This document shows positions 1-45,131 of a stretch of DNA of 45,131 bases, one piece after another. Origin of the DNA: Lactobacillus sp. 0.1XD8-4. Lineage in GTDB: Bacteria; Bacillota; Bacilli; Lactobacillales; Lactobacillaceae. The stretch covers positions 1-45,131 of the forward strand of contig NZ_RDBR01000011.1 of the NCBI RefSeq assembly GCF_009663775.1. The letters run 5' to 3'. Within the stretch, counting starts at the first letter, position 1, and the number at the start of each line of letters is the position of its first letter. A program made the translations under genes and the position numbers. The notes below the pieces were generated by a model. The model searched no databases and was not told where the DNA came from. It was given only the letters and a program-made list of their open reading frames with translations.

Positions 1-30
1 AGTTTAGTTTTAACGCTAATTTTGGTCATA

Positions 31-68
31 TAAAATACCCCCAGAGTTGATTTCCAACTCTGGGGGTA
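31..68 (-). terminator. Terminator of the mutS-to-yajC gene block
   Basis: A perfect 14-bp inverted repeat (36-49 with 55-68, 5-base loop) begins TACCCCCAGAGTTG. Read on the minus strand it is followed by TATTTTATA. It lies just past the yajC stop codon and is a strong Rho-independent terminator. I see no other gene in bases 1-104. Confidence 0.85.
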
Positions 69-104
69 CACGTCAACTTTGCGATTACTTTCACCTTTGT
101 TAAT

Positions 105-575
105 TTATTTTTCTTCGTTATCCTTAGCTTCACTATCAGCTGGAGCGGCCTCACTAGCGACGCTTGATTCAGCAGCGGCACTACTTGTATCTGCTGTACT
201 CTCGGCAGCTGAGCTTGCTGGTGTAGCTGCACTTACTGGTTCATTAGCAGGTGTCTCACTACCGGCACGCTTAACAACCCGCGCAATAGCAACCATATCA
301 AATGTAAGATAAATACCTTCACAATCTAAGGTTACCGTACGGTCAGCTTTGTTAATCGAATCAATCTTACCATGCATCCGGCCAATTGTTACAACTTCAT
401 CACCTGGGTGCAATTCATTCATCATTTCTTGATGTTCCTTACGTTGCTTTTGTTGTGGGCGAATCATAAAGAAATACATCAATGCAACCATTAAGATGAT
501 TAAAATAATGCTCGAGTATCCGCTTGCATTACTAGAGGAAGCAGCACCAAGGACAAAACTACTTAAACTATTCAC
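105..575 (-). CDS. yajC: Preprotein translocase subunit YajC
   Basis: YajC is a small single-pass membrane protein that accompanies the SecDF part of the Sec translocase. The 156-residue product has a short N-terminus, one membrane helix at about 20-38, and the family's FMIRPQQKQRKEHQEM stretch right after it. A compact domain with HPGDEVVTIGRMHGKI follows at 56-71. Usual YajC proteins have about 85-115 residues. The excess here is a low-complexity Ala/Ser/Glu tail from about residue 105 to the end, with no recognisable domain. The start is GTG with AAGGGATGG upstream. It is the last gene of the mutS-mutL-ruvA-ruvB-tgt-like series and is followed by a strong terminator. The ruvB-tgt-yajC neighbourhood is common in bacteria and supports the call. 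Confidence 0.93.
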   Translation of the reverse strand: MNSLSSFVLGAASSSNASGYSSIILIILMVALMYFFMIRPQQKQRKEHQEMMNELHPGDEVVTIGRMHGKIDSINKADRTVTLDCEGIYLTFDMVAIARVVKRAGSETPANEPVSAATPASSAAESTADTSSAAAESSVASEAAPADSEAKDNEEK

Positions 576-646
576 AGTCTATCCATCCCTTCAAAAAGAT
601 AACTATCATTAACTTTAACAAATTTTAGGATAAAAAGCCATATGCT

Positions 647-1735
647 CTAATGATTATACAACAATTCTTGAACAAAACTTTTAATTTGTTGAGCTGCAAT
701 TGCTTGTTGAAGATTATTTATTAATCTATTTAATGTAAAAAGGTTATGTTGCAGAAGTAATTGTTCCCCATAAAATCTACCATCAATTATTAAATTATGA
801 ATCAACGCTCGTGAATAGCCAGTTTGGCAGACAGGACAACCACATCCTTGCTCAAGCGGCCGTTTATCGAATCTAAAATGTTGGCGATCCAAATGAAGTG
901 ATTCTAAGCCCTTACCAACTAATGCAACTCCTTTGGCAGCCTTTTTAGTTGCTAAATCACTATCAATCAAATCGACTCCTGCTAAAACAGCAAATAACAT
1001 TTGTGTTAGGGTGGTTGCTGTTGGGAGATAGCGGAGCTGTTCATTCGGTAACATTGAAACCATTTCATTGATAATTCGGTTAAATTCTTGATTGCTAAGC
1101 GTTGAAGGAATCCCGCTAATTTCATAACCAGCAAAAGCATCAGCCATTACTGCCTTAACGCTCTCTTGCCGCAACTTCTTTAAGCCACCGCCAACAACAT
1201 TAGCGAAAGTCATTCCAGCAACTTTTTTATTTATTTCCAACCATGCTTGGGTTTGTGCAACACCAGCAGCGAGGTCATCTACCGGATCATAGTAATCACC
1301 CGCGCGGTCAAAGCTTTGAAAGACATCAGCACCAAGTATTTTTTGAACTTTTAACGCTGTTTCCGGCTGCCAAAATTTTAATTGGCCCGTTTCTGGATCA
1401 TGAAAGCGAACCCCATTATTTTTTTTACCACGTGGTTTAGCTAATTGGTAAGCGTAATCTGTTTGCAAATCAACTAACATCAAACCATTCCAATGGTATA
1501 GCTGATGAAGATCACCTACTTTGGAAAGTTCTTCCCCATACTTTAACCACCATTTTAATCCATTAACTTTAGTAATCTTCACACCTATTTGCTCTAATTT
1601 CAAAGGCGCTAACCTTGCCAATTCATCCCCTGTTTGAACAAGGATAGGCGTTCTTACACGCTGATCATTTACCTGTAGTATCCCTGTTCGTGCAGTTTCA
1701 TCAGCGTTATTAATGATAAATCGCAAATTATTCAT
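647..1735 (-). CDS. Divergent tRNA-guanine transglycosylase (Tgt) family protein
   Basis: This 362-residue protein has Tgt length and fold signatures. A C-x-C-x2-C...H zinc site is present (C298, C300, C303, H330) with the following SRALIH stretch. GVDLID at 253-258 carries D258 at the position of the nucleophilic Asp, and SFDRAGDYYDP keeps the conserved FD (D143). Several base-recognition motifs of true Tgt are gone: DSGGFQ reads DLQTDY (89-94), VQGG reads VVGG (Q to V at 181), and GGLxVGE reads SGIPSTL. The gene sits in the standard tgt place between ruvB and yajC, but queA, often found there, is absent. It may use another base, act on another nucleic acid, or be catalytically altered. Membership in the Tgt superfamily is secure; the activity is not. 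ATG start with AGGGGA upstream. Confidence 0.85.
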   Translation of the reverse strand: MNNLRFIINNADETARTGILQVNDQRVRTPILVQTGDELARLAPLKLEQIGVKITKVNGLKWWLKYGEELSKVGDLHQLYHWNGLMLVDLQTDYAYQLAKPRGKKNNGVRFHDPETGQLKFWQPETALKVQKILGADVFQSFDRAGDYYDPVDDLAAGVAQTQAWLEINKKVAGMTFANVVGGGLKKLRQESVKAVMADAFAGYEISGIPSTLSNQEFNRIINEMVSMLPNEQLRYLPTATTLTQMLFAVLAGVDLIDSDLATKKAAKGVALVGKGLESLHLDRQHFRFDKRPLEQGCGCPVCQTGYSRALIHNLIIDGRFYGEQLLLQHNLFTLNRLINNLQQAIAAQQIKSFVQELLYNH

Positions 1736-1747
1736 TATATTCCCCTA

Positions 1748-2764
1748 TTATTTTTTATCTGTTGGGTAAGTAATACCAAAATGAGTATAGGCAGCTGGTG
1801 TCACAAGCCGTCCGCGTGGTGTCCGACTGATAAAACCAATCTGGAGCAGGTATGGTTCATACATTTCCTCAATCGTATTTGTTTCTTCACCAATATTTGC
1901 AGCAATCGTTTTTAGCCCAACCGGGCCTCCATGATAGAAATTAATCATCGTTAGTAACATTTTACGATCAATTTCGTCTAACCCACGATCATCAACTTGG
2001 AGCAGTCTTAATGCCTGCTTAACAATTGCGGGATCAATACTTTGTTTCCCAGCTACCTGTGCAAAATCACGAACTCGTTTTAACAAGCGATTTGCAATCC
2101 GTGGCGTCCCTCGTGAACGCAACGATAATTCATGTGCGCCGTCATCTTGGATACTGGTGTGAAAAATTTTTGCTGAACGAAAAATGATATCTGTCAATTC
2201 GTCTTGAGTATAATAATTCATATGTTCAACAATCCCAAAACGGTCCCGCAACGGTGCAGACAGCATTCCCGCACGGGTTGTAGCACCAATTAGGGTAAAA
2301 GGAGGCAAGGGAAAATGAACCGGATGTGCGGTTGGTCCTTCACCAATAACAATATCAATATAGTAGTCTTCCATTGCTGAATAAAGCATCTCTTCCACTA
2401 CTTTTGGCAACCGATGAATTTCATCAATAAACAAGACATCGCCTGGTTTTAGCTCATTGAGCAATGCAACAAGATCACCCGGCTTTTCAATGGCTGGTCC
2501 GCTAGTCGTCTTGATATTTACACCCATTTCATTTGCGATTACCATTGCTAAAGTTGTTTTTCCTAATCCAGGAGGACCATAAAGCAAAACATGGTCAAGC
2601 GCTTCTTCCCGTGCCTGCGCCGCTTTAATGTAGACTTCCAGTTCATGTTTAATTTTTGGTTGACCAATATACTCACTTAAACGCTGCGGCCGAAGGGTTG
2701 TTTCAATTTCATTTTCTTCCCTGCCAGTTGAGTGGTCAGATAAAACGCCGTGATCATTTTCCAC
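1748..2764 (-). CDS. ruvB: Holliday junction branch migration helicase RuvB
   Basis: RuvB is the AAA+ motor that, with RuvA, drives branch migration of Holliday junctions in recombination repair. The 338-residue product shows Walker A GPPGLGKT at 63-70, Walker B with DEIH at 114-117, the ATTRAG sensor stretch at 161-166, PLRDRFG at about 171-177, and a C-terminal winged-helix domain containing [12 protein letters not shown]. Length is normal for the family. The start is GTG at 2764, preceded by AGGAGG with about 10 bases of spacing; no in-frame ATG fits better. It lies 14 bases after ruvA and is clearly co-transcribed with it. Confidence 0.98.
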
Positions 2765-2778
2765 AACTATTACACCTC

Positions 2779-3369
2779 CTAGTTAAGTAAACGTAACGCT
2801 TGACGTAGGTATTCATCTGTTGCCATTCGTTCTTCTTTAATTAAACTTTTCTGTACCTTTTTAATATCGCGTTCCTTATAACCTAGAGCAGTTAATGCAT
2901 CTAAAGCATCTTTTAATTCAGCATTTATCGTTGGATCTTGCCTTGTCGTAAATAACGACCCGTTTGATTCTTTTGCTAATTTATCACGAAGGTCAAGGAC
3001 GATTTGTGAAGCTGTCTTTTTACCGATCCCAGGAAATTTTGTTAAGTAGGAAATGTTGTTATTAGCAATTGCATCTACAAGTCCCTGGTGATCTGGATTA
3101 GCTAAAATTGCGAGAGCACTCTTAGGTCCAATTCCAGAAACATTAATAAGCTTCATAAATAATTGTTTCTCTTCTTGGTCGACAAAGCCAAATAACGAAA
3201 TATCATCATCGCGAACTGCTTGATAAACGTATACCTTAACCTTTTCATCTGTATTTTCTTGATACCGGTAAGGATTAGCAACTAGTAATTTATATCCAAC
3301 GCCATGCACATCAACAACAATATATTGGGGGGTAACAACTGTAATAGTTCCTGTAAAATATTCGTACAA
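2779..3369 (-). CDS. ruvA: Holliday junction DNA-binding protein RuvA
   Basis: RuvA binds the four-way junction and loads RuvB onto it. The 196-residue sequence has an N-terminal OB-fold starting MYEYFTGTI. Two helix-hairpin-helix motifs follow (around [13 protein letters not shown] and [19 protein letters not shown]), and after a linker comes the C-terminal RuvB-contacting domain (about 148-196) with [11 protein letters not shown]. The start is TTG at 3369, eight bases after AAGGAGG. It is 17 bases downstream of mutL in the same block, so mismatch repair and branch migration genes share one transcript. Confidence 0.98.
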
Positions 3370-3386
3370 ATTCGTTCCTCCTTAAA

Positions 3387-5390
3387 TTAAAATTCATGGT
3401 CATCAAAATCATCAGCATATGGCACATGAGAATCCTGAATTCGCTTAAACATTTTTTCAAGATCTTGATCGTTAAAATGTACAGTAACGGGACGTCCATG
3501 AGGACAATTAAATGGATTCTCGCATTGCGGCAATCTTTGCAATAACGCCTTTGCTTCCCGCTTATCTAAGTGATGGTTAGCCTTAATTGCCCTTTTACAA
3601 CTCATCATAATTGCTGTTTTCAGCCGAAATTCTTGAACTGTCAATTTACCATTTTTGATTAACCAATCGATCATTTCTTTTGCCGTTTCTTCTTCTTGCC
3701 CCTCTTTAAACCAAGTTGGATGAGAACGAAGAATAAAACTATTTTGGCCGAAAGATTCTAAATCAATGCCCACTGCTGTTAAAGTATCTAAATGCTGGGT
3801 GATTGTCAGCGCATCAACAGTCGAATAATTTAATACCAGTGGTACTAAAAAGTTCTGTTGGTCCGCGCTAACTTCGCCAATTTTTTGCCGATAATATTCA
3901 TAATTTATCCGTTCTTGAGCTGCATGTTGATCGACAATATAAAGACCATCACCAGCTTGTGCGAGTAAAAATGTTCCCTGTAATTGTCCAATGTATTGCA
4001 GCTCTGGAAAACGTTTTTCTGCTTTATCAGATTTATCATGAACATCCAATTCTATATTTTGCGCCTTTTTTGTCCTGCTTGCCCTTGCTGGTGCCGATGA
4101 AAACAAAGGAATATTGTTTTCATTTTTATACCGCTCATCAAATCTTTGCATTAAGGGGGTATTTAAATCTGCAGCATTATGAATCACAACCGGTGCAATT
4201 AATTCACTATCATTAGCATCAGCCTGCGCTGGGTTCTGAGCACCTAAAGAGGTAGCCGCGGTTGCTGCTTGCGCTTTTGCTGGTACAGTTGATTGTGGCT
4301 TGGCATGATAAGCTGGTGATGCTTCTTTTAAGCGCCGATCTAAATCAGCAACCTCATCTTCATTGGGGATGAATTGATCAGCATCTACTTCAGGAATTAA
4401 GTTTTCAACTGAAATACGTTGGCGAATAGTCTGGGAAATCAGCTTTGTTAATTGTTGTTCCTTGCTTAGGCGAACTTCTCGCTTGGCAGGATGAACATTA
4501 ACATCAACTAACACTGGATCTAAATCAATATTGATTACCGCAAGCGGATATCGGCCAACCATCAACTTTGATTCATAGCCTTGAATAATTGCCTTTGTCA
4601 GTTCAAAGTTCCGAATGTATCGATGGTTAATAGTTATTGTAATGTACTGTCGTGATGCGCGAGTTAATTCAGGCAATGATATATATCCGCTGATCTTAAA
4701 ATCATCATCTTCACCCTGGATTGCTAACATCTTTCGGCCTGCTTTTACCCCATAGATTGCAGCAACCACCTGTTGAAGGTTATCATTTCCAGCTGAACGA
4801 AATAACTCGCGGCCATTGTGCGTAAAACTAAATGCTACTGCTGGATTAGCAAGCGCAAGGCGGTTAATAATATCTGTTATCCGTGCTAATTCAGTTTGCG
4901 GTGACTTAAGATATTTTAAGCGTGCCGGAGTATTAAAAAACAGGTCCGTTACTTTAATATCGGTTCCTTGACGTGCAGGAGCTGGTTTCGTTACTAGCTC
5001 CTTGCCACCACGAATATGAATCATTGTCCCTTCAGATTGTCCAGCCTGTGCGGTTGTTAATGTCACGTCTGCCACCGAGGCAATACTTGGTAATGCCTCG
5101 CCACGAAAGCCCATTGTCTGAACCTTAAATAGGTCATGTTGCGAGCTGATCTTACTAGTTGCATGGCGATGGAAGGCAATTGCAACATCTTCTTTAGCAA
5201 TCCCGTCCCCATCATCAATCACGCGGACACTATCTAAACCAGAGTTTTCAACAATAATATCGATTCGGTGACTATGGGCATCAAGTGAATTTTCAACTAA
5301 CTCTTTAATAATCGAAGCAGGACGTTCAATCACTTCACCAGCTGCGATTTGGTTAGCTAGGACATTATCCAGTTCATGAATTTTTCCCAT
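3387..5390 (-). CDS. mutL: DNA mismatch repair protein MutL
   Basis: MutL couples mismatch recognition by MutS to strand incision. The 667-residue product has the GHKL ATPase motifs: [12 protein letters not shown] near the start, DDGDGI at 59-64 and GFRGEAL at 94-100. The transducer domain includes [12 protein letters not shown] (about 296-307). A long, poorly conserved Ala/Gln-rich linker lies at about 350-450. The C-terminal dimerisation domain carries the metal-binding endonuclease motif [12 protein letters not shown] at 487-498 and CPHGRP near the end. MutL of this bacterium is therefore expected to nick DNA itself, as in other bacteria that lack MutH. ATG start with GGGGTGAG upstream, 14 bases after mutS. 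Confidence 0.98.
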
Positions 5391-5404
5391 CTATTCTCAC
5401 CCCC

Positions 5405-8050
5405 CTATTTCAATTTTTGCTGCCACTTATATATCTGATTCATCACATCCATCGGTGTCATTCCCATTAAATTAAGTTCTTTTAGCTGATGAATAATCCG
5501 TTGATCAACACTTGATTCTTTCTTAACAGTTGATGTTTCAAATAATTCAAGTTGGCCATTTTGCTCAACAACTGGGGCGGTTACTTTATCGTCCTTTACC
5601 GTTTCACTAACCTTTGCCGAAATTGGTTCCGCACGATAATTACTTGACTTCTGATCAGCTAATGATGGTAATTTTACATCTTTTTGCTCTAATTTTTGCA
5701 GAATTGCATCCGCCCGTTTTAGTAATGATGTTGGCATACCAGCCAATTTTGCAACATGAATCCCATATGACTTATCAGCTGGACCTGTGCTTACTTTGTG
5801 TAAAAATACTAACTCACCATTTTTTTCAGTCGCACCAACATGAACATTTTTTAAATGGTCGAGACTATTTTCCAATGCCGTTAACTCATGATAGTGCGTA
5901 GAGAATAGTGTCTTTGCCCGAACATGACTATGAACATACTCAATAATCGCTTGAGCCAGGGCCATTCCATCATAGGTCGCTGTACCTCTACCAATCTCAT
6001 CAAATAAGATTAGGCTACGATCAGTCGCATGCATCAATGCATTATTAGCCTCCATCATTTCAACCATAAATGTACTTTCACCAGAAATTAAATCATCTGC
6101 AGCCCCGATTCTAGTAAACACCTGATCAAATATCGGTAATTCAGCAGATTTTGCGGGGACAAAGCAGCCAATTTGAGCCATTACTGCAATTAATGCTAGT
6201 TGGCGCATGTAAGTACTCTTACCAGACATATTTGGTCCAGTAATAAGAAGAATATCAGTTTTATCATCCATCATAACATCATTAGGAACGTACTCTTGGT
6301 GTCCCATAAATTTCTCAACAACCGGGTGGCGACCATCCTTAATCTTTAATAGATGACCAGTATTCATTTGTGGACGAACAAAGTGATAGTCTTCACTGAC
6401 AACTGCAAAACTTTGTAATACATCTAATTCAGCTAGTTGCTGAGCAAGCATCTGTAATCGTTTAATCTGTGCCTTTACTTGCTCGCGAATTTTGACAAAG
6501 AGGTCATACTCTAAAGCGGTTGATTTTTCTTGCGCTCCCATTATCAATGCTTCTTTTTCTTTTAATTCAGGTGTAGAGAATCGTTCAGCATTAACTAATG
6601 TTTGCTTACGTTCATATCGATCCTGTGGTAACTTATCAAGATTTACTTTCGTTACTTCAATATAGTAACCGAAGACATGGTTATAGCCAATTTTAAGATT
6701 ATTAATACCAGTTAATTTTCGCTCGCGTTCTTGAAGATCGGCAATCCACTGTTTTCCGTTGTTCATTGCATCACGATACTGGTCAAGCTGGTCACTATAC
6801 CCATCTTTAATTACGCCACCATCAGTAATTGCAATCGGCGGTTCCTCAACAATTGCTTGATCTATTAGTTCAGCAACGTCACTCAAGGGATCAAGCTGTC
6901 CTTGTAACTCTTCAAAGACTGGTGAATCAAGAGTTTCTAAAACATATTTAATCTTGGGAACTTGCTGCAAGGATGTTTTTAATTGAATCAAATCGCGTCC
7001 ATTAACGCTGCCGTAAGCAACCCGACCTGCTAGACGTTCGAGATCATAAACCTTAATCAATTCTTGCTGTAAATTACTACGTTCAAAATAGTGATCTAAT
7101 AATTCTTGAACTTTATCTTGACGCTCATTAATTGCTGCCGGGTTAATTAATGGTCGATCAATCCAGCGTTTTAATAGCCGGCTTCCCATTGCTGTCTTGG
7201 TTTCATCTAAGAGCCATGCTAATGTACCTTGCCGCTTACCACTCCGCATGTTTGTCATCAATTCAAGATTGGTCTTCGAATAGTGGTCAATTTTCATAAA
7301 AGAGCTTGGCTGATATGAAATAGCTTTTTGCATATGTGCCAGCGATCGCTTTTGCGTTGTTAATAGGTATGATACTAATAACGCAACAACATGTTTTTGT
7401 GCTGTTACATCAAGATCCTGGGTAAGATAACTTATTTCCGCATTTTTTAAAATCGTTGGCTGATGTGATTGAAGAATATTTCGTTGATTAAATTGCGTCG
7501 TTATCTCTGATGGTAAATCATCATCAACTACTACTTCCTTACTCTGCAAATTTACTAATTCATTAATTAGATCGTCAGTATTTGAGAGCGTCGTGGTCTT
7601 TAATTCTCCCGTTGAAAGGTCAGTATAAGCCAGACTGAAATTTTCTTCTTGACGGCTTACCGCTGCTAAATAATTATTATCGCGTGCTTGATCACCATTA
7701 AGATCCATCTGTGTCCCAGGAGTTATCAGTCTCGTAACTGCTCTTTTAACCATTCCCTTTGCCTTTTTAGGATCTTCCATTTGCTCACAAATTGCTACCT
7801 TATATCCTTTATCAATTAAGATATCAATATAGTTATTAACAGCACGATGGGGAACTCCACACATTGGGATCGGATTTTTAGCACTATGATTTCTAGTAGT
7901 TAATGTCAGTTCTAATAATTGGGCCCCTTTAACTGCATCATCATTAAATAGCTCATAAAAATCACCAAGACGGTAAAATAAAAAAGCGTCTGGATATTGA
8001 TCCTTTACTTTTTGATATTGTTCCATCATCGGTGTTGTTTTTTTTGCCAC
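5405..8050 (-). CDS. mutS: DNA mismatch repair protein MutS
   Basis: MutS recognises base mismatches and small loops. The 881-residue protein has the N-terminal mismatch-binding domain with GDFYELF (28-34), containing the Phe-x-Glu pair that contacts the mismatch. The connector, lever and clamp domains follow, then the ATPase with Walker [10 protein letters not shown] near residue 610, [13 protein letters not shown], and the STHYHELT switch. A C-terminal dimerisation tail ends in [18 protein letters not shown]. Length is normal. The start is GTG at 8050, preceded by GGGGTGA. It is the first gene of the repair block and has its own promoter just after the rny terminator. Confidence 0.98.
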
Positions 8051-8106
8051 TAATTTTCACCCCGTTAATAATTTTGATTTATTCGTTCTAAAATTTGCAC
8101 AAATTA

Positions 8107-8135
8107 ATTATATTTTCTGCTTTAACTTCACGCAA
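8107..8135 (-). promoter_or_regulatory. Candidate promoter of the mutS operon
   Basis: On the minus strand TTGCGT (8135-8130) and a perfect TATAAT (8112-8107) are separated by 17 bases, about 60 bases ahead of the mutS start codon. The -35 is only a half match. Confidence 0.6.
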
Positions 8136-8153
8136 GTTCTTGTTTTTAAAAGA

Positions 8154-8188
8154 ATAAAGAGACTGTAGGACGTACCCAGCCTCTTTAT
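8154..8188 (-). terminator. Terminator downstream of rny
   Basis: ATAAAGAG (8154-8161) pairs with CTCTTTAT (8181-8188), and the stem extends inward by CTG/CAG after one mismatch. On the minus strand it is followed by TCTTTT. It separates rny from the mutS operon. Confidence 0.75.
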
Positions 8189-8208
8189 AGGAACTAAAAA
8201 AATTCAGC

Positions 8209-9762
8209 TTATTTAGCATAATCAACTGCTCGAACTTCCCGTATAACGGTAACTTTAATATGACCTGGATATTCTAACTGCTTTTCAATTTTGCGCTTAA
8301 TATCATGTGACAAAGTTGTTGCTTGCAAATCAGAAATCTTCTTTGGCTTTACAATCACACGAAGTTCTCGACCAGCTTGAATTGCGTAACTATGGTCGAC
8401 ACCATCATAACTGTTTGCTATGCTTTCTAGTTTCTTCAAACGTTGGATGTACTGCTCTAATGATTCACTCCGCGCACCAGGTCGTGCACCAGAAATAGCA
8501 TCTGCAGCTTGAACTAGAACAGCAATGACAGAAGTAGCTGGAACATCCCCGTGATGAGAAGCAATCGTGTTAATGACTACTTTATTTTCCTTATACTTCC
8601 GTGTTAATTCAACACCAAGCTCAACGTGCGAACCATCCACTTCATGATCAATCGCTTTACCGATATCATGCAACAATCCTGCTCGTTTTGCCAATGTAAC
8701 ATCTTCACCAAGTTCAGCAGCCATAATTCCTGCTAACTTAGCAACTTCAATTGAGTGATCCAAAACATTTTGACCATAACTTGTCCGATATTTCATCCGA
8801 CCAACAGTCTTAATAAGATCTGGGTGCATTGAATGAATACCCAAGTCAAATAACGCTTGTTCACCAGTTTCGCGTAATTGAGTATCCATTTGTTTGCGAG
8901 CCTTATCAACTGCCTCTTCAATTCGAGCAGGATGAATACGACCATCTTGAATCAACTTTTCAAGAGCAATCTTTGCAATTTCTCGTCGAACTGGATCAAA
9001 ACCACTCAATACTACTGCTTCTGGTGTATCATCAATAATCAAATCAATCCCGGTTAATGTCTCTAAAGTCCTAATATTTCGACCTTCTCGACCAATAATC
9101 CGCCCCTTCATATCATCATTAGGAAGGTTTACAACTGAAACTGTTGTCTCTGAAACAACATCAGCTGCACTTCGCTGAATTGCTTCAACAATCAATTTCT
9201 TAGCATTGCGTTCTGCTGTAAGTTCAGCTTCTTGTTCACTGTCGCGAATCATCACTGCCCGTTCAGTCTTTAATTGTTCTTTTACTTCAGATAATAGTAA
9301 CTGTTTAGCGTCTTCTTGTGACATCTGAGCAACTTTTTCAACTTCTTGTTTTCGTTGATTAATTAACGCTTTCGCTTGTTCTTTTGATTGTTGTAGCTGC
9401 TCTTTTTCTTGATCTAATTTTCGTTCACGAACCCCAACCGCATTTTCACGTTTTTCAAGTGCGCTATCCTTATGATCTAAAGAAGTTTCACGTTGTAATA
9501 AGCGATCTTCTTGTCGTTGAACCTCATTTCGCCGTTGCTTTAATTCGTCTTCAACCCGTTCCCGGTATTGATGACTTTCTTCTTTTGCTTCGAGGATAGC
9601 TTCTTTTTTCGCCGTTGCTGCATCTTGTTTTGCTTTAGAAATAATACCTTTAGCATCATTATGTGCCTCTGCAACTTGCTTTTCATATGAAACCTTACGA
9701 ATTACATAGCCTACAATAATTCCGACAACCATAGCAAGCGCGGCGAATATTAATAAGTTCAT
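8209..9762 (-). CDS. rny: Ribonuclease Y
   Basis: RNase Y is the membrane-anchored endoribonuclease that starts mRNA decay in many Firmicutes. The 517-residue sequence begins with one membrane helix (about 3-22). A long charged coiled coil reaches to about 190, followed by a KH RNA-binding domain with [10 protein letters not shown] at 220-229. The HD domain has its metal-binding HD pair at 365-366 (LLHDIGKA) and a later SHHGD. Length and order match the family. ATG start, with GGAGG eight bases upstream. It follows recA, as in many Firmicutes, but has a strong promoter of its own and a terminator on each side, so it is probably transcribed alone. Confidence 0.98.
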
Positions 9763-9847
9763 TATTTCACCTCCGCTTCAACTATTTTGTTGTTGGTATG
9801 AGTAAATTAATTTTACCGTGTCATGCAAAAAACATCACACAAGTTAA

Positions 9848-9876
9848 ATTTTAAGCTTGCCACACTATGGTGTCAA
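9848..9876 (-). promoter_or_regulatory. Promoter of rny
   Basis: A perfect TTGACA (9876-9871) and TAAAAT (9853-9848) with 17-base spacing on the minus strand, about 85 bases before the rny start codon. Confidence 0.8.
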
Positions 9877-9935
9877 CTATTGAATTTACCAATTCAAAAT
9901 AATGCTAATCCAAGGACACAAATAAGGTCCACTAT

Positions 9936-9958
9936 TACCAAAATACAGTATTTCGGTA
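9936..9958. repeat. 23-base near-perfect palindrome upstream of rny
   Basis: The sequence TACCAAAATACAGTATTTCGG plus TA is symmetric around base 9947, with 10 of 11 pairs matching. It lies about 60 bases upstream of the rny -35 box and beyond the recA terminator hairpin. It could be an operator or a second hairpin; the protein or role is unknown. Confidence 0.5.
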
Positions 9959-9965
9959 TATAAAT

Positions 9966-10003
9966 GGGTCCAACCATTCGGAAAATACCGAACACTTGGA
10001 CCC
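9966..10003 (-). terminator. Terminator downstream of recA
   Basis: GGGTCCAA (9966-9973) pairs with TTGGACCC (9996-10003), and an inner TTCGG/CCGAA pair closes the loop. On the minus strand ATTTATAT follows. The T tract is modest, but the long stem and the position between recA and rny support termination. The rest of the 298-base gap (9763-10060) holds the rny promoter and the palindrome listed separately. Confidence 0.7.
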
Positions 10004-10060
10004 GATTTATTTTGATAGCTTTAAGAAGCTACCCATTTCCTCTTGCATGCTGAAAGATAA

Positions 10061-11140
10061 TTATTTTTTGCTTGCCTCTTCAATTGTTTCCTGCTTGCTT
10101 TCACCAGCTTCTTTACTTTCTTTATTAGCTGTTTTTTCATTTGCATTTAATGGTTCCATTCCGTTAGCAACCCGAACCTTATCCATCAATTCGTTCATAC
10201 TATCAGGATGTTCTTGAAGCCATTTCTTTGCATTTTCACGTCCTTGGCCAATCCGTTCGCTGCCATATGAGTACCAAGCCCCACTCTTATCAACCAGTTC
10301 GTTTTCAACGGCCATATCTAATAATTCGCCAGTCTTTGAAATTCCTTCACCATACATAATGTCAACTTCACAACGTTTGAATGGTGGAGCAACCTTGTTT
10401 TTTACAATTTTTACCTTAGCCTTATTTCCAACCACATCCGTACCATTTTTAATCTGTTCAGCACGGCGGATTTCCATCCGAATCGTGGAGTAAAATTTAA
10501 GAGCACGTCCACCTGTAGTAGTTTCAGGATTACCAAACATTACCCCTACTTTTTCACGAATTTGGTTAATAAAAATAGCAATTGTCTTAGTTTTATTAAT
10601 CTCACCAGATAATTTACGAAGAGCTTGGGACATCAAACGGGCTTGCAATCCAACATGAGCATCACCCATATCGCCATCAATTTCTGCACGAGGAACTAAT
10701 GCCGCAACTGAATCAACAATTACCAGATCAACAGCTCCGCTAGAAATCAAAGCATCAGCAATCTCTAGTCCTTCCTCACCACTATCAGGTTGTGAAAGAA
10801 GCAAGTCATCAATGTTAACTCCTAATGCTTCTGCATACTGTGGGTCTAAGGCATTTTCAGCATCAATATAAGCAGCTGTTCCTCCCTGACGTTGCACCTC
10901 GGCAACAGCATGCAAGGCAACTGTTGTCTTACCAGAACTTTCAGGACCATAAATTTCTACAATTCGTCCACGCGGGTATCCACCAATGCCAAGGGCCTTG
11001 TCGATTGCTAAGGAGCCACTAGAGATAGAAGCAATCTTCATATCCGTAGCATCACCCATTCGCATAATAGAACCTTTTCCAAAGTTCTTTTCGATCTTTC
11101 TGATTGCAACGTCTAATGCTGCTTTTCGTTGGTCAGCCAA
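10061..11140 (-). CDS. recA: Recombinase RecA
   Basis: RecA forms filaments on single-stranded DNA, catalyses strand exchange and triggers LexA self-cleavage. With the start chosen here the product has 359 residues, begins ADQRKAALD after the initiator, has Walker [10 protein letters not shown] at 65-73, and ends in a Lys/Glu-rich acidic tail. The start is TTG at 11140-11138: it has AAAGGAGG upstream and matches where RecA proteins begin. The reading frame is open for 27 more codons upstream from an ATG, but that would add a hydrophobic leader not seen in RecA and would place the start inside the promoter. An SOS box and promoter lie in the 90 bases between cinA and recA. Confidence 0.97.
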
Positions 11141-11178
11141 ATCAAATTCCTCCTTTTTTACGGAATATCCGATAACTA

Positions 11179-11206
11179 ATAATAACAGTTTTAACAAAAA
11201 AAACAA
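11179..11206 (-). promoter_or_regulatory. Candidate recA promoter
   Basis: TTGTTT (11206-11201) and TATTAT (11184-11179) are 16 bases apart on the minus strand, about 40 bases before the TTG start of recA. The spacer is T-rich. Confidence 0.5.
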
Positions 11207-11214
11207 GAAAAAAC

Positions 11215-11228
11215 TGAACAAAAGTTCG
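11215..11228. promoter_or_regulatory. SOS (LexA) box upstream of recA
   Basis: The minus strand reads CGAACTTTTGTTCA, which contains the perfect GAAC-N4-GTTC core (11216-11227) of the Gram-positive LexA/DinR box. It lies between the cinA stop codon and the candidate recA -35 box, where LexA binding would block recA transcription until DNA damage. Confidence 0.75.
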
Positions 11229-11230
11229 TT

Positions 11231-12478
11231 TTAAATTTTTAATTCATGATAAATCATCTGTAAACCATATTGAACGCTTAATATCCGAATTGCCTGCCGA
11301 CCGATATATGGTGCAAGATGAAGTTGGCGGGTGATAGTTGGACGCCCTTTAATCGCTAAACCAATCCAAACCGTCCCTGCAGGTTGTCCTTCTAAGGAAT
11401 CAGGACCTGCCACTCCTGTAAAGCCGATGCCAATATCAGCATTAAGTTTTTTCCGACACCCTTCACTCATGGCAGCTGCCGTTTCTGAACTTACCACCCC
11501 ATATTGATTTATCAGTGTAGCAGGAATATCTAAAAGATTTTCTTTAACACTTGCTGCATATGTAACAAAACCACCATTAAAAACATTCGAAGCTCCCGGA
11601 ACCGAACAGATTGTACTTTGGAACATTCCCCCCGTCAGACTCTCTGCTGCCGTCAATTTTAATTGTCGTTCCCGTAACAACTCAACAACTACTTTTGCGA
11701 GTGAAAGATCATCCCCAAGACCGAAAAAGTACGGTTCTTCAACTTGTAGAATTGCTGCCTGAGCTTGGTCAATTCTCTGTTGTGCTACTTCAGCTGGAAG
11801 GTCATGAACAGTCAGGCGAACCTGAATGGCAGTCGGTTGGACATATGATGTGATCACAACTGATTTAACATTTGCAGTCGCTGCTTCAATCTCATCCATT
11901 AATTGTGATTCTGGACGCCCTAAAAAGTTTAATGTTCTGCTAACTATTTGTTTTCCAGTTTGATAATGACTTTGAAGCTTTGGTAGTAAACTCTTATCGA
12001 CCATCGCCTTAAATTCTGCTGGCGGCCCTGGTAAAACGGCGATTACTTTACCATTTGTTTCATACCAACATCCTAATGCTAGACCGACGGGATTTGCTAA
12101 TGGTTCACCTCCTGCAAGGTATTGTGCTTGGCGAATATTTTCAGGTTCCATGGCAATTTGGCGTTGTTTAAACTTTTCCTGAATCCATCTCCAGTGTTGC
12201 TGGTCTGTCTGAAGGCCGGTTCCCATTGTTCTTGCGACAGTAGGCATTGTAATATCATCAGTAGTCGGACCTAATCCACCACAGATAAATACTAGCTGTG
12301 ACCTGGTCAAGGCATGATTAATTACCCGCTCTAACCGGCTACAATCATCATCAACTGTTGTTTGATACGTGGCCGTAAGATCTAACTGAGTAAGCTTATC
12401 GGCTAAATAAGCAGCATTAGTATTAGTAATTTGCCCTAAAACCAGCTCGTTTCCGACTGAAATGATTTCTGCATCCAT
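11231..12478 (-). CDS. cinA: CinA family protein (competence/damage-inducible; NMN amidase domain)
   Basis: The 415-residue product has two parts. The N-terminal half is a molybdopterin-binding-like (COG1058) domain with EIISVGNELVLGQ and FICGGLGPTTDD. The C-terminal half is a PncC-type nicotinamide-nucleotide amidase domain with LTAAESLTGGMFQ and GFTGVAGPDSLEGQPAGTVW. CinA is co-induced with RecA in competent streptococci, and the pair is often adjacent, as here; its best-supported enzymatic role is pyridine nucleotide recycling. The start is the ATG at 12478 with GGGGTGA six bases upstream; a TTG lies one codon earlier. A separate terminator ahead of it suggests its own transcription start, with a TATAAT near 12510 but no clear -35. 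Confidence 0.95.
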   Translation of the reverse strand: MDAEIISVGNELVLGQITNTNAAYLADKLTQLDLTATYQTTVDDDCSRLERVINHALTRSQLVFICGGLGPTTDDITMPTVARTMGTGLQTDQQHWRWIQEKFKQRQIAMEPENIRQAQYLAGGEPLANPVGLALGCWYETNGKVIAVLPGPPAEFKAMVDKSLLPKLQSHYQTGKQIVSRTLNFLGRPESQLMDEIEAATANVKSVVITSYVQPTAIQVRLTVHDLPAEVAQQRIDQAQAAILQVEEPYFFGLGDDLSLAKVVVELLRERQLKLTAAESLTGGMFQSTICSVPGASNVFNGGFVTYAASVKENLLDIPATLINQYGVVSSETAAAMSEGCRKKLNADIGIGFTGVAGPDSLEGQPAGTVWIGLAIKGRPTITRQLHLAPYIGRQAIRILSVQYGLQMIYHELKI

Positions 12479-12530
12479 CAAATTTCACCCCTATTAATAT
12501 ATATACGTAAATTATAACGATTTTCACTAA

Positions 12531-12572
12531 AATAAAAAAACTTGTAGTCAAATTCTAATTAAACTACAAGTT
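12531..12572 (-). terminator. Terminator downstream of pgsA
   Basis: AACTTGTAGT (12539-12548) pairs with ACTACAAGTT (12563-12572). On the minus strand the stem is followed directly by a run of seven T. It ends the rodZ-pgsA transcript ahead of cinA. Confidence 0.85.
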
Positions 12573-12578
12573 CTTAAA

Positions 12579-13166
12579 TTATTTAAATCCGTCAGAAAAA
12601 ACACTACGGCCCTGAATAAAGTAATCCACACCAGAGTAAATTGTAAAGAATAGGCAAATATACAACATAATTTGTCCAAACGGAATATTCCACATTGCGA
12701 AAATAACATTGTTTAATAGCAAGAAAATAATCGCAATAAATTGAGTGGTTGTTTTTATCTTACCAGGCATTTTAGCAGCAAGAACAACACCATTTTGTTC
12801 AACCAGCAAAAGGCGGAGTCCAGTAACCGATAGTTCACGCCAAATAATAATCGCTGTCACCCATGATGGCACAACACCATTACCAGTTAAGACAATAAAA
12901 GCCGTCATTACTAATAGCTTATCTGCTAACGGGTCGGTAAATTTGCCGAAATTAGTTACCAAATGGTCGCGTCGTGCAATTCGGCCATCAAGGTTATCAG
13001 TAATTGTAGCTGCGATGAACAGAATGGCTGCAATCAATTGCGCAACCGGGATTGTCGCACCCAAAAAGCTTACGGCTCCCCATCCCTGCAACGGCAATAC
13101 CATCAATAATAAGAAGAAAGGGATAATAATCAAACGAACAACAGTTAATTTATTAGGTAAATTCAA
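12579..13166 (-). CDS. pgsA: CDP-diacylglycerol--glycerol-3-phosphate 3-phosphatidyltransferase
   Basis: PgsA makes phosphatidylglycerol phosphate, the committed step to phosphatidylglycerol and cardiolipin in the membrane. The 195-residue protein has several membrane helices and an intact CDP-alcohol phosphotransferase motif: D57, D60-G61, A64-R65, G74, D78 and D82, with the usual spacing. Length is normal. The start is TTG at 13166, nine to ten bases after AAAGGAG, giving MNLPNKLTVVRL, the usual PgsA beginning. It lies 27 bases after rodZ and the two are followed by a terminator. The rodZ-pgsA-cinA-recA order is typical of Firmicutes. Confidence 0.97.
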   Translation of the reverse strand: MNLPNKLTVVRLIIIPFFLLLMVLPLQGWGAVSFLGATIPVAQLIAAILFIAATITDNLDGRIARRDHLVTNFGKFTDPLADKLLVMTAFIVLTGNGVVPSWVTAIIIWRELSVTGLRLLLVEQNGVVLAAKMPGKIKTTTQFIAIIFLLLNNVIFAMWNIPFGQIMLYICLFFTIYSGVDYFIQGRSVFSDGFK

Positions 13167-13193
13167 AATCTACAACTCCTTTAACAATGCAAG

Positions 13194-14213
13194 TTAACGA
13201 GCCGGTTGGCTGTTTGGACGGCTAGTATTATTAGCATTTGAGGGCCGCGTAGCATTGTTTGATTGATTAACTTGTGATGAGGATTGGTTATTAGGCGCAC
13301 TTGAAGATTGACTTGAGGCACTGCTACTCGATTGGTTTTTACCAAAGTTAATTGTTACATTTCGTGTGTTTTGGTAACGTCCATTATCAGTAAAGTCAAT
13401 GTCTTGATTACCAATCTTCATTTTGGTTGCTCGTGCATTACCAACTGTAATCACTAATGATGTTGTATCACGACCAATCTTTAAATCAGTCTTTTCATTG
13501 TTATTAAGCGTTCTGTTCAACAAGGTGTTATTGTTTGCCCGTACCTGCATCCATGAGCGGTCACTGGTCTCAATATGTAAACTTGTATCTGCATTCAATT
13601 GGTCTGCAGTATAGGTAACATTAGTATCGTTACGATTTGGTGCTTGTTGAAGCTTGATAGCCTTAGACTTGCTTTGCTTAGTACTTGCCTTTTTTGAAGA
13701 TGTCGAAACTTTTTTACGACTTTCCCCAGAAACAGAAACCGAGCTATTATCAATTCGCGTAGAAGAATCACGATGGTTACGGGCGATTGCTGTAAGCCAA
13801 ATAGCCGCTAAAACTAGCACAATTACACACGCGATAATAATTGTTGGCATATAGTTGCGAACTTTATCAACACTACCGCTAACTGTTTTTCGTTGGCTTG
13901 CACGTGTTTCCACTGCCTGTGCTAAGTGATCAGAATATTCTTCAGTCTTAGTTTGTGGTAATTGATCATCATATTTTTGCAATAATTCATTACCATCTAA
14001 GCCAACCATATTAGCATATTGTTTAATAAATGCACGGACATAAAAGTCCCCTGGTAATTCATCAAAATTTTCATCTTCAATGGCAATCAAATATCGTTTT
14101 TGAATTTTTGTTACCTGTTGAAGGTCATCAAGGGTATATCCTTTTTCTTCACGTGCTTTTCGCAAAATTTTACCAATTTCAATTTTTTTTTGATCGTTCT
14201 CGTTCTCGCTCAT
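13194..14213 (-). CDS. rodZ: RodZ-like membrane protein with N-terminal helix-turn-helix
   Basis: RodZ links the MreB cytoskeleton to the elongation machinery. The 339-residue protein has a cytoplasmic Xre-like helix-turn-helix domain at about 9-75 (ILRKAREEKGYTLDDLQQVT). A single membrane helix lies at about 121-143, followed by a basic Ser/Lys-rich spacer. An extracellular beta-rich domain at about 200-292 (SDRSWMQVRANN) resembles the RodZ C-terminal domain. The last 45 residues are a Ser/Asn/Gln low-complexity tail. The position before pgsA matches ymfM of Bacillus. The helix-turn-helix in this family mainly binds MreB rather than DNA. ATG start with GGAGA seven bases upstream and an extended -10 promoter ahead of it. 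Confidence 0.92.
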   Translation of the reverse strand: MSENENDQKKIEIGKILRKAREEKGYTLDDLQQVTKIQKRYLIAIEDENFDELPGDFYVRAFIKQYANMVGLDGNELLQKYDDQLPQTKTEEYSDHLAQAVETRASQRKTVSGSVDKVRNYMPTIIIACVIVLVLAAIWLTAIARNHRDSSTRIDNSSVSVSGESRKKVSTSSKKASTKQSKSKAIKLQQAPNRNDTNVTYTADQLNADTSLHIETSDRSWMQVRANNNTLLNRTLNNNEKTDLKIGRDTTSLVITVGNARATKMKIGNQDIDFTDNGRYQNTRNVTINFGKNQSSSSASSQSSSAPNNQSSSQVNQSNNATRPSNANNTSRPNSQPAR

Positions 14214-14256
14214 TGTTCTATCTCCATTTTTATTCTTCTTTTCCTTACTCTTGGAT

Positions 14257-14265
14257 ATTATATCA
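14257..14265 (-). promoter_or_regulatory. Extended -10 promoter of rodZ-pgsA
   Basis: TGATATAAT on the minus strand is a perfect TATAAT with the TG of an extended -10, about 45 bases before the rodZ start codon. No convincing -35 is needed or seen. Confidence 0.65.
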
Positions 14266-14320
14266 TGCTCGCTTCTATAAATTAGCTAATAAATTTATAA
14301 TCTTATCAGAAAAGTTAAGT

Positions 14321-15619
14321 TTACTGATGTTGTGGGACTACTTGATATACTGAGATGCCTTGAGGAGTAATAAATTCCTGAGCAACTTGATAGAGGTCTT
14401 CGATAGTAACCGTCTCAAGCATCTGGATTTCATCCATTAAATTAGCACCAGCAAAAAGGTCTCCGGCATATCGATTTGCAATGGATTCTGGTGAATCTAA
14501 TAACCCTATTAACCGTCCTAATTCAGCATTTTTTATTCCTTCAAACCTAGTCCGTGCTGCCTCAATTTGTTGATCAGCGCTTTCTAAAATCTCAATCACT
14601 TCATCGGCAAAACGTTCCATTTGATTAGTATCAGAACTAAAGTACGCAAAGTGAAATCCACGTTGCATTTCAAAGTTGTAGCTAAAAGTATCATCGAGCG
14701 TTTCGTTATTATATAAACGAAGGTAATTATCTGAGGTATCGTCAAATAATACATCTAATAATAAATCAACTGCTAACTTGTAATGCAAACGTTCTTTACC
14801 ATCACTGAACTGCTTTGTTCCTCGTAATCCCACCATTACTTTAGGACGAACAATATCCATCGTCAGCGACCTAAAAGGAATTACATCATGGGCAGTTGGG
14901 TCATTTAGCTTAAACAACCGTTGTGGCTTCTCAGCAGGCGCAAAAACTTTTTGTTGCTGATTTTGTTTTATCCACATCATCGTTTCATCTGGGTCTAACC
15001 GACCAACCAAAAACAAATTCATATTCGCAGGCTGGTAAAAGGTCTTATAAGTATCCATTAAAATCTCAGGAGTAATATGACTAATTGATTCAACAGTACC
15101 TGCAATATCAATCCGCATTGGATCTTTTGGATATAAATTCCCCAAAATTCCTAAATATAACCGCCAGCTTGGATCATCCTCATACATTTGAATTTCTTGT
15201 CCAATAATTCCTTGCTCCTTTTTCACAGTTTTCGCTGTAAAATACGGATCTTGAACAAAATCTAGCAATACATCTAAATTTTCGCGAAGGTTACTTGTTG
15301 TAGAAAACAAGTAACTCGTCTGGGTAAAACTGGTAAAAGCGTTAGAATCTGCCCCGAGTTTTCCGAAAAGATCAAAGGCATCATGATCTTCCTTTTCAAA
15401 CATTTTATGCTCCAGAAAATGGGCTACCCCATCAGGAACTGTAATTGCATCTTTTTGTTGGTAGGGAATAAAGTGATTATCAATCGACCCAAAGTCAGCC
15501 GTCATAATTGCATATGTCTTATGATAGCCTTCCATCGGTAATAATTGAACCTTTAAACCGTTTGCCAATTTCTCACGATAAATGGACTGGTTAAATTTTT
15601 GATAAACTTGTTTATCCAT
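14321..15619 (-). CDS. ymfH: M16 family zinc peptidase-like protein YmfH
   Basis: This 432-residue protein belongs to the pitrilysin/M16 family. It keeps the inverted zinc motif H67-x-x-E70-H71 (VAHFLEHKMFE) and a later Glu in EQGIIGQEI, so a zinc site is likely. In Bacillus the ymfF-ymfH pair is linked to modification of elongation factor EF-P, and databases use that name, but the reaction of these two proteins is not established. The start is taken as the ATG at 15619, four bases after the ymfF stop; a GTG six codons earlier (15637) would overlap ymfF. It is co-transcribed with ymfF. The ymfI reductase often found next is not present in this window. Confidence 0.9.
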   Translation of the reverse strand: MDKQVYQKFNQSIYREKLANGLKVQLLPMEGYHKTYAIMTADFGSIDNHFIPYQQKDAITVPDGVAHFLEHKMFEKEDHDAFDLFGKLGADSNAFTSFTQTSYLFSTTSNLRENLDVLLDFVQDPYFTAKTVKKEQGIIGQEIQMYEDDPSWRLYLGILGNLYPKDPMRIDIAGTVESISHITPEILMDTYKTFYQPANMNLFLVGRLDPDETMMWIKQNQQQKVFAPAEKPQRLFKLNDPTAHDVIPFRSLTMDIVRPKVMVGLRGTKQFSDGKERLHYKLAVDLLLDVLFDDTSDNYLRLYNNETLDDTFSYNFEMQRGFHFAYFSSDTNQMERFADEVIEILESADQQIEAARTRFEGIKNAELGRLIGLLDSPESIANRYAGDLFAGANLMDEIQMLETVTIEDLYQVAQEFITPQGISVYQVVPQHQ

Positions 15620-15623
15620 GTAA

Positions 15624-16871
15624 TTATTTCTCACCACTTAATAAATAAACTGCTTGAAGTTTCATTAGCTTCGCAACACGAGATACATCTGCAGAAGTAA
15701 CTTTTCTTATTTCTGCGATAAAATCATTATTTGATTCATTAACTAATTTTGCTACTAATTGTTGCTCTAACACATTGCTTGCTAAATCATGCCCAGCACG
15801 ATATTGGTTAATCAAACTATCCTGAACTTCTTTTAAGGTTTCTGTTGAGAAATTCCCTTGTTGAATTTCTATTAATTGTTGCTGAATCAGTTCTTGTACT
15901 TTTTCTTGATCGCTAGCTTGGACACCAGTTTGAACGCTTACAACGCCATTGAATGGTAACATGCGACTAGCTGCATAGTAAGCTAAGCTAGCTTTTTCTC
16001 GAACATTGGTAAATAACTTTGAGTAAGGTGTTCCTCCAAAAAGGCCATTAAATACTAAAGCCGCATAATAATCTTGGTCATGGTAATAGATTGGTAATGA
16101 ATATGCCAAATTTAGTTTAGCTTGACTAACTTGTTGGTACTCCGTCTTTCGCTGAACTTGGTCATAGGCTAACTGATGATACAATGGGGAGTCACTGTTG
16201 ACTAATCGATCCTTAAATGGCAACTGCGCAAAAACATCTTGTACTAATTGAAGGTCGATATCACCTAACACAAAAATATCTACTTTATCTTGACTAATCA
16301 TTGATTGATATGTCGATACAAGACTTTTAGCTGTTAAACTATCAAGATCATTAATCTGTCCAAAACTCGGTACCTGCATCACTGAATCATCGCGGTAGTA
16401 TAAGCTCATCAAACGCTGATTAGCTAAGAACTGCTTATCATCGTACAATGACTTAATCGCACTTTTTAAGTTATTAGACTGAATTCGAAAAGTAGGACCG
16501 TCAAATTCACCATCATCAATCAATGGATGAAACAGTATCTCGTTTATTAATTCGCTTATCTTTTTAAATAAATCTTCGCTAACAAAGCGATTGTTAACGA
16601 AACTTGCACGTAATCGCACCGTATGCATTTTTCCTAGACGATTAACGTATAAGTTAACATATGCCCCATACAAGGAAGCTAACTGACGCGCTAGGGCTGT
16701 CTGGGTTGGATAGCGATGCGTACTAGTCTCTAATAGGTTTGCCAATAAATTTCGTGCGGTAGCATTTGTTGGTGTTTGCGGAGTCGCAAAATCTATTAAG
16801 ACGTGATTCATCTTAAATTGTTTTGTGGGTATCATGTGCAAATCCACGCCACGGGCAAGATTAAAATCCAC
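15624..16871 (-). CDS. ymfF: M16 family peptidase-like protein YmfF (no zinc motif)
   Basis: The 415-residue product is an M16-fold homologue whose N-terminal region (TNATARNLLANLLETSTHRY) lacks the HxxEH zinc motif. It is probably the non-catalytic partner of the YmfH-like protein encoded immediately downstream, as in two-subunit M16 enzymes. FVLGDIDLQLV and LNLAYSLPIYYHDQDYYA match conserved regions of the family. The start is GTG at 16871 with AGGGAGA eight bases upstream; no stronger in-frame start is seen. Its stop precedes ymfH by four bases. The upstream 240 bases hold the ABC-operon end hairpin and no other gene; no clear promoter was found there, only a TTGACA near 17030 without a good -10. 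Confidence 0.88.
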   Translation of the reverse strand: MDFNLARGVDLHMIPTKQFKMNHVLIDFATPQTPTNATARNLLANLLETSTHRYPTQTALARQLASLYGAYVNLYVNRLGKMHTVRLRASFVNNRFVSEDLFKKISELINEILFHPLIDDGEFDGPTFRIQSNNLKSAIKSLYDDKQFLANQRLMSLYYRDDSVMQVPSFGQINDLDSLTAKSLVSTYQSMISQDKVDIFVLGDIDLQLVQDVFAQLPFKDRLVNSDSPLYHQLAYDQVQRKTEYQQVSQAKLNLAYSLPIYYHDQDYYAALVFNGLFGGTPYSKLFTNVREKASLAYYAASRMLPFNGVVSVQTGVQASDQEKVQELIQQQLIEIQQGNFSTETLKEVQDSLINQYRAGHDLASNVLEQQLVAKLVNESNNDFIAEIRKVTSADVSRVAKLMKLQAVYLLSGEK

Positions 16872-17063
16872 GTTCTCTTTCTCCCTTCAATATAAAGTGC
16901 AGCAAGTGTTTATTTATGAACTGCACCCCATTTTCGTTCGCATTATCATACTGAATAATGATACGTTAAATATGAACAAATTACAAACCGATTACGAAAA
17001 TTCGTTATATTTTTGTCAATTAATTTAGTAAGTAATGCTATTTCATTTTGTTTAAAAGATAAT

Positions 17064-17102
17064 AGCGACCAAGCATTGACTGTAACAATACACTAGGCCG
17101 CT
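17064..17102 (-). terminator. Probable terminator of the amino-acid ABC operon
   Basis: AGCGACC (17064-17070) pairs with GGCCGCT (17096-17102) with one internal mismatch, and there is an inner imperfect stem. ATTATCTTTT follows on the minus strand. It lies ten bases past the substrate-binding protein stop. The T tract is weak. Confidence 0.5.
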
Positions 17103-17111
17103 AAATATTTA

Positions 17112-17960
17112 CTAATTGTTATCTGGTCCGAGATAATTACTGTCTTGACCGAACCACTTTTCATTAAGCTTTCGTAATTCACCATTTTTTTGAAGATTGC
17201 CAAGCCCATTATTAATCTTTCTTTTCAGGGTCTTATCGCCTTCCCTCATCCCTACCGCATAGTGTTCTACTGGTAATTCTTTACTAATGTAGGTTCGATA
17301 GGAATTACTATTTGGCTGGTGCTTAATGTAGTAGTTCGCATACACTTCATCCATAAGTATTCCTTGGATACGGTTAGCATTTAAATCAATAAATGCATTA
17401 GGAAAGGTGTCATATAAGACTGGAGTATGATTCTTTATCTTATCTTTTAAAAGTTTGGGCTTCTCATCTAATACTGTTACCCCTGTTGAACCATTTTGGA
17501 CCCCTAATACCTTTCCTTTCATATCATTTAAATTCCTTATGTCGCTTTTCTTCTTTGTTACAAGAATTTGTCGATTCTCTAAATAGTAACGACTAAAAGC
17601 AACCTTTTTTGCACGACTTGGATTAACAGAATAACCATTCCATAACAAGTCAATTGTTCCATTCTTTAACTCTGTTTCTTTCATCGACCAATCAATCGGT
17701 TGAAAATCAACTTTTATTCCATACTGCTTAAAAACAGCCCGTGCGAGATCAACATCATAACCTACTAACTTCCCATTTTTTTGACGAAACCCCATGGGAA
17801 CAAAGCTATCATCTAGTCCTACAATTACACGTTTTCGTTTTTCAATCCTATTCCAAGTATCCTGGGTGTCCGCGCGCTCGGTAACACTTTCACAGCCACT
17901 AAGCAGAATTGCGGGAACCAGTAATAGAAGAAGCAGCCAAATTGCTTTTATTTTTTTCAT
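17112..17960 (-). CDS. Polar amino-acid ABC transporter substrate-binding lipoprotein
   Basis: A 282-residue periplasmic-type binding protein of the SBP_bac_3 family, anchored outside the membrane as a lipoprotein. The N-terminus has KK, a Leu-rich signal segment and the lipobox LLSGC with C23 as the lipidated residue. Family stretches include FVPMGFRQKNGKLVGYDVDLARAV-like ligand-lobe sequence and LKNGTIDLLWNGYSVNPSRA. It is the last gene of a permease-ATPase-binding protein operon. Substrate cannot be read directly; the T-box leader implies an amino acid whose tRNA has U73 (glycine, cysteine or possibly threonine). I favour cysteine/cystine because this transporter class includes cystine importers; this is inference. 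ATG start with GGAGG upstream. Confidence 0.92.
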   Translation of the reverse strand: MKKIKAIWLLLLLLVPAILLSGCESVTERADTQDTWNRIEKRKRVIVGLDDSFVPMGFRQKNGKLVGYDVDLARAVFKQYGIKVDFQPIDWSMKETELKNGTIDLLWNGYSVNPSRAKKVAFSRYYLENRQILVTKKKSDIRNLNDMKGKVLGVQNGSTGVTVLDEKPKLLKDKIKNHTPVLYDTFPNAFIDLNANRIQGILMDEVYANYYIKHQPNSNSYRTYISKELPVEHYAVGMREGDKTLKRKINNGLGNLQKNGELRKLNEKWFGQDSNYLGPDNN

Positions 17961-17977
17961 TTCTGCTTCCTCCCTTA

Positions 17978-18628
17978 CTATTCACCTTGCCGTTGGTCTA
18001 TTGGCTGAACCTTTAAGATATCATCAGCAATATCTTGAGCAAAGTCTAAATCGTGAGTAACAATTAATTGGGTCATTCCATCTTTTTTTAACCCTAAAAT
18101 AATATTTGCGACATCTTTTCGTAAATTAGGGTCTAATGCTGACGTTGGTTCATCGTAGCAAAGAATTTTAGGTTTCATTGCTAATGCACGGGCAATCGCA
18201 ACCCGTTGCTTTTGACCCCCAGAGAGTTGATATGGATACAAGTTTCCCTTAGTATTTAATCCTAATTCTTCAAGTAATTTTTGTGCTTCTGCAATTGCCT
18301 CTTGCTTATCTTTCTTTAATACCATGATCGGTGCCAGAGTAATATTTTCCATTACTGAAAGATTAGGAAAAAGTTTATAGTCTTGAAATACTACCCCGAT
18401 TACACGGTCAGCTGCATCAGTTCCTTGCGGGTCAAATTGACGCCCATCAATGAAGAATTCGCCACTATCAGGCGTCTCCAATCCTGTTATACAACGAAGA
18501 AGGGTCGTTTTACCAGCACCGGAAGGCCCAACAATGCAAAGTATTTCACCATCTTTAACTGTTAAATTAACACCATCCAAAATTTGCCGGTTACCAAAAC
18601 TCTTTTTTAAATTTCGAACTTCTAACAT
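17978..18628 (-). CDS. Polar amino-acid ABC transporter ATP-binding protein
   Basis: The 216-residue ATPase energises the importer encoded on both sides of it. Walker A GPSGAGKTT lies at about 34-42, the Q-loop is VFQDYKLFPN, the signature is LSGGQKQRVAIARAL, Walker B is ILCYDEPTSALDP, and the H-loop is VTHDLDFA. It is somewhat shorter than the usual 240 residues of the GlnQ type, ending soon after the H-loop region, with all catalytic motifs intact. ATG start with GGGAGG upstream; 15 bases follow the permease gene. Confidence 0.94.
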   Translation of the reverse strand: MLEVRNLKKSFGNRQILDGVNLTVKDGEILCIVGPSGAGKTTLLRCITGLETPDSGEFFIDGRQFDPQGTDAADRVIGVVFQDYKLFPNLSVMENITLAPIMVLKKDKQEAIAEAQKLLEELGLNTKGNLYPYQLSGGQKQRVAIARALAMKPKILCYDEPTSALDPNLRKDVANIILGLKKDGMTQLIVTHDLDFAQDIADDILKVQPIDQRQGE

Positions 18629-18642
18629 TTGTCATTCCTCCC

Positions 18643-19290
18643 TTACTTAAAGTATGCGTAACATTTCTCAACTTGCCGCAAGATCAAGGTGCAAATCCCA
18701 ACTAAGATAAGATAAATCAAACCAACAAGCATTAACGGAACCAAGGTGACGTCTCGTGAAGTTGCAACATTTCCAGCCCGTAGTAAGTCGCCAAGACCAA
18801 TAACATATACCAACGATGAATCCTTTACTAAGTTAATAACTTCATTTCCGATCGATGGAATAACGATTTTAATTACTTGCGGAATAATTATTTTACGAAG
18901 TGTTTGCCAGTAACTTAACCGTAAGACACGAGCTGCTTCAAATTGTCCTTGATCCACTGATTGAAAACCACCACGAAATATTTCAGCAAAGTAGGCAGCA
19001 TAATTAAGAATGAATGCAACAAGAGCCGCATCATAACGTTCAAATACGATGCCGATGATTGGTAAACCGTAAAAAACAAAAATTAACTGTAAAAGTAGCG
19101 GGGTTCCACGCATTAACCAAACATAAATTTCTAAAATCCACTTAAGCGGCTTAATTTTAGAAGTTAATCCTAAGCTAACTAAAATCCCTAGTGGAAGTGA
19201 GCCAACAAGTGTCCAGAAGAAAATTTGAAGAGTAAGCAGCGCTCCTTGAAATAATGAAGGTAAAATTTCACTTATGTATTGCATTGACAT
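18643..19290 (-). CDS. Polar amino-acid ABC transporter permease
   Basis: A 215-residue integral membrane permease of the HisM/GlnP type with about five helices. The cytoplasmic ATPase-contact (EAA) loop is at AARVLRLSYWQTLRKIIIPQ, and the region before it, YAAYFAEIFRGGFQSVDQGQ, is typical of the family. It forms the channel with the ATPase and lipoprotein encoded downstream. It is the first gene after a 450-base leader holding a T-box riboswitch with two T-box/terminator modules, so the whole operon should respond to tRNA charging. ATG at 19290, nine bases after AAGGAGG. Confidence 0.95.
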   Translation of the reverse strand: MSMQYISEILPSLFQGALLTLQIFFWTLVGSLPLGILVSLGLTSKIKPLKWILEIYVWLMRGTPLLLQLIFVFYGLPIIGIVFERYDAALVAFILNYAAYFAEIFRGGFQSVDQGQFEAARVLRLSYWQTLRKIIIPQVIKIVIPSIGNEVINLVKDSSLVYVIGLGDLLRAGNVATSRDVTLVPLMLVGLIYLILVGICTLILRQVEKCYAYFK

Positions 19291-19333
19291 TTATCATTGC
19301 CTCCTTAAATAATTGCTTTGTTAAATAACAGTT

Positions 19334-19445
19334 AAAAAAATCCTCTAGGAATTAATTCCTAGAGGACGAATAAGTCGTGGTTCCACCTCACGTTTACAAA
19401 CATCTCACAATGTCTGCCTCATCAAGTCTACTTAAAAGTTTGAAA
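19334..19445 (-). ncRNA. Second T-box antiterminator/terminator module without its own Stem I
   Basis: The minus strand has a second T-box core, AGGTGGAACCACG (19388-19376). It is followed by a perfect 13-bp terminator stem (TCCTCTAGGAATT, 19341-19353, with its complement to 19366) and seven T. Only about 60 bases separate it from the first terminator, too few for a specifier-bearing Stem I. Both modules keep UGGA as the tRNA-end pairing bulge, so they should read the same tRNA class. It lies immediately upstream of the permease ribosome binding site. Confidence 0.8.
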
Positions 19446-19711
19446 TCAAAAACGCCCTCGAGCCAAATGGCTACGAGGGCGTTTCCGCGGTTCCACCTCA
19501 TAATGCTACCTTCTCACGAAAAATAGCCTTAGTGAGTTCATTAAATAAACTCCGTGCTGTAACGGGCTTCCCCGAGTCTTCCTACTGTGGACTTCAGAAG
19601 ACCAACTCACAGATGTGATTCAAACTTTAGTATAGGTCTACTTCCACCAACCAAGACTCTCTTTGCTATACTTAAAATTCTACTAGTCTGTTCACTGTCA
19701 TTTATGATGTT
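19446..19711 (-). ncRNA. T-box riboswitch leader (full-length) of the amino-acid ABC operon
   Basis: Transcript from about 19711. Stem I candidates include GAGTCTT pairing with AAGACTC, flanking GTGGA/TCCAC and an AGTA element. The T-box core AGGTGGAACCGCG lies at 19498-19486. It is followed by a terminator with a 10-bp stem (AACGCCCTCG with CGAGGGCGTT, 19451-19483) and five T. The UGGA bulge predicts a tRNA with discriminator U73 (Gly, Cys, or in some Firmicutes Thr). I could not place the specifier codon with confidence. In such leaders uncharged tRNA stabilises the antiterminator and lets transcription continue. This element and the second module fill the 464-base gap 19291-19754. Confidence 0.88.
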
Positions 19712-19717
19712 GTAAAT

Positions 19718-19746
19718 ATCTTATACTGTAATACCATTCATGTCAA
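19718..19746 (-). promoter_or_regulatory. Promoter of the T-box leader and ABC operon
   Basis: Perfect TTGACA (19746-19741) with TAAGAT at 17 bases (19723-19718); an alternative -10, TATAAG, lies two bases closer. It begins nine bases past the mreD stop. No terminator separates mreD from it, so read-through from mreBCD could also enter the leader. Confidence 0.75.
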
Positions 19747-19754
19747 GCATTATT

Positions 19755-20291
19755 TTAAATTTGGTTATCATCTATCGACCATCGATATAGTGCTCTAATT
19801 GGCCAAAAAAGCACAACAAAATAAATTAGGTTTAAGGCTAACGTTGGTGCTAACGTATAAACAAGATAATCACCAAAGCCAACATTAGTAATATCAATAA
19901 GGTAATAAGCCCAATAATTAAGGGTTTCAAATACTACAAGATCGACAAAATAAATCATAATCATCGATAGGAATGATGAACTAAAATAGTGCGATAAAAA
20001 TTTTGTCATCGCAACTACGAGCGGGTATAAAAATATATATAATCCTAAAATACCAGAAAAATATAAATCGTATACTGCTCCTGCTGCAATAGCAAATGGA
20101 ATTAGCGGTATTTCAATATCATCTTGAAAAAAGTAGGATAATACTAGCCACAATAAAACAAGTTCACTAACCATTGAATATGGGTAGCTAAAAAACAGCG
20201 GCGCCCACACATGGCTCAAGGCGCCATCCAAAAACAAACAAACAAACAGCCCTATTGGGAATATATATTTTAATCGTGATAATCGGTACAT
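19755..20291 (-). CDS. mreD: Rod shape-determining protein MreD
   Basis: MreD is a small integral membrane protein of the elongasome that guides lateral cell-wall synthesis with MreB and MreC. The 178-residue product is strongly hydrophobic with about five or six membrane helices, the usual length and profile, and little sequence conservation. The start is the ATG at 20291, eight bases after AGGAG; a GTG three codons earlier overlaps the mreC stop and has no room for a ribosome site. It is the last gene of mreBCD. Confidence 0.9.
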   Translation of the reverse strand: MYRLSRLKYIFPIGLFVCLFLDGALSHVWAPLFFSYPYSMVSELVLLWLVLSYFFQDDIEIPLIPFAIAAGAVYDLYFSGILGLYIFLYPLVVAMTKFLSHYFSSSFLSMIMIYFVDLVVFETLNYWAYYLIDITNVGFGDYLVYTLAPTLALNLIYFVVLFWPIRALYRWSIDDNQI

Positions 20292-20296
20292 ACTTA

Positions 20297-21154
20297 TCAC
20301 TCCTGTGAGGCGGCTTCAGCAACTGTAACAATATTAATATCATTAAAATCAGTTGCCGGAGTAATATAAATCTTCTGAGCAAGGCCATAATCATCTTTAC
20401 CGACGCGAGATACCCGACCAACGTAAAGCCCTTTAGGAGTAATGCCACCCATTCCGCTTGTGACTACTTTTGTTCCCTTTTTTATCTTCGCTTTTGAAGT
20501 TACTTGACCCATTTCAAGTTCGTTATTTGCTTCATCATAGCCAGTAATAATACCATTAACAACCTTACCATTTTGACCATCTACAGTAATGGCAAAACGA
20601 TTTGAAGATTCACTAGTATCACTTAGTAATTCAACCTTACTATTAGTCTTATTAACTTCGGTAATTCGACCAATCAAACCACTGCCACTCATCACGGGCA
20701 TATTTTTCTTAATGCCACTAGATTGTCCCTTATTAATCACTAACTGTCGCTGCCAAGATGATGGCGTACGCATCAAAACTGCAGCAGTGACCGTATTATA
20801 GTCAGTCATCGAATTATTTAATTTTAACTGTTGTTTTAATTGCTTGTTTTCATGTGCCAAAGTCTGATCGCGGACCTTAGTTTGTGCTAATTCTGTCACC
20901 TGTTGTTTTAACTCACGGTTCTCAGAATAAGTATTCATTAAACCGTTCACTGAACTAACACTCGTCTGTGCCCAATTTACGGGGAGGGCAACTGCACTAT
21001 CAACAAACCCAACAATATCATTCCCAAATTGTTGGATAATTGGTGGTGTATTTCGTCTATTCCGTAAAGAGACAGAGCCTGCCATTAATCCAAAGCAAAT
21101 AACTAGAATTACCACAGCAATAACTAATCGGCGATTGGAAAAAAATTTCTGCAT
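20297..21154 (-). CDS. mreC: Rod shape-determining protein MreC
   Basis: MreC is a bitopic protein whose extracellular part organises penicillin-binding proteins along the cell cylinder. The 285-residue product starts MQKFFSNRRLVIAVV, with a membrane helix at about 9-26. A coiled coil follows at about 65-105 (ENRELKQQVTELAQTK), then the paired beta domains containing VMSGSGLIGRITEVN and GTKVVTSGMGGITPKGLYVG. The ATG at 21154 is chosen because GGAGG lies six bases upstream and the family begins here; 16 further open codons upstream would cross that site. A hairpin lies between mreB and mreC. Confidence 0.95.
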   Translation of the reverse strand: MQKFFSNRRLVIAVVILVICFGLMAGSVSLRNRRNTPPIIQQFGNDIVGFVDSAVALPVNWAQTSVSSVNGLMNTYSENRELKQQVTELAQTKVRDQTLAHENKQLKQQLKLNNSMTDYNTVTAAVLMRTPSSWQRQLVINKGQSSGIKKNMPVMSGSGLIGRITEVNKTNSKVELLSDTSESSNRFAITVDGQNGKVVNGIITGYDEANNELEMGQVTSKAKIKKGTKVVTSGMGGITPKGLYVGRVSRVGKDDYGLAQKIYITPATDFNDINIVTVAEAASQE

Positions 21155-21188
21155 TATGTCCCTCCAATGCATACACAAGGTAATTAAG

Positions 21189-21229
21189 ACGGGGCTTGCC
21201 AAACAATCTTGCCTGGCGATGAGCCCCGT
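21189..21229 (-). other. Intercistronic hairpin between mreB and mreC
   Basis: ACGGGGCT (21189-21196) pairs with AGCCCCGT (21222-21229), with an inner GCCA/TGGC stem. It lies about 60 bases past the mreB stop, inside the operon. The minus-strand continuation CTTAATTACC is a poor T tract, so it is more likely a partial terminator or RNA-processing/stability element that sets the mreB to mreCD ratio. Confidence 0.55.
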
Positions 21230-21290
21230 TAACCATTAGTTAGTACCAATGATGATTTACTTATGACCTCTTAATGCTAGAGAATCATGG

Positions 21291-22292
21291 TTATTTTTTC
21301 TTCATTACATCAATACTCTTTAATGACTCACCAGTACCAATAGCAACACAATCTAGTGGATCATTGGCAATAAAGACTGGTACTTTGGTAGCATCAGCAA
21401 TTACATCTGGTAAATGCTTCAATAATGCTCCTCCACCAGTTAGGACAATCCCATGGTCGATAACATCGGCAGCAATTTCAGGGGATGTTTCTTCTAATGT
21501 ACCTTTAATTGCAGTAATAATACTATCAACAACATCTTGTAAAGCCGTCGATACGTCCTTTGCCGATACCTGCATTGTCTTTGGTAAGCCGGTAACAAGG
21601 TCACGACCACGTACCTGGGTTGTTCCCATTTCTTCTGCTGCCTCAACTGATGCAGAGCCAATATCCCACTTAAGCTTTTCGGCGGTTCGTTCCCCAATCA
21701 ATAAATTCATATGCTGACGAACATACTGAACAATTGCATCATTCATTTTATCGCCAGCCATTCGAATAGAGCGGCTCGATACAATACCGCCTAAAGAAAT
21801 AGTAGCAACATCAGTAGTACCACCACCAATATCAACAACCATGCTTCCAGTAGGATCCATTACTGGTAAGCCAGCTCCAATCGCCGCAGCAAATGGCTCC
21901 TCAATCACGTAGGCATCACGAGCACCAGCTACACGAGTCGCATCGATAACTGCACGTTTTTCAACTTCTGTAATACCGCTTGGTACACATACCATCACAT
22001 ATGGTTTTCCATTATTTCCTAACGTTTTATCAATATAATACTTCATCATTGCAACAGTCGTGTCGTAATCCGCAATGACACCATCCTTCATTGGCCGGAT
22101 GGCAACAATACTTTCTGGTGTTCGCCCAATCATATCACGGGCATCACTGCCAACGGAAATTACTTCGTTGGTCTTAGCATTACGGGCAACAACTGATGGT
22201 TCACGCAATACAATTCCTTTTCCTTCAAGGTAGACAATTGTATTTGCGGTACCAAGGTCAATGCCAAGATTTTTTGTTCCGATTCCTAGCAA
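21291..22292 (-). CDS. mreB: Rod shape-determining actin homologue MreB
   Basis: MreB is the membrane-bound actin-like filament that positions cell-wall elongation. With the start used here the product has 333 residues and begins [17 protein letters not shown] after the initiator, lining up with the family. Actin-fold signatures are present: phosphate 1 near GIDLGTANT, phosphate 2 at [12 protein letters not shown], and the adenosine motif at [11 protein letters not shown]. The chosen start is TTG at 22292 with AAGGGA nine bases upstream. An ATG six codons earlier (22310) has no ribosome site and would add a non-family extension, but cannot be excluded. Confidence 0.95.
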
Positions 22293-22346
22293 TCTGCTTC
22301 TTCCCTTCATCTTTAAAATCAAATTAATATCGTGCATATTATACCA

Positions 22347-22355
22347 TAGCCTCTC
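22347..22355 (-). promoter_or_regulatory. Extended -10 promoter of mreBCD
   Basis: TGGTATAAT on the minus strand gives a perfect TATAAT with an extended -10 TG, about 55 bases before the mreB TTG start. The -35 region (TTCGTA) is weak. Confidence 0.6.
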
Positions 22356-22427
22356 GGTACATACGAACATTAATATACATTAATACTGATAAAGAGACGC
22401 TATCTCACGCAGAAATTAAAAATTTCT

Positions 22428-23054
22428 TTACTTTTTAAAAAGTGACTTATCTTCACGCCAACTATAATAGGAGTCCCGCCCAACAATCATAAAATCAAGG
22501 AGGTGAATTCCTATAATTTCGCAGCCACGTTCCAGACGACGAGTGAAAGAGTCATCTTGATTAGATGGCCGAATATCACCAGTTGGATGGTTATGAATCA
22601 TCACAATCCCATGCGCGGAACATTGAAGAGCATACTGAAAAATCTTATCAGGATATGTCACACATTCACATCCGCCACCGATAAATAATACTTTCCAGTC
22701 AATAATTTCATTATGAATATCGGTACATGCAATGCAAATATTTTCCTGCTCTTCTCCTTGGAATCGTGCAACCATGCTGCGGCCAAGTTCTACACTAGAA
22801 TAAGCATGACCTACAATCTTTTCATGGCTTTTTGCTACTAACTGTCCTAACTCAAGCGCTGTAAAAAAGTTAACCATTTCTGGCGCCCAATCTAGCAGCT
22901 CTTCTTTTTCCGCTCGTGATAATCGTTTGATCGCTAACGGAGTAGGACATTTGCGCAAAAATCGCTGGCATAATTCTTGCTTTTTAGTACCCGTGCTCTC
23001 AGGAAATGCGTCAAATACTAACTTTACATAGTGATTAATCATTTCATTTTCCAT
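22428..23054 (-). CDS. radC: RadC-like JAB/MPN domain protein
   Basis: A 208-residue protein with the RadC JAMM metal-binding motif H154-N-H156-P...D167 (HNHPTGDIRPSNQD). The usual closing region LLDFMIVGRDSYYSW follows. RadC proteins were named for repair, but their function is unproven; the JAB fold is that of a metallopeptidase or amidohydrolase. The first 80 residues do not show the clear helix-hairpin-helix of longer RadC proteins and are probably a divergent form of it. It lies between folC and mreB, the usual place in lactobacilli. ATG at 23054 with AAGGAG eleven bases upstream. Confidence 0.9.
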   Translation of the reverse strand: MENEMINHYVKLVFDAFPESTGTKKQELCQRFLRKCPTPLAIKRLSRAEKEELLDWAPEMVNFFTALELGQLVAKSHEKIVGHAYSSVELGRSMVARFQGEEQENICIACTDIHNEIIDWKVLFIGGGCECVTYPDKIFQYALQCSAHGIVMIHNHPTGDIRPSNQDDSFTRRLERGCEIIGIHLLDFMIVGRDSYYSWREDKSLFKK

Positions 23055-23120
23055 AAATAAACATTCTCCTTTTTAACCCTCTATATATTTAAATACGAAA
23101 AATTTTTGATTTTGCACTTT

Positions 23121-24434
23121 TTATTTTGTAAATAATTTACGAACATCTGAAATAAAGTAGAGTGAGCCTGTAATAATCATTACATCTTCTGCATTCATTT
23201 GACGCGCAATTTCACTAATTCCAAGCTGCCATTCATCTGCAACTTGAACGGGATATTTGGTTGGAATATCGCTGATTGCTTCTTTAAGATCTGCACTTGG
23301 CCGCTTTGGCCCTGGCCCAGCAAAGTGTGTTACTACTAAATGAACGTTTCCTAGGCTTGCAAGTTCACCGAGCATTAAATCGTATTGTTTATCAGCTAAA
23401 ATAGCAACAAGAATATAAACTTCTCTTTCAGCAAAATCCTCTTTAATTGTTTTAACCAGTGCTTGAATTCCTGGCAAATTATGAGCACCATCAAGTAATA
23501 CTAACGGCACTTCGTTAACCTCTTCAAGTCGTCCCGGCCATGTGGTCTCCTTAAGTCCTTTAATTAATGCATGACGATCAAGAGTAAGTTCTTGTTGTTT
23601 CATAAAAGTTTCAACAGCCGCAATCGCAACTGCAGCATTTTCAACTTGGTAATCCCCGCCTAAACCCAGCTTAGCCTCTAAACAATGTATTTGGGGACTC
23701 TGATATTTTATTTTGGCCAAAAATTGGTGACGATGAATTTTTTGAACAAAAAATTCATTTCCTAGTTCGCATATAGGCGCCTGCTTACGCTTAGCATCAT
23801 TAATAATTGTTTCTCTTGCCTCTTGCGGTAAATCACCAATCACAACTGGAACCTGCTCTTTTATTATTCCAGCTTTTTGCGTTGCAATTTTTGTTAATGT
23901 ATCGCCAAGATATTTCATGTGATCCCACCCTACTGTTGTAATTACACTAACAATCGGTGTAATTACATTTGTAGAATCGTAAAGCCCCCCAATACCAACT
24001 TCCAATAGTACAACATCAGGTTTCTTTTCAGCCATGTAGCAAAACATTAATGCCGCATCGATTTCAAACTCAGTCGGCCCGCCTGTTGGTAGCTCACAAT
24101 CTAATTTTTTGACAACCGGTTCAATTCGTTGTACTAATCGTAACAGGTCATCATCACTAATCTGAACGCCATTATACCCAATCCGTTCATTAAAGCGGGT
24201 AATAAACGGGGAGGTAAAACTTCCAACTGTGAGGCCTTGTTCTAGCAAGACAGAGCGCATCATGGCTACAACTGATCCTTTTCCATTTGTTCCTGTTATA
24301 TGGACATAGTTTAATCCTGCTTGCGGATCACCAAGTTCTTTTAAAAATCTTTTCATGCGGTTCAAGGTCGGTAACTTCTTAAATTTTGTCCGCCCATGAA
24401 TAAAAGATAACGCTTCTTCATAAGTTTTTATCAT
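23121..24434 (-). CDS. folC: Bifunctional folylpolyglutamate synthase/dihydrofolate synthase
   Basis: FolC adds glutamate residues to folates (and in bifunctional forms makes dihydrofolate), keeping folate in the cell. The product, 437 residues from the start chosen, has the Mur-ligase-type P-loop GTNGKGS at 48-54, the VLLEVGIGGLYDSTNVI stretch, VGWDHMKYLG and DGAHN. The start is ambiguous among GTG 24443, ATG 24440 and ATG 24434; the last is preferred because GGGTGA sits about five bases upstream. In lactobacilli folC usually follows valS directly; here the cyd-ndh block lies between them. Confidence 0.95.
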   Translation of the reverse strand: MIKTYEEALSFIHGRTKFKKLPTLNRMKRFLKELGDPQAGLNYVHITGTNGKGSVVAMMRSVLLEQGLTVGSFTSPFITRFNERIGYNGVQISDDDLLRLVQRIEPVVKKLDCELPTGGPTEFEIDAALMFCYMAEKKPDVVLLEVGIGGLYDSTNVITPIVSVITTVGWDHMKYLGDTLTKIATQKAGIIKEQVPVVIGDLPQEARETIINDAKRKQAPICELGNEFFVQKIHRHQFLAKIKYQSPQIHCLEAKLGLGGDYQVENAAVAIAAVETFMKQQELTLDRHALIKGLKETTWPGRLEEVNEVPLVLLDGAHNLPGIQALVKTIKEDFAEREVYILVAILADKQYDLMLGELASLGNVHLVVTHFAGPGPKRPSADLKEAISDIPTKYPVQVADEWQLGISEIARQMNAEDVMIITGSLYFISDVRKLFTK

Positions 24435-24517
24435 TTTCATCACCCACTACCTATCTAACCATAAGACCCAAACTACCGACAAGTAAAAATAAGCCTTACA
24501 TAGTACAAACACAACAC

Positions 24518-24553
24518 AAAAAAGGACCAAGAAAGTCATGCTTTCTCAGCCCC
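24518..24553 (-). terminator. Terminator downstream of ndh
   Basis: On the minus strand GGGGC-TG-AGAAAG, loop CATGA, CTTTCT-TG-GTCC, then six T. Stem arms are at 24524-24535 and 24541-24553. It ends the respiratory block ahead of folC. Confidence 0.8.
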
Positions 24554-24566
24554 GTGCTTTTAAATT

Positions 24567-25784
24567 TTAATGGTAAAGGTCGAACCGGCCTTTTGCTAGT
24601 AGTTCTTTGATACCGCCAGTTTCCATTAATGAACGGTCCGCAATAAGTTTTTTCATAACTGATGCCGGATAGCCACGAAGTTCGTGACCTAGCGCATTAC
24701 CATAAGCTTTAGTATTCCCATATGATGCTACAGTTCCTAACGACTTATAAACAAATGGTTTTTCTTCATGCTCGCCAGTCTTAATCCTAGTAGCGATGTC
24801 GTCAGCAGCATAATCGGCCATTGCTAGGGCAATTTGCGCCGTTGTCGGGTACGGACGCTTGCCATCAGGTGGCATTACTGCAGCTACATCTCCTAAAATG
24901 TAAACATCATCATGTTTAGGATCCGTTAAGTGTGGTGTTACCATTACACGACCCCGTTTTTCATCAAAGCCGCTTTCTTTCATTAATGGACTACCACTCA
25001 CACCAGTTGTCCAGATAATTGTCCCTGCATTCATTGATTGTTCTTGGCTTTCATCAGCGTGCCGATAATAAACCGTACCTGGATCGATTTTAGAGATCCG
25101 TGACCCGTCTAATAATTGAACATTTGATTCTTTAATAAGCTCGACCCCATAGTCAGCAAGCTTTTCATTAAACATTGGCAAAAGACGGGTAGCCGCTTCC
25201 ACTAGTGTTATTTTAATTTTAGCGGGTGAAACACCAGCAAGTTTAGCATAACTTGGCCGTGCCTCAACTAGTGCTCCAGCCAATTCAATTCCAGTAAATC
25301 CACCACCACAAATAATAATATGCAAATCATCTGGATTTTGTGTCTTCCGATAATCACGCATCTTGCTAATAATATGGTCATAGATTGCAGAAGCTTGTTT
25401 TAGATTCGTCATTGGGAAAGCATTCTCTTCTGCTCCAGGAACACCAAACGTTTCTGAAACAAATCCAAGACCTACTACACAATAATCGTAATGAAGCAAT
25501 TCATCATGTCCTGCTAATTTAACCGCCTTGTTGTCAGGATCAATCTTAACTACTTTTGCTTGAATAAATGTTGTAATCCGCGGTTTTACCACATCTCTAA
25601 TATGATAAGAAATCTTGGAAACACTTTGCGTCCCCGCAGCAGCTTCATGTAAATCAGTAGTTTCATAGTGATAGTCGTTTTGATCAACTAGAGTAATGTG
25701 AACACTGTCCTTCAACTTTTTTTGTAGTAAGACGACAGTTTTTAAGCCAGCATAGCCAGCGCCAAGTACAACAATCTCTTTCAT
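24567..25784 (-). CDS. ndh: Type II NADH dehydrogenase (NAD(P)/FAD-dependent oxidoreductase)
   Basis: A 405-residue two-Rossmann flavoprotein that probably passes electrons from NADH to the quinone pool without pumping protons. The FAD-binding GAGYAG is at 8-13. A second dinucleotide motif, CGGGFTGIELAG, at about 165 binds NADH. The FAD-closing motif VYILGDVAAV and TTAQIALAMADYAADD, the region that contacts quinone in this family, are present. The C-terminus (VMKKLIADRS...) may form the membrane-surface helix. Next to cydABDC it completes a minimal NADH-to-oxygen chain. It has a likely separate promoter (TATAAT at 25826-25821). ATG start with AGGGA upstream. Confidence 0.9.
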   Translation of the reverse strand: MKEIVVLGAGYAGLKTVVLLQKKLKDSVHITLVDQNDYHYETTDLHEAAAGTQSVSKISYHIRDVVKPRITTFIQAKVVKIDPDNKAVKLAGHDELLHYDYCVVGLGFVSETFGVPGAEENAFPMTNLKQASAIYDHIISKMRDYRKTQNPDDLHIIICGGGFTGIELAGALVEARPSYAKLAGVSPAKIKITLVEAATRLLPMFNEKLADYGVELIKESNVQLLDGSRISKIDPGTVYYRHADESQEQSMNAGTIIWTTGVSGSPLMKESGFDEKRGRVMVTPHLTDPKHDDVYILGDVAAVMPPDGKRPYPTTAQIALAMADYAADDIATRIKTGEHEEKPFVYKSLGTVASYGNTKAYGNALGHELRGYPASVMKKLIADRSLMETGGIKELLAKGRFDLYH

Positions 25785-25820
25785 CGTTACTCATCCCTTC
25801 ATTATGTGTTCTATATTAAT

Positions 25821-25826
25821 ATTATA
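25821..25826 (-). promoter_or_regulatory. Candidate -10 box of ndh
   Basis: A perfect TATAAT about 37 bases before the ndh start codon, in the 66-base gap after cydC. The matching -35 position is a T run only, so the promoter is tentative. Confidence 0.4.
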
Positions 25827-25850
25827 AACGTATTTTTGAACTTAAAAAAG

Positions 25851-27596
25851 TTAATTACCCTCATCGGCCAGTTTAAGCATTCGATAATGTTGATTCGTTT
25901 TTTGTAAATCAACGGGGCTTCCTTGCATTGCAATTGTTCCGTTTTCAATAAAGACAACTTGATCCATCATTTCAATACCTTGTAAATGGTGGGTTATCCA
26001 AATCAAGGTTTTGCCCTTCAACTGCTCCATAAAGGTCTCAATAACCTGCTCTTCAGTTAGGGGGTCTAACCCAACAGTTGGTTCATCCAAAAGAATAATT
26101 GGTGCATCCTTTAATAAAATCCGCGCAAGCGACAAACGATGACGTTCACCGCCCGAAAACCGTAACCCAGCCTCATCGACCATCGTGTGGAGGCCCTTAG
26201 GTAAGCGCTGAACCATTGATGCCAATCCAACACGTTTCAGCACTTCCCATACCTGCTCTTCACTAGCATTTTCGTTACCCAAACGAATATTATTTAAAAT
26301 CGTTGTATTAAAAAGATACGGGGACTGGTGAACGATGCCAATATAATCCGAAATCTGGTCACCAAATTCATCCGTTGGTATTCCATTTAATGTAACTGAA
26401 CCGGCCGTTGGCTTTCGGTCACCACGAATCAGACTTGCCAATGTACTCTTCCCTGCACCGCTACGACCAAGAATCGCTAATTTTTCACCAGGCTTAATAT
26501 TAAGATTAATCCCCCGCAACACCATTTGTTCAGTCTGCGGATAGCGATATTTCAGATCTTTAACTTTTAAATTATAAGGAGCAGTAATGTTAATATCTTT
26601 AGCAACAGTTAATTGTGGTTGAGGTAATTTATTCAACCGATTTAATGAATCGGTATAGACATTAGTTTGTTGGGCAGCTGTTGGTAGACTAGATAATACT
26701 TCATCAAGCGGGAAAACGCAGAGAACAAAAGCGGCAATCCAGTTGGCACTTCCACCCCAGTGCCCGCCAAAACGAGCTGCTCCCCATAAAATCAAGCTGA
26801 CTACAACTAACAAAATCATTACTTGTAAAATAAAATCTCGCCAATGTTCGAACCGCTTCATTGCTTTTTGCGACGCTAGTAAATGCTGTTCACTTTGGTC
26901 ATGGTAACTTAAATATTCAGCACTACGCCCGGCAAAAACCCAATCAGTAATTCCCATAATATTATCAGTTAAATCAGCGTAAAGAGTATTAGTATATTGT
27001 TTTTCCAACTGTTGGCGGGCACCATTAACTAATACCGACCAGACAGGAATCGCAATAATTATTAAGCCGAATAAAATCAACATTAACAATCCCATCAGCG
27101 GCGATATAACGCCCATACCAATAACGATTATCGCATATAAACCAAAAGCAACAAGAGTGGGGAAAATTGTCCGTAAATATAAATTTTGAATGTGAGCAAC
27201 ATCTTCTGATAAAAGTCCTAAAATATCACCAATCCGATATTTACTGTTAAAGAAAACGGCATCTTGCTCTAATGAATCATAAAGTTTCTTTCGAAAAGCG
27301 GACGTCATCTTAAAGACCCAGTTATGACTTGCTAACCGCTCAAAATAATTTGTTACTGGGCGAAAAATCCCGAAAGCACGAGTCAGTACAATTGGAACAT
27401 AAACTAATAAAATATTAAACGGCATTGTTGCCGATTTACTAATCAAATAACCAGCAGTGAACATCAAGCCACTCGCACAAATAAAAGTAATAATTCCAAG
27501 AGTAATAGCTAAAACAAGCGTCCACTTATAACGTTTGAGAAACGGCTTTACCCACCGATCATGTTTCATCGCTTTTAATAATGGTATCTTACCCAT
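25851..27596 (-). CDS. cydC: Thiol-reductant ABC exporter subunit CydC
   Basis: CydC and CydD form a heterodimeric ABC exporter needed to assemble cytochrome bd, acting on heme and/or thiol redox state. The 581-residue half-transporter has six membrane helices in the first 310 residues, Walker A GRSGAGKST, signature FSGGERHRLSLARILL, Walker B ILLDEPTVGLDP, and an H-loop WITHHLQ. The ATG at 27596 has AAAGGAGG six bases upstream and overlaps the end of cydD by eight bases, indicating coupled translation; a TTG two codons earlier is less likely. Confidence 0.93.
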   Translation of the reverse strand: MGKIPLLKAMKHDRWVKPFLKRYKWTLVLAITLGIITFICASGLMFTAGYLISKSATMPFNILLVYVPIVLTRAFGIFRPVTNYFERLASHNWVFKMTSAFRKKLYDSLEQDAVFFNSKYRIGDILGLLSEDVAHIQNLYLRTIFPTLVAFGLYAIIVIGMGVISPLMGLLMLILFGLIIIAIPVWSVLVNGARQQLEKQYTNTLYADLTDNIMGITDWVFAGRSAEYLSYHDQSEQHLLASQKAMKRFEHWRDFILQVMILLVVVSLILWGAARFGGHWGGSANWIAAFVLCVFPLDEVLSSLPTAAQQTNVYTDSLNRLNKLPQPQLTVAKDINITAPYNLKVKDLKYRYPQTEQMVLRGINLNIKPGEKLAILGRSGAGKSTLASLIRGDRKPTAGSVTLNGIPTDEFGDQISDYIGIVHQSPYLFNTTILNNIRLGNENASEEQVWEVLKRVGLASMVQRLPKGLHTMVDEAGLRFSGGERHRLSLARILLKDAPIILLDEPTVGLDPLTEEQVIETFMEQLKGKTLIWITHHLQGIEMMDQVVFIENGTIAMQGSPVDLQKTNQHYRMLKLADEGN

Positions 27597-29319
27597 GGGC
27601 AACCTCCTTTCCCTGCGTTTGTTGCATTAACTCATTAAAGTAACCTTGTTGGTCTAGCAGCTGCTGATAAGTACCCTGCTCAAGTAATTTACCGTCTTTT
27701 AAAACAAGAATATAATCCATTTGTTTCATCCAGTGAAGCCGATGGGTGGCAAAGAAGACCAGCCGGTTTTTCATTAATGGAATCATCCGTTGCTTTAGTT
27801 CTAACTCAGTTTCGATATCTAAGTGGGCTGTCGGTTCATCGAAAATCATCACTTTTCTTGCGGGGTCGAGAAAAGCACGCGCCAGCGCAATCCGCTGTGC
27901 CTGTCCTCCACTGAGTGCCCGGTGACCATTCCCAATCATTGTTGAAAGCCCCTTTGGCAGTTCAGCCACTAGATTATCTAACCCTACCACATGAACAGCC
28001 TCTTTAATTTTTTCCTCTGATACATTTGGAGTATAGAAAGCAATATTATTTCTTAGAGTATCAGCAAAAATATATGGTGTTTGCGGAATATATAAGATTT
28101 GCTCTTGCCAGTCTTTAATATTTAAGGTATCCACTGACTGTTTTTGAATATTAATCTGTCCTGATGTTGGAGCTAAAAATCCACTTAATAGGTTAATCAA
28201 GGTTGTTTTACCAGCTCCACTCATTCCAATTATGCCAATCTTTTGATTTCCGCTAACCGTTAAATCAAGGCCCGCTAATTCACTACCATCATCAGGATAT
28301 GCAAATTTAACATCTTTAAGCACTAACTGGTCATTAGCTTGCCACTGATGGAGGCTGATGTTGGGCTGTTTTGGCAATGGCATATTGATAATCCGCAGAA
28401 CCGCATGAAATGAATTTTTACCATTCAACGTTGCGTGGTAATCACTGGCAAAGTTTCTAATCGGCAAAAAGTATTCCGGCGCTAGAATTAAAATTGCTAA
28501 TGCTGGAAATAGTAGTAAATGTCCATTAATCAACCTTAAACCAAGGAAAACGGCAAGAATGGCAATTGCCAATGTTGTAAAGAAGTCCAAAGCAAAAGTT
28601 GATAACATTGCAACCTTAATTACGCTCATCGTTGATTTTCGGAAGCGTTCACTCGACCGATAGATACTTCGTGAATACTTCTTACTCAAGCCAAAGTACT
28701 TCAATGTATCGATTCCCCGCAAAGAATCAATAAAGTGATTAGACAATACTTGGAAAGCGGCAAATTGACGATCTGCCTTAGCCTTTGCTGCATATCCTAA
28801 AATAATCATAAATAAGACAATTAAAGGATAAACAAGTAGCATTACTACTCCAGAAATCCAGTCAAGGCAAAAACAAACTATTAAAATAATTAGCGGTATT
28901 ATCATCATGCTAATAACTTTGCTGTAAATTAGCTGAATGTAATTCTCAACTTCTTTAATTCCATCAAGGGCCAAAGTTACCATATTACCAGTACCCTCGC
29001 GTTGAACAATTGCCGGGCCCAATTCAAACACCTTTTTCAATAACTGCTTCCGAAAATTTTGGGCAGCAGTTCGCGAATATTGATCAAGCCAAGTGTTACC
29101 TACTTCTGTTAATCCGTGACGAAAAAGGTAGCAAACAATAAATCCACTTAACCAGTAAAGCTGGCTCGGCAAAGAATGTCCCTGCCATAAGCCAGTCAAT
29201 AAGGCGGCCAAACTCAAGCCTTGACCAAGGATAAGAAAAGCTTGTAGGACATAAAGCCCCACAAGCTTAATCATGATATGTCTGCTCCCCTTTATTTTGA
29301 AGAGTAGTCGATCAATCAT
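27589..29319 (-). CDS. cydD: Thiol-reductant ABC exporter subunit CydD
   Basis: The 576-residue half-transporter is the CydD-type partner: its membrane domain contains LILAPEYFLPIRNFASDYHA, a stretch shared with Escherichia coli CydD. The ATPase half has Walker A GMSGAGKTT, signature LSGGQAQRIALARAF and Walker B VMIFDEPTAHLD. Works with CydC in cytochrome bd maturation in the cell membrane. Some Firmicutes papers name the first gene of this pair cydC. It begins five bases past cydB in the operon cydA-cydB-cydD-cydC. ATG start with GGAGG about twelve bases upstream, slightly long spacing. Confidence 0.92.
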   Translation of the reverse strand: MIDRLLFKIKGSRHIMIKLVGLYVLQAFLILGQGLSLAALLTGLWQGHSLPSQLYWLSGFIVCYLFRHGLTEVGNTWLDQYSRTAAQNFRKQLLKKVFELGPAIVQREGTGNMVTLALDGIKEVENYIQLIYSKVISMMIIPLIILIVCFCLDWISGVVMLLVYPLIVLFMIILGYAAKAKADRQFAAFQVLSNHFIDSLRGIDTLKYFGLSKKYSRSIYRSSERFRKSTMSVIKVAMLSTFALDFFTTLAIAILAVFLGLRLINGHLLLFPALAILILAPEYFLPIRNFASDYHATLNGKNSFHAVLRIINMPLPKQPNISLHQWQANDQLVLKDVKFAYPDDGSELAGLDLTVSGNQKIGIIGMSGAGKTTLINLLSGFLAPTSGQINIQKQSVDTLNIKDWQEQILYIPQTPYIFADTLRNNIAFYTPNVSEEKIKEAVHVVGLDNLVAELPKGLSTMIGNGHRALSGGQAQRIALARAFLDPARKVMIFDEPTAHLDIETELELKQRMIPLMKNRLVFFATHRLHWMKQMDYILVLKDGKLLEQGTYQQLLDQQGYFNELMQQTQGKEVAHG

Positions 29320-29324
29320 AAAAT

Positions 29325-30341
29325 TTATTTAACCTCCGGAATAGCTGGCATTGCGATCCGCTTACGGAAAATCCAATAAGCCCAAATCGTATATGCCAAA
29401 ACAAATGGCAATAAGCAACATGTAGCAATGGTCATTACTACCAAAGTGTATTCCGTTGATGATGCATTTTGAATAAGCAAATCATACTTAGGACTAATAC
29501 TACTGATCAGTACCCGTGGGAAAAGACCGATAAAGATCAATACTACCAAAGATACGAGAGTCAACCCGCTTGAAATAAAGGCAATTAGTTCATGACCAGC
29601 AAAGGTTTCAACGTGAGCAAGAACTGAGAAACCAACAATTAATACAAGCATAATAATTGTTCCAATTGGGTGAACACTCATAAAGTCGGTCATAAAGATC
29701 AATAGCAATGCAAAGACAACTTCACCAGCATAAAGAATCCAATATAGGAATTCTGCATAGTTCCGTGCACGTTCTTGAACAGGACCTGTTGTTTTTAATG
29801 CAATGTAGTTAATCCCATGAAGATATGTTAACAGCAATAAAGCAATTCCACCAACTACCGAAATCCAGTTAAAGTAATCAAAGAAACCAGCATGGAAATT
29901 ACCATTAGCATCAATTGGCATTCCATGAATCATGCTGACAAACATGATTCCCAAAAAGAATGGAACAATTGCGCTTCCGATTGCTAATGCCCAGTCCCAA
30001 AAACGTTTCTGTGGCATTGGACTCTTGCTCCGAAATTCAAATGAAACACCACGAATAATAAGTCCGGCTAAAATAGCTAATAAAATTAAGTAGTAACCAC
30101 TAAATAAGCTAGCGTACCAATATGGGAATGAAGCAAACATGGCACCACCAGCAGTGATTAGCCAAACTTCATTAGCATCCCATACAGGTCCAATTGTTTG
30201 AACCACCTGATCACGTTCACTTTCATCGTGAGCAAGCGTTTCAACCGCCATTCCTACTCCATAGTCAAATCCATCAAGGAAGAAGAAGCCGGCAAACAGC
30301 ACTCCAATCAAAATGAACCATAGTAATTGAAGAAAACTCAT
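29325..30341 (-). CDS. cydB: Cytochrome bd ubiquinol/menaquinol oxidase subunit II
   Basis: CydB is the second core subunit of cytochrome bd, which reduces oxygen to water with quinol electrons. The 338-residue protein has about eight membrane helices. It starts with the family's LLWFILIGVLFAGFFFLDGF, then YGVGMAVETLA and the GPVWDANEVWLITAGGAMFA region. Its ATG directly follows the cydA stop codon, with AAGGAGG inside the cydA tail, so the two are translationally linked. Lactobacilli generally lack heme and menaquinone synthesis and depend on external supplies for this enzyme. Confidence 0.96.
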   Translation of the reverse strand: MSFLQLLWFILIGVLFAGFFFLDGFDYGVGMAVETLAHDESERDQVVQTIGPVWDANEVWLITAGGAMFASFPYWYASLFSGYYLILLAILAGLIIRGVSFEFRSKSPMPQKRFWDWALAIGSAIVPFFLGIMFVSMIHGMPIDANGNFHAGFFDYFNWISVVGGIALLLLTYLHGINYIALKTTGPVQERARNYAEFLYWILYAGEVVFALLLIFMTDFMSVHPIGTIIMLVLIVGFSVLAHVETFAGHELIAFISSGLTLVSLVVLIFIGLFPRVLISSISPKYDLLIQNASSTEYTLVVMTIATCCLLPFVLAYTIWAYWIFRKRIAMPAIPEVK

Positions 30342-31763
30342 TTAGAACGCCTCCTTATCAAATGGATCAAGAACCTTCTTAAATTTAGGTTCAACTGCTT
30401 CGGAAGGATCCTTTCTTAATTCACGAACAATTAACCAAATTAAAGTAATTGCTAAGGTCGTAAATAAGACGAAGTAAATGATGTTTGAAGTTAGCAAGGA
30501 GCCAACCGAAACATTTGGCGATACACTTTCCGCAATCGTAAACAAACCGTAGACAGTCCAAGGATCACGACCAAATTCAGTAACAAACCAACCAGCAGTA
30601 TTACCGATAAATGGCAGGAAGGTCGTTATAGCAATGCACCATAATGCCCACCGCCGTTGCGAGAGTGGTTTCTTACTCTTTTCACGGGTCATAATTAAAC
30701 CAACCAATGAAACTAGGAAGATCCATGCACCAATACCACACATAATTCTAAAGCTGTAGAACAAAGTGTTTACTGGTGGATAGAAGTCAATATCCTTTCC
30801 ATACTTCTTCTTAAACTGCGCATTGAGTTCGTTCATCCCAGTAACAGCCCCCGTTGTTTTATGGTATGACAAAATACTTAAAACATCGGGAATATCAACA
30901 TTGTACTTTACCTCATGGTCCTTCATGTCAGCAATTCCGACAACTGTCCATGGTGCACGTTTGCCAGTAGTGTTAAATACATCTTCAGTAGCGGCAAACT
31001 TCATTGGCTGTTCCTTAATTAAGTACTGCATTTGGGCATCCCCAAGGGCAATTCCACCGATAGAGAAGATTAAGGAAAAGAGCAAACCAATTCGCATTGA
31101 CTTCTTGTAAAACTTCTTATTAGCCTCTGTGAGCTTATTGTTCTTCTTTAGCAATTGGAATGCAGTTAAACCGGCAATAATGATCCCGCCCATCATAATA
31201 GCGTTAAGGATAACATGTCCGTATTCATACCATAATTGCGGGTTCTTCAATAAAGCTCCAAAGTTGACCATAACAGCACGACCACCTTTTACTTCATAGC
31301 CGACTGGATGTTGCATAAAGGAGTTAGCAGTTAAAATCCATAAAGCAGATGTTAACGAACCAATACTTGTCATCCAGATAAAGAAGAGGTGAACCCCTGG
31401 CTTAACCTTTTTCCAAGTAAACACCCACAAGCCAATAAATGTAGATTCCATAAAGAATGATAGCAATGCTTCTAGGGCAAGCGGGGCACCAAAAATATCA
31501 CCCATAAATCGTGAGTAGTCAGACCAGTTCATCCCAAATTGGAACTCCTGAATCAAACCTGTAACAACACCAACGGCAAAACTTAATAGGAAAATATTTC
31601 CCCAGTATTTTGCCATTTTTTTGTATGTTTCATCTTTAGTAGAAACATACATGCTTTCCATAATGGCGACGATGAATGCTGTCCCAATAGAAAATGGAAC
31701 AAAGAAGAAGTGATAAACCGTCGTCATGGCAAATTGGAAACGCGCCAGACTAAGAATAGTCAT
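30342..31763 (-). CDS. cydA: Cytochrome bd oxidase subunit I
   Basis: CydA carries the hemes of cytochrome bd and oxidises quinol. The 473-residue protein has about nine membrane helices. The N-terminal SLARFQFAMTTVYHFFFVP holds H18, the position of the heme b595/d ligand in this family. Other conserved stretches are QEFQFGMNWSDYSRFMGDIFG, EQPMKFAATE and GRDPWTVYG. The length fits the short Q-loop type common in Firmicutes. ATG start with GGAGGGAGG upstream. The promoter carries a near-consensus cre site, so carbon catabolite repression is likely. First gene of cydABDC. Confidence 0.96.
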   Translation of the reverse strand: MTILSLARFQFAMTTVYHFFFVPFSIGTAFIVAIMESMYVSTKDETYKKMAKYWGNIFLLSFAVGVVTGLIQEFQFGMNWSDYSRFMGDIFGAPLALEALLSFFMESTFIGLWVFTWKKVKPGVHLFFIWMTSIGSLTSALWILTANSFMQHPVGYEVKGGRAVMVNFGALLKNPQLWYEYGHVILNAIMMGGIIIAGLTAFQLLKKNNKLTEANKKFYKKSMRIGLLFSLIFSIGGIALGDAQMQYLIKEQPMKFAATEDVFNTTGKRAPWTVVGIADMKDHEVKYNVDIPDVLSILSYHKTTGAVTGMNELNAQFKKKYGKDIDFYPPVNTLFYSFRIMCGIGAWIFLVSLVGLIMTREKSKKPLSQRRWALWCIAITTFLPFIGNTAGWFVTEFGRDPWTVYGLFTIAESVSPNVSVGSLLTSNIIYFVLFTTLAITLIWLIVRELRKDPSEAVEPKFKKVLDPFDKEAF

Positions 31764-31806
31764 TACAAATACCTCCCTCCGAAGTACATCAGAAAAATAA
31801 AATAGT

Positions 31807-31820
31807 TGAAACCGTTTCCC
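31807..31820. promoter_or_regulatory. cre site (CcpA operator) of cydABDC
   Basis: TGAAACCGTTTCCC on the plus strand matches the CcpA consensus TGNAANCGNWNNCA at all but the last base. It sits about 15 bases downstream of the candidate -10 and 43 bases before cydA, where bound CcpA would block initiation or elongation. Confidence 0.7.
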
Positions 31821-31835
31821 GTTTCTACATATTTA

Positions 31836-31864
31836 ATCATAATACTTGTGATAAATAATTACAA
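31836..31864 (-). promoter_or_regulatory. Candidate cydABDC promoter with Rex-like inverted repeat
   Basis: TTGTAA (31864-31859), 17 bases, TATGAT (31841-31836) on the minus strand. The spacer and -35 are covered by the imperfect inverted repeat TTGTGATAAATAATTACAA (31846-31864), which resembles the Rex operator half-site TTGTGA but is one base too long and asymmetric. Rex is an NADH-sensing repressor of cyd genes in many Firmicutes, so this is a candidate only. Confidence 0.45.
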
Positions 31865-31982
31865 TCAATAAATAACAAATATGTGGGATATTCGTTAATT
31901 TAATCGCTTACTTATCAGCTTTTTATTCCTTATCAATCGATAAAGAAAATTAAATGATATATGATTTAATCTTCATATAAAT

Positions 31983-32015
31983 AAAAAAAGAAGCTAGTTT
32001 TTTCTAGCTTCTTTT
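31983..32015 (-). terminator. Terminator downstream of valS
   Basis: AAAAGAAGCTAG (31986-31997) pairs perfectly with CTAGCTTCTTTT (32004-32015) around six T; a long T run follows on the minus strand. The symmetry would let it work in both directions. It lies 150 bases past the valS stop. In the 404-base gap 31764-32167 I see the cyd promoter, the cre site, this terminator, and between it and valS only AT-rich sequence with a lone TTGACA (32146-32141). Confidence 0.8.
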
Positions 32016-32167
32016 ATTTCTTTATCGGTCATTATCACTCTAAAATCACATGTAATGAGCAAAGAAACCAATTATATCAGTGCCTTTACCAAACCAATTC
32101 TTAAAATAAATATGATATATTTTTCATTTGATATCTTAGATGTCAATTATCTTGTTATAAATTCACA

Positions 32168-34822
32168 CTAAGCATTTTGCAGAGAAGCCAAGCGGTCTTT
32201 AGCAGCTGTTAATTTTTGTTGCCATTCAGTTGCTTTTTGGCGTTCTTCTTCAACCACTTTTTCCGGTGCATTATCAACAAACTTCTTATTACCGAGTTTC
32301 TTTTCTGACCGTTCTACCTCTTTTTCAAGCTTAGCAATTTCTTTTTCCATCCGAGCACGTTCTTCATTAAGGTCAACTAATTCTGCCATTGGGATATAAG
32401 CCTCAGCGCCAGCTAAAATCCCACTCATTGCAAGCTTTGGTGCTTCTACCTCTTTGCTAATTGTGAGTTTTTCAGGATGACAGAAACGTTCAATGTAGTC
32501 ACGGTTATCATTTAACATTTGAGCTAAATGATCATTGTCAACTTTTACTAAAATATCAACTGGCTTAGACATTGGCGCATTAGCTTCATTCCGAATATTC
32601 CGAACTGCCTTAATTAATTCAATTAGACTGCTCATTTGTTCCGTGGCCACTGGATCGTCAAGATCAGGAGTGGCAACTGGGTATTTAGCAACCATGATTG
32701 ACTTACCATCATGAGGCATTGACTGCCATAATTTTTCGGTAACGAATGGCATGATTGGATGTAACATCTTAAGAGTTTGATCAAGGACATAGCCAAGAAT
32801 GTTCTTAGTATCGGCTTTTTCTTCATCAGATCCGTTATTAAGCTTTTCCTTAGTCATTTCGATATACCAGTCACAGAAATCGTTCCAGATGAAATTGTAA
32901 AGGGCGCGGCCAGCTTCACCAAATTCAAATTTTTCAAACTGTTCATTGACTTGCTTAACTGTCGCATTCAAGCGGCTTAAAATCCACCGGTCTGCTAAAT
33001 CCCACTTACTTTTATCTGGAAGAACCGGTGCAGGCATATCACCAAGGTTCATAATAACATAACGGCTTGCATTCCAAATCTTATTAATGAAATTCCAAGC
33101 AGCATCCATCTTAGTGTAACTAAAGCGAATATCCTGACCAGGAGTCGAACCAGTAATTAAGAACCACCGTAAGGCATCGACACCGTATTTTTTAATAACA
33201 TCCATTGGGTCAATTCCGTTACCCAGTGATTTACTCATCTTGCGACCCTGTTCATCCCGAATCAATCCATGAAGTAAGACGTTCTTAAACGGAGCGCGAC
33301 CGGTAAATTCAAGTGATTGGAAGATCATCCGTGAAACCCAGAAGAAAATAATGTCATATCCAGTAACTAATGTATTGGTTGGGAAGTAACGCTTAAAGTC
33401 AGCAGAGTCGGTATTTGGCCAGCCCATCGTTGAAAATGGCCATAATGCGCTAGAGAACCATGTATCTAAAACATCTTTATCTTGTTCCCAATTTTCAGCA
33501 TCTTTTGGTGCTTCCATCCCCACATATACTTCGCCAGTTTGCTTATTGTACCAAGCCGGAATCCGGTGTCCCCACCAAAGTTGCCGGGAAATAACCCAAT
33601 CATGAATATTTTCCATCCATTGAGTAAAAGTATGTTCAAAACGTTCTGGCACAAAGTTTACACGATCATCAGTATCTTGATTCTTAAGAGCAGCTTCTGC
33701 TAATGGCTTCATCTTTACAAACCACTGAGTAGAAAGACGCGCTTCGACCTGAACACCAGTCCGTTCAGAATGCCCAACCGAGTGAACAATCGGATCAATC
33801 TTTAGCATATAGCCTTGATCTTGAAGGTCCTTAACAATTGCTTCCCGAGCTTCAAAACGATCCATTCCTTCGTACTTGCCAGCATTTTCGTTCATTGATG
33901 CGTCTTCATTCATCGTGTTAAGTTCTGGAAGATTGTGCCGCTTTCCAACCTTAAAGTCGTTCGGATCATGGGCTGGAGTGATCTTTACCATCCCGGTACC
34001 AAATTCAGGGGTTACATATTCATCGGCAATAATTTCAATTTCACGGTTCACAAGCGGTACCATTACTTTTTTACCAACTAATTCCTTATACCGCTCATCA
34101 TTAGGGTTAACTGCAACAGCTTCATCACCAAACATCGTTTCAGGACGGGTTGTTGCAATTTCAATATAGTCTTTACCGTTAAATGTTGTTCCATCTGTAA
34201 ATGGATATTTAACATGATAAAAGGCACCCTTGTCATCTTTATGGATAACCTCAATATCAGATAAAGCAGTCCGCGCTTGTGGATCCCAGTTAATAATGTA
34301 AGTTCCCCGGTAAATCAAACCCTTGTTATAAAGATCAACAAAAACCTTCCGAACAGCCTTATTTAATCCTTCGTCAAGGGTAAAACGTTCCCGGTCGTAA
34401 TCAACAGAAATTCCCATCTTTGCCCACTGTTGATGAATAATATCTGCGTATTCATCTTTCCAGTCCCAGACTTGTTGAACAAATTTCTCCCGGCCAAGAT
34501 CATAACGAGAAACACCTTGTTTACGAAGACGAGCTTCAACTTTAGCTTGGGTAGCAATTCCGGCGTGATCCATTCCGGGAACCCACAAAACATCATATCC
34601 TTGCATCCGTTTTTGCCGAATAATCATATCTTGTAAGGTCGTATCCCAAGCATGACCTAAGTGAAGCTTCCCAGTAACGTTCGGTGGCGGAATAACAATT
34701 GAGTAAGGGTGAGCTTTTTTATCTCCACTTGGTTTAAAGAATCCTTGGTCGATCCACCATTGGTACCGTCCCTTTTCAACAGTAGACGGATCATACTTGG
34801 TAGACATATCTTTTTCTGTCAT
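32168..34822 (-). CDS. valS: Valine--tRNA ligase
   Basis: ValS charges tRNA-Val. The 884-residue class I synthetase has HLGH at 54-57 (the HIGH motif), the CP1 editing domain in residues about 200-380, the RKMSKSLGN motif at about 525-533, an anticodon-binding domain, and the C-terminal coiled-coil arm ending in [14 protein letters not shown]. Length is normal. The start is the ATG at 34822 with AAAGGAG eight bases upstream; a TTG six codons earlier overlaps that site. A T-box leader precedes it, so expression should rise when tRNA-Val is uncharged. Confidence 0.98.
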
Positions 34823-34865
34823 AACAGAAACTCCTTTCAAAAATTAATCATCATTCATGCATTAA

Positions 34866-35105
34866 CTAAAAAACGCCCTATCACAATCGATAGGACGAAT
34901 TAATCGCGGTACCACCTAAATTGGACATAGTTATTTACTATCTCCCACTCTATCATCTAGTAACGGTAATGAACCGGATATCCCTACTTTAATTTCAGTA
35001 TATCAGCTCCCGAACTACCTTCATAAAGTTTAACTAATCCCCTTGCACTATCAGGATTTCGCTGATGAAGTACCGCTTTATTACTCTTTCGGTCAATGCT
35101 TATTA
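34866..35105 (-). ncRNA. T-box riboswitch leader of valS
   Basis: The T-box core AGGTGGTACCGCG is at 34917-34905 on the minus strand. A terminator follows (stem CG-CCTATC with GATAGG-CG, 34872-34897) with six T. The UGGU bulge fits a tRNA with A73, as tRNA-Val has. A Stem I candidate helix ATCAGC/GCTGAT and the linker CCGTTACTAGA are visible. GUA and GUU Val codons occur in the 3' half of the candidate Stem I, but I could not fix the specifier position. It accounts for most of the 326-base gap 34823-35148. Confidence 0.9.
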
Positions 35106-35111
35106 AGTTGT

Positions 35112-35140
35112 ATCATAGCTAAATTATCAAATCTCGTCAA
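35112..35140 (-). promoter_or_regulatory. Promoter of the valS T-box leader
   Basis: TTGACG (35140-35135) and TATGAT (35117-35112) with 17-base spacing on the minus strand, directly upstream of the leader and starting nine bases past the thiI stop codon. Confidence 0.8.
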
Positions 35141-35148
35141 GCCCTATT

Positions 35149-36369
35149 TTAAAGTAATTCAGCAAAGACATCTTCGTTCTGGTTTAAGTAATCATCACCA
35201 GGATGAATCTCGGTAATTTCAATCCCATCAAGGGCACGTTGCATTAATCCTTCGATATCGAGCCGCTTTTCATATTCACGGGCTCGGTCAACGTTAGGCC
35301 GCGTTTTAGGCGATGGCGGGGTAAATACCGTACAACAATCTTCATAAGGTAAAATTGAAAGTTCGTAGGTATCAATGTCTTGCGCAATTTTGATAATTTC
35401 AGTCTTATCAAATGACAAAACTGGTCGCAAAACCGGATAAGATGTTACATCATTAATCGCAAGCATACTTTCCATTGTTTGCGATGCAACTTGACCAAGA
35501 GATTCACCATTAAAGATTGCTAAGCCATGACGTTTAATCATTAAGGCGGCCGCTAATCGAAGCATCATCCGCCGTTGAATCGTCATTAAGTAACCTTCCG
35601 GAACCTTTTCCTTTACTGTTTCTTGGATTTCAGCAAACGGTACTTGGATAAACTTGATACTCCCACTATACTTAGCAAGCTTTTCTGTTAATTGCTTTGC
35701 CTTTGCCAATGCTTGCGGACTTGTGTATGGCGGACTAAAGAAGTGAACCATTTCCATTGAAACACCACGCTTCATTCCTAGGTATGCTGCAACCGGTGAA
35801 TCAATCCCACCAGACATCATCATCATTCCCTTACCAGCGGTTCCAACGGGCAAACCACCTGCCCCCTTAATCGTCTCGCTGGATAAGAAAATCCCATTAA
35901 GCCGAATCTCAACCCGAAGCGTTAAGTCTGGGTTGTGGACATCAACTTTAAGCTTATCAGGGAATTTCTCTAATAAGTATCCCCCTAGCTTATTATTCAT
36001 CGCAAAGGTATCCAATTCAAAATGGTGGTCAGAACGGCGAGTTTCAACCTTAAAAGTAATCGGTCCTTTAACTTGTTCTGCAATCATTTGTGCCGCTGCC
36101 TGAGCAGTTGCTTCAAACGACTTATCAACTTTAATTGATGGTGAAAAGTTTTGAATACCAAATACTAATTTCAATCGTTTCATTACCGAGTCATAATCAG
36201 CCCCATTTAATTCAACATGGAGTCGATCACGTTGAGCATGAACTTTAACTTGCTCAAAACTATGAAGGGCTTTGCGTACATTAACCCCCAAACGGTCAAT
36301 AAAAGATTTTTTATTATGACCCTTTGTTGAAAGCTCACCATACCGAACCATAATTTCTGTATACTGCAC
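35149..36369 (-). CDS. thiI: tRNA 4-thiouridine synthase ThiI
   Basis: ThiI adenylates and thiolates U8 of tRNA and can feed sulfur to thiamine synthesis. The 406-residue product has an N-terminal ferredoxin-like and THUMP region. The PP-loop [11 protein letters not shown] is at about 186-196, and the C-terminal [16 protein letters not shown] motif is present. It is the short form, without the rhodanese domain of the E. coli enzyme, so sulfur is probably delivered by the cysteine desulfurase encoded just upstream. The start is GTG at 36369 with GGAGG seven bases upstream; a TTG six codons earlier overlaps that site. Confidence 0.96.
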
Positions 36370-36389
36370 GTTACATCCTCCTTTCAAAA

Positions 36390-37538
36390 TTATTCAATGA
36401 TTTTCTTAAAACCAGCATAAAGTTCATCAAATACTTTATTGAACTGATCTGCTTCCGCTAATGTATTTTGGTCACCAAGACTAATACGCACTGCACTGGT
36501 TGCCACATTTTCTGGAATCTTCATTGCCGCTAGCGTTCCAGCTTCTGAATGCTTCTTAGAAGAACAGGCACTTGTCGTTGAGATGTAGATATCCTGATCT
36601 TCAAATGCATGAACAATCGTTTCACCCCGAACTCCCACAATCGCAAAACATAAAATGTGAGAGGCAAAGCCGTCATTTCTTCCTGAGATTAGTTTTACAT
36701 GGTCAAACTGACTTAAATGATCATAGATTCGTTCTTTAATCGCTTGTTCACGTTTAACGGCTGTTTGTTCGTTTTCTTTTACCAAGCGGATTGCCTTTGC
36801 CAATGCAACATTACCAGGCGTGTTTTCAGTGCCGCTCCGCAATGTTCTTTCTTGACCGCCACCAGCAATCAGTGGTTCTAATTTTCGTCCACTCTTAAAG
36901 TAAATAAAGCCGGTTCCCCGCGGTGCATGAAATTTATGACCAGAAAACGTAGCAAAATCAACCCGATCACTAAAGACGGCATCGTCAATCCCCTTGCCAA
37001 TCGCTTGAACCGCGTCAACCATAAAATGAATATTGGGATAATCCTTTAAAATTTCACCAACTGCTTTAATTGGTTGAATCGTTCCAATTTCATTATTAAC
37101 TGCCATAATTGAAACTAAAATCGTATCCGGCCGAATTGCTGCTTTGACATCTGCAGGATTGATCCGTCCTTCCTTATCAACCGGAAGATAAGTAATCTCA
37201 AAGCCAAGGTCTTTTAATTGCGCCATTGCATTCTTTACCGCAGCATGTTCAACACTGGTCGTAATAATATGCTTACCAAAGCGGTGTTTTGCCATTGCAG
37301 TTCCTTTAATTACCCAGTTATCACCCTCAGAACCACCACTAGTAAAAATAATCTCACTTGGCTTAACCCCTAGCAACTTTGCTATTTGTTGGCGAGCCTG
37401 TTCTTGAAGATTCCAAGCATTTTCACCAAACTTGTGCAGACTGCTTGGGTTTCCCCAAATCTTTTGACTAACGGCATCATATGTCGACAAAACTTCTGGC
37501 AGGATTTTTGTCGTTGCACTGTTATCAAAATAGATCAT
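36390..37538 (-). CDS. Cysteine desulfurase (NifS/IscS family), ThiI partner
   Basis: A PLP enzyme that takes sulfur from cysteine and holds it as a persulfide. The 382-residue product starts [11 protein letters not shown], has the PLP lysine K202 in [10 protein letters not shown], the histidine-containing [10 protein letters not shown], and the active-site C325 in [13 protein letters not shown] on a flexible loop. The gene lies 20 bases ahead of thiI, the arrangement of the NifZ-ThiI pair of Bacillus dedicated to tRNA 4-thiouridine. The ATG at 37538 is preceded by AGGAAGG; the frame stays open for 23 codons upstream but without a ribosome site. A 120-base untranslated leader with hairpins precedes it. 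Confidence 0.95.
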
Positions 37539-37661
37539 ACTGATTTCCTTCCTAAAATAAATACACAAGGCAATTACAAATGAGCAATTGCTTTGATTAA
37601 GATTCAACAGTCGAGGATAGGTCGCTGATGAAGATTTCGACTCTTCTTAAAACGGTTGTAT

Positions 37662-37670
37662 ATTATAACA
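37662..37670 (-). promoter_or_regulatory. Extended -10 promoter of the desulfurase-thiI operon
   Basis: TGTTATAAT on the minus strand is a perfect TATAAT with extended -10 TG. It lies about 125 bases before the start codon, leaving a leader with small hairpins (GAAGA...TCTTC; GCAATT...AATTGC) of no recognised family. Confidence 0.6.
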
Positions 37671-37709
37671 GAAAATTACTTATTCGGCATTAGTTATTAA
37701 TTCGTACTA

Positions 37710-37739
37710 ACAAAAAAAGGCTGATAACAATCATCAACC
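37710..37739 (-). terminator. Terminator downstream of ezrA
   Basis: GGTTGAT (minus strand, 37739-37733) pairs with ATCAGCC (37725-37719) around a 7-base loop, with one G-U pair. It is followed by seven T, immediately past the ezrA stop codon. Confidence 0.8.
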
Positions 37740-37750
37740 TCTTCAAGTTA

Positions 37751-39454
37751 TTAATCTTTACCAATTTCACGGTAATAACTATCTTCTATTCGTTTATAAC
37801 TACCGGGTTCAACCTCTTCTAAAACCGTCGCAATCGCTTCTAAACTAGCAGTGTAATTGAACTGATCAAAGAGGTCCTGCGATTTTTTAGCAGCTGCCGC
37901 AATTCGCTCGTTGTCACTAAAACGGTTAGCATATTGCTGAAAACGTTCTGTTAGCTCTGCACTATCACGTAATATGTCAGTCTTATCATTTAGTGTATCG
38001 ATATCAGATTCAACGATAATTAACTGCTTGGTAATTTCATCCATATTAATTTTATACTCGTTTAACTCATCAGCCAGTTTTTTAATTTCATCGCTTACCC
38101 CAAAGAAGTAATCAAGGTAGTCTTTAGGCAGCCCTGGCAAATTCAATTGTTCCACTTGGCGATGAATTGTCCGAATTTGAACTGAATATTTCTGGAGCAT
38201 TTGCCGTGCGCGCTGTTCGTCAGTTTGAAGCTTGGCAACTTCATCGTTAAGTTTTTCCTGACTTTTTTCAATCTCAGTTAAATTCTTTTGATTGGTCTTT
38301 TGGCGGTCTAACACTTGGCTATAAACGGCCGACTTATTAGCAATTGCTTCCGCATCATCACGGTACTGTTTTATAATCGCTTTGATCTGCTCATTTAGTT
38401 CACGAACAGTTTCTTGCTCATGGTTAGTTAAAGTATAATTGATACTCAGCCGATCAAGCTCTACCCCCAGCTCATCATTTTGTCGCTGGGCATGACGGGT
38501 AAATTCTTTCATGACATCAATTAGGTGAATCGCTTCGTCCTTAGCATCAATTTCTTTTTGCATTACCCCATATAAATAATCAATTCGCTCACTTAAGTCC
38601 TTATTAGACTGTTTAACAATATCTAATTGCAAATCATTAAGCTGTTCAATCGTTTCATCTAATTTTGCTTTTAATTGGTCAATCTGCTTTTCAATATTTT
38701 TTTCTGTAAAATGGTAATTTTGTTTTACCAGCGTCTCATAACCATTTTTAAGTTCAGCTAATTGCTCGGGAAATTCGGTTGCAATTGGTTTATAAAGCTT
38801 CGGAATTTCTGTTAGTTTTTTCTCAAAGGCCGCATTTTCACTTTGTAGATCAGTAAGAATTTCCTGAGCCGCTTCAATATCACCTTTATTAGTTAGATCT
38901 GTAAATTTAGCAAATTGTGCTTCTAATTCAGCTAATTGATTATTCAATTTTTTCTCACTATCGCCATATTCAAAACTTTTTTCGTTTAAATGACGATGGA
39001 ATTGACGATACTTAGACCGAATCCGTTCTACTGCTTGCATATGGGTATGTTGCTGTTGACGCAAATGCTGGAGTTCTTTGTCCATTTGTTGGATAGTTGC
39101 TGTCAATTTTGCTAGGTCAGCTTGTGCATCGCGAATTTGTGTATTTATTGTTAATAATTTACTCGTCCGGGCATCTGCTAAAAGTTGGGGGGCTTTTTTG
39201 TTAAAGTCGTTGATTGCTGGTTGGACCTGCTTTTCATATTTATTTTTAATTGTTTCAAATTGTTTTTTAGCATCACCAATTAACTGTAACGCTTCTACAT
39301 CCTTTATTTGCTGGCCAACTTTTTGGCCTGCGATCTTTTTCGCACTAGCCATTAAGTCATTAATCTGCTTGACCACGCGTCGTTGATACCAATAGACGCA
39401 GACCAATAATGCGACAACAATGATTAAAACACCAATCAATACTTGAAAAACCAC
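37751..39454 (-). CDS. ezrA: Septation ring formation regulator EzrA
   Basis: EzrA is a membrane-anchored protein that limits FtsZ ring formation to mid-cell and helps coordinate division with wall growth. The 567-residue product has one N-terminal membrane helix (about 4-24) followed by basic YQRRVVKQIND. Almost continuous alpha-helical, spectrin-like coiled-coil repeats follow to the end, rich in Gln, Glu and Lys. Length is the family's usual 560-575. The start is GTG at 39454 with AGGTG upstream. It is transcribed divergently from the fRMsr gene and ends in its own terminator. Confidence 0.93.
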   Translation of the reverse strand: MVFQVLIGVLIIVVALLVCVYWYQRRVVKQINDLMASAKKIAGQKVGQQIKDVEALQLIGDAKKQFETIKNKYEKQVQPAINDFNKKAPQLLADARTSKLLTINTQIRDAQADLAKLTATIQQMDKELQHLRQQQHTHMQAVERIRSKYRQFHRHLNEKSFEYGDSEKKLNNQLAELEAQFAKFTDLTNKGDIEAAQEILTDLQSENAAFEKKLTEIPKLYKPIATEFPEQLAELKNGYETLVKQNYHFTEKNIEKQIDQLKAKLDETIEQLNDLQLDIVKQSNKDLSERIDYLYGVMQKEIDAKDEAIHLIDVMKEFTRHAQRQNDELGVELDRLSINYTLTNHEQETVRELNEQIKAIIKQYRDDAEAIANKSAVYSQVLDRQKTNQKNLTEIEKSQEKLNDEVAKLQTDEQRARQMLQKYSVQIRTIHRQVEQLNLPGLPKDYLDYFFGVSDEIKKLADELNEYKINMDEITKQLIIVESDIDTLNDKTDILRDSAELTERFQQYANRFSDNERIAAAAKKSQDLFDQFNYTASLEAIATVLEEVEPGSYKRIEDSYYREIGKD

Positions 39455-39483
39455 TTTTTACACCTACTACTTTTTATTGTTTA

Positions 39484-39513
39484 TTGATATTGCATAACAA
39501 TTAGCCGTATAAT
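39484..39513 (+). promoter_or_regulatory. Promoter of the fRMsr gene
   Basis: TTGATA (39484-39489), 18 bases, TATAAT (39508-39513) on the plus strand, 55 bases before the start codon. Confidence 0.7.
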
Positions 39514-39523
39514 CCTATTCAAA

Positions 39524-39532
39524 ATTATAGCA
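39524..39532 (-). promoter_or_regulatory. Extended -10 promoter of ezrA
   Basis: TGCTATAAT on the minus strand gives a perfect TATAAT with extended -10 TG, about 70 bases before the ezrA start. It is back to back with the plus-strand promoter, the two -10 boxes being ten bases apart. Confidence 0.6.
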
Positions 39533-39567
39533 TACCTTAACGTTACTGCTGAGAAAGAAGGAAAAAT

Positions 39568-40023
39568 ATGTCAGAAAATTCATTATTGACCGCCCAACTA
39601 GCGAGTCTCCTCACTGGTGAACATAATAAAATTGCTAACTTAGCTAACGCTAGCGCCCTCCTTATGCAAAGCCTTGCAGAAATAAATTGGGCAGGCTTTT
39701 ACCTATTTGACAAAGAAAAAAACGAGTTAGTCCTCGGACCATTTCAAGGGAAAGTTGCCTGTATGCATATCAAACTCGGCAACGGTGTTTGTGGCACAAG
39801 TGCCGTTAAGCAGAAAACAATTGTCGTTGATGATGTCCAACAATTTAAAGGATATATTGCCTGTGATAGTGCCGCTCAATCTGAATTAGTTATCCCACTA
39901 GTCAAAGACTCACAATTAGTCGGTGTACTGGACTTAGATTCGCCGATAAAAAACCGTTTTGATAAGGAAATAACAAATGAATTAGAAGCATTTTCTCAGA
40001 TGCTCTTGAAAATGCTTGACTAA
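39568..40023 (+). CDS. GAF-domain free methionine-(R)-sulfoxide reductase
   Basis: This 151-residue protein is a single GAF domain of the fRMsr type, which reduces free methionine-R-sulfoxide and so protects against oxidants. All three family cysteines are visible: C65 (VACMHI), C75 (GNGVCGTSA) and C99 (YIACDS), with the conserved SELVIPL and GVLDLDSP stretches. These cysteines set it apart from ordinary sensory GAF domains. ATG start with AGAAGGAA upstream. It is the first plus-strand gene and lies ahead of rpsD, a neighbourhood often seen in Firmicutes. Confidence 0.92.
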   Translation: MSENSLLTAQLASLLTGEHNKIANLANASALLMQSLAEINWAGFYLFDKEKNELVLGPFQGKVACMHIKLGNGVCGTSAVKQKTIVVDDVQQFKGYIACDSAAQSELVIPLVKDSQLVGVLDLDSPIKNRFDKEITNELEAFSQMLLKMLD

Positions 40024-40033
40024 TACTATAAAT

Positions 40034-40200
40034 TCGTTGTACACTAATTTTTGTGTAAAATAATGCAGCAGTGAGGGGCAAGCTCGTCAACAGACTGGTG
40101 CCAATTGGTGTTTTTAGTAACTCGGCTGCTAGGGTGAAAAATTCAAATCAGCCTGCACGAATGCCAAGCTCACATCGGATTATTTTACTCCAACTAAAAT
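40034..40200 (+). ncRNA. Structured leader of rpsD (candidate S4 autoregulatory element)
   Basis: A 195-base gap precedes rpsD. It has a possible promoter (TTGTAC at 40034 with AATAAT or ATAATG 16-17 bases on). A large stem-loop follows, closed by GCAGC (40065-40069) with GCTGC (40125-40129) and containing GGTGCCAATTGGTG. In several Firmicutes ribosomal protein S4 represses its own gene through a leader pseudoknot, so an autoregulatory role is likely; I cannot confirm that the fold matches the known element. Confidence 0.45.
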
Positions 40201-40218
40201 TATTGGAGGAATTTATTT

Positions 40219-40824
40219 ATGTCTCGTTACACTGGTCCAAGCTGGCGTGTTTCACGTCGTCTTGGCGTATCACTTTCAGGTACTGGTAAAGAATTAGCAC
40301 GTCGGGCTTACGCTCCTGGTGACCACGGTCGTGATCGTCGCGGTAAGCTTTCAGAATACGGTACACAATTACGTGAAAAGCAAAAGCTTCGTTTTATGTA
40401 CGGTATGACTGAACGTCAATTCTCAAACCTTTTCGTTCGTGCCGGTAAGATCAAGGAAGGTACTCACGGTGCCAACTTCATGGCATTGCTTGAACGTCGT
40501 CTTGATAACATGGTTTACCGTCTTGGCTTAGCTACTACTCGTCGTCAAGCTCGTCAATTAGTTAACCACGGTCACATCACTGTTGATGGTAAGCGTGTTG
40601 ACATTCCATCATACGAAGTTAAGGTTGGTCAAGTTATCGCTGTTCGTGACAAGTCTAAGAACTTAGACATTATCAAGAACGCCGTTGAAGCCGTTGTTTC
40701 ACGTCCTTCATACGTTGACTTTGATGCTGACAAGCTTGAAGGTAAGCTTAACCGGATTCCAGCACGTGAAGATATGAACGCTGATATTGATGAAGCTCTT
40801 ATCGTTGAATTCTACAACAAGTAA
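40219..40824 (+). CDS. rpsD: 30S ribosomal protein S4
   Basis: S4 is a primary 16S rRNA-binding protein that nucleates assembly of the 30S body and affects decoding accuracy. The 201-residue product starts [16 protein letters not shown], has the S4 RNA-binding domain at about 92-155 ([35 protein letters not shown]), and ends VEFYNK. Length is standard. Codon use is strongly biased compared with the neighbours (GGT, CGT, AAG), as expected for a highly expressed gene. ATG start with GGAGG upstream. Monocistronic: leader ahead and strong terminator behind. Confidence 0.99.
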
Positions 40825-40844
40825 TCTTTAAGGTTACTTATGTT

Positions 40845-40875
40845 AAAAGATCGGATTTTATCCGGTCTTTTTTTG
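40845..40875 (+). terminator. Terminator of rpsD
   Basis: AAAAGATCGGAT (40845-40856) pairs with ATCCGGTCTTTT around TTT, with one T-G pair, followed by a run of T. It lies about 20 bases past the rpsD stop codon. Confidence 0.9.
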
Positions 40876-40917
40876 TGCCTAAAAGAACTCCTTTCACTTA
40901 TAATAATATAATTTCAT

Positions 40918-40957
40918 TAGGTAATTATGGATGTATTTATAAATTCATAATTACCTA
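40918..40957 (+). repeat. Perfect 12-bp inverted repeat downstream of rpsD
   Basis: TAGGTAATTATG (40918-40929) and CATAATTACCTA (40946-40957) flank a 16-base AT-rich loop and are followed by TTTTTATATAATTTT on the plus strand. It may be a second, back-up terminator or a mobile-element remnant. It opens the gene-free stretch 40825-41187. Confidence 0.6.
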
Positions 40958-40992
40958 TTTTTATATAATTTTATTAATAGCATTATTATTGC

Positions 40993-41006
40993 AAAAAAAA
41001 AAAAAA
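40993..41006 (+). repeat. Run of 14 A in the gadB upstream region
   Basis: Fourteen consecutive A flanked by TGC and GCA, about 180 bases before gadB. Such runs slip during replication and also bend DNA. No effect on gadB can be read from the sequence. Confidence 0.8.
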
Positions 41007-41023
41007 GCATATAGTTGAAAATG

Positions 41024-41156
41024 TAAATAATAATTATTATTTATTTAACAATTTTTTCAGTACTGAAAGATTATCCTCTACTATTTTAACAATAAAAAAA
41101 GAGAATTATTATAGCCTATTTATTTCGCTTCTTTATTAATGATTCAAAAAGAAGCG
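41024..41156 (+). promoter_or_regulatory. gadB upstream region with three palindromes
   Basis: The region holds a 20-base AT palindrome (41024-41043, TAAATAATAA and complement), a perfect 14-base palindrome TTTCAGTACTGAAA (41055-41068), and a hairpin CGCTTCTTT/AAAGAAGCG (41126-41134 with 41148-41156) just ahead of the ribosome site. A possible -10 (TATTAT near 41107) has no good -35. The 14-base palindrome is the best operator candidate; its regulator is unknown. No gene is seen in this 363-base gap. Confidence 0.45.
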
Positions 41157-41187
41157 TCCAGTAAATTAGTTAAGGAGGCTACCTTTC

Positions 41188-42594
41188 ATGGCAGGACTAT
41201 ATGGAAAAAAAGATGAAGAAAAACATGATGTATTAGATCCTATTTTTGGTTCTTATACTGCTGATCATGCTTTATCGAAATACGAATTAAACAAAGAACC
41301 TGTTTCTCCAGAAGTGGCTTATCGAATTGTAAAAGATCAACTGATTGATGAAGGTAATGCACGTGAAAACCTAGCTACTTTCTGCCAAACATATATGGAA
41401 CCGAAAGCAACTGAAATTATGGCCGAAACAATGCAAAAAAACGCCATCGATAAGTCTGAATATCCACGAACTGCTGAACTCGAAAATCGTTGCGTTAATA
41501 TTATTGCTAACTTATGGCACGGGCAAAAGAATGAAAACTACATGGGTACTTCAACAGTTGGTTCTTCTGAAGGTTGTATGCTTGGTGGACTTGCAATGAA
41601 ATTTGCCTGGCGAGAACGAGCCAAAAAATTAGGTCTTGATATTAATGCTCATAAGCCGAATTTGGTAATTTCATCTGGTTATCAAGTATGTTGGGAAAAA
41701 TTTGCAACATACTTTGATATAGAATTACGAACAGTTCCAATGGATGAAGAACATCAATCACTTAATATGAATACTGTTATGGACTACGTTGATGAATATA
41801 CTATTGGAATCGTTGGTATCATGGGAATTACTTATACTGGTCGCTATGATGATATCGCAAAGTTAAATGACCTCGTTGAAGAATATAATAAAACAACTGA
41901 TTATAAAGTTTATATTCATGTTGATGCTGCTTCAGGTGGTTTCTATGCCCCATTTATGGAACCAGACATTAAATGGGATTTTCAACTAAAAAACGTTGTT
42001 TCGATTAATTCTTCAGGTCACAAATATGGTTTAGTTTACCCTGGAATCGGTTGGGTTCTCTGGCGCGATAAGAAATTTGTTCCTGATAAGTTAATTTTTA
42101 AGGTTAGCTATTTAGGCGGAGAATTACCAACAATGGCTATTAACTTCTCACGGAGTGCCTCGCAAATTATTGGTCAATATTATAATTTTGTTCGTTTTGG
42201 TTTTGACGGCTATAAGAAGATCCAAAAGCGAACCCATGATGTCGCTGTATATTTAGCAACCGAAATTCAAAAGATGGGGATGTTCGAAATGGTCAATGAC
42301 GGTTCCCAACTCCCGATTATCTGTTATAAATTGAAGGATCTAACTGCACAAAATTGGTCATTATACGATTTGGCTGATCGGTTGCGGATGCAAGGTTGGC
42401 AGGTTCCTGCATATCCACTTCCTCAAAACCTCGATACAGTTGAAGTACAACGAATCGTATGTCGAGCTGATTTTGGAATGAGCAGAGCTCATGAATTTAT
42501 CGATGACATGAAGCGAGATATTGAGGAGTTAAATAAGTCGATTTTAGTTGGGCACAAAACAACTGAACTTAAAAAGTACGGCTTTACCCATTAA
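41188..42594 (+). CDS. gadB: Glutamate decarboxylase
   Basis: GadB is a cytoplasmic PLP enzyme that converts L-glutamate to GABA and CO2, consuming a proton, and so supports acid resistance. The 468-residue product has the PLP lysine K279 in NSSGHKYGLVYPG, D246 in HVDAASGGFYAPF, and the substrate-loop region MGTSTVGSSEGCMLGG at 119-134. The C-terminus VGHKTTELKKYGFTH has a terminal histidine, like the tail that closes the active site of E. coli GadB at neutral pH. Length is normal. ATG start with AAGGAGG nine bases upstream. The antiporter gene gadC follows. Confidence 0.98.
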   Translation: MAGLYGKKDEEKHDVLDPIFGSYTADHALSKYELNKEPVSPEVAYRIVKDQLIDEGNARENLATFCQTYMEPKATEIMAETMQKNAIDKSEYPRTAELENRCVNIIANLWHGQKNENYMGTSTVGSSEGCMLGGLAMKFAWRERAKKLGLDINAHKPNLVISSGYQVCWEKFATYFDIELRTVPMDEEHQSLNMNTVMDYVDEYTIGIVGIMGITYTGRYDDIAKLNDLVEEYNKTTDYKVYIHVDAASGGFYAPFMEPDIKWDFQLKNVVSINSSGHKYGLVYPGIGWVLWRDKKFVPDKLIFKVSYLGGELPTMAINFSRSASQIIGQYYNFVRFGFDGYKKIQKRTHDVAVYLATEIQKMGMFEMVNDGSQLPIICYKLKDLTAQNWSLYDLADRLRMQGWQVPAYPLPQNLDTVEVQRIVCRADFGMSRAHEFIDDMKRDIEELNKSILVGHKTTELKKYGFTH

Positions 42595-42611
42595 TTTTTA
42601 AGATTACATTT

Positions 42612-42665
42612 GTTCTACATAGTTAAGCCTTTCTAAAAGATTTTTAATTATGTAGAACTTTTTTT
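42612..42665 (+). terminator. Terminator between gadB and gadC
   Basis: GTTCTACATAGTTAA (42612-42626) pairs with TTAATTATGTAGAAC (42644-42658), 15 pairs with one G-U, followed by seven T. It lies only about 40 bases ahead of gadC. It should end much of the gadB transcript, giving more gadB than gadC mRNA unless gadC has its own promoter, which I do not see. Confidence 0.85.
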
Positions 42666-42697
42666 ATCATCTGCTGAAAAGGAGGTTTGTAATTATC

Positions 42698-44164
42698 ATG
42701 AATACTTTACAAAACAAAAGAACACTTACCATGTGGGGGTTCTTTTCCATTACTGCAGCTATGGTTTTAACAGTTTATGAATACCCAACTTTCGCAACTT
42801 CTAAACTCCACCTAGTATTCTTTCTGATTTTAGGAGGTTTATTTTGGTTTATTCCCGTTGCGTTATGTGCAGCAGAGATGGCTACTGTTAAAGGATGGAA
42901 TGATAATGGCGGTGGTGAATTTAGCTGGGTCAGCCACACCCTTGGGACGAGATTCGGCTTTGCGGCTATCTTTTTTCAATGGTTTCAAATTACTGTAAAT
43001 TTCTGTACAATGATTTACTTTATTTTAGGAGCATTATCTTTTGTAGTTAGCTGGCCAGCTTTAACCAATAATGCTTGGGTTAAATTCTGGGGAGTATTAA
43101 TCATATTCTGGCTAGTTACATTTTCTCAATTTGGAGGTACAAAATATACTCAGAAAATTGCAAAGTTTGGCTTTTTAATCGGAATCCTGATTCCATCAGC
43201 CATACTATTTATTCTAGCAATTTGGTATCTATGTGTAGGTGGTAAATTATTAATTACTTTCACGCCTCATCAATTTGTTCCCGACTTTACAAAAGTTGAT
43301 ACATTGGTCGTTTTTGTATCGTTTATTTTAGCGTATATGGGTGGTGAAGCCTCTGCTTCCTATATTAATGAGTTGAAAAATCCAAATAAAAACTACCCAT
43401 TGGTTATGTTTATATTAGTTATTTTGGCAATTTGCTTAGATACACTAGGCGGTCTTACAGTTGCTGCTGTGATTCCACAAAATCAACTTTCCCTAAGTGC
43501 CGGGGTAGTTCAAGCATTTAATTACCTATTTATCAATTTAAGTCATGGTGAATTAGGTTGGCTTACTCGGATTATAGGGTTAATGCTTGCCTGTGGTGTG
43601 ATTGCTGAAATTAGTTCATGGGTTACCGGTCCTTCGCGAGCAATTTATGATACTGCTAAAATGGGAATTATTCCAAGTTACTTTAAAAAAACTAATAAAC
43701 ATAATATTCCTGTCCGTTTAATTATTGTTCAAGGTCTTATTGTATCAATCTGGGATGCGGTCTTAACACTTGGCGGTGGCGGCGGTAATGTTTCATTCTT
43801 CGCTGCAATGGGACTAACAGTCGTTATTTACTTAGTTGCTTACTTCTTATTCTTTATTAGTTATCTTGTTTTAGTTTACAAAAAGAAAGACTTGCCTCGA
43901 ACTTATAATGTGCCCGGTGGTACCTTTGGAAAAACTATTATTGCTATTTGTGGGCTTTTAGTAACCCTATTTGCCTTCATTATTTCGTTTTTCCCAACAA
44001 CTTCGTTACCAGCATCATCTCACGGAATTTACATGGCTATTTTAATCATAAGTTTCCTTATCGTATTAGTTATCCCATTTATTATTTTCCAAATAACCAA
44101 GAAGCACCATACTGGTTTATTGGACGAAGAAAATCACAAAAAAGGAGATCATCCAGATGAATAA
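42698..44164 (+). CDS. gadC: Glutamate:GABA antiporter GadC
   Basis: GadC is a membrane exchanger of the APC superfamily that imports glutamate and exports GABA, completing the proton-consuming cycle with GadB. The 488-residue product has about twelve membrane helices. It includes the early TAAMVLTVYEYPTFA segment that replaces the glycine-rich GxG helix of other APC members, FAYMGGEASASYINEL-like substrate-helix sequence near residue 220, and a hydrophilic C-terminal tail (FQITKKHHTGLLDEENHKK) that corresponds to the pH-sensing plug of E. coli GadC, though shorter. ATG start with AAGGAGG upstream. Its last eight bases overlap the racemase gene. Confidence 0.95.
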   Translation: MNTLQNKRTLTMWGFFSITAAMVLTVYEYPTFATSKLHLVFFLILGGLFWFIPVALCAAEMATVKGWNDNGGGEFSWVSHTLGTRFGFAAIFFQWFQITVNFCTMIYFILGALSFVVSWPALTNNAWVKFWGVLIIFWLVTFSQFGGTKYTQKIAKFGFLIGILIPSAILFILAIWYLCVGGKLLITFTPHQFVPDFTKVDTLVVFVSFILAYMGGEASASYINELKNPNKNYPLVMFILVILAICLDTLGGLTVAAVIPQNQLSLSAGVVQAFNYLFINLSHGELGWLTRIIGLMLACGVIAEISSWVTGPSRAIYDTAKMGIIPSYFKKTNKHNIPVRLIIVQGLIVSIWDAVLTLGGGGGNVSFFAAMGLTVVIYLVAYFLFFISYLVLVYKKKDLPRTYNVPGGTFGKTIIAICGLLVTLFAFIISFFPTTSLPASSHGIYMAILIISFLIVLVIPFIIFQITKKHHTGLLDEENHKKGDHPDE

Positions 44165-44948
44165 TTTACCAATTGGAGTTATGGATTCAGGACTTGGTGG
44201 ACTCTCTGTTGTTAGAATGATTCAAAATAAATTACCAAATGAGTCAATAGTTTTTGTCGGTGATGAAGGACACTTTCCGTATGGAACAAAGCCGCAGGCA
44301 GAAGTCAGAAAGTTTGTTATAAAAATTAGCAAATATCTAGAGCAACGACCTGTCAAATTAATGGTTATCGCTTGCAATACAGCAACTGCAGCGGCTCTAC
44401 CAGCTGTTAAAGAACAACTTAAAATTCCAGTAATCGGTGTAATTCATCCAGGAGCAGAGGCCGCTGTTAAAACTCACGCAAATGTAATTGGAGTTATTGG
44501 AACTGATTCAACAATAAAAGATGGCGCCTATGAAAGAGAAATTCATAAAATTGACCCAACAATTAAAGTTATTAGTAAGGCAACACAACCTTTAGTGGCA
44601 ATAGTTGAACACGGGCTTACGGAAACTCCTGAAGCTCAACAAACAGTCAACGAACAGTTATCAATTTTTGATAAAAATCCTATTGATACTTTAATTTTAG
44701 GGTGTACCCATTTTCCTTTCTTAGAAAAACAAATTCAAAATAAGGTTGGAAAAAAGGTAACTTTAATCGATCCTGCAAAAGAGACAGTCCTTCAAATACA
44801 GTCTTTATTAGAACAAAATAATATGTTAAGTAATGAAGCTCCAACATATGACCTTTATTCAACAGGCAATAAAAATGACCTAATAGCTGGCGCAAATAAG
44901 TGGCTACATGACAAATATACTTCTTGTACCAGCTTAAAATTAAATTGA
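44157..44948 (+). CDS. murI: Glutamate racemase
   Basis: MurI interconverts L- and D-glutamate; D-glutamate is needed for peptidoglycan. The 263-residue product has both catalytic cysteines, C73 in ACNTATAAALP and C183 in LGCTHFPFLE, the D10-S11 of MDSGLGGLSV and H185. Length is normal and no key residue is missing. ATG start, with AAAGGAGA inside the gadC tail and an eight-base overlap with gadC, so it is translated from the gadC message. A racemase in a gad operon is unusual for a housekeeping wall enzyme; lactobacilli normally carry murI elsewhere, so this may be a second copy. It could supply L-glutamate to GadB from D-glutamate, or the reverse. Confidence 0.95.
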   Translation: MNNLPIGVMDSGLGGLSVVRMIQNKLPNESIVFVGDEGHFPYGTKPQAEVRKFVIKISKYLEQRPVKLMVIACNTATAAALPAVKEQLKIPVIGVIHPGAEAAVKTHANVIGVIGTDSTIKDGAYEREIHKIDPTIKVISKATQPLVAIVEHGLTETPEAQQTVNEQLSIFDKNPIDTLILGCTHFPFLEKQIQNKVGKKVTLIDPAKETVLQIQSLLEQNNMLSNEAPTYDLYSTGNKNDLIAGANKWLHDKYTSCTSLKLN

Positions 44949-45045
44949 TCACATTAACAACAGATCTTATTTTTATAAGAGGTAAAAATCTGTAATAAAA
45001 AAGCTAACAGCTGGAAAATTTTTTCATTGAAGTGCAAGAAAAAAG

Positions 45046-45131
45046 TTAGACAAAATTAAAATATTGAACATATTCTTGAGAAAGTTCGGTTAATTCTGCA
45101 ATATCCTTACAGGGCAGAAATCCTGCTAGTA
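45046..45131 (-). CDS. C-terminal fragment of an unidentified minus-strand gene (cut by window edge)
   Basis: Read leftward from the window end, one frame is open for 27 codons and stops with TAA at 45048-45046: LAGFLPCKDIAELTELSQE followed by YVQYFNFV. The IAELTELSQEYV segment resembles the helical ending (IAxxTGLSxEEI) seen in Rpn/PD-(D/E)XK transposase-like proteins, but the fragment is too short to assign. The gap 44949-45045 after murI holds weak hairpins (ACAGAT/ATCTGT; AGCT repeats) and no clear terminator. Confidence 0.4.
   Translation of the reverse strand, partial: LAGFLPCKDIAELTELSQEYVQYFNFV

Follow-up and report, generated by a model that had tools for sequence, protein, structure and literature searches.

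The leader of a hisYZ*X-type ABC operon in Limosilactobacillus, at positions 19334-19704 (minus strand) of the window, i.e. the whole stretch of 45,131 nucleotides analysed, contains one Stem I followed by two discriminators. Its first module is a complete T-box, with Stem I, Stem II, Stem IIA/B, an antiterminator (AT1) and a terminator (T1). The second module consists of a Stem III, an antiterminator (AT2) and a terminator (T2), without its own Stem I. A strand located before the second Stem III (P3'') is complementary to the 5' strand and loop (P5') of a hairpin, named P, of the first module. This complementarity is conserved and covaries in the related leaders compared, and the corresponding P5'-P3'' helix is predicted in minimum-energy folds. 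The leader is probably a partially tandem, His-specific transcriptional T-box in which one tRNA-binding arm would serve two gates in series by means of a P5'-P3'' exchange. Partially tandem T-boxes are themselves already known; what is new here is hairpin P, located between Stem IIA/B and the first Stem III, together with the P5'-P3'' exchange helix.

From 5' to 3', the leader is organized as promoter-like site, Stem I, II, IIA/B, P, III, AT1, T1, linker, III, AT2, T2, ribosome site and hisY. The elements and the genes of the operon are positioned as follows:

19718-19746, minus strand: promoter-like site TTGACA, 17 nt, TAAGAT (pattern match only, 10/12 consensus), adjoining Stem I upstream
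19604-19704, minus strand: Stem I and flank (RF00230 model positions 1-104 aligned)
19615-19617, minus strand: specifier codon CAC (His) in GAA-U-CAC-A
19575-19603, minus strand: Stem II (RF00230 alignment)
19560-19574, minus strand: Stem IIA/B (RF00230 alignment; with Stem II, 19560-19603)
19534-19552, minus strand: hairpin P, GAGUUUAU-UUA-AUGAACUC, local stem of about 7-8 bp, 3' of IIA/B and 5' of the first Stem III
19541-19552, minus strand: P5', the shared strand, made up of the 5' arm of hairpin P and its loop
19503-19530, minus strand: Stem III of module 1 and flanking purines (RF00230 alignment)
19475-19499, minus strand: antiterminator 1, GAGG-[UGGAACC]-GCG-GAAA-CGC-CCUC (parsed arms and RF00230)
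19489-19495, minus strand: bulge of the first core
19448-19482, minus strand: terminator 1, hairpin of -24.3 kcal/mol and U5, 13 bp with one bulge
19424-19435, minus strand: P3'', UUAAGUAGACUU, pairing with 12/12 P5' bases (9 Watson-Crick and 3 G-U)
19393-19420, minus strand: Stem III of module 2 and flanking purines (RF00230 match of module 2 alone)
19362-19389, minus strand: antiterminator 2, GAGG-[UGGAACC]-ACGA-CUUAU-UCGU-CCUC (parsed arms and RF00230)
19379-19385, minus strand: bulge of the second core
19334-19367, minus strand: terminator 2, hairpin of -17.7 kcal/mol and U7, 12 bp
18643-19290, minus strand: hisY-like ABC permease, which opens the operon (family search)
17978-18628, minus strand: ABC ATPase, Z* (family search)
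17112-17960, minus strand: family-3 solute-binding protein, X (family search)

According to these coordinates, the starts of the two cores are separated by 110 nt and AT2 lies 58 nt from the end of T1. P3'' is found 12 nt downstream of the T1 U-run and is transcribed ahead of the second Stem III. Three promoter-like sites were listed, and none of them is located between the two modules.

The sequence-only reading had described a complete T-box with its terminator, then a second core with its own terminator but no second Stem I, in front of an amino-acid ABC operon. The T1 and T2 hairpins, the family searches and covariance searches with RF00230 (gathering score, 93 bits) agree with this description. 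Over the leader, RF00230 gives a single match (19704-19359, 113.2 bits, E 2.1e-24), in which Stem I is joined with the second core, the first core being handled as an insertion. When the region without module 2 is searched (19440-19711), a complete T-box ending at the first core is found (109.3 bits, E 1.3e-25). Both scores are above gathering for the succession Stem I-II-IIA/B-III-antiterminator of a transcriptional T-box. Module 2 alone (19330-19445) matches model positions 137-219 only, with 29.4 bits and an E value of 2.1e-5, which is below gathering; this match corresponds to Stem III and the antiterminator, the 3' third of a T-box without Stem I. The covariance search thus recovers the second antiterminator that had been recognized by reading. 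Taken together, the three matches indicate two discriminators for one Stem I. No second Stem I was found between T1 and the second core, as a fully tandem T-box would have, and the presence of two antiterminator/terminator units behind one Stem I corresponds to the partially tandem form. Since one match spans both modules, counting RF00230 matches can overlook a second gate.

T-box specifiers are read in the register GAA-N-codon-purine. In this register the specifier of the leader reads CAC (His), and the same register also fits the T-box that precedes a valS-like ORF in the window (GUA). The CAC specifier fits the downstream genes, whose order matches that of hisYZ*X, a permease-ATPase-binding protein operon placed under His T-boxes in Lactobacillales in the pertinent part of PMC9413887. 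None of the operon proteins reaches an amino-acid-specific NCBIfam equivalog cut-off; hence the histidine assignment rests on the specifier and on the literature, and histidine is the predicted substrate of the transporter. A Thr specifier (ACA), read in another frame, was considered and rejected, as it breaks the rule of a C at the third specifier position given in a passage of PMC7583486, and as the operon is of the his type.

We then compared the leader with its relatives. Alignment of homologous leaders, which the sequence-only reading had called for, shows both modules in 47 of 48 Limosilactobacillus loci, drawn from 50 genomes, two of which have no close hisY match. The exception, L037, is devoid of leader: at this locus (G035) the entire T-box leader is gone and an mreD-like stop is directly followed by the hisY start, through either a deletion or an assembly effect. 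More broadly, the partial two-module form is present in many Lactobacillaceae and Enterococcaceae. The two-core pattern gives 61 matches in 60 of 395 Lactobacillales genomes, and 59 of the 61 are upstream of hisY (30/30, 18/20 and 6/6 by separate checks, and 5 by position); one of the two others sits in an ileS-like leader. With a wider core spacing, 13 matches are obtained in 13 of 390 genomes, 10 of them before hisY. Among 80 named hisY loci, 44 have an upstream T-box core and 36 do not. The 44 comprise 32 partial doubles (6 from Limosilactobacillus), 10 singles and 2 leaders with cores 283-286 nt apart; these two, L132 and L135 (286 and 283 nt, respectively), resemble full tandems by their spacing. 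In the genome of the window, no second core was found within 200 nt at the other 27 RF00230 matches, by a regular expression that overlooks cores departing from it and matched nothing at 8 of the 28 loci.

The two gates are conserved in this collection. From 186 leaders, 132 have two cores 80-170 nt apart; 135 were parsed, including 3 variant cores, and yielded 109 unique antiterminator sets. In L114 and L159, the second core is a variant outside the first core expression. Over the 109 leaders, helix A2 of the antiterminator pairs within its own module at 439/440 positions in module 1 and 440/446 in module 2, with compensatory changes, values that are reached partly by selection, as the parser selects arms that pair. 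In the controls, the paired fraction is 0.86 in shuffles and 0.83-0.90 with arms crossed between modules. Helix A1 shows no contrast between modules in the same 109 leaders (cis 0.93 and 0.85, crossed 0.82 and 0.86), and its full pairing, which follows from the at least 4 A1 pairs that the parser needs, is not claimed as evidence. A T1-type hairpin is found in 108/109 leaders and a T2-type hairpin in 109/109, with median energies of -19.65 and -20.3 kcal/mol, respectively. T1 is the stronger of the two in 53/108 leaders, and L040 has the sole T2 weaker than -10 kcal/mol. Two gates in series, as first proposed, are supported as the likely logic of the leader.

A terminator as strong as T1 and kept in all 109 leaders could nevertheless be a fail-safe. 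In that case T2 would catch T1 leakage, the P5'-P3'' helix would only compact the leader or restore T1, and AT2 would never bind tRNA. The existence of single-module relatives (10 of the 44 named loci that have an upstream T-box core) goes in the same direction. However, if T2 were simply a terminator, there would be no need to conserve a Stem III, a UGG bulge and an antiterminator whose A2 pairs are compensatory. Moreover, a dead AT2 would leave T2 closing off expression under starvation as well. We thus regard a simple fail-safe as unlikely and retain two tRNA-responsive gates as the preferred reading.

What could connect the second gate to the only Stem I is the complementarity between P3'' and hairpin P, which has a median length of 13 bp and reaches 12 bp in the window. 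It was first seen by reading 31 leaders side by side and then tested in all 109. Examples are L136 from Lactiplantibacillus, with 15/15 bases paired, L120 from Companilactobacillus, with 13, and L138 from Lacticaseibacillus, with 13 including one G-U. The median energy of the P5':P3'' duplex is -19.1 kcal/mol within the same leader, compared to -11.1 kcal/mol for strands swapped between leaders and -10.7 kcal/mol with P3'' shuffled, and for 62% of the leaders the native pair falls within the top 5% of the swaps of that leader. Likewise, the best ungapped helix has a median of 13 bp versus 8 in swaps; it exceeds the 95% level of shuffles in 88/109 leaders and the 99% level in 62. The best long-range helix measures 10-19 bp in 90/109 leaders, and at least 10 bp are formed in register in 84/109.

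Such a match could be a by-product of the duplication of module 1, P3'' descending from P3'; about the first 5-8 bp, those of the stem, are expected from duplication alone, and 11/109 leaders have a best helix of at most 8 bp. The pairing, however, extends into the P loop. Of the four bases that follow the local P stem, a fraction of 0.77 is paired (102 usable of the 109 leaders), whereas a plain copy would give 0.505 and permutation gives a mean of 0.467 (maximum 0.578 in 500). Sliding the register by 1-3 nt lowers this pairing to 0.32-0.46. The leaders outside the original 31 (74 usable of 79, close relatives included) give 0.774, with a permuted mean of 0.473 and a maximum of 0.647. With 73 distinct P5' 12-mers (66 usable), the observed pairing is reached in 0/1000 permutations, although permutations overstate independence for leaders that share descent. 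In addition, the compensating pairs differ between leaders, with A-U, U-A, G-C and C-G pairs at positions 7-10 of P5'-P3''. A mere remnant of duplication is thus very improbable, and as a group the leaders show what is expected of a strand exchange, namely covarying P3''-P5' pairing beyond the local stem. Single-module leaders of Listeria and others appear, by eye, to have hairpin P, and P therefore probably predates the duplication.

Minimum-energy folds, calculated leaving aside tRNA, pseudoknots and kinetics, are consistent with an exchange. Local P is predicted in 105/109 transcripts ending before AT1, and P5'-P3'' (at least 6 bp) in 105/109 transcripts reaching module 2. The latter number drops to 19 with P3'' shuffled and to 26 with P3'' taken from another leader. 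The gain in minimum energy, obtained by barring all P3'' pairing, has a median of -17.3 kcal/mol and amounts to -12.8 kcal/mol in the window. The signal varies among leaders: 21/109 are not above the 95% level of shuffles, in 10/109 a register other than the usual one gives the best helix, and L231, L233 and L235 retain local P in their minimum-energy fold. The 11 leaders with the shortest helices include both Leuconostoc-type leaders, L146 and L235 (5 bp). In L133, the second module carries its own P hairpin (by eye), the P5' stem has no in-register match and the fold contains just 5 long-range pairs; this leader agrees with the view that a P helix, whatever its origin, is required by module 2.

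Both cores of the window have UGGA, from which the sequence-only reading expected a tRNA with U73. This expectation does not hold for the single tRNA-His recovered from this genome, which has C73 facing G-1 (ARAGORN on 12/30 tRNA loci; 68 tRNA matches listed), so that the fourth UGGN base, A in the window, does not match the discriminator base. Among the 109 leaders, this base is A, C, T or G in 90, 8, 9 and 2 module 1 cores and in 68, 23, 12 and 6 module 2 cores, respectively. The G that would pair with C73 is thus rare in both modules. Pairing of C73 to G-1 in tRNA-His would leave only CCA to be read, which possibly accounts for this rarity. We infer that, as C73 faces G-1, the discriminator-base match in UGGN is not strict for His.

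The lower conservation of the fourth base in module 2 (A in 68/109, against 90/109 in module 1) looks as if selectivity were relaxed, and module 2 keeps its UGG bulge and Stem III. Both features could be read as a module 2 independent of Stem I, with any uncharged tRNA, or a second one, stabilising AT2 through its free CCA end. We find this still less likely than the fail-safe: it leaves without a role the P5'-P3'' helix, through which module 2 is linked with module 1 on its Stem I/II side, and a free acceptor end reports no particular amino acid. Between the two options left side by side in the sequence-only reading, a Stem I serving both antiterminators or a free acceptor end, the conserved P5'-P3'' helix thus favours the former. 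It provides a base-pair-level answer to how one Stem I could serve two antiterminators. As judged by eye, about 2 nt separate the end of P3'' from the UGAGG (or alike) that leads into Stem III, and P3' is spaced likewise. Because this spacing is repeated, module 2 would take the place of module 1 by Stem II and the tRNA.

Helix formation in the transcript, its timing, docking, tRNA hand-over and the effect on expression would then proceed in four steps, the first two of which are the standard T-box mechanism. In a first step, uncharged tRNA-His would bind Stem I/II and its CCA end would stabilise AT1, hairpin P being closed locally; with charged tRNA, transcription would stop at T1. In a second step, the polymerases that have passed T1 would transcribe P3''. 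In a third step, the 5' part of P3'' would pair with the open P loop, used as a toehold, and then displace P3' from P5'. As a result, Stem III-1, AT1 and T1 would be looped out, and Stem III-2 would be set roughly as far from the P helix as Stem III-1 had been. In a fourth step, module 2 would dock at the same Stem I/II, where a second test, at AT2/T2, would be made of the tRNA-His already bound or of a new one. Full expression would require two successful tests, giving lower leakage and a steeper response.

In its strongest form, the proposal is that of a riboswitch swapping its own expression platform, with a toehold-started co-transcriptional exchange taking out the antiterminator already used and docking a fresh one under the same bound tRNA, so that the sensor is read twice in series. 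We give this form an even chance. If true, it would amount to a proofreading-like AND of two tests performed in time by one sensor. A natural RNA would then make two decisions in succession with a single bound ligand, a design that could serve for low-leak RNA switches.

The leader shares with the transcriptional T-box (RF00230) Stem I and its specifier, Stems II, IIA/B and III, the antiterminator with its UGGN bulge and the competing terminator. It differs by the second discriminator and terminator, the extra hairpin P and the long-range P5'-P3'' helix. A structural class with duplicated terminator-antiterminator elements was reportedly described by Vitreschak et al. 2008; our leader has the duplicated antiterminator/terminator units attributed to that class, and adds the exchange helix and its covariation. 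The sequence-only reading was right that partial duplications are known as a class: PMC7583486 mentions partially tandem T-boxes in a passage that gives no anatomy, and describes how they act as unknown. The closest case by operon and amino acid is that of the tandem His T-boxes found before the histidine transporter in five Enterococcus species, a single T-box being present in most genomes, and double T-boxes are said to give a sharper response (relevant parts of PMC9413887). Compared to that account, the form described here is partial, is present in many Lactobacillaceae and Enterococcaceae, and can have both modules spanned by one RF00230 match. Co-transcriptional strand exchange in riboswitches, the subject of PMC9756952 and PMC10907184, shares with the proposed mechanism the invasion of an earlier helix by a nascent strand; here, by comparison, a whole expression platform would be swapped under one sensor. 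A 2025 survey of contiguous riboswitches considers, in its definition, tandem units each with its own aptamer (PMC12452182), and a second module without Stem I would therefore not fit that definition. No description of the exchange helix was found in the open-access papers searched, a set that does not include the Vitreschak 2008 survey.

Not all partially tandem T-boxes have the exchange, as judged from the other leaders compared. No helix above shuffles was found in L237, before an SDF symporter (193/200 shuffles as good), nor in L249, before trpE (126/200). In the latter leader (G363; trpE by Pfam), the two modules are accompanied by what looks, by eye, like a repeat of the sequence preceding the first Stem III, and module 2 may carry its own copy. 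Among the non-His partial tandems examined, only L243/L256 (G333, the same locus), before an amino-acid permease, has a comparable helix: a 16-base match with one mismatch, equalled in 1/200 shuffles for L243 and 0/200 for L256, joins the module 1 linker to a segment after T1. Among 10 genomes of this genus, two cores are present in L256 and L257 and a single core in 8. The cores of L257 are 230 nt apart and its helix is not above shuffles (50/200); the helix of L256 is thus an isolated case.

A further family of the class was also examined. The scan of the class gave matches in 10/299 genomes, 8 of them in this family, and the scan of the family gave 10 matches in 9/41 genomes. The P exchange was not seen at its usual place in 8 leaders. 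In L269, a 14-base match with one mismatch is found elsewhere (1/100 shuffles), and over 10 leaders a shifted position gives a weak signal (cis median 20.6 versus 17.4 for swaps). For a version involving Stem III, only 2/10 leaders, L268 and L272, beat 98% of shuffles at the expected place. These data are only suggestive of a looser form of exchange in this second family, in which module 2 would borrow the 5' strand of module 1 Stem III. In L266-L273, L276 and L277, partially tandem T-boxes of this family, module 2 seems to be without its own Stem III 5' strand and, in some of them, to match that of module 1. The two downstream proteins scanned in this family are a DAHP synthase (L272) and a chorismate mutase (L271).

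Two other leaders deserve mention. In L217 (G431:C34), an ileS-like leader, a long palindrome containing GGTGGTTCCACC is seen by eye downstream of the T-box terminator. In the window, positions 34888-35105 (minus strand) correspond to an ordinary complete T-box (126.8 bits) with the GUA specifier and a UGGU bulge, and the ORF downstream of it (32168-34840) reads by eye like a valyl-tRNA synthetase.
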